The translations under genes were made by a program, and so were the position numbers. Positions 1 to 37,439 of a stretch of 37,439 nt of DNA are shown piece after piece. Under the pieces are notes generated by a model. The model saw nothing but the letters and a program-made list of their open reading frames with translations, was not told where the DNA came from and did not search any database. Numbering within the stretch: position 1 is the stretch's first letter; every line of letters starts with the position of its first letter. The DNA is from Anaerofustis stercorihominis. GTDB taxonomy: Bacteria; Bacillota; Clostridia; Eubacteriales; Anaerofustaceae. The DNA is taken from assembly GCA_015058295.1 (NCBI GenBank), contig SVCP01000013.1, forward strand, positions 1 to 37,439, in the 5' to 3' direction.

Positions 1-577
1 TATATAAGAACCCGTTTCCCTTTACCGTTACGGTGATAACACCGTCATTTTCATCAATATCCACAGAATATACAGTCCTTACTGTGTCCGTAACCTGAGA
101 GCCGCTTGCCATAAAAGCTTTAAAGTCGTGCGTTCCTTCTATTATCTTTGCCGCTTCACGCATTTTATCAATGTCAATATCATATGTGAAGTGCCAGGCT
201 CTGTCCTTCAGAAACGGATTTTTCGTCTTTCCGGTGTATATTTTGTACTGATAGCATTTTCCTTTCGCATTGAATCTTGCGTGAAAGTCTTCCCCTGCTT
301 CAAAGGAATAATTTACAACGATATCATCGGGAAGATAATGGTTTATGGCATTTGCAAATTTCTCTGCCGGAATTTTGCTGTCTATCCTGAAATTGGCAAC
401 CTGTCCGAGGGCGTGTACCCCCGCATCTGTCCTTCCGGAACCGTTGAGTTTTACGGTCTTGCCCGTAACTTTTCTTATGCTTTCTATAAGCTTTTCAGCA
501 ACGCTCACAGCATTCGGCTGCACCTGCCATCCCGCATAGTTCGTACCTACATAGGATATATTGAGTACTACATTCAT
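1..577 (-). CDS. truA: tRNA pseudouridine synthase A, C-terminal part cut by window start
   Basis: This enzyme isomerises uridines 38-40 in the anticodon arm of tRNAs to pseudouridine. The first 192 codons are visible. The N-terminus reads MNVVLNISYVGTNYAGWQ, and the catalytic block GRTDAGVHALGQVANF follows, with its Asp as the expected nucleophile. The remaining roughly 50 residues lie outside the window. The ATG lies two bases after the ecfT stop with no clear Shine-Dalgarno, so translation is probably coupled to ecfT. The position after ecfT is the usual Firmicutes arrangement. Confidence 0.95.
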   Translation of the reverse strand, partial: MNVVLNISYVGTNYAGWQVQPNAVSVAEKLIESIRKVTGKTVKLNGSGRTDAGVHALGQVANFRIDSKIPAEKFANAINHYLPDDIVVNYSFEAGEDFHARFNAKGKCYQYKIYTGKTKNPFLKDRAWHFTYDIDIDKMREAAKIIEGTHDFKAFMASGSQVTDTVRTVYSVDIDENDGVITVTVKGNGFLY

Positions 578-579
578 AA

Positions 580-1389
580 CTAAAACGGAAGGTTCACAAA
601 ACGTGATGCAAACATCAATGCATAGAATACGAACGCAACAGCATATGCAATACCATCCAGCTTCGTATAGCTGAGCTGTTTCATTCTTGTTCTGCCTTCT
701 CCGCCCTGATAGCATCTCGCTTCCATAGCCATAGCAAGTTCCCCTGCTCTCTGGAAAGCGCTCACAAACAGTGGAATAAGTATAGGAAGCATTGCCTTTG
801 CCTTTGCGATAATGTTACCCGAATCAAAGTCCGCACCCCTTGATTTCTGAGCCTTCATAATCCTGTCTGTTTCTTCCTGCAGTGTCGGAATAAAACGGAG
901 GGCTATACTCATCATCATACTTACGTCATGCGCAGATCTTTTAAGAAGCGGCACTTTTCTCATAAGCATTTCCATTCCGTCCGTGAGATCAATCGTTGAT
1001 GTGGAAAGTGTCATTATGGACGTTGTACTTACAAGGAGCATAAGCCTTATACCCATTTTAGCCGCGACGATAACACCTTCCATATAGATCTTTATAAATC
1101 CAAGAGAGAAAAGAAGGTTTTCGCCTTTTGTCCACAGAATATTAATGATTATTGTAAGGGACACAATGAACATAATCGGTTTCAGACCTTTTATAATATA
1201 TGAAACCGGAATCTTACTCATCGTTATAGCCAGCACAAGAAACACAAATGCGGCAATATATCCTACAAAACTTTTGACAGTAAATATGAACACGATATAC
1301 AAAAGCGTGATCATTATTTTCGTTCTCGGATCCAGCTTGTGGACAAACGAATCTGCGGGATAATATTGACCAATGGTCATTTCACTCAT
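580..1389 (-). CDS. ecfT: Energy-coupling factor transporter transmembrane protein EcfT
   Basis: EcfT is the membrane scaffold of group II ECF vitamin and micronutrient importers. It couples the EcfA1/EcfA2 ATPases to exchangeable substrate-binding S components encoded elsewhere. The 269-residue protein has several hydrophobic segments in its first 130 residues, a cytoplasmic helical region containing QKSRGADFD (the Ala-Arg-Gly-type coupling motif, here Ser-Arg-Gly) and the EARCYQGGEGRT segment, and a final hydrophobic helix. Its ATG overlaps the ecfA2 stop by four bases (ATGA). The substrate cannot be inferred because no S component is present here. Confidence 0.95.
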   Translation of the reverse strand: MSEMTIGQYYPADSFVHKLDPRTKIMITLLYIVFIFTVKSFVGYIAAFVFLVLAITMSKIPVSYIIKGLKPIMFIVSLTIIINILWTKGENLLFSLGFIKIYMEGVIVAAKMGIRLMLLVSTTSIMTLSTSTIDLTDGMEMLMRKVPLLKRSAHDVSMMMSIALRFIPTLQEETDRIMKAQKSRGADFDSGNIIAKAKAMLPILIPLFVSAFQRAGELAMAMEARCYQGGEGRTRMKQLSYTKLDGIAYAVAFVFYALMFASRFVNLPF

Positions 1390-2240
1390 TTCTTACCTCC
1401 CACAACTCTCAGTATTTCTTCAATGGCATCCTTTGTTCTGAATAAAGTGGTGTCAACATCAATACCTCTTTCTTTCAGTGCCAGAAGTACTTTTTTTCCA
1501 TCAGGTGCCGTAAGGCCTATTCCTTCAAGGAAATTAACATCGGCGAATACTTCCTTCGGCGGAGCATACATCACAAGCTTCCCTTTGGAGAACACCATTA
1601 CTTTGTCTGCATAATCAGCCACATCATCCATATTATGAGATACAAGAAGTATGCAGATGCCTACTTCCTTATTGAGTTTATGAATATAACCGAGAATCTC
1701 ACTTCTTCCCATAGGATCAAGTCCGCTTGCAGGTTCATCAAGTATAAGTATCTGCGGCTTCATGGCAAGCACCCCTGCGATAGCAACTCTTCTCTTCTGT
1801 CCTCCGGAAAGATCAAACGGAGACTGATCTTTTACCTCGTCGAAATCAAGACCGACAAGTTCAATACTTTCCCTTACGGTTTTCTCGATTTCTTCCTCAG
1901 AAAAGCCTATATTCTTCGGACCGAAAGCAACATCTTTGTATACAGTCTCTTCAAACAGCTGATATTCCGGATACTGAAAAACGATCCCTACACGCTTTAC
2001 GATCTCTTTCATAGGATAATCTTTATTTATATCTTTACCATTTACTACAACAGTCCCTTTTGTGGGTTTTAAAAGGCCGTTAAGATGCTGGATAAGCGTA
2101 GATTTACCGCAGCCTGTGTGTCCGATGATTCCGATAAAATCCCTCGGTCCAACATCAAAATTTATGTCATCGATTGCCGTATGCTCAAAAACAGTACCCA
2201 ATGAATACACATGAGACAGATTTCTTACTTCAATTGACAT
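1386..2240 (-). CDS. ecfA2: Energy-coupling factor transporter ATP-binding protein EcfA2
   Basis: EcfA2 is the second ATPase of the ECF importer motor and forms a heterodimer with EcfA1. The 284-residue protein shows Walker A GHTGCGKST (about 40-48), Q-loop FQYPEYQLFE, signature LSGGQKRR (about 144-151) and Walker B ILILDEPASGLDP with the catalytic Glu. A C-terminal dimerisation tail follows. Its start overlaps the end of ecfA1 by 16 bases and its stop overlaps ecfT by four, so the three subunits are clearly co-translated. Confidence 0.96.
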   Translation of the reverse strand: MSIEVRNLSHVYSLGTVFEHTAIDDINFDVGPRDFIGIIGHTGCGKSTLIQHLNGLLKPTKGTVVVNGKDINKDYPMKEIVKRVGIVFQYPEYQLFEETVYKDVAFGPKNIGFSEEEIEKTVRESIELVGLDFDEVKDQSPFDLSGGQKRRVAIAGVLAMKPQILILDEPASGLDPMGRSEILGYIHKLNKEVGICILLVSHNMDDVADYADKVMVFSKGKLVMYAPPKEVFADVNFLEGIGLTAPDGKKVLLALKERGIDVDTTLFRTKDAIEEILRVVGGKK

Positions 2241-3058
2241 ATCGCATCCACCAGCCCTTCCTTTGTAAGTATATCGTGAGATATATCAAGACCTCCGCTT
2301 CTCAGGCCATCCGCAAGTTCCACGATTTCCGGAACATTAAGTCTGAGAGCCTTCAGTTCTTCCGTGTTTGCAAAGATTTCCTTCGGAGTTCCTTCCCCAT
2401 GAACTTTTCCATCGTTCATAATGATGATCCTGTCGACATCTATCAATTCTTCCATATAGTGGGTGATGAATATGATCGTAACATGATCTTCCTTGTTCAG
2501 TCTGTGCATCTGCTCGAGCACTTCCCTTCTTCCCACCGGGTCAAGCATAGCTGTTGATTCGTCAAAAACTATGCACTTCGGTTTCATGGCGATAATACCC
2601 GCAATTGCGATCCTCTGCTTCTGCCCCCCCGAGAGCTGATGAGGTTTCTGACCTCTGAATTCATACATATCGACTGCATGAAGAGCATTGTCTACAATAC
2701 TCCTTATCTGCGACGGAGCAATGCCGAGATTTTCGACCCCGAAAGCAACATCTTCTTCAACAATAGTCGCAACCATCTGATTGTCGGGGTTCTGGAATAC
2801 CATCCCCACATTTCTTCTAATATTTATGAGGGAGGATTCGTCCTTAGTATTCATTCCCGCAACAAGAACATCTCCGCTTGTCGGCAATAACAGCCCGTTC
2901 AGCAGTTTTGCAAGTGTAGATTTGCCCGAACCGTTATGGCCGACAATTCCGACAAACTCACCTTCATTTATTTTTAAGCTTACACCATCCAATGCCTTCT
3001 TATCAGGTTCTGTTGAGTCATAAGCAAACACAAGGTCTTTTACTTCAATAATGCTCAT
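2225..3058 (-). CDS. ecfA1: Energy-coupling factor transporter ATP-binding protein EcfA1
   Basis: EcfA1 is the first ATPase of the ECF importer. The 277-residue protein has Walker A GHNGSGKST (40-48), Q-loop FQNPDNQMV, signature LSGGQKQR (142-149) and Walker B CIVFDESTAMLDP. The DEST/S-A-MLDP form is typical of EcfA1, whereas EcfA2 has DEPxSGLDP. The ATG at 3058 has a GGAG-type ribosome site just upstream (minus strand, about 3063-3067). It is the first gene after the rplQ terminator and begins the ecfA1-ecfA2-ecfT-truA operon. Confidence 0.96.
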   Translation of the reverse strand: MSIIEVKDLVFAYDSTEPDKKALDGVSLKINEGEFVGIVGHNGSGKSTLAKLLNGLLLPTSGDVLVAGMNTKDESSLINIRRNVGMVFQNPDNQMVATIVEEDVAFGVENLGIAPSQIRSIVDNALHAVDMYEFRGQKPHQLSGGQKQRIAIAGIIAMKPKCIVFDESTAMLDPVGRREVLEQMHRLNKEDHVTIIFITHYMEELIDVDRIIIMNDGKVHGEGTPKEIFANTEELKALRLNVPEIVELADGLRSGGLDISHDILTKEGLVDAICQLK

Positions 3059-3128
3059 GATTACTCCCTCTTATATGTTTATACTTTCTTGAAAAGTTTA
3101 TTTGCCACCGCAAATTCGACAAATGAAT

Positions 3129-3175
3129 ATTATACGGCATATTATTATACCACGAATATTTATTTTTGAACAGTC
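3129..3175 (-). promoter_or_regulatory. Candidate promoter(s) for the ecfA1 operon
   Basis: Two perfect TATAAT hexamers are present on the minus strand, at 3144-3149 and 3129-3134. Neither has a good -35 box at the ideal distance; the upstream hexamer at 17 bases from the first is only TGTTCA. The placement, between the rplQ terminator and ecfA1, makes sense. The call rests mainly on the -10 boxes. Confidence 0.35.
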
Positions 3176-3404
3176 CCGACAGAAAAGTTGTACGTAAATA
3201 AAAGAAAAGATTGACCGATGGCTATGTATTAAGGAAATCAGAGTATAAATCTGCATAAAACAGACACTTAATGTACATATGATTAGGTTTAATGCAAAGC
3301 ATAAAAAAACATACACAACATAATCTGACCTTAATACAGTAGCATTTGTGCGTATCCTATTTCAGACATAAAAACACGCAGCATAAAGGGCTTCAGATGT
3401 GCAT

Positions 3405-3430
3405 AAAAAGGAGCAGCCTATGGCTGCTCC
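3405..3430 (-). terminator. Intrinsic terminator of the ribosomal protein supercluster, after rplQ
   Basis: A perfect 9-base-pair stem GGAGCAGCC/GGCTGCTCC (3410-3418 and 3422-3430) with a three-base loop is followed on the minus strand by five Ts. It lies 43 bases past the rplQ stop, so it ends the long S10-spc-alpha transcript and separates it from ecfA1. Confidence 0.9.
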
Positions 3431-3472
3431 ATATTTAGTTATTCAAGCTTGTATAACTCGTTACTGTTTTGA

Positions 3473-3823
3473 TTATTCTTCTACGAGTGTGATGATAGCC
3501 ATTTCAGCTCCGTCGCCTCTTCTTGCGGGAAGCTTGAGAACTCTTGTGTAGCCACCATTTCTGTTTGCATACTTAGGTGCTATTTCTGCAAATAATTCAT
3601 GAACTACATCTTTATCATAAATGTAGCTAAGCGCCTGACGACGAGCGTGAAGATCTCCTCTTTTACCCAATGTGATCATTTTATCAACGAGCTTCTGAGT
3701 TTCTTTTGCTCTGTAAAGAGTCGTCTGCACTTTGCCATGTTTGAGTACTTCAGTTGTAAGACCACGAAGCATCGCAATTCTCTGATCTGTAGGTCTGCCT
3801 AACTTTCTGTATCCTGATGACAT
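3473..3823 (-). CDS. rplQ: 50S ribosomal protein L17
   Basis: L17 is a large-subunit protein near the polypeptide exit region. The 116-residue sequence begins [15 protein letters not shown] and carries the family's basic N-terminal half ([17 protein letters not shown]) and C-terminal [21 protein letters not shown]. The length is usual for Firmicutes. A GGAGG site lies upstream of the ATG. It is the last gene of the supercluster, 29 bases after rpoA, with an intrinsic terminator downstream. Confidence 0.97.
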
Positions 3824-3852
3824 TGCATTCCTCCTGATTGTTTATCGTATTT

Positions 3853-4803
3853 TTATTTTTCGTCGCTTGATTTGAGTGACAAACCGATTTCGGTAAGTTT
3901 CTTCTTGATTTCGTTAAGTGACTTCTTACCAAGGTTACGGACTTTGGACATTTCTTCTTCTGTACGTGATACGAGCTGTTCAACAGTATGAATATCTGCT
4001 CTTCTCAGACAGTTGGAAGAACGAACTGAAAGTTCCAATTCTTCAATGGACATTTCAAGGATTCTTGTCTGTTCACATTCTTCTCTTTCAACCATTACTG
4101 AAACATTCTTCATGTTTTCGTTCAGGTCTATGAAAAGCTGGAAGTGATCGTTGAGTACTCTTGAAGCAAGAGATACTGCTTCTTCCGGTGTGATAGTTCC
4201 GTTTGTCCATACTTCCAAAATTAATTTATCGTAGTCGATAGCTCCGCCTACTCTGCAGTCTTCAACCTTGAAGTTTACCTTACGAACCGGAGAAAAGATA
4301 GAATCCATAGGGATTGTGCCGATGGGCAAATCTTCTCTCTTCTGTTTTTCGCTGGGAGTATAGCCTCTGCCTGATTCTACTACCATAGACATATTCAACT
4401 CAGCACCCTTCATAAGAAGAGCAATGTGCTGATCCGGATTAAGGACTTTGATGTCACTGTCAACAATAATGTCGCCTGCTGTGACTTCCTTTTCACCTGT
4501 TGCCTGAATGTAGATTGTCTTCGGGCCGTCATCATACATCTTGAAAACGACTCTTTTCAGGTTTAAGCTGATTTCCAAAACGTCTTCGGCAACGCCTTCA
4601 ATTGTTGAGAACTCATGCTGCACACCATCAATCTTGAAGCTTGTGACAGCAGCACCGGGTAAGGACGAAAGCATAATTCTGCGAAGTGAATTGCCAAGGG
4701 TCGTCGCATAGCCTTTTTCCAACGGTTCTACAACGAATTTCCCATAAGTCTTATCCGAACGGTCACCTTCGAGGATGATATTCGGTTTCTGGAATTCTAA
4801 CAT
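3853..4803 (-). CDS. rpoA: DNA-directed RNA polymerase subunit alpha
   Basis: Alpha seeds RNA polymerase assembly and contacts activators and UP elements. The 316-residue protein begins MLEFQKPNI. The N-terminal assembly domain includes KGYATTLGNSLRRIMLSSLPG, and the C-terminal helix-hairpin-helix domain includes NCLRRADIHTVEQLV and VRNLGKKSLNEI. An in-frame ATG lies 12 bases upstream at 4815 but sits on the ribosome site GGAGG (minus strand, 4809-4813), so the ATG at 4803 is the right start. A 129-base spacer with serial hairpins separates it from rpsD. Confidence 0.97.
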   Translation of the reverse strand: MLEFQKPNIILEGDRSDKTYGKFVVEPLEKGYATTLGNSLRRIMLSSLPGAAVTSFKIDGVQHEFSTIEGVAEDVLEISLNLKRVVFKMYDDGPKTIYIQATGEKEVTAGDIIVDSDIKVLNPDQHIALLMKGAELNMSMVVESGRGYTPSEKQKREDLPIGTIPMDSIFSPVRKVNFKVEDCRVGGAIDYDKLILEVWTNGTITPEEAVSLASRVLNDHFQLFIDLNENMKNVSVMVEREECEQTRILEMSIEELELSVRSSNCLRRADIHTVEQLVSRTEEEMSKVRNLGKKSLNEIKKKLTEIGLSLKSSDEK

Positions 4804-4821
4804 ACTAACCTCCATTTTACA

Positions 4822-4910
4822 TCCGTAATACTACGGACTGCGTTTACGTCAAAACATTCACCGCATTGCGGTAATTTGCCGACATGTATTGCAAAAACAT
4901 TTTGCATACA
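4822..4910 (-). other. Three serial hairpins in the rpsD-rpoA spacer
   Basis: The spacer between rpsD and rpoA can fold on the minus strand into three consecutive stem-loops: 4885-4910 (11 pairs with one bulged base), 4860-4872 (ACCGC/GCGGT, loop of three) and 4822-4837 (TCCGTA/TACGGA, loop of four). The last lies just before the rpoA ribosome site. None has a T-run, so they are not terminators. They may be RNA processing or regulatory sites. Confidence 0.5.
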
Positions 4911-4932
4911 ATGGTGCAACTTATGAAGATTA

Positions 4933-5559
4933 TTATTTGGAATAGAGCTCAACGATTAAGTTGTCCTTAATAGCGATTTCTGAGTGTTCTCTTGTGGGCT
5001 GAGAAAGAACTGTTGCACTCATATTTTCAAAGTCAACTGTCAGGTAGCTCGGAATAACTTTTGCTGAGTTGTTTTCGATGATTTCAGCAAATTTCGGGCT
5101 CTTCTTGCTCTTATCTTTAACTTTGATAACCTGACCAGCTTTAATACGATAAGAAGGAATGTTGCATTTCTTACCATCTACCGTGAAGTGGTTATGTGTA
5201 ACCAGCTGTCTTGCTTCCTTACGAGAGTTTGCAAAACCCATCTGGTAAACAACGTTGTCAAGGCGTGAGTTGAGGATTGACAAAAGGTTGTCGCCTGTTA
5301 CGCCCGGTTTTCTTTCAGCGATCTCAAAGTATTTTCTGAACTGTTTTTCAGAAACACCGTAGATTCTCTTAGCTTTCTGTTTTTCTCTGAGCTGAGTTCC
5401 GTATTCACTCATCTTGCCGCCTTTTTTACCGTGCTGACCCGGTACAGTGCCTCTCTTTGTTACAGGGCATTTGTCTGTATAGCACTTCGGGCCTTTGAGA
5501 AAGAGTTTTTCTTTTTCTCTACGGCAAAGTCTGCAAGAAGCATCAGTATATCTTGCCAT
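4933..5559 (-). CDS. rpsD: 30S ribosomal protein S4
   Basis: S4 nucleates assembly of the 30S body on 16S rRNA and is often a translational repressor of its own operon. The 208-residue protein keeps a full zinc site, Cys9-x2-Cys12 and Cys26-x4-Cys31, so it is the zinc-binding form. The S4 RNA-binding domain follows (RLDNVVYQMGFANSRKEARQ and VTHNHFTVDGKKCNIPSYRI). The ATG is followed by the usual MARYTDASC. The gene lies 36 bases after rpsK. Confidence 0.97.
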   Translation of the reverse strand: MARYTDASCRLCRREKEKLFLKGPKCYTDKCPVTKRGTVPGQHGKKGGKMSEYGTQLREKQKAKRIYGVSEKQFRKYFEIAERKPGVTGDNLLSILNSRLDNVVYQMGFANSRKEARQLVTHNHFTVDGKKCNIPSYRIKAGQVIKVKDKSKKSPKFAEIIENNSAKVIPSYLTVDFENMSATVLSQPTREHSEIAIKDNLIVELYSK

Positions 5560-5595
5560 TTACTAATTTACCTCCGTAGTAGTCAAATTTTCCGA

Positions 5596-5991
5596 TTAGA
5601 CACGTCTCTTCTTAGGCGGTCTGCATCCGTTGTGCGGAATCGGTGTAACGTCTTTGATTGATGTAACTTCAAGACCGCAAGCTGCAAGTGCTCTGATAGC
5701 AGCTTCTCTGCCTGAACCCGGTCCTTTTACAAATACATCTACCGTTCTAAGGCCATGTTCCATAGCTCTCTTAGCAGCTTCCGTAGCAGCAGACTGTGCT
5801 GCGAACGGTGTTGACTTTCTTGAACCCTTGAAACCGAGTTCGCCGGCGCTTGACCATGAAAGTACGTTACCTGCAGTGTCGGAAAGTGTAACTATCGTAT
5901 TGTTGAAAGAGGAGCTGATATGTGCCTGGCCTCTTTCTATATTCTTTTTGACCTTCTTTTTGCCTCTTCTGATTGTCTTTTTAGCAGCCAA
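5596..5991 (-). CDS. rpsK: 30S ribosomal protein S11
   Basis: S11 lies in the 30S platform and contacts the mRNA exit region. The 131-residue protein has the basic start [19 protein letters not shown], the core [18 protein letters not shown] and the conserved end [14 protein letters not shown]. The start codon is TTG, set by an AAGGAGG site seven bases upstream (minus strand). No ATG lies between the site and this codon. It is 24 bases after rpsM. Confidence 0.96.
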
Positions 5992-6015
5992 AATATTTCC
6001 TCCTTAGTCTATGGG

Positions 6016-6387
6016 TTATTTCTTAGATTTTCTGCCCACAGTCTTCTTGGGTCCTTTGCGTGTTCTGGCATTCGTTTTAGAACGCTGTCCGCGAACAGGC
6101 AAACCTCTTCTGTGTCTCAAACCTCTGTAGCAGCCGATTTCCATAAGACGTTTGATGTCTAATGCAACCTGTCTTTTCAAATCGCCTTCAACGGTGTAAG
6201 ACTCATCGATGATTGCACGCAATTTGTTAACTTCAGCTTCAGTAAGATCTTTAACTCTTGTGTTGGGATCTACTTCTGCCTGAGCCAAAATCTTGTTAGA
6301 TGTGACTCTGCCGATGCCATAAATATAGGTAAGACCTATTTCAATGCGTTTGTCTCTTGGCAAATCTACGCCAGATATTCTTGCCAT
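6016..6387 (-). CDS. rpsM: 30S ribosomal protein S13
   Basis: S13 sits in the 30S head and bridges to the large subunit and the P-site tRNA. The 123-residue sequence starts [20 protein letters not shown] and ends with the basic tail [18 protein letters not shown]. The ATG has a GGAGG site upstream. It opens the alpha part of the cluster and is preceded by a 98-base spacer with a strong hairpin. Confidence 0.97.
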
Positions 6388-6432
6388 GCATACCTCCGTT
6401 TGGTTAATGGTTAGTGAAATATATTTCTAAAC

Positions 6433-6469
6433 AAAGGAAAAGTATTTATACAGCCGCACCTTTTCCTTT
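6433..6469 (-). other. Hairpin in the rpmJ-rpsM spacer
   Basis: A perfect 10-base-pair inverted repeat, AAAGGAAAAG (6433-6442) and CTTTTCCTTT (6460-6469), with a 17-base loop, occupies the only sizeable gap between infA/rpmJ and rpsM. It is followed by a weak T-rich stretch. It could attenuate or process the transcript, or be an r-protein binding site for the alpha part of the cluster. Its function is inferred only from position. Confidence 0.5.
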
Positions 6470-6485
6470 AGACGAGAGGGTCGAA

Positions 6486-6599
6486 TTAACCTTGTCTCTG
6501 TTTATGCTTGGGGTTCTCACAAATCACCATTATTCTGCCTTTTCTTTTGATGATTTTGCATTTTTCACAAATTGGTTTAACGCTCGGTCTAACTTTCAT
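6486..6599 (-). CDS. rpmJ: 50S ribosomal protein L36, zinc-binding form
   Basis: L36 is the smallest large-subunit protein and stabilises 23S rRNA. The 37-residue reading frame starts [20 protein letters not shown] and ends with [13 protein letters not shown]. Three cysteines and a histidine (Cys11, Cys14, Cys27, His32) form the zinc ribbon of the C+ type. A GGGAGG site lies upstream of the ATG. It is 15 bases after infA, the standard order infA-rpmJ-rpsM. Confidence 0.96.
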
Positions 6600-6614
6600 T
6601 TGTGTACCTCCCTG

Positions 6615-6839
6615 TTATTTTCCTTTTTCGCGCCAGATAATTCTGCCTTTTGTCGGATCGTAAGCTGAAAGCTCCATAACAACTTTATCTCCCGGCAAGA
6701 TCTTGATGTAGTTCATTCTGAGTTTGCCTGAAATATGAGCTGTTACTACATATCCGTTATCAAGTTTTACTTTGAATGTCGTATTCGGAAGAGCTTCTAC
6801 TACAATGCCTTCCACTTCGATATAATCACTTTTGCTCAC
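6615..6839 (-). CDS. infA: Translation initiation factor IF-1
   Basis: IF-1 binds the 30S A-site during initiation. The 74-residue OB-fold protein contains [20 protein letters not shown] and the typical C-terminal [12 protein letters not shown]. The start codon is GTG and overlaps the TGA stop of the upstream KOW gene in GTGA, suggesting coupled translation. The length matches the family, and rpmJ follows directly. Confidence 0.96.
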
Positions 6840-7159
6840 TTTTGATCCCCTTTTTCTTTATTCGGATAGTTGAATTTGCTGAGCGCATCTCTGATCCTTT
6901 TGTCCGTTATGCTGCCGTCTGCGATCGATGCTGCGATACCGGAGCAAATTGTATTTGTCTTTAATACGTGTTTTATTTTTTTCTTTTTGGGAGAAATAAA
7001 TTTTCTGTGATCTCCGTCAGAGAGTAAGACGAAATCTTCGTCAATAACTTCCGTTACGATCATAAACAAACCTTTTTCCCTTCCGGCGCTGACACGGACG
7101 ACCTGTCCGATGTCCAATCCCGGAAATTTACAATAATCACGTTCCAAAGTACACCTCAC
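6836..7159 (-). CDS. KOW domain RNA-binding protein of the map-infA interval
   Basis: This 107-residue protein has an N-terminal KOW-like motif ([20 protein letters not shown], about residues 14-33), a Lys-rich stretch [12 protein letters not shown], and a charged C-terminus. Similar short proteins, often annotated as L14e/L6e/L27e-like or KOW-domain proteins, occur at this place in many Clostridia. A role in ribosome or RNA binding is likely but unproven. The GTG start overlaps the map stop (GTGA), and its own stop overlaps the infA GTG in the same way. A downstream TTG at the GLDIG motif could be an alternative start. Confidence 0.85.
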
Positions 7160-7905
7160 AGTAAAGTGAGAATCAACGGCTCACCGTCGGTTATTGCGAT
7201 GGTGTTTTCATAATGTGCGGAAAGTGATCCGTCCGCAGTCTTGACTGTCCATCCATCGGGCATAACCTTCGTCTTGTATGTGCCGATGTTTATCATCGGT
7301 TCAATGGCTATCGTAAGGCCTTTGGCAAGTCTCACACCCCTGCCCGCTTTGCCGTAATTCGGCACGCTGGGCTCCTGGTGCATTTCCGTACCGATGCCGT
7401 GACCGACATAGTCCTTTACGACTCCGTAACCGCGACTCTCCGCATACTCTCCGATAGCGTGGGATACATCTCCCAGTCTATAGGTTTCTTTGCAGAACTC
7501 CAGTCCTGCGAAGAAAGAGTTTCTCGTAACATCAATGAGTGCCTGTGCTTCATCGCTTATCTTTCCTACGCCGACTGTGTCCGCATTGTCTCCTACATAT
7601 CCGCCCCACACAGCGCCAACGTCGATGCTGATGATGTCGCCTTCATTAAGAATACGACTTTCGGAGGGTATTCCATGAACGATTTCATCATTTACAGATG
7701 CACATATGGAATTCGGATAACCGTTGTAATTGAGGAAAGCCGGCGTTGCGTTATTCGAAAGAATAACATCATACGCGATCATGTCCAGTTCGTAAGTTGA
7801 TACGCCCGGTCTCACTGCACGTCTTACGGCATCAAGTGCCATCGCGGATATCTTACCCGCCTGCTTCATTATCTCAATTTCGCGGTCGCTCTTCAATATG
7901 ATCAT
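7156..7905 (-). CDS. map: Methionine aminopeptidase, type I
   Basis: Map removes the initiator methionine from nascent proteins. The 249-residue pita-bread-fold enzyme shows the dinuclear metal ligands in order: Asp95 (SIDVG), Asp106 (GDNADT), His169 (VGHGIG), Glu202 (IEPM) and Glu233 (HYENT), with His77 (NDEIVHG) as the active-site histidine. It lacks the N-terminal SH3-binding zinc extension, so it is class Ia. The ATG lies four bases after the adk stop, and its ribosome site AGGTAG includes that stop codon. Confidence 0.97.
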   Translation of the reverse strand: MIILKSDREIEIMKQAGKISAMALDAVRRAVRPGVSTYELDMIAYDVILSNNATPAFLNYNGYPNSICASVNDEIVHGIPSESRILNEGDIISIDVGAVWGGYVGDNADTVGVGKISDEAQALIDVTRNSFFAGLEFCKETYRLGDVSHAIGEYAESRGYGVVKDYVGHGIGTEMHQEPSVPNYGKAGRGVRLAKGLTIAIEPMINIGTYKTKVMPDGWTVKTADGSLSAHYENTIAITDGEPLILTLL

Positions 7906-7909
7906 CGCA

Positions 7910-8560
7910 CTACCTGTAATCGTCCAATACTGCGTAAATATCTGCTGTTACTTCCGCAATATCTTTCTGTCCGTTTACTTCTCTCAAAATGCCCTTATCT
8001 TTGTAGTAATTAATAAGCGGCAAGGTTTTTTCATCATACTCTTCAAGACGAGTTACAACTGTTTCTTCTTTATCGTCGTCTCTCTGGTAAAGCTCTGCTC
8101 CACATTTGTCGCAAATACCTTCCTTAGCAGGAGGATTGAATGATACATGGTAGGATGCTCCGCATTTGCAAAGTCTTCTGCCAACGATTCTTTCTGTAAG
8201 AAGCTTGTAATCAACAGTAATCGCCAACGCGCAATCAAGTTTATCGCTCTGTTCTGAAAGCATCTGATCAAGCGCACCTGCCTGAGCAAGAGTTCTCGGG
8301 AAACCGTCAAGCATATATCCGTTAGCTTTTACATCGTCCTGAGCAAGTCTGTCTTTAACCATTTCTACTGTGAGATCATCCGGAACAAGAAGACCTTTGT
8401 CCATATATTCCTTAGCTTTGATTCCCAGCGGTGTGTTTCCTTTAAGGTTAGCTCTGAAAATGTCGCCGGTTGAAATGTGTACTACATTGTACTTTTCAAC
8501 GATCTTTTCTGCCTGAGTGCCTTTGCCGGCTCCCGGAGGTCCTAAAATTATCAGTTTCAT
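7910..8560 (-). CDS. adk: Adenylate kinase with zinc-type LID
   Basis: Adk interconverts ATP, ADP and AMP. The 216-residue protein has the P-loop [10 protein letters not shown] (about 7-16), the AMP site TGDIFR and LDGFPRT, and a LID domain with four cysteines: Cys131, Cys133, Cys150 and Cys153. The first pair is C-x-C rather than the usual C-x2-C, while the second is C-x2-C. The gene sits between secY and map as in most Firmicutes, 13 bases after secY, with a GGAG site. Confidence 0.97.
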
Positions 8561-8573
8561 TTTTTCTCCTAAC

Positions 8574-9830
8574 TTATTTCAAGAAGCCTTTGTAGTTTCT
8601 CATGATTAAGTGCTGTTCGAGAGCTTTGACTGTTTCAAGCGCTACGCTTACTACAATCAACAAGCTCGTTCCGCCAAGCTGAATATTAAGGTTGAGAATG
8701 TTACCTGTAATAATCGGGATGATGGAGATGATGCAGAGGAAAATACCACCTGCAAACACTAATCTGTTGAGTATATTAGATATATAAATGACTGTCGGTT
8801 TACCCGGACGAATACCTGGAATGTATCCGCCGTACTGCTGGATGTTTTCAGCAATTTCTACAGGGTTGAATGAAATCGTTGAGTAGAAATAGCTGAATGC
8901 AACGATCAACACAAGATAAATAAGTGTTGTCCAGAAGCCGCCCCACTGGAACGCATTTGCAAATCCTGACCAGAATTTGCTGTTCGGGAAGAATGAAGCG
9001 ATTGTCGCCGGTGCCATTGTAATCGTCTGTGCGAAGATTACGGGGATAACACCTGACTGGTTTACTTTAAGCGGGAGATGTGTGTTTCTGCCGCCCATCT
9101 GCTTTCTGCCCTGAATTCTCTTAGCGTAGGTAATGGGAATCTTTCTTGTTCCTTCTTGAACAGCTACTACACCAACGACTGTTACGAGAACGAATACCGG
9201 AATAAGGATTGCAACCCAGATCGGGAAGTTTCCTGCGATAACACCTGTAATTATTGTTGAGATAGCTGACGGAACACCTGATACGATACCGATAAAGATA
9301 AGGAGCGAAATACCGTTTCCGATACCTTTTTCGGAGATCTGATCCCCGATCCATACGAGGAGCGATGTACCTGCCGTTACTACCATTACTACGATAGCAA
9401 TAGCATACCATGAGTCATTTGTCATAAAGCCTTTGAGTGTGAGCGCAAGTCCAAGTGCCTGAACAAGCGCCAACCCGATAGCCGCATATTTGGTGTATCT
9501 GGTAATTTTTTTCTTACCTTCTTCACCCATCTTAGAAAGCCTTTCAAGAGCCGGAATAGCAATCGTCAAAAGTTGCATAATGATTGATGCTGTGATATAC
9601 GGTTGTATAGACATAGCAAAAATCGAGAAGTTTTTAAAGTTGCCACCTGAGATGACGTTGAACAGTCCCAATACGCTGTTTGAGCCCAAGAGAGCACCGA
9701 GTACTTCTTTATCTACAAAAGGAACAGCGATAAAAGAACCGAGACGATATACAACGAGCATACAGAGTGTGAAAAGAATTCTTTTTCTGAGCTCGGGTAT
9801 TTTCCACGCATTCTTGATTGTTTCTATCAT
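8574..9830 (-). CDS. secY: Protein translocase subunit SecY
   Basis: SecY forms the protein-conducting channel of the Sec pathway in the cytoplasmic membrane. The 418-residue protein has the typical start [12 protein letters not shown], ten expected membrane helices, [15 protein letters not shown] in the region of the plug and helix 2, the cytoplasmic loop [20 protein letters not shown], and the C-terminal [17 protein letters not shown]. It starts one base after the rplO stop, so translation is coupled. Confidence 0.97.
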
Positions 9831-9831
9831 A

Positions 9832-10305
9832 TTAGTTTTCCTCTGTGTTTTCCTCTACAGCTTCAACCTTGCCACCTGCAGCAACGATTTTCTGTGCTGC
9901 TGTTTCGCTTACTTTGTCAACTTTAACTGTGAGAGCTACGTTGATTTCGCCTTCGCCCAAGATCTTAACCATATCGTATTTATTCTTGATAATACCCATT
10001 TCTTTGAGTGTATCGATTGTTACCACACTGCCGGCTTCGAATACTTCGAGCTTATCAAGATTAATTACTGCATATTCCTTTTTGAATCTGTAGTTAGAGA
10101 ATCCTCTCTTAGGAACTCTTCTTGTAAGAGGCATCTGTCCGCCTTCAAATCCGGGACGAACACCGCCGCCACTACGTGATTTCTGACCGTCCTGTCCTCT
10201 GCCCGCAGTTTTGCCTCTGCCTGTAGCAGTACCTCTACCTTTTCTGATAGGGTCTTTCTTGCTACCCGGAGCCGGTGAAAGATTATGAAGTTTTAAACTA
10301 GCCAT
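9832..10305 (-). CDS. rplO: 50S ribosomal protein L15
   Basis: L15 is a late-assembling large-subunit protein. The 157-residue protein has the very basic Gly-rich extension (LHNLSPAPGSKK, KGRGTATGRGKTAGRGQ) that penetrates 23S rRNA, then RRVPKRGFSNYRFKKEYAV and the globular C-terminal domain. The last ten residues are acidic. It lies between rpmD and secY, one base before secY. Confidence 0.97.
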   Translation of the reverse strand: MASLKLHNLSPAPGSKKDPIRKGRGTATGRGKTAGRGQDGQKSRSGGGVRPGFEGGQMPLTRRVPKRGFSNYRFKKEYAVINLDKLEVFEAGSVVTIDTLKEMGIIKNKYDMVKILGEGEINVALTVKVDKVSETAAQKIVAAGGKVEAVEENTEEN

Positions 10306-10314
10306 ATCAATCTC

Positions 10315-10500
10315 CTACATTTCTTCGACTTTAAGCATAAAGCCGATTTTCTGAATAATTCCGCGAGTTGCGGGATCGTCGTTTCTTACAACGCTTGTGC
10401 CGATCTTTTTGAGGCCCAGAGCTTTAACGATCTTTTTCTGCTGTTCGTTTCTACCAATCAAACTCTTAACGAGTGTGATTTTAAGCTGTTTGTTTTCCAA
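10315..10500 (-). CDS. rpmD: 50S ribosomal protein L30
   Basis: L30 is a small large-subunit protein. I choose a TTG start at 10500, giving 61 residues, because an AAGGAG site (minus strand, 10511-10516, overlapping the rpsE stop) is ten bases upstream. An in-frame GTG at 10509 would leave a single base between the site and the codon. The protein contains LKITLVKSLIGRNEQQ and VVRNDDPATRGIIQKIGFML, the family core, and its length matches the usual 58-61 residues. Confidence 0.92.
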   Translation of the reverse strand: MENKQLKITLVKSLIGRNEQQKKIVKALGLKKIGTSVVRNDDPATRGIIQKIGFMLKVEEM

Positions 10501-10514
10501 TGTACTCACACTCC

Positions 10515-11018
10515 TTAACCTAAGATTTCTTCTACAGTCTTGCCTCTCTTAGCTGCAACTGTTTCTGCATCCACGAGTTCTGCGAGACCTGCGATAGTAG
10601 CTTTAACGAGGTTTGTTGAGTTACCGCTGCCGATTGATTTAGCACGGATGTCTGTGATACCTGCGAGTTCAAGTACGCTTCTTGCAGGACCGCCTGCAAG
10701 TACACCTGTACCTTTTGTAGCCGGCATAAGGATAACTTTACCTGCACCGAATCTTCCGATTACTTTGTGCGGGATTGTTGTGCCTCTTCTTGCTACACAT
10801 ACCATGTTCTTTTTAGCATCTTCGATACCTTTTCTGATAGCTTCCGGAATTTCGATAGCTTTACCGATACCAACGCCTACATGGCCGTTTTCATCTCCGA
10901 CAACTACGAGGCAGCTGAAACGGAAGTTTTTACCACCTTTAACTGTCTTAGATACTCTATTGATTGCAACTACTTTTTCTTTTAACTCCAGACCTGCCGG
11001 CGGATTAAATTTAGTCAT
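10515..11018 (-). CDS. rpsE: 30S ribosomal protein S5
   Basis: S5 helps maintain decoding accuracy and contacts S4 and mRNA. The 167-residue protein has an N-terminal double-stranded-RNA-binding-like domain ([38 protein letters not shown]) and the C-terminal domain ([29 protein letters not shown]). The ATG has a GGGAGG site. It lies 14 bases after rplR, in the standard spc order. Confidence 0.97.
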
Positions 11019-11032
11019 CGCTGCGTCCTCCC

Positions 11033-11395
11033 TTAGAATTCCAAGCCGGCTTCTCTTGCCGCATCAGCGAGAGCTGCAACTCTGCCGTGGTACACATAGC
11101 CGCCTCTGTCGAAAACAACTGTTTTATATCCTTTTTCGATAGCTCTTTCAGCTACTGCTTTACCAACAGCTTTGGCAGCTTCGATGTTAGATGTGCTTTC
11201 GAGTGTTTCACCAAGTGTCAATGTTGAAGCTTCAGCAACTGTTACTGCGTTAAGATCATCGATCAACTGAGCATACATATGCTTATTGCTACGGAATACA
11301 TTGAGTCTCGGGATTTCCGGAGTGCCGATGATGTGATTGCGAATACGCTGGTGTCTTTTAACTCTGATTTTATTTTTTTCAGGTTTTTTAATCAT
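11033..11395 (-). CDS. rplR: 50S ribosomal protein L18
   Basis: L18 binds 5S rRNA with L5. The 120-residue protein contains [37 protein letters not shown] and the family end [20 protein letters not shown]. The length is typical. It lies 15 bases after rplF and 14 before rpsE. Confidence 0.97.
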
Positions 11396-11410
11396 TATCT
11401 CACTCCTTTA

Positions 11411-11950
11411 TTATTTCTTACCTGATTTGCCTTCTTTAAGTTTGATAACTTCATCGGCATATCTGATACCTTTACCTTTGTACGGTTCAGGCTGTCTTAC
11501 TTTTCTGATGTTTGCTGCGTACTGTCCGACCACTGCTTTGTCAATACCTTTAACGATGATCTTGTTTGTACCTTCAACAACTGTTTCGATTCCTTCCGGA
11601 TCGTCCATTTCTACCGGGTGTGAGTAACCAACGTTGAGAACGAGTGTTTTACCGTTCTTCTGAACTCTGTAACCAACACCAACTACCTGGAGTTCCTTTG
11701 CGAAACCTGCACTTACACCAATTACCATGTTTGAAAGAAGTTTTGTTGTAAGTCCGTGTAAGCTCTTGTGTTCTTTGCTGTCTGTAGGACGAGTAACTGT
11801 CAATACTCCATTATCGATAGCTACTGTCATATCTTTGCTAATTGCCTGTGTTAATTCACCCTTCGGGCCTTTTACCGTTGCAAGACCGTTATCTACGGTT
11901 ACTTCTACGCCTGCGGGAACATTAACCGGCATTCTTCCAATTCTTGACAT
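11411..11950 (-). CDS. rplF: 50S ribosomal protein L6
   Basis: L6 binds near the sarcin-ricin loop, where elongation factors dock. The 179-residue protein starts [19 protein letters not shown] and carries two copies of the L6 fold. The second has the signature [16 protein letters not shown] near the end. A GGAGG site lies 7-11 bases upstream of the ATG. It lies 21 bases after rpsH. Confidence 0.97.
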
Positions 11951-11971
11951 TGAATGTGCCTCCTTAATTAA

Positions 11972-12370
11972 TTACCAGACGTAGCAGAGAACTTCTCCGC
12001 CAACGTTTGCCTTGCGAGCCTGTTTATCTGTCATAATGCCTTTGGATGTTGAAATGATTGCGATTCCGAGACCGTTAAGAACCTTCGGAATTTCATCCTT
12101 AGCTGCGTAAATACGAAGACCCGGTTTAGAAATTCTCTTGATACCTGAGATAACCTTTGAGTCCTGTTTACCGTATTTCAATGTGATTTCAATCAATCCC
12201 TGCTTATCATCTTCAATGAACTTAACATCGCTGATGTAACCTTCATCAAGCAAAATTTTAGCGATTTCCTTCTTCACGTTTGAAGCGGGAATGGTTACGC
12301 TCGGATGTTTAGCATTGTTTGCATTTCTGATCCTTGTGAGCATATCTGCAATAGGGTCAGTCATTACCAT
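11972..12370 (-). CDS. rpsH: 30S ribosomal protein S8
   Basis: S8 binds the central domain of 16S rRNA and, in some bacteria, represses the spc operon. The 132-residue sequence has [17 protein letters not shown] and the C-terminal [20 protein letters not shown]. Two ATGs lie two codons apart. The first, at 12370, has AGGAGG at good spacing and is preferred. The gene lies 28 bases after rpsZ. Confidence 0.97.
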
Positions 12371-12398
12371 ATCGACGTCCTCCTTTGATTATTTTGTC

Positions 12399-12584
12399 TT
12401 ACCAGCTTGCTTTCTTTACGCCGGGGATTTCGCCCTTATAAGCAAGTTCTCTGAAACATATTCTGCAAATGCCGTATTTTCTGAGGTACGCATGAGGTCT
12501 TCCGCAGATTTTGCATCTGTTGTATGCTCTGGTAGAGAATTTCGGTTCACGCTTTTGTTTAGCGATCATTGATTTCTTAGCCAT
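12399..12584 (-). CDS. rpsZ: 30S ribosomal protein S14, zinc-binding type Z
   Basis: S14 is a head protein of the small subunit. This 61-residue form has a complete Cys24-x2-Cys27 and Cys40-x2-Cys43 zinc ribbon ([20 protein letters not shown]) and the typical end [12 protein letters not shown]. It is the short C+ paralogue normal for Firmicutes spc operons. It lies ten bases after rplE with a GGAGG site. Confidence 0.97.
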
Positions 12585-12594
12585 GTTTTCCTCC

Positions 12595-13140
12595 TTATTC
12601 CTGTGCGAACGGCATACCGAGAAGCTTGATGAGTTCGTAAGCTTCTTCGTCTGTCTGAGCAGTTGTTACGAAAATTACGTCCATACCACGGATAGATTCT
12701 ACCTGGTCGTAGCTGATTTCCGGGAACATGATCTGTTCTTTTACGCCGAGAGCGTAGTTTCCTCTTCCGTCAAAGCTTGAAGCGGGAACACCACGGAAGT
12801 CACGGATACGCGGAACAGCGATGTTGATGAGCTTGTCAGCGAATTCATACATTCTGTCGCCTCTGAGTGTTACTTTAGCACCGATATCCATGCCTTTACG
12901 AAGTTTAAAGTTAGAAACTGATTTCTTAGCTTTAACAATAATCGGCTTCTGACCTGCGATGAGGCCGAGTTCTTTTACGGCTGCTTCCATAGCCTTCGGG
13001 TTATCTTTGCAATCACCGAAACGCATGTTGATTACGATCTTTTCAAGTTTCGGAATCTGCATTACGTTTTTGTAATTGAATTTTTCCTGCAAACCGGGGA
13101 CTGCAACTTCTTTATATAATTCCTGTAATCTTGTTGTCAT
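12595..13140 (-). CDS. rplE: 50S ribosomal protein L5
   Basis: L5 links 5S rRNA to the large subunit and contacts the P-site tRNA. The 181-residue protein contains [40 protein letters not shown] and the Pro/Gly-rich loop [20 protein letters not shown], all family signatures. The length is normal. It lies 12 bases after rplX. Confidence 0.97.
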
Positions 13141-13152
13141 TGTTTACTCCCC

Positions 13153-13494
13153 TTATTTATCCAATGTTTCGCCGCATTTCTTGCAAACGCGAACTTTTTT
13201 ATTGTCAGCAAGTACTTTAGCGCCTGTTCTTACACCCTTCTTGCATGTCGGGCAGTAAAGAAGAACGTTTGAAGCATGGATAGAACCTTCGAGCTCGATG
13301 ATGCCACCCTGCTGCATCTGGTTAGTCGGTTTCATGTGTTTCTTTCTCATATTAACACCTTCAACTACGACTCTGTTCGTCTTCGGCATAACTTTCAATA
13401 CTTTACCTGTTACACGGCCATCTTTAGCGTTCTGGAAATCTTTTTCCCTTGCACCTGAGATAACCTCAACAATGTCACCTGTTTTAATGTGCAT
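13153..13494 (-). CDS. rplX: 50S ribosomal protein L24 with C-terminal Cys pairs
   Basis: L24 initiates large-subunit assembly. The 113-residue protein has a KOW motif (MHIKTGDIVEVISGAREKDF, AKDGRVTGKVLKVMPKTNR) and two CxxC pairs, YCPTCKKGVRTG and RVCKKCGETLD, which would form a zinc ribbon. This is usual for low-GC Gram-positive L24. It lies between rplN and rplE with 12-base gaps on both sides. Confidence 0.96.
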   Translation of the reverse strand: MHIKTGDIVEVISGAREKDFQNAKDGRVTGKVLKVMPKTNRVVVEGVNMRKKHMKPTNQMQQGGIIELEGSIHASNVLLYCPTCKKGVRTGAKVLADNKKVRVCKKCGETLDK

Positions 13495-13506
13495 CGTAAA
13501 TACCTC

Positions 13507-13875
13507 CTAAAGTACTTCCGGAGCGAGAGAAACGATCTTCATGAACTGTTTTTCTCTCAATTCGCGGGCTACCGGTCCGAATATACGTGTTCCTCTCGGC
13601 TGTAAATCATCTCTGATGATAACAGCTGCGTTCTGGTCAAATTTGATTTCGCTACCGTCCGGGCGTTTAATTGCGTTTACTGTTCTTACTACTACAGCCT
13701 TTACAACGTCACCCTTCTTAACTGCACCACCCGGTGCTGCACTTTTAACTGAGCAGATGATGATGTCTCCGACGCTTGCGTATCTTCTCTTTGTACCGCC
13801 GAGAACTCTGATACACAAAAGCTCTTTAGCTCCGGTATTGTCGGCAACTTTTAAACGTGTTTCCTGTTGTATCAT
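13507..13875 (-). CDS. rplN: 50S ribosomal protein L14
   Basis: L14 lies at the subunit interface and forms bridges to 16S rRNA. The 122-residue beta-barrel protein begins [20 protein letters not shown] and contains [20 protein letters not shown] and [20 protein letters not shown]. It is exactly the usual 122 residues. It lies 24 bases after rpsQ. Confidence 0.98.
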
Positions 13876-13899
13876 TCTTAATCTCCTTAAATACCGAAA

Positions 13900-14157
13900 T
13901 TATTTTGCTTTTTCGACGATTTCAACAAGTCTCCAACGTTTTCTCTTGCTGAGAGGTCTTGTTTCCATGATTTTAACTGTATCGCCGATACCGCATACGT
14001 TCTGTTCATCGTGAGCCATGAACTTTGTTGTTTTCTTAACTCTTTTCTTATAAAGCGGATGATTTTCCATTGTTTCTACAGCAACAACGATGCTCTTATC
14101 GCCTTTATCAGAAACGACTTTACCGATTCTGGTTTTTCTGTTAGCTCTTTCGTCCAT
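13900..14157 (-). CDS. rpsQ: 30S ribosomal protein S17
   Basis: S17 is an early-binding small-subunit protein. The 85-residue OB-fold protein contains [39 protein letters not shown] and [20 protein letters not shown], the family signature. It lies 12 bases after rpmC with a GGAGG site. Confidence 0.97.
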
Positions 14158-14169
14158 TTATACCTCCGC

Positions 14170-14373
14170 TTATGCTTTAGCAGCATCGAGTTCTTTTTCT
14201 CTCAATACTGTCTTGATTCTTGCATAGTCTTTTTTAACTTCTTTGATCCTGAGTGGATTTTCAAGCTGGCCTGTTGCGTGCTGAAAACGCAGATTGAAGA
14301 GTTCTTCTTTAAGGCTCTTAAGCTCGTTTGCCAATTCTTCAGGTGTTCTTGTTCTGAGTTCTTTAGCTTTCAT
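14170..14373 (-). CDS. rpmC: 50S ribosomal protein L29
   Basis: L29 lies at the exit tunnel and helps recruit trigger factor and SRP. The 67-residue, mainly helical protein has the family core [20 protein letters not shown] and [19 protein letters not shown]. The ATG overlaps the rplP stop by one base (TAATG), so it is translationally coupled. Confidence 0.97.
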
Positions 14374-14801
14374 TAGTTTTCACCACCAACTTCTTTTTCA
14401 CGTACAATGAATTTTGTCTTGATAGGTAACTTGTGCTGAGCGAGTCTCATAGCTTCTCTTGCTGTTGCTTCATCAACACCGCTGAGTTCGAACATTACTC
14501 TGCCCGGCTTAACTACTGCTACCCAGTATTCCGGTGAACCTTTACCGCTACCCATACGAGTTTCAGCAGGTTTCTTTGTTACCGGCTTGTCAGGGAAGAT
14601 TTTGATCCAAACCTTACCGCCTCTTTTGATATATCTTGTCATCGCGATACGGGCTGCTTCGATCTGGTTTGATTTGATCCAGCCCGGTTCGAGTGCCTGG
14701 ATGGCATAATCGCCATATGAGATTGTATTGCCTCTTGTAGCCTTACCTGTCATGCGGCCACGGTGCACTCTTCTGCGCTTAACTCTTTTAGGCATTAACA
14801 T
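14373..14801 (-). CDS. rplP: 50S ribosomal protein L16
   Basis: L16 organises the peptidyl-transferase region and the A-site tRNA channel. The 142-residue protein contains [40 protein letters not shown] and [20 protein letters not shown]. Two in-frame ATGs (14801 and 14795) are possible. The first is ten bases from AAGGAGG and the second sixteen, so the first is chosen, giving MLMPKR. It lies 30 bases after rpsC. Confidence 0.97.
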
Positions 14802-14831
14802 GATTTTGTTTCCTCCTTAAAACACGCAGGC

Positions 14832-15470
14832 TTACTTCCTTGACGGAAGGACTTCGCCTTTGTTGATCCATACTTTAACACCGATCTTACCATATGTTGT
14901 ATCAGCTTCTGCTGTACCGTAGTCAATGTTTGCTCTGAGTGTGTGGAGCGGTACATTGCCTTCACTGTAAGATTCGCTTCTTGCGATTTCAGCACCGTTA
15001 AGTCTTCCGGAACATGTTGTCTTGATTCCTTCAGCGCCGCCTCTGATTGCTCTTGCGATAGCATTCTTCATTGCTTTACGGAAAGCGATTCTCTTTTCGA
15101 GCTGCTGAGCAATGTTTTCAGCTACGAGCTGTGCATCACAGTCAACATTCTTAACTTCCATAACGTTGATGTTAACCTGTTTGCCTGTCATCTTAACGAG
15201 AGCTTTTCTGAGTGCGTCGATTCCTGCGCCGCCCTTACCGATGATTCTGCCCGGTTTTCCTGTGTAGATGAAAAGTGTAACTCTGTTAGCGCTTCTTTCG
15301 ATTTCTACTCTTGAAATACCTGTAGCATACTGTGTTTTCTTGATATATTCTCTGATCTTATAATCTTCTACGAGAAGATCGCCGAATTCTTTATCTTTAG
15401 CGTACCATCTTGAAGACCAATCTTTGATAACACCGACTCTTAAGCCGTGAGGATTTACTTTCTGACCCAA
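14832..15470 (-). CDS. rpsC: 30S ribosomal protein S3
   Basis: S3 lines the mRNA entry channel and has helicase activity with S4 and S5. The 212-residue protein starts [20 protein letters not shown], has the KH-type loop [19 protein letters not shown] and ends with the S3 C-terminal domain [19 protein letters not shown]. The start codon is TTG, with GGAGG seven bases upstream (minus strand, 15478-15482). No ATG fits the family N-terminus. It lies 12 bases after rplV. Confidence 0.97.
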
Positions 15471-15482
15471 AGTGATACCTCC

Positions 15483-15836
15483 TTAATTTCTTTCTCTGAG
15501 CACTACGCTCAAATGAGAACTTCTCTTAAGAATGATAACGCCTCTGCCGTGAGAGAGAGCTTTCATTCTCTTCATTGTCGGACCCTGATTAGCCATTACT
15601 GTGTGTACATAAAGCTTATCAACATCCATGTTGTGGTTATTTTCTGCATTTGCTGCTGCAGAACGAAGTACTTTTTCCATAGCTCTTGCCGGCTTGTTGC
15701 CTGTGAGTCTGCAAATAACGATTGCTTCGTCAATGCTCTTTCCTCTTACGAGGTCAGCTACTCTTCTGGCTTTAAGCGGAGATACTCTTACATACTTCGC
15801 AACAGCTTTAGCTTCTTTTACATTTTGAACCTGCAT
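15483..15836 (-). CDS. rplV: 50S ribosomal protein L22
   Basis: L22 lines the exit tunnel with its beta-hairpin. The 117-residue protein contains AKYVRVSPLKARRVADLVRG, VLRSAAANAENNHNMDVDKL and the hairpin region GPTMKRMKALSHGRGVIILK. It has a GGAGG site at the ATG and lies 16 bases after rpsS. Confidence 0.97.
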   Translation of the reverse strand: MQVQNVKEAKAVAKYVRVSPLKARRVADLVRGKSIDEAIVICRLTGNKPARAMEKVLRSAAANAENNHNMDVDKLYVHTVMANQGPTMKRMKALSHGRGVIILKRSSHLSVVLRERN

Positions 15837-15852
15837 ATCTTCCTCCTAAAGA

Positions 15853-16131
15853 CTATCTGCCGCCGGTTCTTTTTTCGCCGGCGTGTCCTCTGAACGTTCT
15901 TGTCGGTGCAAACTCACCGAGTTTGTGACCAACCATATCTTCCGTTACGAATACGGGAACGTGTTTTCTGCCGTCATGCACAGCAATTGTGTGACCAACG
16001 AACTCAGGATAGATTGTGCAATCTCTTGACCATGTTTTTACTACTTGTTTTTCGCCGCCGTTGTTCATTGCTTCGATTCTTGCGAAGAGTCTTTCATCAA
16101 CGTATGGGCCCTTTTTAGCAGATCTGCTCAT
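15853..16131 (-). CDS. rpsS: 30S ribosomal protein S19
   Basis: S19 pairs with S13 in the 30S head. The 92-residue protein has [40 protein letters not shown] and the signature [17 protein letters not shown]. The length is exactly typical. It lies 27 bases after rplB. Confidence 0.97.
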
Positions 16132-16158
16132 TAGTTGTTATTCCTCCGTTTCCCGTTA

Positions 16159-16995
16159 TTATTTAGCGTTGCGTCTTCTTACAATGTACTTGTCAGAAGG
16201 TTTGTTCTTCTTACGAGTCTTGTAACCAAGAGCCGGTTTACCCCAGGGAGTAGCCGGACCGCTTCTACCGATAGGTGCTCTACCTTCACCACCACCGTGC
16301 GGATGGTCGTTCGGGTTCATAACTGAACCACGTACTGTCGGACGTACGTTCATGTGTCTCTTTCTGCCGGCTTTACCGATTGTGATGTTGCCGTGATCGA
16401 GGTTACCAACCTGTCCGATTGTAGCTCTGCATTCTTTTCTTACCATTCTCATTTCGCCGCTGGGGAGTCTGAGTGTAACATAGTTACCTTCTTTAGCCAT
16501 CAACTGAACGAATGATCCTGCGCTTCTTGCGAGCTGAGCGCCTTTGCCTGCTTTGAGTTCGATGTTGTGAATGATTGTACCAACCGGGATATTTTCGAGG
16601 GGAAGTGAGTTTCCTACGCGAATATCCGCATTCGGACCTGACATTACTTCATCGCCTGCCTTAAGGCCGTTCGGAGCAATAATGTAAGCTTTTGTACCGT
16701 CTACGTAGTAAAGAAGAGCGATGTTTGCGCTTCTGTTCGGATCGTATTCGATAGCCTTTACTTTTGCGGGAACGTTGTCTTTATTTCTTTTAAAATCAAT
16801 GATTCTGTATTTCTGTTTTGTACCGCCGCCCTGATGACGAACAGTAATTCTTCCGGTGTTGTTTCTGCCTGCTTTTTTGGATTTTGAAGCGAGGAGAGTT
16901 TTTTCCGGCGCCTTGCTCGGCGTTAATTCTTCAAAAGTTGAAACCGTCATTCCTCTGAGACCGGGAGTAGTCGGTTTATACTTTCTTATACCCAT
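16159..16995 (-). CDS. rplB: 50S ribosomal protein L2
   Basis: L2 is required for subunit association and peptidyl-transferase activity. The 278-residue protein starts [19 protein letters not shown] and has the OB-fold core ([20 protein letters not shown]), [19 protein letters not shown] and the C-terminal [18 protein letters not shown], whose His is conserved near the catalytic centre. It lies 46 bases after rplW with a GGAGG site. Confidence 0.98.
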
Positions 16996-17041
16996 AGTTT
17001 GTTTCCTCCTTGGTTTTTATCGGGTATCGGGCACTGCCTGA

Positions 17042-17332
17042 TTACATTCCTTCAAAGAACTGAATTTCTTTGCTGTCCGGAGAAACAACTACGATTGCTT
17101 TCTTCCAGTCCGGACGTTTGCCGGGGTTGAAACGGCCAACTCTTTTAACTTTGCCGTCATAGTTCATTGTGTTAACACGAAGAACTTTAACTCCGAAGAT
17201 CTTTTCAACAGCATCTTTAATCTGATACTTGTTGGCATCTTTATTTACTTGGAATGTGTATCTTTTTTCCTGAGCATCCATCATAGATTTTTCTGTGATG
17301 ATCGGTCTAATAATGATATCATACGGTGTCAT
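17042..17332 (-). CDS. rplW: 50S ribosomal protein L23
   Basis: L23 is the main docking site at the exit tunnel for SRP and trigger factor. The 96-residue protein has [18 protein letters not shown], the KYTF-like [20 protein letters not shown], and [18 protein letters not shown]. Its ATG overlaps the rplD stop by one base (TAATG). Confidence 0.97.
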
Positions 17333-17949
17333 TATGCATACACCTCCTGGATTTTTTCGAGAGCAGCTTTTGTAATGAGCATGTTGTCGCAGTTGAGCAT
17401 GTCATATACATTGAGTGTGCCTACGAGTGTGCAGTCAGCTGTTGCGATGTTTCTTACTGATTTAACAACATTAACATCATTTTCAGCAATAACTACGAGA
17501 GTTTTCTTGAGGTTGAGGTTATTGAGAACTGCAACCATTTCCTTTGTCTTCGGAACTTCGAATGCGAGTTCATCAATGAATTTAATTTCGCCTTCAGCTG
17601 CTTTTGAAGAGAATACAGACTTCATAGCAAGTCTTCTCATCTTCTTGTTGAGCTTCTGATCATAATCTCTTGGTTTCGGAGCGAAAGCAACACCACCGTG
17701 TCTCCATACAGGATTACGTTTTGTACCTACTCTTGCACGGCCTGTACCTTTCTGTCTCCAGGGTTTTTTACCGCTGCCTGATACTTCACCTTTTGTTTTT
17801 GCAGACTGTGTGCCCTGTCTCTGGTTAGCGAGATAAGCTACAACTGCCTGATGAACAACGTAAGGTTTCGGCTCGATAGCGAATATATTTTCGTCTAATT
17901 CAACGCTGCCGACGATTTCGCCTGCTTTGTTTAATACATCAGCTTTCAT
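17332..17949 (-). CDS. rplD: 50S ribosomal protein L4
   Basis: L4 lines the tunnel constriction and, in gamma-proteobacteria, represses the S10 operon. The 205-residue protein has the extended loop [20 protein letters not shown] and [20 protein letters not shown] and a normal C-terminal half. It lies 20 bases after rplC. If the structured rpsJ leader is autoregulatory, L4 is the first ligand to consider. Confidence 0.97.
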
Positions 17950-17969
17950 TTATATATGTCCTCCTGCTC

Positions 17970-18629
17970 TTACTTCTTCAACGCATCGACAATAGTGATT
18001 ATCGAACCGTTAGCACCCGGAACAGCGCCTTTAACAAGGATCATGTTAAGTTCAGCATCAACCTTAACAACTGTGAGGTTCTGAACTGTAACTTTGTCGC
18101 TGCCCATGTGACCGGGAAGTTTCTTACCTTTGAATACTCTTGAAGGATCTGAAGAACCACCCATTGAACCTACTGCTCTGTGGTATTTTGAACCGTGAGC
18201 CATCGGTCCTCTTGACTGACCATGTCTTTTGATGTTACCCTGATAGCCTTTACCTTTGCTTACGCCGCTGATGTCAACTTTATCGCCTGCTGCGAAAACG
18301 TCAGCTTTGATTGTATCACCAAGGTTGTATGTGCTGATATCTTCAAGACGGAATTCTTTAAGATGTCTTTTCGGAGCAACACCTGCTTTTGCATAGTGAC
18401 CTTTGATCGGTTTTGCGATGTTAGAGTGTTCTTTACCCTTTACTGTAGTAATCTTTTCTCTTTTTTCGCCGAAGGAAATCTGGATCGCGTTATATCCTTC
18501 TTTTTCTTTTGTTTTGATCTGAACCACATCACACGGACCAGCTTCAAGAACTGTTACCGGGATAAGTTCACCTGTTTCGGCAAAAACCTGAGTCATGCCT
18601 ACTTTTTTAGCTATAATAGCTTTTTTCAT
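17970..18629 (-). CDS. rplC: 50S ribosomal protein L3
   Basis: L3 helps form the peptidyl-transferase centre. From the ATG at 18629 the protein is 219 residues, starting [21 protein letters not shown] lies at 18635-18639 on the minus strand. A longer in-frame extension upstream would read through this ribosome site and the upstream hairpin and lacks family similarity, so it is rejected. The signature [20 protein letters not shown] is present. Confidence 0.97.
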
Positions 18630-18646
18630 GTTTACCTCCATTAGCG

Positions 18647-18720
18647 GACTGTCACAAGGAACAGTCATAATAATTCACGGGAGTGTCCTCCCGCATAGCT
18701 TCACAAAATTGGCGGAAGCT
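18647..18720 (-). other. Three hairpins in the rpsJ-rplC spacer
   Basis: The 102-base spacer after rpsJ can form three consecutive stem-loops on the minus strand: AGCTTC/GAAGCT (18697-18702 and 18715-18720), CGGGAG/CTCCCG (18678-18683 and 18688-18693, loop of four) and GACTGT/ACAGTC (18647-18652 and 18661-18666). The last ends eight bases before the rplC ribosome site. No T-run follows any of them. They may mark RNA processing or translational control of rplC. Confidence 0.5.
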
Positions 18721-18731
18721 TCAAAAATCAA

Positions 18732-19037
18732 TTACTTAATTTCGATATCGATACCTGCCGGTAAATCAAGGTGCATAAGAGCGTTGATCGTTTCCGGTGT
18801 CGGGTTGATGATTTCGATAAGTCTTTTGTGCGTTCTCATCTCAAATTGTTCTCTTGAGTCTTTGTATTTGTGCACCGCACGAAGGATTGTCACGATTTCT
18901 TTTTCTGTCGGAAGGGGAATCGGGCCTTTTACTTCTGCGCCGCTTCTCTTCGCTGTTGCAACAATCTTCGCTGCTGACTGATCCATCACGTTGTGATCGA
19001 AAGCCTTAAGTTTGATTCTCATTTTCTGATTTGCCAT
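18732..19037 (-). CDS. rpsJ: 30S ribosomal protein S10
   Basis: S10 is a 30S head protein that also works in transcription antitermination as NusE. From the ATG at 19037 it is 101 residues, starting [20 protein letters not shown], with [20 protein letters not shown] and the end [16 protein letters not shown] lies at 19046-19050 on the minus strand. A GTG-like upstream extension overlaps that site and is rejected. It is the first gene of the supercluster and follows a leader of about 260 bases. Confidence 0.97.
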
Positions 19038-19297
19038 TACCAAAACCTCCATGTTTTAATACGTTTGTCTCGGCGGTTGGCACGACACACTACCATCCGG
19101 GTGTTCCTACACCCTTTTCCGTGTGTCACCGCCCCATTCCAGATGGTGACTTGCTCCGCGGAAATTCCCCGAGCATACCTCGGCAACCTCCCGCATCATA
19201 GCCGGCTACCGGTCGGAAATGTCTTTATCTGCGCTCTTTTCCGATGCAACTCTTACCTAAAAAAGCGCAACTAAAAACTTCACTGCTACACGGCAGC
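19038..19297 (-). promoter_or_regulatory. Structured 5' leader of the S10 supercluster transcript
   Basis: The leader runs from the predicted start site near 19297 to rpsJ. Its 3' half can form a nested stem: GGCGGT/ACCGCC (19128-19133 with 19072-19077), GACACAC/GTGTGTC (19121-19127 with 19084-19090) and GGGTGT/ACACCC (19109-19114 with 19099-19104). GTCACC (19145-19150) can instead pair with GGTGAC (19125-19130), which would break the first two stems. Upstream are CCGAG/CTCGG (19169-19183) and TCGGAAA/TTTCCGA. There is no T-run, so any control would be translational or by protein binding. L4 or another r-protein as ligand is only an inference. Confidence 0.65.
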
Positions 19298-19303
19298 TTG
19301 TAT

Positions 19304-19332
19304 AGTATAACCTAAAAAGGACCTTTTTGCAA
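19304..19332 (-). promoter_or_regulatory. SigA-type promoter of the S10-spc-alpha supercluster
   Basis: On the minus strand TTGCAA (19327-19332) and TATACT (19304-19309) are separated by exactly 17 bases. A-rich and T-rich tracts upstream could act as an UP element. The predicted start site is near 19297, giving a leader of about 260 bases before rpsJ. This is the best promoter match in the window and is correctly placed for the cluster. Confidence 0.85.
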
Positions 19333-19548
19333 GCCCTTTTTTTAACTTTTTGATAAATTTTTTCGTTATTTTTAAGCGGTTTTTCAGCTCAAAAAACATT
19401 CAATTTCAGCGCGAATTTTCAGACAATTCCGTCAATGTGTTTCACTGTACATCTGACTGTGAGATTATATTTTATTCCGCATTATATGTCAAGAAAAAAA
19501 TATATGTTTTATTAAATTCCGAACTAATCATTACATTTTACTGTAAAC

Positions 19549-19570
19549 AAAAAGACGGCAATGCCGTCTT
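19549..19570 (-). terminator. Intrinsic terminator of the MATE gene
   Basis: A perfect eight-base-pair stem AAGACGGC/GCCGTCTT (19552-19559 and 19563-19570) with a three-base loop is followed on the minus strand by a T-run. It begins four bases after the stop codon of the MATE gene. Confidence 0.88.
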
Positions 19571-19574
19571 GCAT

Positions 19575-20954
19575 CTAGTCATTATTAATAATATTGTTTA
19601 CCCAAACTCTCTTTTTAAGCATGACACTTCCTATGGCCGCTTTTATGAAGTTTGTGGCTTCTACGCAGATATACATCTGAACCATTGTAAATGCTGTGAA
19701 TCTTGAGACAAAGAATGCCACAGGATAACTTGCGAGGCATGTAAATACACTGTCAAACAGGAATGTGACAAACGTCTTGCCTCCGCTGCGCATTGTGAAA
19801 TATGTGCAGTGAGTATACGACATAAGCGGGAAGAAACACGCTGCCGCCCACATTATGCCTTTTGCGATCTCTTTTGTGGCAGGCTCTGTTTTATAAAGTT
19901 CAACAATGAACGGAGCCGTCACCGTAAGGGCAAATGCCATCACAACTGAACTTATAACACCTGTAACTATAAGTTTTCTGTCGGTATCAATGGCCCCTTC
20001 CGTATCTCCGGCGCCAAGCTGCTGTCCTACGAGTATAGCTACGGCATTACCCATGGTGAAGAACACCATTGTGAAAAGATGTATTATCGTATTGGCTATG
20101 CTGTGAGCAGCAACCGCCTGAAGACCTCTTGTTGAGTACGCCTGACTTATGAGAGCCATACCAAGAGACCAGAATCCTTCGTTACAGATAAGCGGGAAGC
20201 CTTTCTTGAATATAGTGATTGCAAGTTCTCCCGGGATAAAGATTCTTTTATATACATCACGTACAAACCTGTACTCTCTCTTGTTTGTATGAGCCGCAAT
20301 GACCGAGATGAACATTTCCACGTATCTTGAAATAACCGTTGCTACAGCTGCACCGGTAACTCCGAGCGCAGGGGCACCGAATTTACCGAAAATAAGTGTA
20401 TAGTTAAGTACAACATTGGTCAGTACCGCAACAACACCGCTGACCATAGGCATAAATGTCTTGTTGCACTCTTTCATTGTACTTGTATAGCATGAGTTTA
20501 TTGCAAACGGAATAATACCTATGAGCATCACATAAAGATAATTTTTAGCAAGCTGTGCCGCAAGGACAGTATTTCCTCCGTCACCTTCAGTCATAAACGC
20601 TGCGATAAGCTGATCGTCAAATGTCATAAATACAGCAAGTCCTGCGGCGATGGCAATAGCAGAAAACCACATTTTCCATCTGAATGTATTTTTAACGCCT
20701 TCATCATCACCGTTGCCGAAAAACTGAGCAGTAAAGATTCCTGCCGCACCTGTTCCACCAAATATAACAAGGTTGAATACCATAAAAAGCTGGTTCGTTA
20801 CCGCAACCGCAGCGATACTTTCCGTACCAAGACCACCGACCATAAGATTGTCCACAAGATTCACAAGGCTTGTTATGGTTGATTGTACAATCATCGGAAC
20901 AACAAGTCTGAGAACAGTTCTGTAAAACGCTTTGTCACCAAAGTACTTCTTCAT
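19575..20954 (-). CDS. MATE family multidrug/metabolite efflux transporter
   Basis: MATE proteins export cationic drugs or metabolites using Na+ or H+ gradients. The 459-residue protein has about 12 hydrophobic segments in two homologous halves. The N-terminal half contains LRLVVPMIVQSTITSLVNLV and LVDNLMVGGLGTESIAAVAV, the family's first membrane helices. The ATG has a GGAGGG site and a near-consensus promoter 38 bases upstream. It is transcribed alone and ends in its own terminator. The substrate cannot be inferred. Confidence 0.93.
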   Translation of the reverse strand: MKKYFGDKAFYRTVLRLVVPMIVQSTITSLVNLVDNLMVGGLGTESIAAVAVTNQLFMVFNLVIFGGTGAAGIFTAQFFGNGDDEGVKNTFRWKMWFSAIAIAAGLAVFMTFDDQLIAAFMTEGDGGNTVLAAQLAKNYLYVMLIGIIPFAINSCYTSTMKECNKTFMPMVSGVVAVLTNVVLNYTLIFGKFGAPALGVTGAAVATVISRYVEMFISVIAAHTNKREYRFVRDVYKRIFIPGELAITIFKKGFPLICNEGFWSLGMALISQAYSTRGLQAVAAHSIANTIIHLFTMVFFTMGNAVAILVGQQLGAGDTEGAIDTDRKLIVTGVISSVVMAFALTVTAPFIVELYKTEPATKEIAKGIMWAAACFFPLMSYTHCTYFTMRSGGKTFVTFLFDSVFTCLASYPVAFFVSRFTAFTMVQMYICVEATNFIKAAIGSVMLKKRVWVNNIINND

Positions 20955-20991
20955 AATATCCCTCCGCAGATTTTAATACACATTAAGTCGT

Positions 20992-21020
20992 AGTATATAA
21001 CTTTTCCAATAATTAGTCAA
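20992..21020 (-). promoter_or_regulatory. SigA-type promoter of the MATE gene
   Basis: On the minus strand TTGACT (21015-21020) and TATACT (20992-20997) are separated by exactly 17 bases. The predicted start site lies about 30 bases before the ATG. Confidence 0.82.
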
Positions 21021-21084
21021 TAAAAAATAACAGCCCTTACAGAGTAATTAACATACATAATAATGCATGTTTTAAAAGATTTTT

Positions 21085-21113
21085 ATTGTATTCTCCGTCT
21101 TCAATGATATAAT
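21085..21113 (+). promoter_or_regulatory. Extended -10 promoter of the ProX-like gene
   Basis: TATAAT (21108-21113) is preceded by TGA, giving an extended -10 element, TGn-TATAAT. The -35 region (TTGTAT at 21086-21091) is weak. The start site would lie about 15 bases before the coding start. Confidence 0.6.
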
Positions 21114-21134
21114 CAGATAAAAAACGAGGTATGT

Positions 21135-21632
21135 ATGCCATTCAAACACATAAAAACACCGGTCTACGAATTATTTGGGGAACTTGGAATACAGTATGAA
21201 AAACACGATCATGAAGCAATCTTCACAATGGAAGAAATACATAATGCAAATCTCGATCCTGACGGATATATTGCAAAGAATCTTTTCCTGCGTGACGGAA
21301 ACGGTAAAAGGCACATGCTCGTAACAGTCTCCGACGGAAAAACACCTGACCTGAAAGTCCTCAGAAATATATTTCAATCAAGTCGTCTTTCATTCGGAAG
21401 TGAAGAGAGACTTATGGACAGGCTTGGTCTCACAAAAGGCAGTGTATCTCCTATGGGGCTTATAAACGACAAAGACAATGCAGTGGAATTTTATTTTGAC
21501 AAGGACCTTCTGAACAGGGAGCTTATAGGAATACACCCCAACCACAACACTTCCACAGTATTTCTGAAACCGGCAGATCTTATCAGGGCAATAGAGCATA
21601 CGGGACACAAAGTCATATTTATAGAAATATAG
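21135..21632 (+). CDS. ProX/YbaK-type aminoacyl-tRNA deacylase (prolyl-tRNA editing domain protein)
   Basis: Free-standing proteins of this family hydrolyse mischarged tRNAs, most often Ala-tRNAPro, in trans. The 165-residue protein has the family blocks IAKNLFLRDGNGKRHMLV (Lys48 fits the catalytic lysine), KVLRNIFQSSRLSFGSEERL and SVSPMGLINDKDNAVEFYFD. A GAGG site and extended -10 promoter precede it, and it is not in an operon. The editing target is inferred from the ProX subfamily, so other misacylated tRNAs remain possible. Confidence 0.9.
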   Translation: MPFKHIKTPVYELFGELGIQYEKHDHEAIFTMEEIHNANLDPDGYIAKNLFLRDGNGKRHMLVTVSDGKTPDLKVLRNIFQSSRLSFGSEERLMDRLGLTKGSVSPMGLINDKDNAVEFYFDKDLLNRELIGIHPNHNTSTVFLKPADLIRAIEHTGHKVIFIEI

Positions 21633-21814
21633 GTGGCTTGCACATATTCTGTATATGTATGTGAGTATTACATATGCCGCATCTGTCCCCCACCCTGCGG
21701 TGCGCAGGAATCAACAATAAAAAAAACAAAACTCCGGAATACACAATCTTAAATCGTATCCGTATTCGCACCGCTCCCGCCCGATACCTCAGGCAAGCCG
21801 GGAATTATCATAAA

Positions 21815-21859
21815 AAGCGATACCCGTTCTTCTGACAGGGCATCGCTTCTTTTATTTTT
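21815..21859 (+). terminator. Bidirectional terminator-like hairpin upstream of the ABC exporter operon
   Basis: AAGCGAT (21815-21821) pairs with ATCGCTT (21842-21848), and CCC (21823-21825) pairs with GGG (21838-21840). A T-rich tract follows on the plus strand and five Ts follow on the minus strand. It is 180 bases after the ProX-like gene, and its T tract touches the direct repeat. It may insulate the exporter promoter from read-through. Confidence 0.65.
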
Positions 21860-21893
21860 GACCGATGAGACACCAAAAACGACCGAACAGACA
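21860..21893 (+). promoter_or_regulatory. Candidate LytTR operator: 21-base-period direct repeat
   Basis: GACCGAtgAGACA (21860-21872) recurs as GACCGAacAGACA (21881-21893), matching at 11 of 13 positions, with starts exactly 21 bases apart. LytTR-domain regulators bind direct repeats two helical turns apart just upstream of the -35 region, and a LytTR gene is in the operon downstream. The second copy ends six bases before the -35 position (21900-21905). The match in geometry is seen; binding is inferred. Confidence 0.6.
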
Positions 21894-21899
21894 AAAATC

Positions 21900-21928
21900 A
21901 ACATTCCTCCCTTTTTATCTGCTATGAT
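21900..21928 (+). promoter_or_regulatory. Candidate promoter of the ABC exporter-LytTR operon
   Basis: TATGAT (21923-21928) is a good -10 box, while the hexamer 17 bases upstream (AACATT) does not resemble -35 consensus. Weak -35 boxes are expected for promoters that depend on an activator, which fits the direct repeat just upstream. The start site would be near 21935. Confidence 0.5.
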
Positions 21929-21970
21929 AGTAACGGGTACCCACAAATAAAATCAAAACGGAGGATATAT

Positions 21971-22699
21971 ATGCCGGTGATAAAAACAACAGCGCTCAGC
22001 AAAAAGTACAAAGATCTTACCGCTGTGGATAAACTTGAACTGCAAATCCGGCAAGGTGAACTGTTTTCACTGCTTGGAACCAATGGGGCAGGAAAAAGCA
22101 CGGTTATCAAAATGCTTTCATGCCTGACAAAGCCAACATACGGAGACGCTATGGTCGGTGGCTACAGCATTACAAAAGAACCGGAACAGGTAAAACGACT
22201 GATCGGTGTATCGCCGCAGGAAAGTGCCGTTGCACCGAATCTTTCCGTAAAGGAAAACCTGGAACTTATATGCGGAATCCACGGATTTTCAACGGAAAGA
22301 ACAAACACAAAGATTACAGAGCTTTCAGAGAAATTTACCCTTGACGAGGTTCTTCATCGAAAAGCAGGAAAACTCTCCGGCGGATGGCAGCGCAGAGTAA
22401 GTATTGCCATGGCACTGATCAGTGAACCACAGATTTTATTTCTTGACGAACCGACTCTCGGTCTTGATGTTATTGCAAGACACAGTCTGTGGGATGTTAT
22501 CCGATCTTTAAAAGGAGAAGTGACGATCATCCTGACAACACATTACATGGAAGAAGCAGAAGCTCTTTCCGACAGGATTGGTATTATGAAAAGCGGCAGG
22601 CTTCTTGCTGTCGGAACACCGGAAGAACTGAAACTAAAAGCCGGAACAAATGATTTTGAAACTGCTTTTGTTGTCATAGTGAAGGAGGAAGCTGTATGA
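21971..22699 (+). CDS. ABC transporter ATP-binding protein, DrrA/NatA type
   Basis: This is the ATPase of an ABC-2 type exporter. The 242-residue protein has Walker A GTNGAGKST (about 36-44), Q-loop SPQESAVAP, signature LSGGWQRRVS and Walker B ILFLDEPTLGLDV, then the H-loop TTHYMEEAEALSDRI typical of drug or peptide exporters. The ATG follows GGAGG. Its stop overlaps the permease start by four bases (ATGA). The substrate is unknown; a drug, lantibiotic or Na+ is possible. Confidence 0.93.
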   Translation: MPVIKTTALSKKYKDLTAVDKLELQIRQGELFSLLGTNGAGKSTVIKMLSCLTKPTYGDAMVGGYSITKEPEQVKRLIGVSPQESAVAPNLSVKENLELICGIHGFSTERTNTKITELSEKFTLDEVLHRKAGKLSGGWQRRVSIAMALISEPQILFLDEPTLGLDVIARHSLWDVIRSLKGEVTIILTTHYMEEAEALSDRIGIMKSGRLLAVGTPEELKLKAGTNDFETAFVVIVKEEAV

Positions 22700-23427
22700 G
22701 AATGATGACTTTTGCCAAAAGGTGCACAAAAGAGATCCTGCGGGATCCGATAAATCTTGCTTTCGGAACAGGCTTTCCGTTGGTTCTGCTTTTGCTTCTT
22801 AGCAGTCTGCAGGCAAACATCCCTGTGAATCTGTTTGAAATCGACACTCTGACTCCGGGAATTACCGTATTCGGCCTGTCGTTCATGACACTGTTTTCAG
22901 CAACTCTGATTGCAAAAGACCGTGAAAGTGCATTCCTGCAAAGACTATACACAACACCTCTTACGGGATCTGATTTTATCATAGGGTATATGCTGCCCAT
23001 GTTGCCCGTGGCACTCGGGCAGGCAGCTGTATGCTATCTGTTCGCTATTCCTCTTGGACTGACTTTCGGCATAAATATTATTTATGCTATAATCGGAATC
23101 ATACCTATGGCTGTTTTCAATATTGCGCTGGGACTTCTGTGCGGAAGTGTTCTGAACGTGAAACAGGTCGGAGGTGTCTGCGGAGCACTGCTGACAAATC
23201 TTTCCGCATGGCTTTCGGGTGTATGGTTTGATCTGAAACTTGTGGGGGGATTTTTCGAGAAGATCGCAAATATTCTGCCGTTTGTTCATGCGGCAGAACT
23301 GGAAAAAGCATTATTTATGGGGAATTTCGAGGTTGCGGCATCACACATTCTTCCTGTTATTTTCTACAGCGTAACAATAACGGTGGCGGCGATACTTATT
23401 TTCCTCAGGCAAATGAAAAGACAGTAA
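22696..23427 (+). CDS. ABC-2 type transporter permease
   Basis: This 243-residue membrane protein is the partner of the ATPase just upstream. About six hydrophobic segments are visible, with the ABC-2 pattern in the middle (FGLSFMTLFSATLIAKDRES, LQRLYTTPLTGSDFIIGYML) and a final helix before the basic end LRQMKRQ. The periplasm-side amphipathic region LSAWLSGVWFDLKLVG resembles ABC-2 exporters. It overlaps the ATPase gene by four bases and precedes the LytTR gene by 12. Confidence 0.9.
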   Translation: MRMMTFAKRCTKEILRDPINLAFGTGFPLVLLLLLSSLQANIPVNLFEIDTLTPGITVFGLSFMTLFSATLIAKDRESAFLQRLYTTPLTGSDFIIGYMLPMLPVALGQAAVCYLFAIPLGLTFGINIIYAIIGIIPMAVFNIALGLLCGSVLNVKQVGGVCGALLTNLSAWLSGVWFDLKLVGGFFEKIANILPFVHAAELEKALFMGNFEVAASHILPVIFYSVTITVAAILIFLRQMKRQ

Positions 23428-23439
23428 GGGGATCAGTAC

Positions 23440-23883
23440 ATGAAATATAAACTGATTATTGACAAAGATGCGGAAGAAGAGATCATTGCCATAGTCAATG
23501 CACCGTCAGCCCTTACACAGCAGATAGAAAATCTTGTCAACAACTATTCCGGGAATAATTACATCATGGGATACAGAGATGATGAAATGCGGAAACTGAA
23601 ATTTGCGGAAATCGAATGCATTACAGTTATTAACAGAAAAGTAATCGCCATTGATACCCATGGCGAGCACTTTTCCCTCAGGGACAGACTGCGTGATCTT
23701 GAGAATATTTTGCCCTCTTATTTTATCCGGCTCAATAAATCTACTATTGCCAATGAACATTGTATTCTGAGATTCGATGCCGTGTTCAACGGCAGTGTGG
23801 ACGCTGTGTTTCAGTGCGGCTATCGGGAATATGTTTCCCGACGCTGCTTTTCGGAGATAAAGAGGAGGTATGAAGGAATATGA
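23440..23883 (+). CDS. LytTR DNA-binding domain transcriptional regulator
   Basis: This 147-residue protein lacks a receiver domain. The N-terminal 40 residues are variable, and the LytTR domain spans about residues 50-145 (LKFAEIECITVINRKVIAID, YFIRLNKSTIAN, YVSRRCFSEIK). LytTR proteins bind paired direct repeats near promoters. Here the gene overlaps a DUF3021 membrane protein by four bases (ATGA), a common pairing in which the membrane protein restrains the regulator. A 21-base-period repeat upstream of the operon is a likely autoregulatory target. Confidence 0.92.
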   Translation: MKYKLIIDKDAEEEIIAIVNAPSALTQQIENLVNNYSGNNYIMGYRDDEMRKLKFAEIECITVINRKVIAIDTHGEHFSLRDRLRDLENILPSYFIRLNKSTIANEHCILRFDAVFNGSVDAVFQCGYREYVSRRCFSEIKRRYEGI

Positions 23884-24323
23884 AAAAGTTTGTTACGGAA
23901 TTCTTACGCCGTGGCTTTACAGCCTGCGGCTTAGGCCCCATTGTTCTGGCAATACTATATCTGATCTTGCAGCATCAGGCGCGTATACAGACACTGACAG
24001 TCAACCAGGTCTGTATCGGAATATTTTCATTATCAGCACTGGCTTTTATTGCAGGCGGCATGAATATCATCTATCAGGTTGAACGACTGCCCCTTATGGC
24101 GGCAATTCTCATCCACGGCAGTGTTTTATATTTCAGCTATCTGGGTACTTACCTGCTGAATGGATGGCTTCAGTGGGGAATTGCTCCGGTTTCGTTTTTT
24201 TCCTGTATTTTTGTTATCGGATATCTGATCATATGGTCAGTCATTTATTCCATAACCTGGAAAAATACTGAAAAGATCAATGAAAAATTAAAACAAAAAC
24301 AACAATCTGAAGAAGAAAAATAA
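23880..24323 (+). CDS. DUF3021 family membrane protein, probable partner of the LytTR regulator
   Basis: The 147-residue protein has four predicted membrane helices (about residues 14-31, 44-60, 72-90 and 103-124) and a charged Lys/Glu-rich C-terminal tail of about 25 residues in the cytoplasm. Size and layout fit DUF3021. By analogy with LytTR regulatory systems of streptococci, where a membrane partner inhibits the DNA-binding protein, it may sequester the upstream regulator until a membrane signal arrives. That role is inferred from the neighbourhood. Confidence 0.85.
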   Translation: MKKFVTEFLRRGFTACGLGPIVLAILYLILQHQARIQTLTVNQVCIGIFSLSALAFIAGGMNIIYQVERLPLMAAILIHGSVLYFSYLGTYLLNGWLQWGIAPVSFFSCIFVIGYLIIWSVIYSITWKNTEKINEKLKQKQQSEEEK

Positions 24324-24343
24324 ATATATACTTCAGAAATCCT

Positions 24344-24373
24344 GAAGCGGCATGATTCATCTCATGCCGCTTC
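24344..24373. terminator. Shared hairpin between convergent DUF3021 and VOC genes
   Basis: A perfect ten-base-pair stem GAAGCGGCAT/ATGCCGCTTC (24344-24353 and 24364-24373) with a ten-base loop lies between two convergent genes. T-runs are poor on both sides, so efficiency is uncertain. A second, overlapping hairpin CTTCAG/CTGAAG (24331-24347) competes with it. Confidence 0.6.
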
Positions 24374-24420
24374 CATCAAGATATTATCATATTTTTCGTA
24401 CACACGACAATGTGCGCCAT

Positions 24421-24786
24421 TTACTGCACAGGCGTTCCCACTTCAATAAGATTCCCGTCAGGATCATAAAAACGTATGACTTTCTGTCCCCAGCTATGCG
24501 TCATAAGTTTATTCACATACTCAATGGAATACTTACTGTTTTCAAGCTTTTCAATAAAAGACTCTATGTCTTTTTCCTCGAAATATAATTCGCAGGAATT
24601 GCTTCTGTTTATGACATCTCTTCCGAGAAAACTTTCCCATATCTTTCTGTCCTGAAGAACAAGACCTTCCGTCATAATCACATTCCCGTCATTGTCCTCC
24701 ACAACGAACAGTCCGAATATCTCTTTATAAAACTCTATTGACCTTTGAATATCATCGACGACGACAAGTACATTTTTCAGCCTCAT
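24421..24786 (-). CDS. VOC family (glyoxalase/bleomycin-resistance fold) protein
   Basis: This 121-residue protein has the VOC pattern of two beta-alpha-beta-beta-beta modules: LKNVLVVVDDIQRSIEFYKE in the first and the metal-ligand-type end VIRFYDPDGNLIEVG in the second. Members include glyoxalases, dioxygenases and drug-binding resistance proteins, and the exact role cannot be read here. The ATG at 24786 has GGAGG at 24793-24797 on the minus strand. A longer in-frame extension upstream lacks a ribosome site and crosses the promoter, so it is rejected. Confidence 0.9.
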   Translation of the reverse strand: MRLKNVLVVVDDIQRSIEFYKEIFGLFVVEDNDGNVIMTEGLVLQDRKIWESFLGRDVINRSNSCELYFEEKDIESFIEKLENSKYSIEYVNKLMTHSWGQKVIRFYDPDGNLIEVGTPVQ

Positions 24787-24805
24787 ATACAACCTCCGTG
24801 GTTTA

Positions 24806-24820
24806 ACTGTATACAGTATA
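24806..24820 (-). promoter_or_regulatory. Promoter -10 box and overlapping palindrome of the VOC gene
   Basis: TATACT (24815-24820, minus strand) is followed by, and shares three bases with, the perfect 12-base palindrome ACTGTATACAGT (24806-24817). A palindrome over the -10 box is typical of a repressor operator. The -35 hexamer is weak. The regulator is unknown. Confidence 0.5.
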
Positions 24821-24862
24821 ACATAAACACTTTTCACAGAATATATATAATTATACAATCTG

Positions 24863-24926
24863 TTTAAAAATATTTTTAAATACTCATTGACTGCAGCTGT
24901 GATATATAATAAAATCTATTTAAATA
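24863..24926 (+). promoter_or_regulatory. Promoter and palindromic operators of the SdpR/SdpI-like pair
   Basis: TTGACT (24887-24892) and TAAAAT (24910-24915) are separated by 17 bases. A perfect 18-base palindrome, TTTAAAAATATTTTTAAA (24863-24880), lies just upstream of the -35 box, and a perfect ten-base palindrome, TATTTAAATA (24917-24926), lies just downstream of the -10 box. They share TTTAAA cores. They are good candidates for autorepression by the ArsR-type protein encoded next. Confidence 0.6.
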
Positions 24927-24951
24927 AATTTTGAAACAGGCGAGGTGCTAA

Positions 24952-25239
24952 ATGGCTATAAACGAAATAATGGCCGCTCTTGCGGACGAAACAAGAAGAA
25001 ACATCCTGACAATACTGCAGGAAGGAAAAATATCGTCGGGCGAGCTGGCAAGACAACTGAATATAACTCCCCAGGCGCTGTCATATCATCTGGCAAAACT
25101 GAAAAATGCGGATCTTATTTACGAAACAAAATACAAAAATTTCATATATTATGAACCGAATCTGTCGATTCTCGACGAAATCATTATGTGGATAACAAAC
25201 CTCAGGGAGGCAGGACAATGCGAAACAGAAAGATACTGA
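24952..25239 (+). CDS. ArsR/SdpR-type winged-helix transcriptional repressor
   Basis: This 95-residue protein is a single winged helix-turn-helix domain: IMAALADETRRNILTILQEG, then LARQLNITPQALSYHLAKLK as the recognition helix and DLIYETKYKNFIYYEPN as the wing. There are no cysteines in metal-sensor positions of helix 3, so it fits the SdpR autorepressor subgroup rather than a metal sensor. It overlaps the SdpI-like gene by 22 bases, matching the sdpRI operon of Bacillus subtilis. Confidence 0.9.
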   Translation: MAINEIMAALADETRRNILTILQEGKISSGELARQLNITPQALSYHLAKLKNADLIYETKYKNFIYYEPNLSILDEIIMWITNLREAGQCETERY

Positions 25240-25871
25240 TACTACTCATGATACTTCCCCTCGTCATAACCCTCGTGGCACTTCAGTATCTGCCAGACAG
25301 CATCCCCGCACATTACGGCTATGACAATACGGTGACACGCTGGGGAAGTAAATACGAGACACTCATTTTTCCTGCCATAACTGTCTCATTCGGGCTGTTT
25401 ATGCTCTTTATGGCAAAAGTCTCATCAAAAGATGAGAAAAACGGGCAGAACAACGAAAAAGTGTGTATTCTCACAGGCATAATGTCACTGGCAGTATTCA
25501 ATATCATGACACTGTTCTTTCTGTATGCTGCATTCAACAAAGTGGAAGACCTTTCAACTGCACCGGCAGACATAAACCGTCTGATGTTTGCATCTATCGG
25601 TATGTTAATGATAGTTATCGGAAACAAGATGCCGAAGTTGAAGATAAATTCTTTTATCGGGCTGAGAACGCCGTGGAGTATGGAAAACGAAGAATCATGG
25701 CGGCGCAGTCAGCGTTTCGGAGGAATACTGTTTATGATTACGGGTATGATTATCATAATCATCAGTATTCTGACGAAAGGTACGGAATGTATGCTTTTCT
25801 GCCTTGCGGCACTGATATTATCCGCAATAATATCCGTTTACGGAACATATAAAATATCGAAGAATATATGA
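25218..25871 (+). CDS. SdpI-like membrane protein (DUF1648 and SdpI domains)
   Basis: SdpI of B. subtilis is a membrane immunity protein for the toxin SDP and, when bound to toxin, sequesters SdpR. This 217-residue protein has the DUF1648 block LPDSIPAHYGYDNTVTRWGS and the SdpI block INSFIGLRTPWSMENEESWR, with about six hydrophobic segments. The ATG at 25218 has GGGAGG at 25205-25210; a longer upstream frame lacks a site. No sdpC, sdpA or sdpB homologue is in the window, so it may be an orphan immunity or sensor module. Confidence 0.9.
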   Translation: MRNRKILILLMILPLVITLVALQYLPDSIPAHYGYDNTVTRWGSKYETLIFPAITVSFGLFMLFMAKVSSKDEKNGQNNEKVCILTGIMSLAVFNIMTLFFLYAAFNKVEDLSTAPADINRLMFASIGMLMIVIGNKMPKLKINSFIGLRTPWSMENEESWRRSQRFGGILFMITGMIIIIISILTKGTECMLFCLAALILSAIISVYGTYKISKNI

Positions 25872-25884
25872 TAAACAATTCTGA

Positions 25885-25915
25885 ATGCAACCTGAAGTGG
25901 CAAAAATGCAATCTG
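25885..25915 (+). promoter_or_regulatory. Second 21-base-period direct repeat, upstream of the XRE gene
   Basis: ATGCAACCTG (25885-25894) recurs as ATGCAATCTG (25906-25915), nine of ten positions identical, with starts exactly 21 bases apart. The second copy ends seven bases before the -35 hexamer TAGACT (25923-25928). This is the same geometry as the repeat at 21860-21893 but with a different word, so a LytTR-type regulator is a reasonable guess, not necessarily the one encoded nearby. Confidence 0.5.
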
Positions 25916-25922
25916 TGGTTGG

Positions 25923-25951
25923 TAGACTGCATAATACGCTATGGTTATAAT
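25923..25951 (+). promoter_or_regulatory. SigA-type promoter of the XRE gene
   Basis: TAGACT (25923-25928) and TATAAT (25946-25951) are separated by 17 bases. The ribosome site AAAGGAGG follows at 25961-25968, so the 5' leader is very short. Confidence 0.65.
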
Positions 25952-25976
25952 TGGCTGTGTAAAGGAGGTATATAAC

Positions 25977-26516
25977 ATGGGATTTGCTGAAAATCTAAAA
26001 CAGATCAGAAGACAGCGGAATCTGTCCCAGGAAGAACTCGCGGAAATTCTCGGTGTAAGCAGACAAGCAGTCTCAAAATGGGAACAGGATCTCGGATATC
26101 CCGAGACGGAAAAACTGCTTCTGCTCTCAAAAGAGCTGAATATTTCACTGGATGAGCTTATGGCAACGGAGTTTGCAAATAAAGAATCCTCAATGCAGAA
26201 TACCGCAACGGGAACGATAACAATATTTTCGCCAAACGAAAATGTTATCGCAACATGCTATAAGGTCATTTCTTCAGGAAAAATGCGTGGCGGTAAATCG
26301 TCTCCCCAATATGCACTGTACGGTGCAAGTAAAGGATACCCATCTTTCTGGGGAGAACCTACGGTATTTTTAGGCTGGTACAAAGATAAAGAGCATATTT
26401 CAAAAGAGATAACGGAAATAAAGCAGGCGATAGAATCGGGTATTGCCACATATACTTTGAAATACAGCGCAAAAACAGAACGCAGTTTTATCAATATCCG
26501 AATTACCGAAGAATAA
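25977..26516 (+). CDS. XRE-family regulator with an uncharacterised C-terminal domain
   Basis: The 179-residue protein begins MGFAENLKQIRRQRNLSQEE. Residues 4-60 form an HTH_3 domain with the recognition segment ILGVSRQAVSKWEQDLGYPE, a type common in Clostridia. Residues 80-179 form a separate domain with CYKVISSGKMRGGKSSPQYA and GYPSFWGEPTVFLGWYKDKE that I do not recognise. It looks like a compact alpha/beta ligand or protein-binding fold. The ATG at 25977 follows AAAGGAGG. A longer upstream frame crosses the promoter and is rejected. Confidence 0.88.
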   Translation: MGFAENLKQIRRQRNLSQEELAEILGVSRQAVSKWEQDLGYPETEKLLLLSKELNISLDELMATEFANKESSMQNTATGTITIFSPNENVIATCYKVISSGKMRGGKSSPQYALYGASKGYPSFWGEPTVFLGWYKDKEHISKEITEIKQAIESGIATYTLKYSAKTERSFINIRITEE

Positions 26517-26531
26517 TACCTGCAAATTTAA

Positions 26532-26562
26532 ACGGAGTACCCCGCAGGATACTCCGTTTTTT
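26532..26562 (+). terminator. Terminator after the XRE gene, shared with the convergent NifX-like gene
   Basis: ACGGAGTA (26532-26539) pairs with TACTCCGT (26550-26557) across a ten-base loop, followed by TTTTT on the plus strand. On the minus strand only three Ts follow the stem, so it mainly serves the XRE gene. Confidence 0.85.
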
Positions 26563-26564
26563 AC

Positions 26565-26960
26565 TTATTTTTCATGTTCACAACTGCAGCCTTCTTCGCC
26601 GTGGTCGTGATCACATTCGTCACATTTGCCATCACATCCGCCGCCACAGCCCGAGAGCTTGCCTGCCGCATACATATTTGCGATCTCTATGGCCGGCTGA
26701 TCGAATCCGCCTACGATAGTGATTCCGTATGCACCGAGAGTAACTCTTTCAACGCCTGTGAATCGTGTGCACATTACCACATCAGCTTTAAGTCTTGCAA
26801 GAACTTCCGCAACAGCATTGATATCTTCGCAAAGCTGACCGATACCGATCATTTTTGATTCGACGATCTGACCATCAAGGATCTCATATGTGTAAAAGAT
26901 CTGGGCATCTTTGAGGGGAATGGCTTTTCCGCCGATATTTGTTGGAATTGCAATTTTCAT
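26565..26960 (-). CDS. NifX/NifB-like (iron-molybdenum cofactor domain) protein with Cys/His tail
   Basis: The 131-residue protein has the NifX/NafY fold pattern: MKIAIPTNIGGKAIPLKDAQ, FYTYEILDGQIVESKM, RLKADVVMCTRFTGVERVTL and YGITIVGGFDQPAIEIANMY. The last 27 residues are a metal-binding tail with six cysteines (105, 109, 113, 116, 125, 127) and three histidines. Members without nif genes nearby are thought to bind Fe-S or metal clusters. GGGAGGAAG precedes the ATG at 26960. A GTG at 27041 with AGAGG upstream would add 27 residues including CKCGC, so two forms are possible. Confidence 0.88.
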   Translation of the reverse strand: MKIAIPTNIGGKAIPLKDAQIFYTYEILDGQIVESKMIGIGQLCEDINAVAEVLARLKADVVMCTRFTGVERVTLGAYGITIVGGFDQPAIEIANMYAAGKLSGCGGGCDGKCDECDHDHGEEGCSCEHEK

Positions 26961-27073
26961 TTTTCTTCCTCCCGAATAATATATTTCGTATTTATTCACT
27001 TCATCCATAAACATACTGCAACCGCATTTACATATCCGCACATCGTCTTACCTCTGAACCTGTACAACAACGT

Positions 27074-27200
27074 TAATGCGAAGTATAAATGGACGAAGAC
27101 AAGGCGGCTTTAAATTTTTGCGCAGCGTGGTGTACCCAAGAGTACATGAGCAAGCAAAAATTTAAAACAACGCAGTATTCGTTCATTTAGACGAGCATTA
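27074..27200. repeat. Long imperfect palindromic element abutting prfA
   Basis: This 127-base element has inverted ends TAATGC/GCATTA (27074-27079 and 27195-27200), TAAATGGACGAA with TTCGTTCATTTA (27086-27097 and 27178-27189, one mismatch), a perfect 13-base inner arm TTTAAATTTTTGC with GCAAAAATTTAAA (27109-27121 and 27154-27166), and a central GTAC/GTAC pair. It can fold into one long hairpin. It ends one base from the prfA stop codon. It resembles a miniature inverted-repeat or palindromic extragenic element; no coding capacity was seen. Confidence 0.75.
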
Positions 27201-27201
27201 C

Positions 27202-28263
27202 CTATGCTTTCATCTTTTCTGCCTGATCTGCAGTAATCAACGCATCAATAAATTCATCAATACCGCCGTCCATAACATCATCAAGCTTGTATAAGGTAAG
27301 GTTGATTCTGTGATCGGATACTCTTCCCTGCGGGAAGTTGTATGTTCTGATACGTTCACTTCTGTCGCCTGTTCCGACCTGGCTTCTTCTGTCTTCGGCG
27401 ATGGCATCGGCCTGCTTCTGCTGTTCGATCTCATAAAGACGGGCTTTGAGGATCTTCATCGCTTTTTCTTTGTTTTTAAGCTGTGATTTTTCATCCTGAC
27501 AAGCAACAACCAGCCCTGTGGGAAGGTGTGTGATTCGTACAGCAGAGTCTGTTGTGTTTACAGACTGACCGCCGTTGCCTGATGAACGGTATACGTCTAC
27601 ACGAAGATCATTCTGGTTGATTTCGATTTCTACGTCTTCAGCTTCCGGAAGTACCGCAACCGTAGCCGCTGATGTATGGATCCTGCCACCGGATTCTGTT
27701 TCCGGGACACGCTGCACACGGTGAGTTCCGCTTTCATATTTGAGCTTTGAATAAGCACCGTGACCTGTAATAAGGAAGATAGCTTCCTTGTATCCGCCGA
27801 TACCGATTTCGTTTACAGAAAGCATCTCCACTTTCCAGCGGTTTCTTTCCGCATATCTGATGTACATTCTGAGAAGATCTCCTGCGAAAAGTGCAGCTTC
27901 GTCTCCTCCTACACCTGCACGGACTTCCACAATAACGTTCTTGTCATCATTCGGGTCTTTCGGAAGAAGGAGTATTTTAAGCTCAGTTTCAGCTTTCTCG
28001 ATATTTTCGGTCAGCGTATCGATCTCTTCAAGTATCATATCCTTGAAATCTCCGTCGTCCGCGTCATTAAGCATTTCTTTATTTTCAATGAGCTGTTCTT
28101 TGTATGAACGGTATTCTTCAAATTTGAGAACAATAGGCTCAAGATTTGCTCTTTCTTTAAGTATTTTTGTATATTCCTTCTGATCTCCCATCACATCAGG
28201 GTCACTAATCTGTTCGGTCAATAAGTCGTATTTCTCTTTAAGGCCTTCCAATTTGTCTAACAT
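27202..28263 (-). CDS. prfA: Peptide chain release factor 1
   Basis: RF1 terminates translation at UAA and UAG. The 353-residue protein has the stop-codon recognition tripeptide of the P-x-T type (Pro187-Glu188-Thr189 in [16 protein letters not shown]) and the catalytic GGQ at 231-233 ([20 protein letters not shown]). RF2 would have SPF at the former site. The ATG has GGAGG at 28270-28274 on the minus strand. The gene ends against a palindromic element and has its own candidate promoter. Confidence 0.97.
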
Positions 28264-28289
28264 ATCATACCTCCGAACATAAATTATAT

Positions 28290-28319
28290 ATTATGTCATC
28301 TACTTTATGCAATACTCAA
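28290..28319 (-). promoter_or_regulatory. Candidate promoter of prfA
   Basis: On the minus strand TTGAGT (28314-28319) and CATAAT (28290-28295) are separated by 18 bases. The start site would lie about 20 bases before the ATG. The match is good but not perfect. Confidence 0.55.
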
Positions 28320-28431
28320 TTTTAATTTATCCGCATATTACGGCAGTTTATTGTTTTTCAACCCTTCACATAATGAATAAATGATTTTATCCCTGTACAT
28401 AATACTAAAAAACAAACACAACGGAGGATAT

Positions 28432-29205
28432 ATGAACTTCAGGAAATTTGACAGGCAGAACATTAAATCCATTGCCATTATCGCCTTTTCCCTTATCTTG
28501 ATGGTGACTGCATTATATACGGGTTTTGTAAAAGGCAGGATAGACGAAGATCAGCTCAATGCGCAGGCAAATAACCCTTCTGCCGGCATAGAGGATCTTA
28601 TCGGCAATATTCCGGACAGCACCATAAAGGATAATGATAACAATGAACCGCAAAAGACCGCACAGAACGATACTGCGGACACATCTTCTGACACAGTAAT
28701 CGAACCACCTGTAAAAGAAAAAGAAAATACATCCAAAAAAGAAGAAACGACAGATAAAAATGATACACAGGTCGCAGGCAAAGAGGTTGTTTCCATAAAA
28801 CTTACTCATCCGGTAACGAGCAGATCCATAGTAATGGATTACAGCTACAATACAGATCCTGTATTCTCAAAGACATTCAACGAATACCGCTCCGACCATG
28901 AGGGAGTGGACTATGCCGCAAGCACAGGCGAGGAAGTTCATGCGGCGGCGGAAGGTGTCATAAGCAAAATCTATGAAGATGAAAAGTTAGGATTTACTGT
29001 CATCATCAATCACGGAAGCTACGACACTCAGTACTCAAACCTCGACAAAGCAATTCCCGTTTCCGAAGGAGATGAGGTTGATACAGGAACAATAATCGGC
29101 AAGGTAGGTTCTTCCGCTGTCTACGAATCTATGGAAGACACTCATCTTCATTTCGGACTGTACATCAACGAAGAATGTGTCGACCCGAAAAATTATATGC
29201 AATAA
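28432..29205 (+). CDS. Membrane-anchored M23 (LytM) peptidase, SpoIIQ-like
   Basis: The 257-residue protein has a short cytoplasmic N-terminus, one membrane helix (about 13-33), a 90-residue Asn/Asp/Glu/Lys-rich linker and a C-terminal LytM domain. The metal motifs HxxxD (His156, Asp160 in SDHEGVDYAA) and HxH (His238, His240 in THLHFGL) are both intact. The overall plan, and the segment SYNTDPVFSKTFNEYRSDHE, resembles SpoIIQ, the forespore half of the SpoIIQ-SpoIIIAH channel; clostridial forms also keep the motif. The ATG at 28432 follows CGGAGG. A different envelope peptidase is possible. Confidence 0.85.
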   Translation: MNFRKFDRQNIKSIAIIAFSLILMVTALYTGFVKGRIDEDQLNAQANNPSAGIEDLIGNIPDSTIKDNDNNEPQKTAQNDTADTSSDTVIEPPVKEKENTSKKEETTDKNDTQVAGKEVVSIKLTHPVTSRSIVMDYSYNTDPVFSKTFNEYRSDHEGVDYAASTGEEVHAAAEGVISKIYEDEKLGFTVIINHGSYDTQYSNLDKAIPVSEGDEVDTGTIIGKVGSSAVYESMEDTHLHFGLYINEECVDPKNYMQ

Positions 29206-29244
29206 TAATCAGTCACAGCCATCGGAGCGGGCTCAGAAAACTAT

Positions 29245-29276
29245 AAAAGCCGGAAGCAAAATGCTGCCCGGCTTTT
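29245..29276 (+). terminator. Terminator after the LytM gene, usable on both strands
   Basis: AAAAGCCGG (29245-29253) pairs with CCGGCTTTT (29268-29276), with a smaller AGCA/TGCT stem inside the loop. It follows the M23 gene by about 40 bases and lies downstream of the convergent GNAT pseudogene, so it may serve both. Confidence 0.8.
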
Positions 29277-29366
29277 AAAATTGTTCGCACTGAATAACAA
29301 GGCAATGATATATAAGCAAAATCATCTGTACAGAGGCGAGTTTTTATCTGCCAGACGAATCGGAAT

Positions 29367-29821
29367 TTATCTGAACTTTTCCAGACGATAAACCTGCTCG
29401 TCATCCAATTCCGCAATTCCGTTTTTATATTCATATCCCATTTTCCGATAGAAATCCACCGCCGTAATTGACGAAGGTATTTCGATTCGTTTTGCCCTTA
29501 AAAAGAATTCATCACGTTCGAGTGTCTGTATAATCTGTTTTCCGATTCCTTTCCCCTGATATCCGGGCAAAACAAAAATTGTCAGCAGAATGCTTTCCGT
29601 TGTGCTCCCCCGGTATCCGGCAATGGCACCGCACCCGACAATCCGTGCTTTATCGCATACAACATACATATGTCCTGCTTTTGCACGCTCAATTAATACC
29701 TCTATATATTGTCATCAATGAACTCCGGAGAATAGTCTTTACTATTACTTATTCTCAAAGTTTCAGCAATAACGCATGCCGTTTCTGCGGCATCTTCCTG
29801 TTTGAATAATCTTATTTCCAT
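29367..29821 (-). pseudogene. GNAT acetyltransferase gene broken by a frameshift
   Basis: A start at 29821 opens a 39-residue frame, MEIRLFKQEDAAETACVIAE and onward, that stops at 29702-29704. A second frame begins at 29702 and runs 111 residues to the stop at 29367, including acetyl-CoA-binding VLPGYQGKGIGKQIIQTLER and the final FYRKMGYEYKNGIAELDDEQ. Removing two bases in the TATATA tract near 29703-29708 joins FIDDNI to EVLIERAKAGHMYVV and gives a normal 150-residue GNAT. This is either a real decayed or phase-variable gene or a sequencing error. Confidence 0.85.
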
Positions 29822-29907
29822 CAGTTTCCTCTTTCAGATTCACCTTTATCAAATTGCATGTATGCTGCCACAGTTTTTACGATAATACAATAACCCCTGA
29901 TACACTC

Positions 29908-31083
29908 TCACACAAACGGATGTTCTGCCGTTATCGTAACCACACATTCCGGCAGGTGCGATGTTATTTCCGCGCGGACAGCTTCTTCCGCCTCTGCGGG
30001 AGTCAGACTGCAGTCCGAAGGGACGACGAGATCGAATATCAGGTTTACGGCATTTTCGTTTTTCGTCATTCTGAAATCGTGCACACTGAACAGCGGGTGG
30101 ACCTCATCTGCGCAATCCCTGACAAAATCGAGCATTTCGTTGACGACAGGGTCTGTGACGACTACAGGATCCATATGAACCGTAACTATGCTCCTGAAGT
30201 ACTCATGCATATCAAGCTCCATTCTGTCGATGACTTCATGGGCATAATTTATGTCGCTTGCACGGTCAACTTCCGCATGGAATGAAATAAACTTCCTTCC
30301 CGGGCCGTAATCATGCACCATTATGTCATGAACTCCCATGATCTCAGGATACTTTCTTGCAAAATCATATATCTGCAGTATAAATTCCTTGTCCGGAGCG
30401 CTTCCAAGAAGCAGGTCTATGGTCTCCTTCGCAGCATTTATGCCTGTATACAGAATAAACAGCGCAACAATTATCCCGACAATACCATCTGCGGGAATAT
30501 TTTCTGACAGACCAAAATGAGCACATGCGGCAGAGAGCACAACAAGAGTTGTCGCTATACAGTCGGAAATGCTGTCCGTTGAGGATGCTTTTATAGCAGA
30601 AGAAGATATTATCTCAGCAATCTTTGCGTAAAAAAGAAACAGCCAGAATTTCACCAGAATCGCCGCAATAAGCATAACAAACGTAAATACACTTACTTCA
30701 ACCTGTGCAGGGTGGAGTATCTTATCAAAAGACGATGTAAGAAGCTCGAAACCAACTAGGATAATGAGCATATCTACCACAAATCCGGAAATATACTCAA
30801 ACCTCCCGTGGCCGAGAGGATGATCCGAATCTATGGGCTTTGATGCAAGACGGAAACCTATGAGTGTTACAACAGATGCCCCTGCATCTGAGATATTGTT
30901 GAATGCATCTGCAATTACCGCCACAGAGCCGGAAACTATACCGACGAAGAGCTTGACTGCAAATAACATTATATTGAGGATTATTCCTGTATATCCCGCA
31001 AGAGACGCATACCTCTCACGAACGTGCAGATCATTTGTATTTTCACTGTCCTTCACGAATGTCTTTATCAATAAACCTGTCAT
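29908..31083 (-). CDS. Cation diffusion facilitator (CDF) family metal exporter with duplicated cytoplasmic domain
   Basis: CDF proteins export divalent metals by proton exchange. The 391-residue protein has six membrane helices in residues 28-226. The transport site reads Asp59-x3-Asn63 in helix 2 (ADAFNNISD) and Asp170-x3-Asp174 in helix 5. The missing His of Zn-type CDFs suggests Mn or Fe. Two similar cytoplasmic segments follow, VHDIMVHDYG (251-260) and VHDFRMTKNE (334-343), each with a beta-rich half, so the usual C-terminal domain seems duplicated. GGAAGG precedes the ATG. Confidence 0.92.
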   Translation of the reverse strand: MTGLLIKTFVKDSENTNDLHVRERYASLAGYTGIILNIMLFAVKLFVGIVSGSVAVIADAFNNISDAGASVVTLIGFRLASKPIDSDHPLGHGRFEYISGFVVDMLIILVGFELLTSSFDKILHPAQVEVSVFTFVMLIAAILVKFWLFLFYAKIAEIISSSAIKASSTDSISDCIATTLVVLSAACAHFGLSENIPADGIVGIIVALFILYTGINAAKETIDLLLGSAPDKEFILQIYDFARKYPEIMGVHDIMVHDYGPGRKFISFHAEVDRASDINYAHEVIDRMELDMHEYFRSIVTVHMDPVVVTDPVVNEMLDFVRDCADEVHPLFSVHDFRMTKNENAVNLIFDLVVPSDCSLTPAEAEEAVRAEITSHLPECVVTITAEHPFV

Positions 31084-31112
31084 TTTTTGCCTTCCGGAAA
31101 GAATTTCTTATA

Positions 31113-31141
31113 ATCATACTCACAATTCTCCTGTTGGTCAA
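31113..31141 (-). promoter_or_regulatory. SigA-type promoter of the CDF gene
   Basis: On the minus strand TTGACC (31136-31141) and TATGAT (31113-31118) are separated by 17 bases. The leader would be only about 20 bases, leaving no room for a metal riboswitch. Confidence 0.75.
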
Positions 31142-31217
31142 TGCTAACATTTATGGTAATTATACTGCATTTTTGCCGTGTATATTCTCTTAATCTCTGC
31201 ATAAAAACATATCACAT

Positions 31218-31246
31218 AAAAAAACTGCGAATATTCTTCGCAGTTT
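31218..31246 (-). terminator. Terminator of the zinc-ribbon gene
   Basis: A perfect ten-base-pair stem AAACTGCGAA/TTCGCAGTTT (31222-31231 and 31237-31246) is followed by a T-run on the minus strand, ten bases after the stop codon. Confidence 0.9.
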
Positions 31247-31255
31247 TATATGTTG

Positions 31256-31816
31256 TTACTCGTATTTATGACCGCATTCACTGCAGAAAACAGCATCTAT
31301 GGGATCTTCATCTCCGCATACGGGACAATTTTTCGTCTGAGGTTTTTCAACATCGAAATCAAAGTCCAGAGGCTGTACCCTCTGTCCGCATGCACTGCAG
31401 AATTTTGCATTCTCTTTGAGCTTTGCACCGCAGGCAAGACATACCTCAAATCCGTATCCGTCAAGCTCGTTTGCATCTTCGAGAACCTTCGCCTCTTCCT
31501 TGGCAAGAAGAGTCGCTTCAAGCTGAATGTTCAATTCACGCTGTTTTTCTTTCAATGCCGCCAGTTCTTCCCCGACTTCGCCGAAAACTTCTGTTCCATT
31601 CTGTTCCACCGCAAGTCTTCCGATCTTTTCGTATACAACAGCTTCTTCCCTGAGAAGTACATTGAGTTCTTTTTCAACTGATTTTATCTTAGCATCGAAC
31701 TCATCCTTTGCGATGATCTCCTCTGCCTTTTCAGCTACCTTTTCAACACCTTCGGATATTTTTTTACCGATACCTTTGCCTAATTCACTGAGACCTTCAA
31801 AGAAATCTTTTGCCAT
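31256..31816 (-). CDS. Coiled-coil protein with two C-terminal zinc ribbons
   Basis: The 186-residue protein has a helical, strongly charged N-terminal part (about 8-115) likely to form a coiled coil or four-helix bundle. Two zinc ribbons follow: Cys126/129 with Cys140/143 (CLACGAKLKENAKFCSACG) and Cys164/167 with Cys178/181 (CPVCGDEDPIDAVFCSECG). It has AAGGAG before the ATG, its own promoter and a terminator. Function is unknown. Double ribbons of this type often mediate protein or nucleic-acid contacts. Confidence 0.8.
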   Translation of the reverse strand: MAKDFFEGLSELGKGIGKKISEGVEKVAEKAEEIIAKDEFDAKIKSVEKELNVLLREEAVVYEKIGRLAVEQNGTEVFGEVGEELAALKEKQRELNIQLEATLLAKEEAKVLEDANELDGYGFEVCLACGAKLKENAKFCSACGQRVQPLDFDFDVEKPQTKNCPVCGDEDPIDAVFCSECGHKYE

Positions 31817-31862
31817 TAATATCTCCTTAAAACAAGTATTGAGCAGCTTTCCTGCTGTTTAA

Positions 31863-31891
31863 ATTTTATCAGTATATGTGCCTTTCGTCAA
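31863..31891 (-). promoter_or_regulatory. SigA-type promoter of the zinc-ribbon gene
   Basis: On the minus strand TTGACG (31886-31891) and TAAAAT (31863-31868) are separated by 17 bases, about 45 bases before the ATG. Confidence 0.75.
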
Positions 31892-31955
31892 TGAACTTAA
31901 TCTGAATTTAATAATTCAAAATATTCAAGACGCATCAACATTTTTACTGCATTAA

Positions 31956-32942
31956 TTAATAAATAAGTGCATTGTGAAGCTGTGCGACAACTTCTTTTGT
32001 CTCGCCTCTGTTTACATAGAAGCTTATGCAGCCGTCTTCTTTTTTCAGATCGAAATACGCTTCTTTAAGGTCATCAAGAACGGCTTTAACGATATCTACG
32101 CAATCTTTCGCGATAAGTTCCTCATCGAAAAGGATAGTGATGGTTTCTTTTTCATCTGTCTTTTTGCCTGTGATTGCAAAGAAATCCGGAGTTTTCGGTA
32201 TATCTTCAATTATGGTGCAGGTTGAACCTCTCTTCTTTCCTACATTAAGAGCATGAATAGGCACATTGGCCTTCATAGCATAAAGTACAGCTCTCGGGTG
32301 AATAACTTTTGCACCACTGTCCGCAAGACGGAATATATCCTCAAATTTTATGTGTTCGAGGAGCCTTGCTTTTCTTGTAAGCTTCGGGTCTGTAGTGTAT
32401 ACGCCGTCAACATCCGAGAATATCTCTACCCTTAGGGCATTAAGAGCACCGCCAAGAGCACATGCTGTGGTGTCTGAACCACCTCTGCCGAGAGTAAGGA
32501 TCTCACCGTTTTCACTCATTCCCTGAAATCCGGCAACAACTGAAACGATCCCTTCCTCAGCATTTTTGAGGAGTTTTTTTGTATCTATATTAAGAATATT
32601 GCCCTCACCGTAATTTTCATCCGTAAGAATTCCTGCCTGATAACCTGTAAGAGGCATAGCCTTGACTCCCGCCGCATTGAGTTCTGCCGATACAACCACC
32701 GTTGTGATATTTTCACCGAGAGAACTCAGAAGGTCCATACTTCTCTTGTCAACTTCATTTTCACCGAGAAGACCGATAAGTGTATCTGTCGCATAGCTTT
32801 CCGGATATCTTCCCATAGCAGAAACGACAATTACAGGTATGTTCCCTTCGGATAATACTTCCTTGACGTTGTTTATGATGTTCTGTCTTTTTTCTTTTGT
32901 ATTAACGCTTGTTCCGCCGTATTTCTGTACAATAATGTTCAT
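31956..32942 (-). CDS. Aspartate kinase with a shortened regulatory region
   Basis: Aspartokinase makes aspartyl phosphate, the first step to lysine, threonine, methionine and diaminopimelate. The 328-residue protein has the catalytic motifs VQKYGGTSV (5-13), GRGGSDTTACALG (152-164) and FSDVDGVYTTDP (175-186). The kinase domain ends near residue 246. Only about 80 residues follow, instead of the roughly 150 of a double ACT region, so one ACT-like domain at most remains and allosteric control may differ. It overlaps the YlmC-like gene by four bases (ATGA). Confidence 0.92.
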   Translation of the reverse strand: MNIIVQKYGGTSVNTKEKRQNIINNVKEVLSEGNIPVIVVSAMGRYPESYATDTLIGLLGENEVDKRSMDLLSSLGENITTVVVSAELNAAGVKAMPLTGYQAGILTDENYGEGNILNIDTKKLLKNAEEGIVSVVAGFQGMSENGEILTLGRGGSDTTACALGGALNALRVEIFSDVDGVYTTDPKLTRKARLLEHIKFEDIFRLADSGAKVIHPRAVLYAMKANVPIHALNVGKKRGSTCTIIEDIPKTPDFFAITGKKTDEKETITILFDEELIAKDCVDIVKAVLDDLKEAYFDLKKEDGCISFYVNRGETKEVVAQLHNALIY

Positions 32943-33196
32943 GCATTACCCTTTCCTGCCGATACGGGATTTATGAGAATCGCATCCGCTCCGATCTTTA
33001 TTATCTGCTCCCACTTTATGAGGATGTAATCCTCCTCCTGGGAAAAAAGCCCCACGAGTTTGTTTTTCGGCATTAATATTGCATCTATTTTACCATCAGA
33101 TTCGTTTATTTGCAAATCGCAATTACGCAAATAGCCTAATTTTTCACCTGTAATCACATTTATTATCACTTTATTTCTCATCGCTCCCAACAACAT
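32939..33196 (-). CDS. YlmC/YmxH family PRC-barrel protein
   Basis: This 85-residue protein has the PRC-barrel pattern NKVIINVITGEKLGYLRNCD, KIDAILMPKNKLVGLF and ILIKWEQIIKIGADAILINP. The family is associated with sporulation in Firmicutes, but its biochemical role is unknown. I choose the ATG at 33196 because it follows GAGG and gives the family length. The same frame extends far upstream only by reading antisense through dut and has no ribosome site there. Its stop overlaps the aspartokinase start. Confidence 0.85.
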   Translation of the reverse strand: MLLGAMRNKVIINVITGEKLGYLRNCDLQINESDGKIDAILMPKNKLVGLFSQEEDYILIKWEQIIKIGADAILINPVSAGKGNA

Positions 33197-33213
33197 ATCT
33201 TTTTCCTCACTTT

Positions 33214-33242
33214 TTGTGGAATTATATGTATAAAAATATAAT
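33214..33242 (+). promoter_or_regulatory. SigA-type promoter of dut
   Basis: TTGTGG (33214-33219) and TATAAT (33237-33242) are separated by 17 bases, giving a leader of about 55 bases. The ylmC-like gene is divergent on the other side and I could not assign its promoter securely. Confidence 0.65.
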
Positions 33243-33302
33243 TTATGCTTTTCTTTACAACCGGTTGAGAAAATGCTAAAATCAAGAAAAAAAGGAATAA
33301 TT

Positions 33303-33740
33303 ATGGTAAAAATAAACATAAAGAATACATCACCTTTCGATATTCCCTCATACTCTTCACCACAGAGCTCAGGATGCGACTTAAGAGCCGATATAAAAGA
33401 AGAATACACTATCCGTTCATTCGAAACAGCCCTCATTCCCACAGGAATATATATTGCTCTTCCCGACGGATACGAAGCACAGATCCGTTCAAGAAGCGGA
33501 ATGACATTAAAGCACGGAATCGTCGTTGCAAATGGCGTTGGCACGATAGATTCAGATTACAGAGGAGAAATAAAGGTCATTTTATATAATCAGTCAAAGA
33601 AGGATTATACCATAACGCCCGGCGAAAGAATCGCACAGATGGTAATTGCAAAATACGAAAAAGCCGAATTTGTTCTTACGGAATCTCTCGATGAAACAGA
33701 GCGCGGTGAGGGCGGTTTCGGACACAGCGGAAAGAATTAG
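33303..33740 (+). CDS. dut: Deoxyuridine 5'-triphosphate nucleotidohydrolase (dUTPase)
   Basis: Dut converts dUTP to dUMP, preventing uracil in DNA and feeding thymidylate synthesis. The 145-residue trimeric-type enzyme shows all five motifs: SGCDLRAD (23-30), RSRSGM (62-67), GTIDSDYRGEI (80-90), PGERIAQMV (106-114) and RGEGGFGHSG (134-143), with the C-terminal arm intact. The ATG at 33303 follows AAAGGA. An ATG-less upstream extension was rejected. A striking hairpin cluster begins at its stop codon. Confidence 0.96.
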   Translation: MVKINIKNTSPFDIPSYSSPQSSGCDLRADIKEEYTIRSFETALIPTGIYIALPDGYEAQIRSRSGMTLKHGIVVANGVGTIDSDYRGEIKVILYNQSKKDYTITPGERIAQMVIAKYEKAEFVLTESLDETERGEGGFGHSGKN

Positions 33741-33842
33741 TCCGGGGATCGCCGCAGGCGCATGTATGCACCATAGTGCATACATGCGTACAAAGGCCCA
33801 GGCCTTTGTACAGGCAGGCTCCGCCTGCCGCCTGCGGCGGAC
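33740..33842. repeat. Compound palindromic element: three hairpins inside an outer stem
   Basis: An outer ten-base stem GCCGCAGGCG/CGCCTGCGGC (33751-33760 and 33829-33838) encloses three perfect hairpins: CATGTATGCAC/GTGCATACATG (33761-33771 and 33776-33786), TACAAAGGC/GCCTTTGTA (33789-33797 and 33802-33810) and GGCAGGC/GCCTGCC (33813-33819 and 33823-33829). GTCC/GGAC at 33740-33743 and 33839-33842 may close it further. It is GC-rich compared with its surroundings and has no T-run. It may be a palindromic mobile element or a structured RNA or DNA site. Confidence 0.75.
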
Positions 33843-33885
33843 ATTATTCAGAATATTGATTTATTTTATTTCTTCCTTTAAAAAT

Positions 33886-33914
33886 TTGCTTTTCAACTCA
33901 TCATATGATACAAT
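33886..33914 (+). promoter_or_regulatory. SigA-type promoter of the lipoprotein-MBOAT-DHHW operon
   Basis: TTGCTT (33886-33891) and TACAAT (33909-33914) are separated by 17 bases. The start site would be near 33921, about 70 bases before the lipoprotein gene. Confidence 0.65.
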
Positions 33915-33992
33915 GCCTTTTGTCTGTGCCGTACAGACCCTTTCGGGGGAAAATAAAAACAAGTCAAAAATTAATTCAAGGAGTAAACAAAA

Positions 33993-34550
33993 ATGAAAAA
34001 GATTATCTCACTTTTGCTCGCTGCTATGATGATATTCTCATTTGCAGCATGTGGTTCCGATGAAAATACAACTACGGACATTAAAGATGCAACAGAACTT
34101 CTCACAAATGTGTGGGCAACATATGCAGATGACGAAAAATTCCCTGCAGCAGGCGGAGACTACAACAACTCAGTAATGGACGGTCCGGGAGCATTTGATG
34201 TCTCAGATGCAGAAGCACTCGATGCAATGCTCGGTTGTCCTGTAAGCGCAACAGAAATCACAGATGCGGCAAGTCTTATGCACATGATGAATCAGAACAC
34301 ATTCACAGCAGGTGCATATCACATCGCAGTTGCCGCTGATGCAGAAAAACTTTGTGATGCACTCAAAGAAAACATTATGAACAGACAGTGGATGTGCGGA
34401 TTCCCGGATACACTCATCGTAGCAACTGTCGGCGATGAATATGTAGTATCTGCATTCGGTAATGCTGAGCTCATCGAAAACTTCAAGACAAAACTCACAG
34501 CGAAATACACTTCTGCTGAAGTGGTTTATGAGGAAAGCCTTGCTTTCTAA
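33993..34550 (+). CDS. Lipoprotein of the MBOAT-DHHW locus (DUF4358-like)
   Basis: The 185-residue protein has a type II signal peptide ending in the lipobox FAAC, so Cys20 is the lipidation site. The mature part is acidic and contains FPAAGGDYNNSVMDGPG and a C-terminal VVSAFGNAELIENFKTKLTA. It resembles DUF4358 lipoproteins, which I recall next to MBOAT genes in clostridia, but I am not certain of the family. GGAG lies 11-14 bases before the ATG. It leads an operon with the acyltransferase 44 bases downstream and may be an extracytoplasmic partner or acceptor factor. Confidence 0.8.
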   Translation: MKKIISLLLAAMMIFSFAACGSDENTTTDIKDATELLTNVWATYADDEKFPAAGGDYNNSVMDGPGAFDVSDAEALDAMLGCPVSATEITDAASLMHMMNQNTFTAGAYHIAVAADAEKLCDALKENIMNRQWMCGFPDTLIVATVGDEYVVSAFGNAELIENFKTKLTAKYTSAEVVYEESLAF

Positions 34551-34594
34551 TAGCATAAACATCTGCAATAAAGCGCACATGGAGGAATAAGAGT

Positions 34595-35995
34595 ATGTTA
34601 TTTTCAAGTATACCATTTCTGTATTATTTCCTGCCATGTGTGCTGTTTTTGTATTTTCTGCTTCCGAAGAAAGCAGGAAATATCATTCTCCTGATTTTCA
34701 GCCTCATATTCTACGGATGGGGTGAACCGAGATATCTTATCCTTATGATCATTTCCGTTTCCCTGGGATATGTTTTCGGACTGCTGATCGAAAAACACCG
34801 TGGACAAAAATCCGCAAAGACATATATGATCATATCAGTGGGAATAAGTCTTTCATTCCTCCTGTATTTCAAATATGCGGATTTCTTTATCACGAATTTT
34901 AATAATATTACGGGGCTGTCGCTGAAACTTCTGCGTGTTTCACTTCCTATCGGCATAAGCTTTTATACATTCCAGATAATAAGCTATACCATAGATGTGT
35001 ATCGTGGCGATGTTGCCGCAAGAAAAAATCCCCTGACACTCGCTCTTTATGTGGCTATGTTCCCGCAGCTTATTGCAGGACCTATCGTAAGGTATGCGGA
35101 TGTGGAAAAACAGCTCGACAACAGAATTATAAGCTTCGAAAAAATGTCTCTCGGCATCAGGAGATTTGTCATCGGATTGTCAAAGAAAGTCCTCATAGCC
35201 AATGTTCTCGGCGAACTCTGCGACACATTTACATCGTCATCGGATTTGTCAATACTGTATTTCTGGTTTTATGCGCTGTGTGCCAGCCTTCAGATATACT
35301 TTGATTTTTCCGGATATTCGGATATGGCTATCGGTCTCGGAAAAATATTCGGATTCGATTTTCTCGAAAACTTCGACTATCCGTTCATATCAAAAAGCAT
35401 TACGGAGTTCTGGAGAAGATGGCATATGTCCCTCGGAAGCTGGTTCAGGGATTATGTATATATTCCTCTCGGCGGCAACAGAGTAAGCCCCACAAGACAT
35501 ATATTCAATATTTTTGCCGTATGGTTCCTGACAGGATTCTGGCACGGAGCTGACTGGAACTTTATCGTGTGGGGAGTATACTTTGCTGTATTGCTTCTCA
35601 TTGAGAAAAACTTTTTCAAGGAAAAACTTGAGAACTCAACAGTCACTGGCAGACTGTATGTGATAATATTCGTGCTTATCAGCTTTGTGATATTCAACGC
35701 AGCATCTTTGTCTCAGGCTTCTGAATATATACGCTACATGTTCGGCCTTGGCGGTATACCTCTCATAAGTAAGGAGTTCGTATATTACTTTAAAAGCTAC
35801 TTCATCATTTTCATTACGGCACTCATAGGTTCGACTCCTGTAGTGAAAAATCTCATAGGAAAGCTCAGGAACAACAATGCGATGGATAAAGTTCTCAATG
35901 CCCTTGAACCGGTGATACTGATAACTCTGTTCATACTTTCCACAGCATATATAGTTGACGGATCGTTCAATCCGTTCCTTTATTTCAGATTTTAA
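34595..35995 (+). CDS. MBOAT family membrane-bound O-acyltransferase (AlgI/PatA type)
   Basis: AlgI-like MBOATs move acetyl or other acyl groups across the membrane for O-acylation of cell-surface polymers. The 466-residue protein has about 11 hydrophobic segments, the family signature WRRWHMSLGSWFRDYVYIPL, and the catalytic His317 in GFWHGADWNFIVWG. GGAGG lies nine bases before the ATG. It sits between a lipoprotein and a DHHW protein, the usual pair partner. The acceptor polymer cannot be read here. Confidence 0.93.
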   Translation: MLFSSIPFLYYFLPCVLFLYFLLPKKAGNIILLIFSLIFYGWGEPRYLILMIISVSLGYVFGLLIEKHRGQKSAKTYMIISVGISLSFLLYFKYADFFITNFNNITGLSLKLLRVSLPIGISFYTFQIISYTIDVYRGDVAARKNPLTLALYVAMFPQLIAGPIVRYADVEKQLDNRIISFEKMSLGIRRFVIGLSKKVLIANVLGELCDTFTSSSDLSILYFWFYALCASLQIYFDFSGYSDMAIGLGKIFGFDFLENFDYPFISKSITEFWRRWHMSLGSWFRDYVYIPLGGNRVSPTRHIFNIFAVWFLTGFWHGADWNFIVWGVYFAVLLLIEKNFFKEKLENSTVTGRLYVIIFVLISFVIFNAASLSQASEYIRYMFGLGGIPLISKEFVYYFKSYFIIFITALIGSTPVVKNLIGKLRNNNAMDKVLNALEPVILITLFILSTAYIVDGSFNPFLYFRF

Positions 35996-36004
35996 GGAGG
36001 CATC

Positions 36005-37108
36005 ATGAATAAAAAGACCAAAGACAGACTTTTGTGCATTGTTATGGCGGCATTTTTATTTGTGAGTGCCGCAATCTGCATCATCAGACCATCGCAGGAT
36101 TATTCCGTAAGCGAAAGGCGTCCTCTTGAGCAGATGCCTGAAATAAGCATAAAAACCATATTCAACGGAAAATTCATGGAGAATTTCGAGGATTACGCAA
36201 CAGACCAGTTCCCGCTGCGTGATGTTCTGCGATCGGTAAAGGCATACACGCAGTTCAGACTTCTCGGAAAAAGCGACAATAATGACGTATATATGGCGGA
36301 GGGATACCTGAATAAGCTGGATTATCCGCTTAATGAAACATCTCTCATAAATGCAGCAAATAAATTCACAAAGCTGTACGATAAATACCTTCAAAATTCA
36401 GAAGGAAATATTTATCTGAGTATAATTCCGGATAAGAACTATTTCTTTGCAGAAAAAAACGGATATCCGTCCATAGATTATAAGAATCTTGTAAACACAG
36501 TGACGGAAAATACTCCGTTTGCTGAATATATCGACATATTCCCGTATCTCGAAGGAAGCGATTATTACAGAACGGACACTCACTGGAAGCAGGAATCCCT
36601 CACAGATATTGCGGGTATATTGGTAAACCGTATGGGCGGAAAAATACCATCGGAAGAATATACAGCGCATATGCCCGATGTTCCGTTTTATGGTGTCTAC
36701 ACAGCACAGTATGCACTTGATGTAAACAGTGACAACATAACATATCTCACCAATGATGTTATCGATTCATTTATCGTCTACGACCATCAGAACGGGAAGG
36801 AAATTCCCGTATACGATACAGACAAACTGTCTTCGGCAGACGCTTATGAAATATATCTCGGAGGTCCTCTCTCACTTGTCACAATAGACAACCCGAGTGC
36901 AGAAACAGACAAGGAACTCATCATCTTCCGTGATTCATTCGCAAGCAGTATTGCACCTCTTATGGCTCAGGCATACTCAAAAGTAACTCTTATTGACATA
37001 AGATATCTCAGAAGTGATATGCTTGAAAACTTCGTTGAATTCAACGGGCAGGATGTGCTTTTCCTCTACAGCACAATGGTGCTGAACAACAGTGAGACAT
37101 TAAAATAA
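36005..37108 (+). CDS. DHHW/AlgJ-like SGNH-fold protein, partner of the MBOAT acyltransferase
   Basis: The 367-residue protein has an N-terminal signal anchor (about 8-27) and an extracytoplasmic domain. The Asp-x-His-Trp motif (Asp191-Thr-His193-Trp194) and a later RDSFASS block (Ser311) match AlgJ/AlgX and DHHW proteins, where Ser, His and Asp form the catalytic triad that places the acyl group on the polymer. The N-terminal EDYATDQFPLRD segment is family-typical. AAGGAGG precedes the ATG, nine bases after the MBOAT gene, and a terminator follows. Confidence 0.88.
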   Translation: MNKKTKDRLLCIVMAAFLFVSAAICIIRPSQDYSVSERRPLEQMPEISIKTIFNGKFMENFEDYATDQFPLRDVLRSVKAYTQFRLLGKSDNNDVYMAEGYLNKLDYPLNETSLINAANKFTKLYDKYLQNSEGNIYLSIIPDKNYFFAEKNGYPSIDYKNLVNTVTENTPFAEYIDIFPYLEGSDYYRTDTHWKQESLTDIAGILVNRMGGKIPSEEYTAHMPDVPFYGVYTAQYALDVNSDNITYLTNDVIDSFIVYDHQNGKEIPVYDTDKLSSADAYEIYLGGPLSLVTIDNPSAETDKELIIFRDSFASSIAPLMAQAYSKVTLIDIRYLRSDMLENFVEFNGQDVLFLYSTMVLNNSETLK

Positions 37109-37148
37109 ATATGTATTCCGCAAAAGTTTATATTATTTCTTAAAAAGT

Positions 37149-37180
37149 AAATGCTGTACCTTATCCGGTACAGCATTTTT
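37149..37180 (+). terminator. Terminator of the lipoprotein-MBOAT-DHHW operon
   Basis: A perfect 12-base-pair stem AAATGCTGTACC/GGTACAGCATTT (37149-37160 and 37167-37178) with a six-base loop ends in a T-run. It is 40 bases past the DHHW stop codon. Confidence 0.92.
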
Positions 37181-37326
37181 TATACCGGTCACGCCACCCG
37201 CGGTGCATCACTGCTTCCCACAAGAGAATAATATCCTTAAACAAATAATCAATACAATTACCCTGCAATCGCACCTCTGAACCCTTTTGTATAAGGCATA
37301 GCCTTGCATATATGCAGGATTTCAAT

Positions 37327-37354
37327 AAAAAGCACTCTTCTTACGAAGAGTGCT
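37327..37354 (-). terminator. Terminator of the minus-strand gene at the window end
   Basis: AGCACTCTTC (37331-37340) pairs with GAAGAGTGCT (37345-37354) across TTAC and is followed by Ts on the minus strand. It lies ten bases after the stop codon of the partial gene. The stem is the exact inverse of coding sequence inside that gene. Confidence 0.85.
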
Positions 37355-37439
37355 GTTGATGCATTATTTATTTTTGCGTTCCTGACGGATCTTTTCTCTT
37401 CTCGCAGCTTCCCTTTCAACAGCACTCTTCGTAAGAAGA
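37336..37439. repeat. 23-base perfect inverted repeat linking a gene's 3' end and its terminator
   Basis: The 23 bases at 37336-37358 are the exact reverse complement of 37417-37439, which is the last stretch of the window and lies in coding sequence. The repeat may continue beyond the window. The two copies flank about 58 bases that hold the last 16 codons and the stop of the partial gene. Confidence 0.8.
37364..37439 (-). CDS. C-terminal end of an unidentified protein, cut by window end
   Basis: Twenty-four codons and a TAA stop are readable on the minus strand: LLTKSAVEREAARREKIRQE then RKNK. The tail is strongly charged and probably helical. The codon phase ending just before a well-placed terminator supports it as a real gene, but the family cannot be named from this fragment. 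Confidence 0.6.
   Translation of the reverse strand, partial: LLTKSAVEREAARREKIRQERKNK

Follow-up and report, generated by a model that had tools for sequence, protein, structure and literature searches.

The locus examined here raises the question of whether a direct repeat, noticed in raw sequence in front of an exporter operon of Anaerofustis stercorihominis, serves the LytTR regulator encoded in the same operon as the site for controlling its own genes, and how far such control would extend. The window (37,439 nucleotides, contig SVCP01000013.1 of assembly GCA_015058295.1) contains the repeat immediately upstream of four genes, encoding, in this order, an ABC exporter ATPase, a permease, a LytTR protein and a DUF3021 protein. 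The promoter elements and the four operon genes of the window are on the forward strand.

The operon and its products

The first gene (21971–22699) encodes a DrrA-like ABC exporter ATPase (PF00005, ABC_tran, E 4.8e-32), and the second (22696–23427) an ABC-2 type permease (PF01061, ABC2_membrane, E 4.8e-18). As in the DrrAB-type ABC-2 exporters, the ATPase and the permease are separate proteins, and the nearest NCBIfam models are TIGR01188 (drrA) and a DrrB-family model, both under cut-off; unlike the DrrAB-type exporters, the exporter of the window carries no sign of any particular substrate. The third gene (23440–23883) encodes a LytTR regulator of 147 residues that lacks a receiver domain (PF04397, E 1.1e-14). 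Its LytTR domain occupies residues 49–143, Pfam finds no other domain, and it is the only LytTR protein encoded in the 1.83-Mb genome. The fourth gene (23880–24323) encodes a DUF3021 membrane protein (PF11457, E 1.4e-19), predicted from the S. mutans systems to inhibit the regulator. Neighboring genes of the operon either overlap by 4 bases, as do lytTR and the DUF3021 gene, or are separated by a 12-base gap.

The predicted structure of the DUF3021 protein (pLDDT 81) is all-helical and had no match among PDB structures (best E 4.1). For the LytTR protein, AlphaFold gave a poor model (pLDDT 54), which was discarded, and a sequence search of the PDB returned nothing meaningful.

A direct repeat in front of a poor -35 element

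The sequence GACCGAnnAGACA is present twice in the window, at 21860–21872 and 21881–21893 (as read, GACCGATGAGACA and GACCGAACAGACA), with the starts 21 bp apart. Described as 9-mers, the region consists of a left half-site ACCGATGAG (21861–21869), 12 bp, a right half-site ACCGAACAG (21882–21890), 9 bp, the poor -35 element AACATT (21900–21905), 14 bp and the extended -10 element TGCTATGAT (21920–21928). The conserved block extends to 21872 on the left (ACCGATGAGACA) and to 21893 on the right. The -35 element lies 6 bp past the second 13-mer and is spaced from the repeat as in the promoters of LytTR Regulatory Systems (LRS; PMC6193735, Tables 2 and 3), and 17 bp separate it from TATGAT (21923–21928). 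Transcription is predicted to start near 21935.

An initial annotation, made from the sequence alone, had described a repeat with a 21-base period before an exporter-LytTR-DUF3021 operon, followed after six bases by a poor -35 and behind it by TATGAT. Direct reading of 21860–21935 bears out both the repeat and the promoter boxes, and the Pfam matches agree with the operon content. What had been overlooked was the TG of the extended -10, and also that the promoter spacer is complementary to the ribosome-binding site, as described below.

The repeat is not a chance occurrence. With up to three mismatches allowed, the window contained a single match to the pair, and 100 dinucleotide shuffles of it gave no match at all. 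In the whole genome there was one exact match, while the remaining matches all carried three mismatches and were as frequent as those of a reversed control pattern.

Conservation of the repeat in orthologous operons

Relatives of the LytTR protein were found at 55 loci among the GTDB species genomes, and at most of these loci the four genes recur in unchanged order. The check suggested in the initial annotation, a search for the repeat upstream of orthologous operons, covered 43 upstream regions that were fully readable, among them those of the window and of genome G001 from the same genus; 42 of the 43 keep the spacing of exactly 21 bp. In these 42 promoters CCG is invariant in both half-sites. 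The distance from the repeat to the -10 element is nearly fixed, CAACATTT at the -35 position is conserved in the alignment, and the TG and TAT of the extended -10 are kept in 93% and 95% of the orthologs, respectively. Conservation persists once promoters more than 90% alike are dropped, which leaves 31 loci (32 non-redundant rows in alignment A1), and it falls off upstream of the repeat block. The remaining region (L080), whose regulator is 57% identical, has a degenerate pair that can be discerned by eye, ACCTTTTGA-12-ACCGAAAAG.

The conserved half-site is ACCGAnnAGAC rather than GACCGAnnAGACA: in the left copy, A usually takes the place of the first G. The repeat is a strongly conserved docking site through which the LytTR regulator would almost certainly activate the exporter operon that encodes it, and the site guessed from raw sequence appears confirmed as a conserved LytTR target. 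The divergent half-site is now sharply defined for a subclade spread over gut Clostridia.

The repeat accompanies the regulator gene

The repeat belongs with the lytTR gene rather than with the exporter. Five loci (L073, L076, L077, L078 and L081) contain lytTR and the DUF3021 gene without the exporter genes, and in these the 9-12-9 pair is located immediately before lytTR. By eye the pair is clear in four of them and degenerate in L078; the 12-bp gap was recovered by a matrix scan in L076, L077 and L081.

Other LytTR-DUF3021 operons of the same order, ~30% identical, were included in the comparison. ACC-type 9-mers 12 bp apart were observed in L006, L007, L008, L014 and L023, with scores reached by none of 200 shuffles; the best-scoring gap was other than 12 bp in L011, L022 and L025. 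In L006 the two halves differ in type, one being of the subclade's kind and the other of the usual kind (ACCGATTAG and ACCACTTAT), and this pair ties the site of the subclade to the usual LRS site.

Comparison with known LytTR Regulatory Systems

An LRS consists of a LytTR regulator and a downstream membrane inhibitor, which in most cases is a DUF3021 or DUF2154 protein, and the supplementary list of Zou et al. (2018) comprises more than 4600 systems (PMC6193735). The autoregulatory promoter contains a pair of 9-bp repeats, in most cases with a gap of 12 bp between them, located 4–11 bp (mostly 10) before the -35 element (PMC6193735). In S. mutans, gel shifts show binding of HdrR to repeats of the 9-12-9 type placed 8 bp ahead of the -35, mutations in the repeat abolish autoactivation of HdrRM, and the membrane proteins act as repressors. 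All five LRS of this species are positively autoregulated, and two of the five are linked to ABC genes (PMC6193735).

The operon of the window shows the same features: a LytTR regulator without a receiver domain; directly 3' of it a membrane protein gene, here of the frequent DUF3021 type (E 1.4e-19, 4-base overlap); 9-bp direct repeats 12 bp apart (ACCGATGAG-12-ACCGAACAG); and a distance of 9 bp from the repeats to AACATT, within the range of the published promoters (PMC6193735, Tables 2 and 3). The half-sites themselves are divergent. Compared with the usual repeat ACCnnTTAn, which is typical but not required and from which published members also diverge (PMC6193735), they have kept ACC and the A at position 8 and have lost TT. 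On a matrix of published LRS repeats they score 2.6 and 0.7 bits (published mean 9.5, lowest 0.1), which places them in the low tail of the published members, and a scan with this matrix, which ranks the pair 63rd of 74,820 window positions, would by itself miss the site. The identity of the site therefore rests on orthology and geometry, and not on the published consensus. By its sequence the operon is an LRS member with a divergent site, in a class that has already been described. The self-activating, LytTR-controlled exporter of the initial annotation is thus supported, in that the conserved repeat follows lytTR and fits the LRS mechanism (PMC6193735), although its membership in a described class had gone unrecognized.

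Among individual systems, HdrRM and BrsRM of S. mutans (PMC6193735) likewise have a receiver-less LytTR regulator followed by a small membrane protein, and a 9-12-9 bp direct repeat just 5' of a poor -35; HdrRM also has a TGnTATnnT extended -10. In contrast to the operon of the window, which includes exporter genes as well, both are two-gene operons, and their half-sites read ACCnnTTAn as opposed to ACCGAnnAG(AC). HdrR and BrsR, moreover, also govern bacteriocin and competence genes, whereas no second site was found in the window's genome. The pairs SMU_433/434 and SMU_1070c/1069c (S. mutans, PMC6193735), compared by organization, resemble the operon of the window in being LRS pairs cotranscribed with ABC genes with a direct repeat in front, but their repeat sequence is another one, and in SMU_1070c the gap is 11 bp.

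Extent of the regulon

A promoter profile of 73 positions was searched in 24 genomes. Strong matches (E 1e-22 to 1e-11) were found in 21 of these, a single one in 20 genomes and two in G070, with a clear gap to the next match. The other three genomes hold distant relatives, and one of them (G090, the genome of L080) gave a weaker match (E 3.9e-5). All other matches had E >0.008, in a search whose first pass scored 150 candidates per genome and may have missed weak targets. Two genomes that had been kept out of the profile, G001 and G091 (which carries L081), were matched with E 4.4e-14 and 1.4e-11. A pattern search for extra targets gave matches near control level in most genomes.

Since the genome encodes one LytTR protein and contains one such site, the regulon is probably the exporter operon alone. 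No conserved neighbors, as candidates for the cargo, were found around the orthologous loci beyond the four operon genes, which makes the exporter the likely output. With its own operon as the only detectable target, the regulator would have the exporter as its whole output.

The two strong promoter copies in G070 (L038) are carried by contigs C97 and C189; they differ by few bases and represent either two operons or an assembly duplicate. Among the genomes searched, only G070 had two.

A terminator-like hairpin and a complementary spacer arm flanking the repeat

An intrinsic-terminator-like hairpin with a T-rich tail, GCGATACCC...GGGCATCGC (21812–21859), abuts the left half-site and was found once in its own genome. 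Such a hairpin adjoins the repeat in 18 of 32 loci by a strict rule, and in more by eye. The version GCGATACCC...GGGTATCGC, with variations, is present at eight operons with unrelated upstream genes. On account of its recurrence at operons with unrelated upstream genes and its single occurrence in the window's genome, the terminator seems to be part of a cassette.

Downstream of the repeat, a stretch of the spacer between the -35 and -10 elements, TCCTCCCTTTTTAT (21905–21918), is complementary to the ribosome-binding-site arm ATCAAAACGGAGGA (21952–21965), located 5' of the ABC gene. In the window these two arms would form only a weak hairpin: 12 of 14 positions pair, and 6 of 100 shuffled arms pair equally well. 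Among 33 non-redundant orthologs, arms of the same operon paired better than exchanged arms (mean -13.0 versus -10.7 kcal/mol; z -5.6, 0 of 20,000 permutations), whereas a control arm gave p 0.27; relatedness inflates these permutation tests. In 16 cases the arms have the form CTCCx and yGGAG, and in 13 of these the bases x and y make a Watson-Crick pair (A-T 5, G-C 5, T-A 3). In a fixed register, set by the -10 element and the ribosome-binding site, covariation is weak (z 2.4 for the best register of the arms and 3.3 for another register, against a permutation maximum of 4.3). The complementary stretch shifts register between orthologs, and the case for covariation therefore depends on the tests without a fixed register. 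Neither G001, of the same genus, nor several other orthologs have the hairpin. Mismatches in the arms comprise 27 G-U and 6 A-C; the excess of G-U was set aside as evidence for pairing on the sense strand, since base composition alone predicts it.

Folding predicts a mean openness of the ribosome-binding site among orthologs of 0.64 in promoter-started RNA; for read-through RNA the prediction is 0.18, or 0.39 when the arm is shuffled. The respective values for the window are 0.54, 0.00 and 0.16. Because the left arm is 5' of the predicted start, the ribosome-binding site of the ABC gene would be hidden only in read-through RNA. Read-through RNA is silenced by a hidden ribosome-binding site in the Tn10/IS10 transposase gene and in some phage T4 transcripts, where the left arm of an inverted repeat is likewise contained only in transcripts started upstream. 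Unlike in those cases, the arm proposed here sits within the promoter, in the -35/-10 spacer, of a putatively self-activating exporter operon.

Proposed mechanism and alternative readings

The promoter is very probably the autoregulatory promoter of an LRS with a linked ABC exporter, which binding of the LytTR protein would activate and the DUF3021 protein would inhibit. The site, its conserved spacing, the promoter geometry, the link to lytTR and the uniqueness of the site in the genome were obtained here, and we infer binding, activation and inhibition by DUF3021. Two LytTR molecules would occupy the pair of ACCGAnnAG half-sites, which share one face of the helix at a distance of two turns and lie just 5' of the poor -35, and would thereby activate the extended -10 promoter that drives the exporter, the permease, the regulator and the DUF3021 protein. 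If the S. mutans systems are a guide, the DUF3021 protein would keep the regulator inactive at the membrane until an envelope signal arrives; release of the regulator would then set off positive feedback and production of the exporter. As a secondary layer, the terminator and the spacer arm may insulate the operon, such that mainly transcripts of the LytTR-controlled promoter would be translated.

The direction of regulation is not revealed by sequence, and many small regulators repress their own genes. The LytTR protein might accordingly bind the repeat to repress its operon (negative autoregulation), in which case DUF3021 would have a different mode of action. We regard this as improbable, in view of a site located wholly 5' of its poor -35 and extended -10, which is the geometry of LRS activator sites, and of the positive autoregulation found in five of five S. 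mutans LRS (PMC6193735).

Even less credible is that the lytTR gene is nearby only incidentally and that the repeat serves another regulator, for example the ArsR-type protein (24952–25239) encoded 0.6 kb 3' of the operon: the repeat is direct and not palindromic, only the four operon genes are conserved as neighbors, and the pair accompanies lytTR even where the exporter is missing. The conserved block could also be viewed as mainly a structural element of RNA or DNA, composed of terminator and hairpin, with the direct repeat as a by-product; the covariation of the spacer and ribosome-binding-site arms and the terminator abutting the repeat would fit such an origin. The half-sites, however, sit between the terminator and the spacer arm and are conserved as direct copies, and the control arm, taken from the right half-site, showed complementarity to the ribosome-binding site not above permutation (p 0.27), which leaves this reading with hardly any probability.

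Probable horizontal spread and possible insulation of the operon

In the order to which the window belongs, just 2 of the 67 genomes have an ortholog, and these two belong to the same genus as the window. The LytTR protein is 69% identical to the same-genus copy (L003) and 83% identical to that of Coprococcus comes (L030), a genome outside that order's list. Genes for relaxase, ParB and RepA_N proteins are located near some of the orthologous operons (in the flanks of L042, L047, L050, L052, L056 and L062), which suggests carriage on integrative or plasmid-like elements. No copies were found in viral contigs, and no close copies in plasmids. Given the patchy distribution, the identity of 83% versus 69% and the mobile-element genes nearby, the simplest reading of these sequences is that the operon moves horizontally as a cassette.

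In combination with the elements flanking the repeat, this leads to a more tentative proposal, to which we give slightly less than even credence: that the operon works as a self-contained switch that spreads horizontally and has two layers of insulation, its own terminator and the inverted repeat of spacer and ribosome-binding site. Only RNA from the LytTR-controlled promoter would then be translatable, and a membrane signal, rather than chance read-through after insertion, would start the positive feedback. The new detail is that a terminator together with an RNA hairpin seems to protect this travelling operon against stray transcription; if the insulation holds, a positive-feedback cassette can move between genomes untripped by neighboring transcription.

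Two further gene groups were observed 3' of the operons. In the window, an ArsR-type regulator gene overlaps one for an SdpI/DUF1648 membrane protein (24952–25871), an SdpRI-like immunity pair 0.6 kb 3' of the operon. In L028–L030, the operon is adjoined by a second ABC exporter, encoded on the opposite strand ~1.5 to 2.2 kb 3' of the lytTR match and accompanied by a TetR-like gene and one for an ABC-2-like permease.
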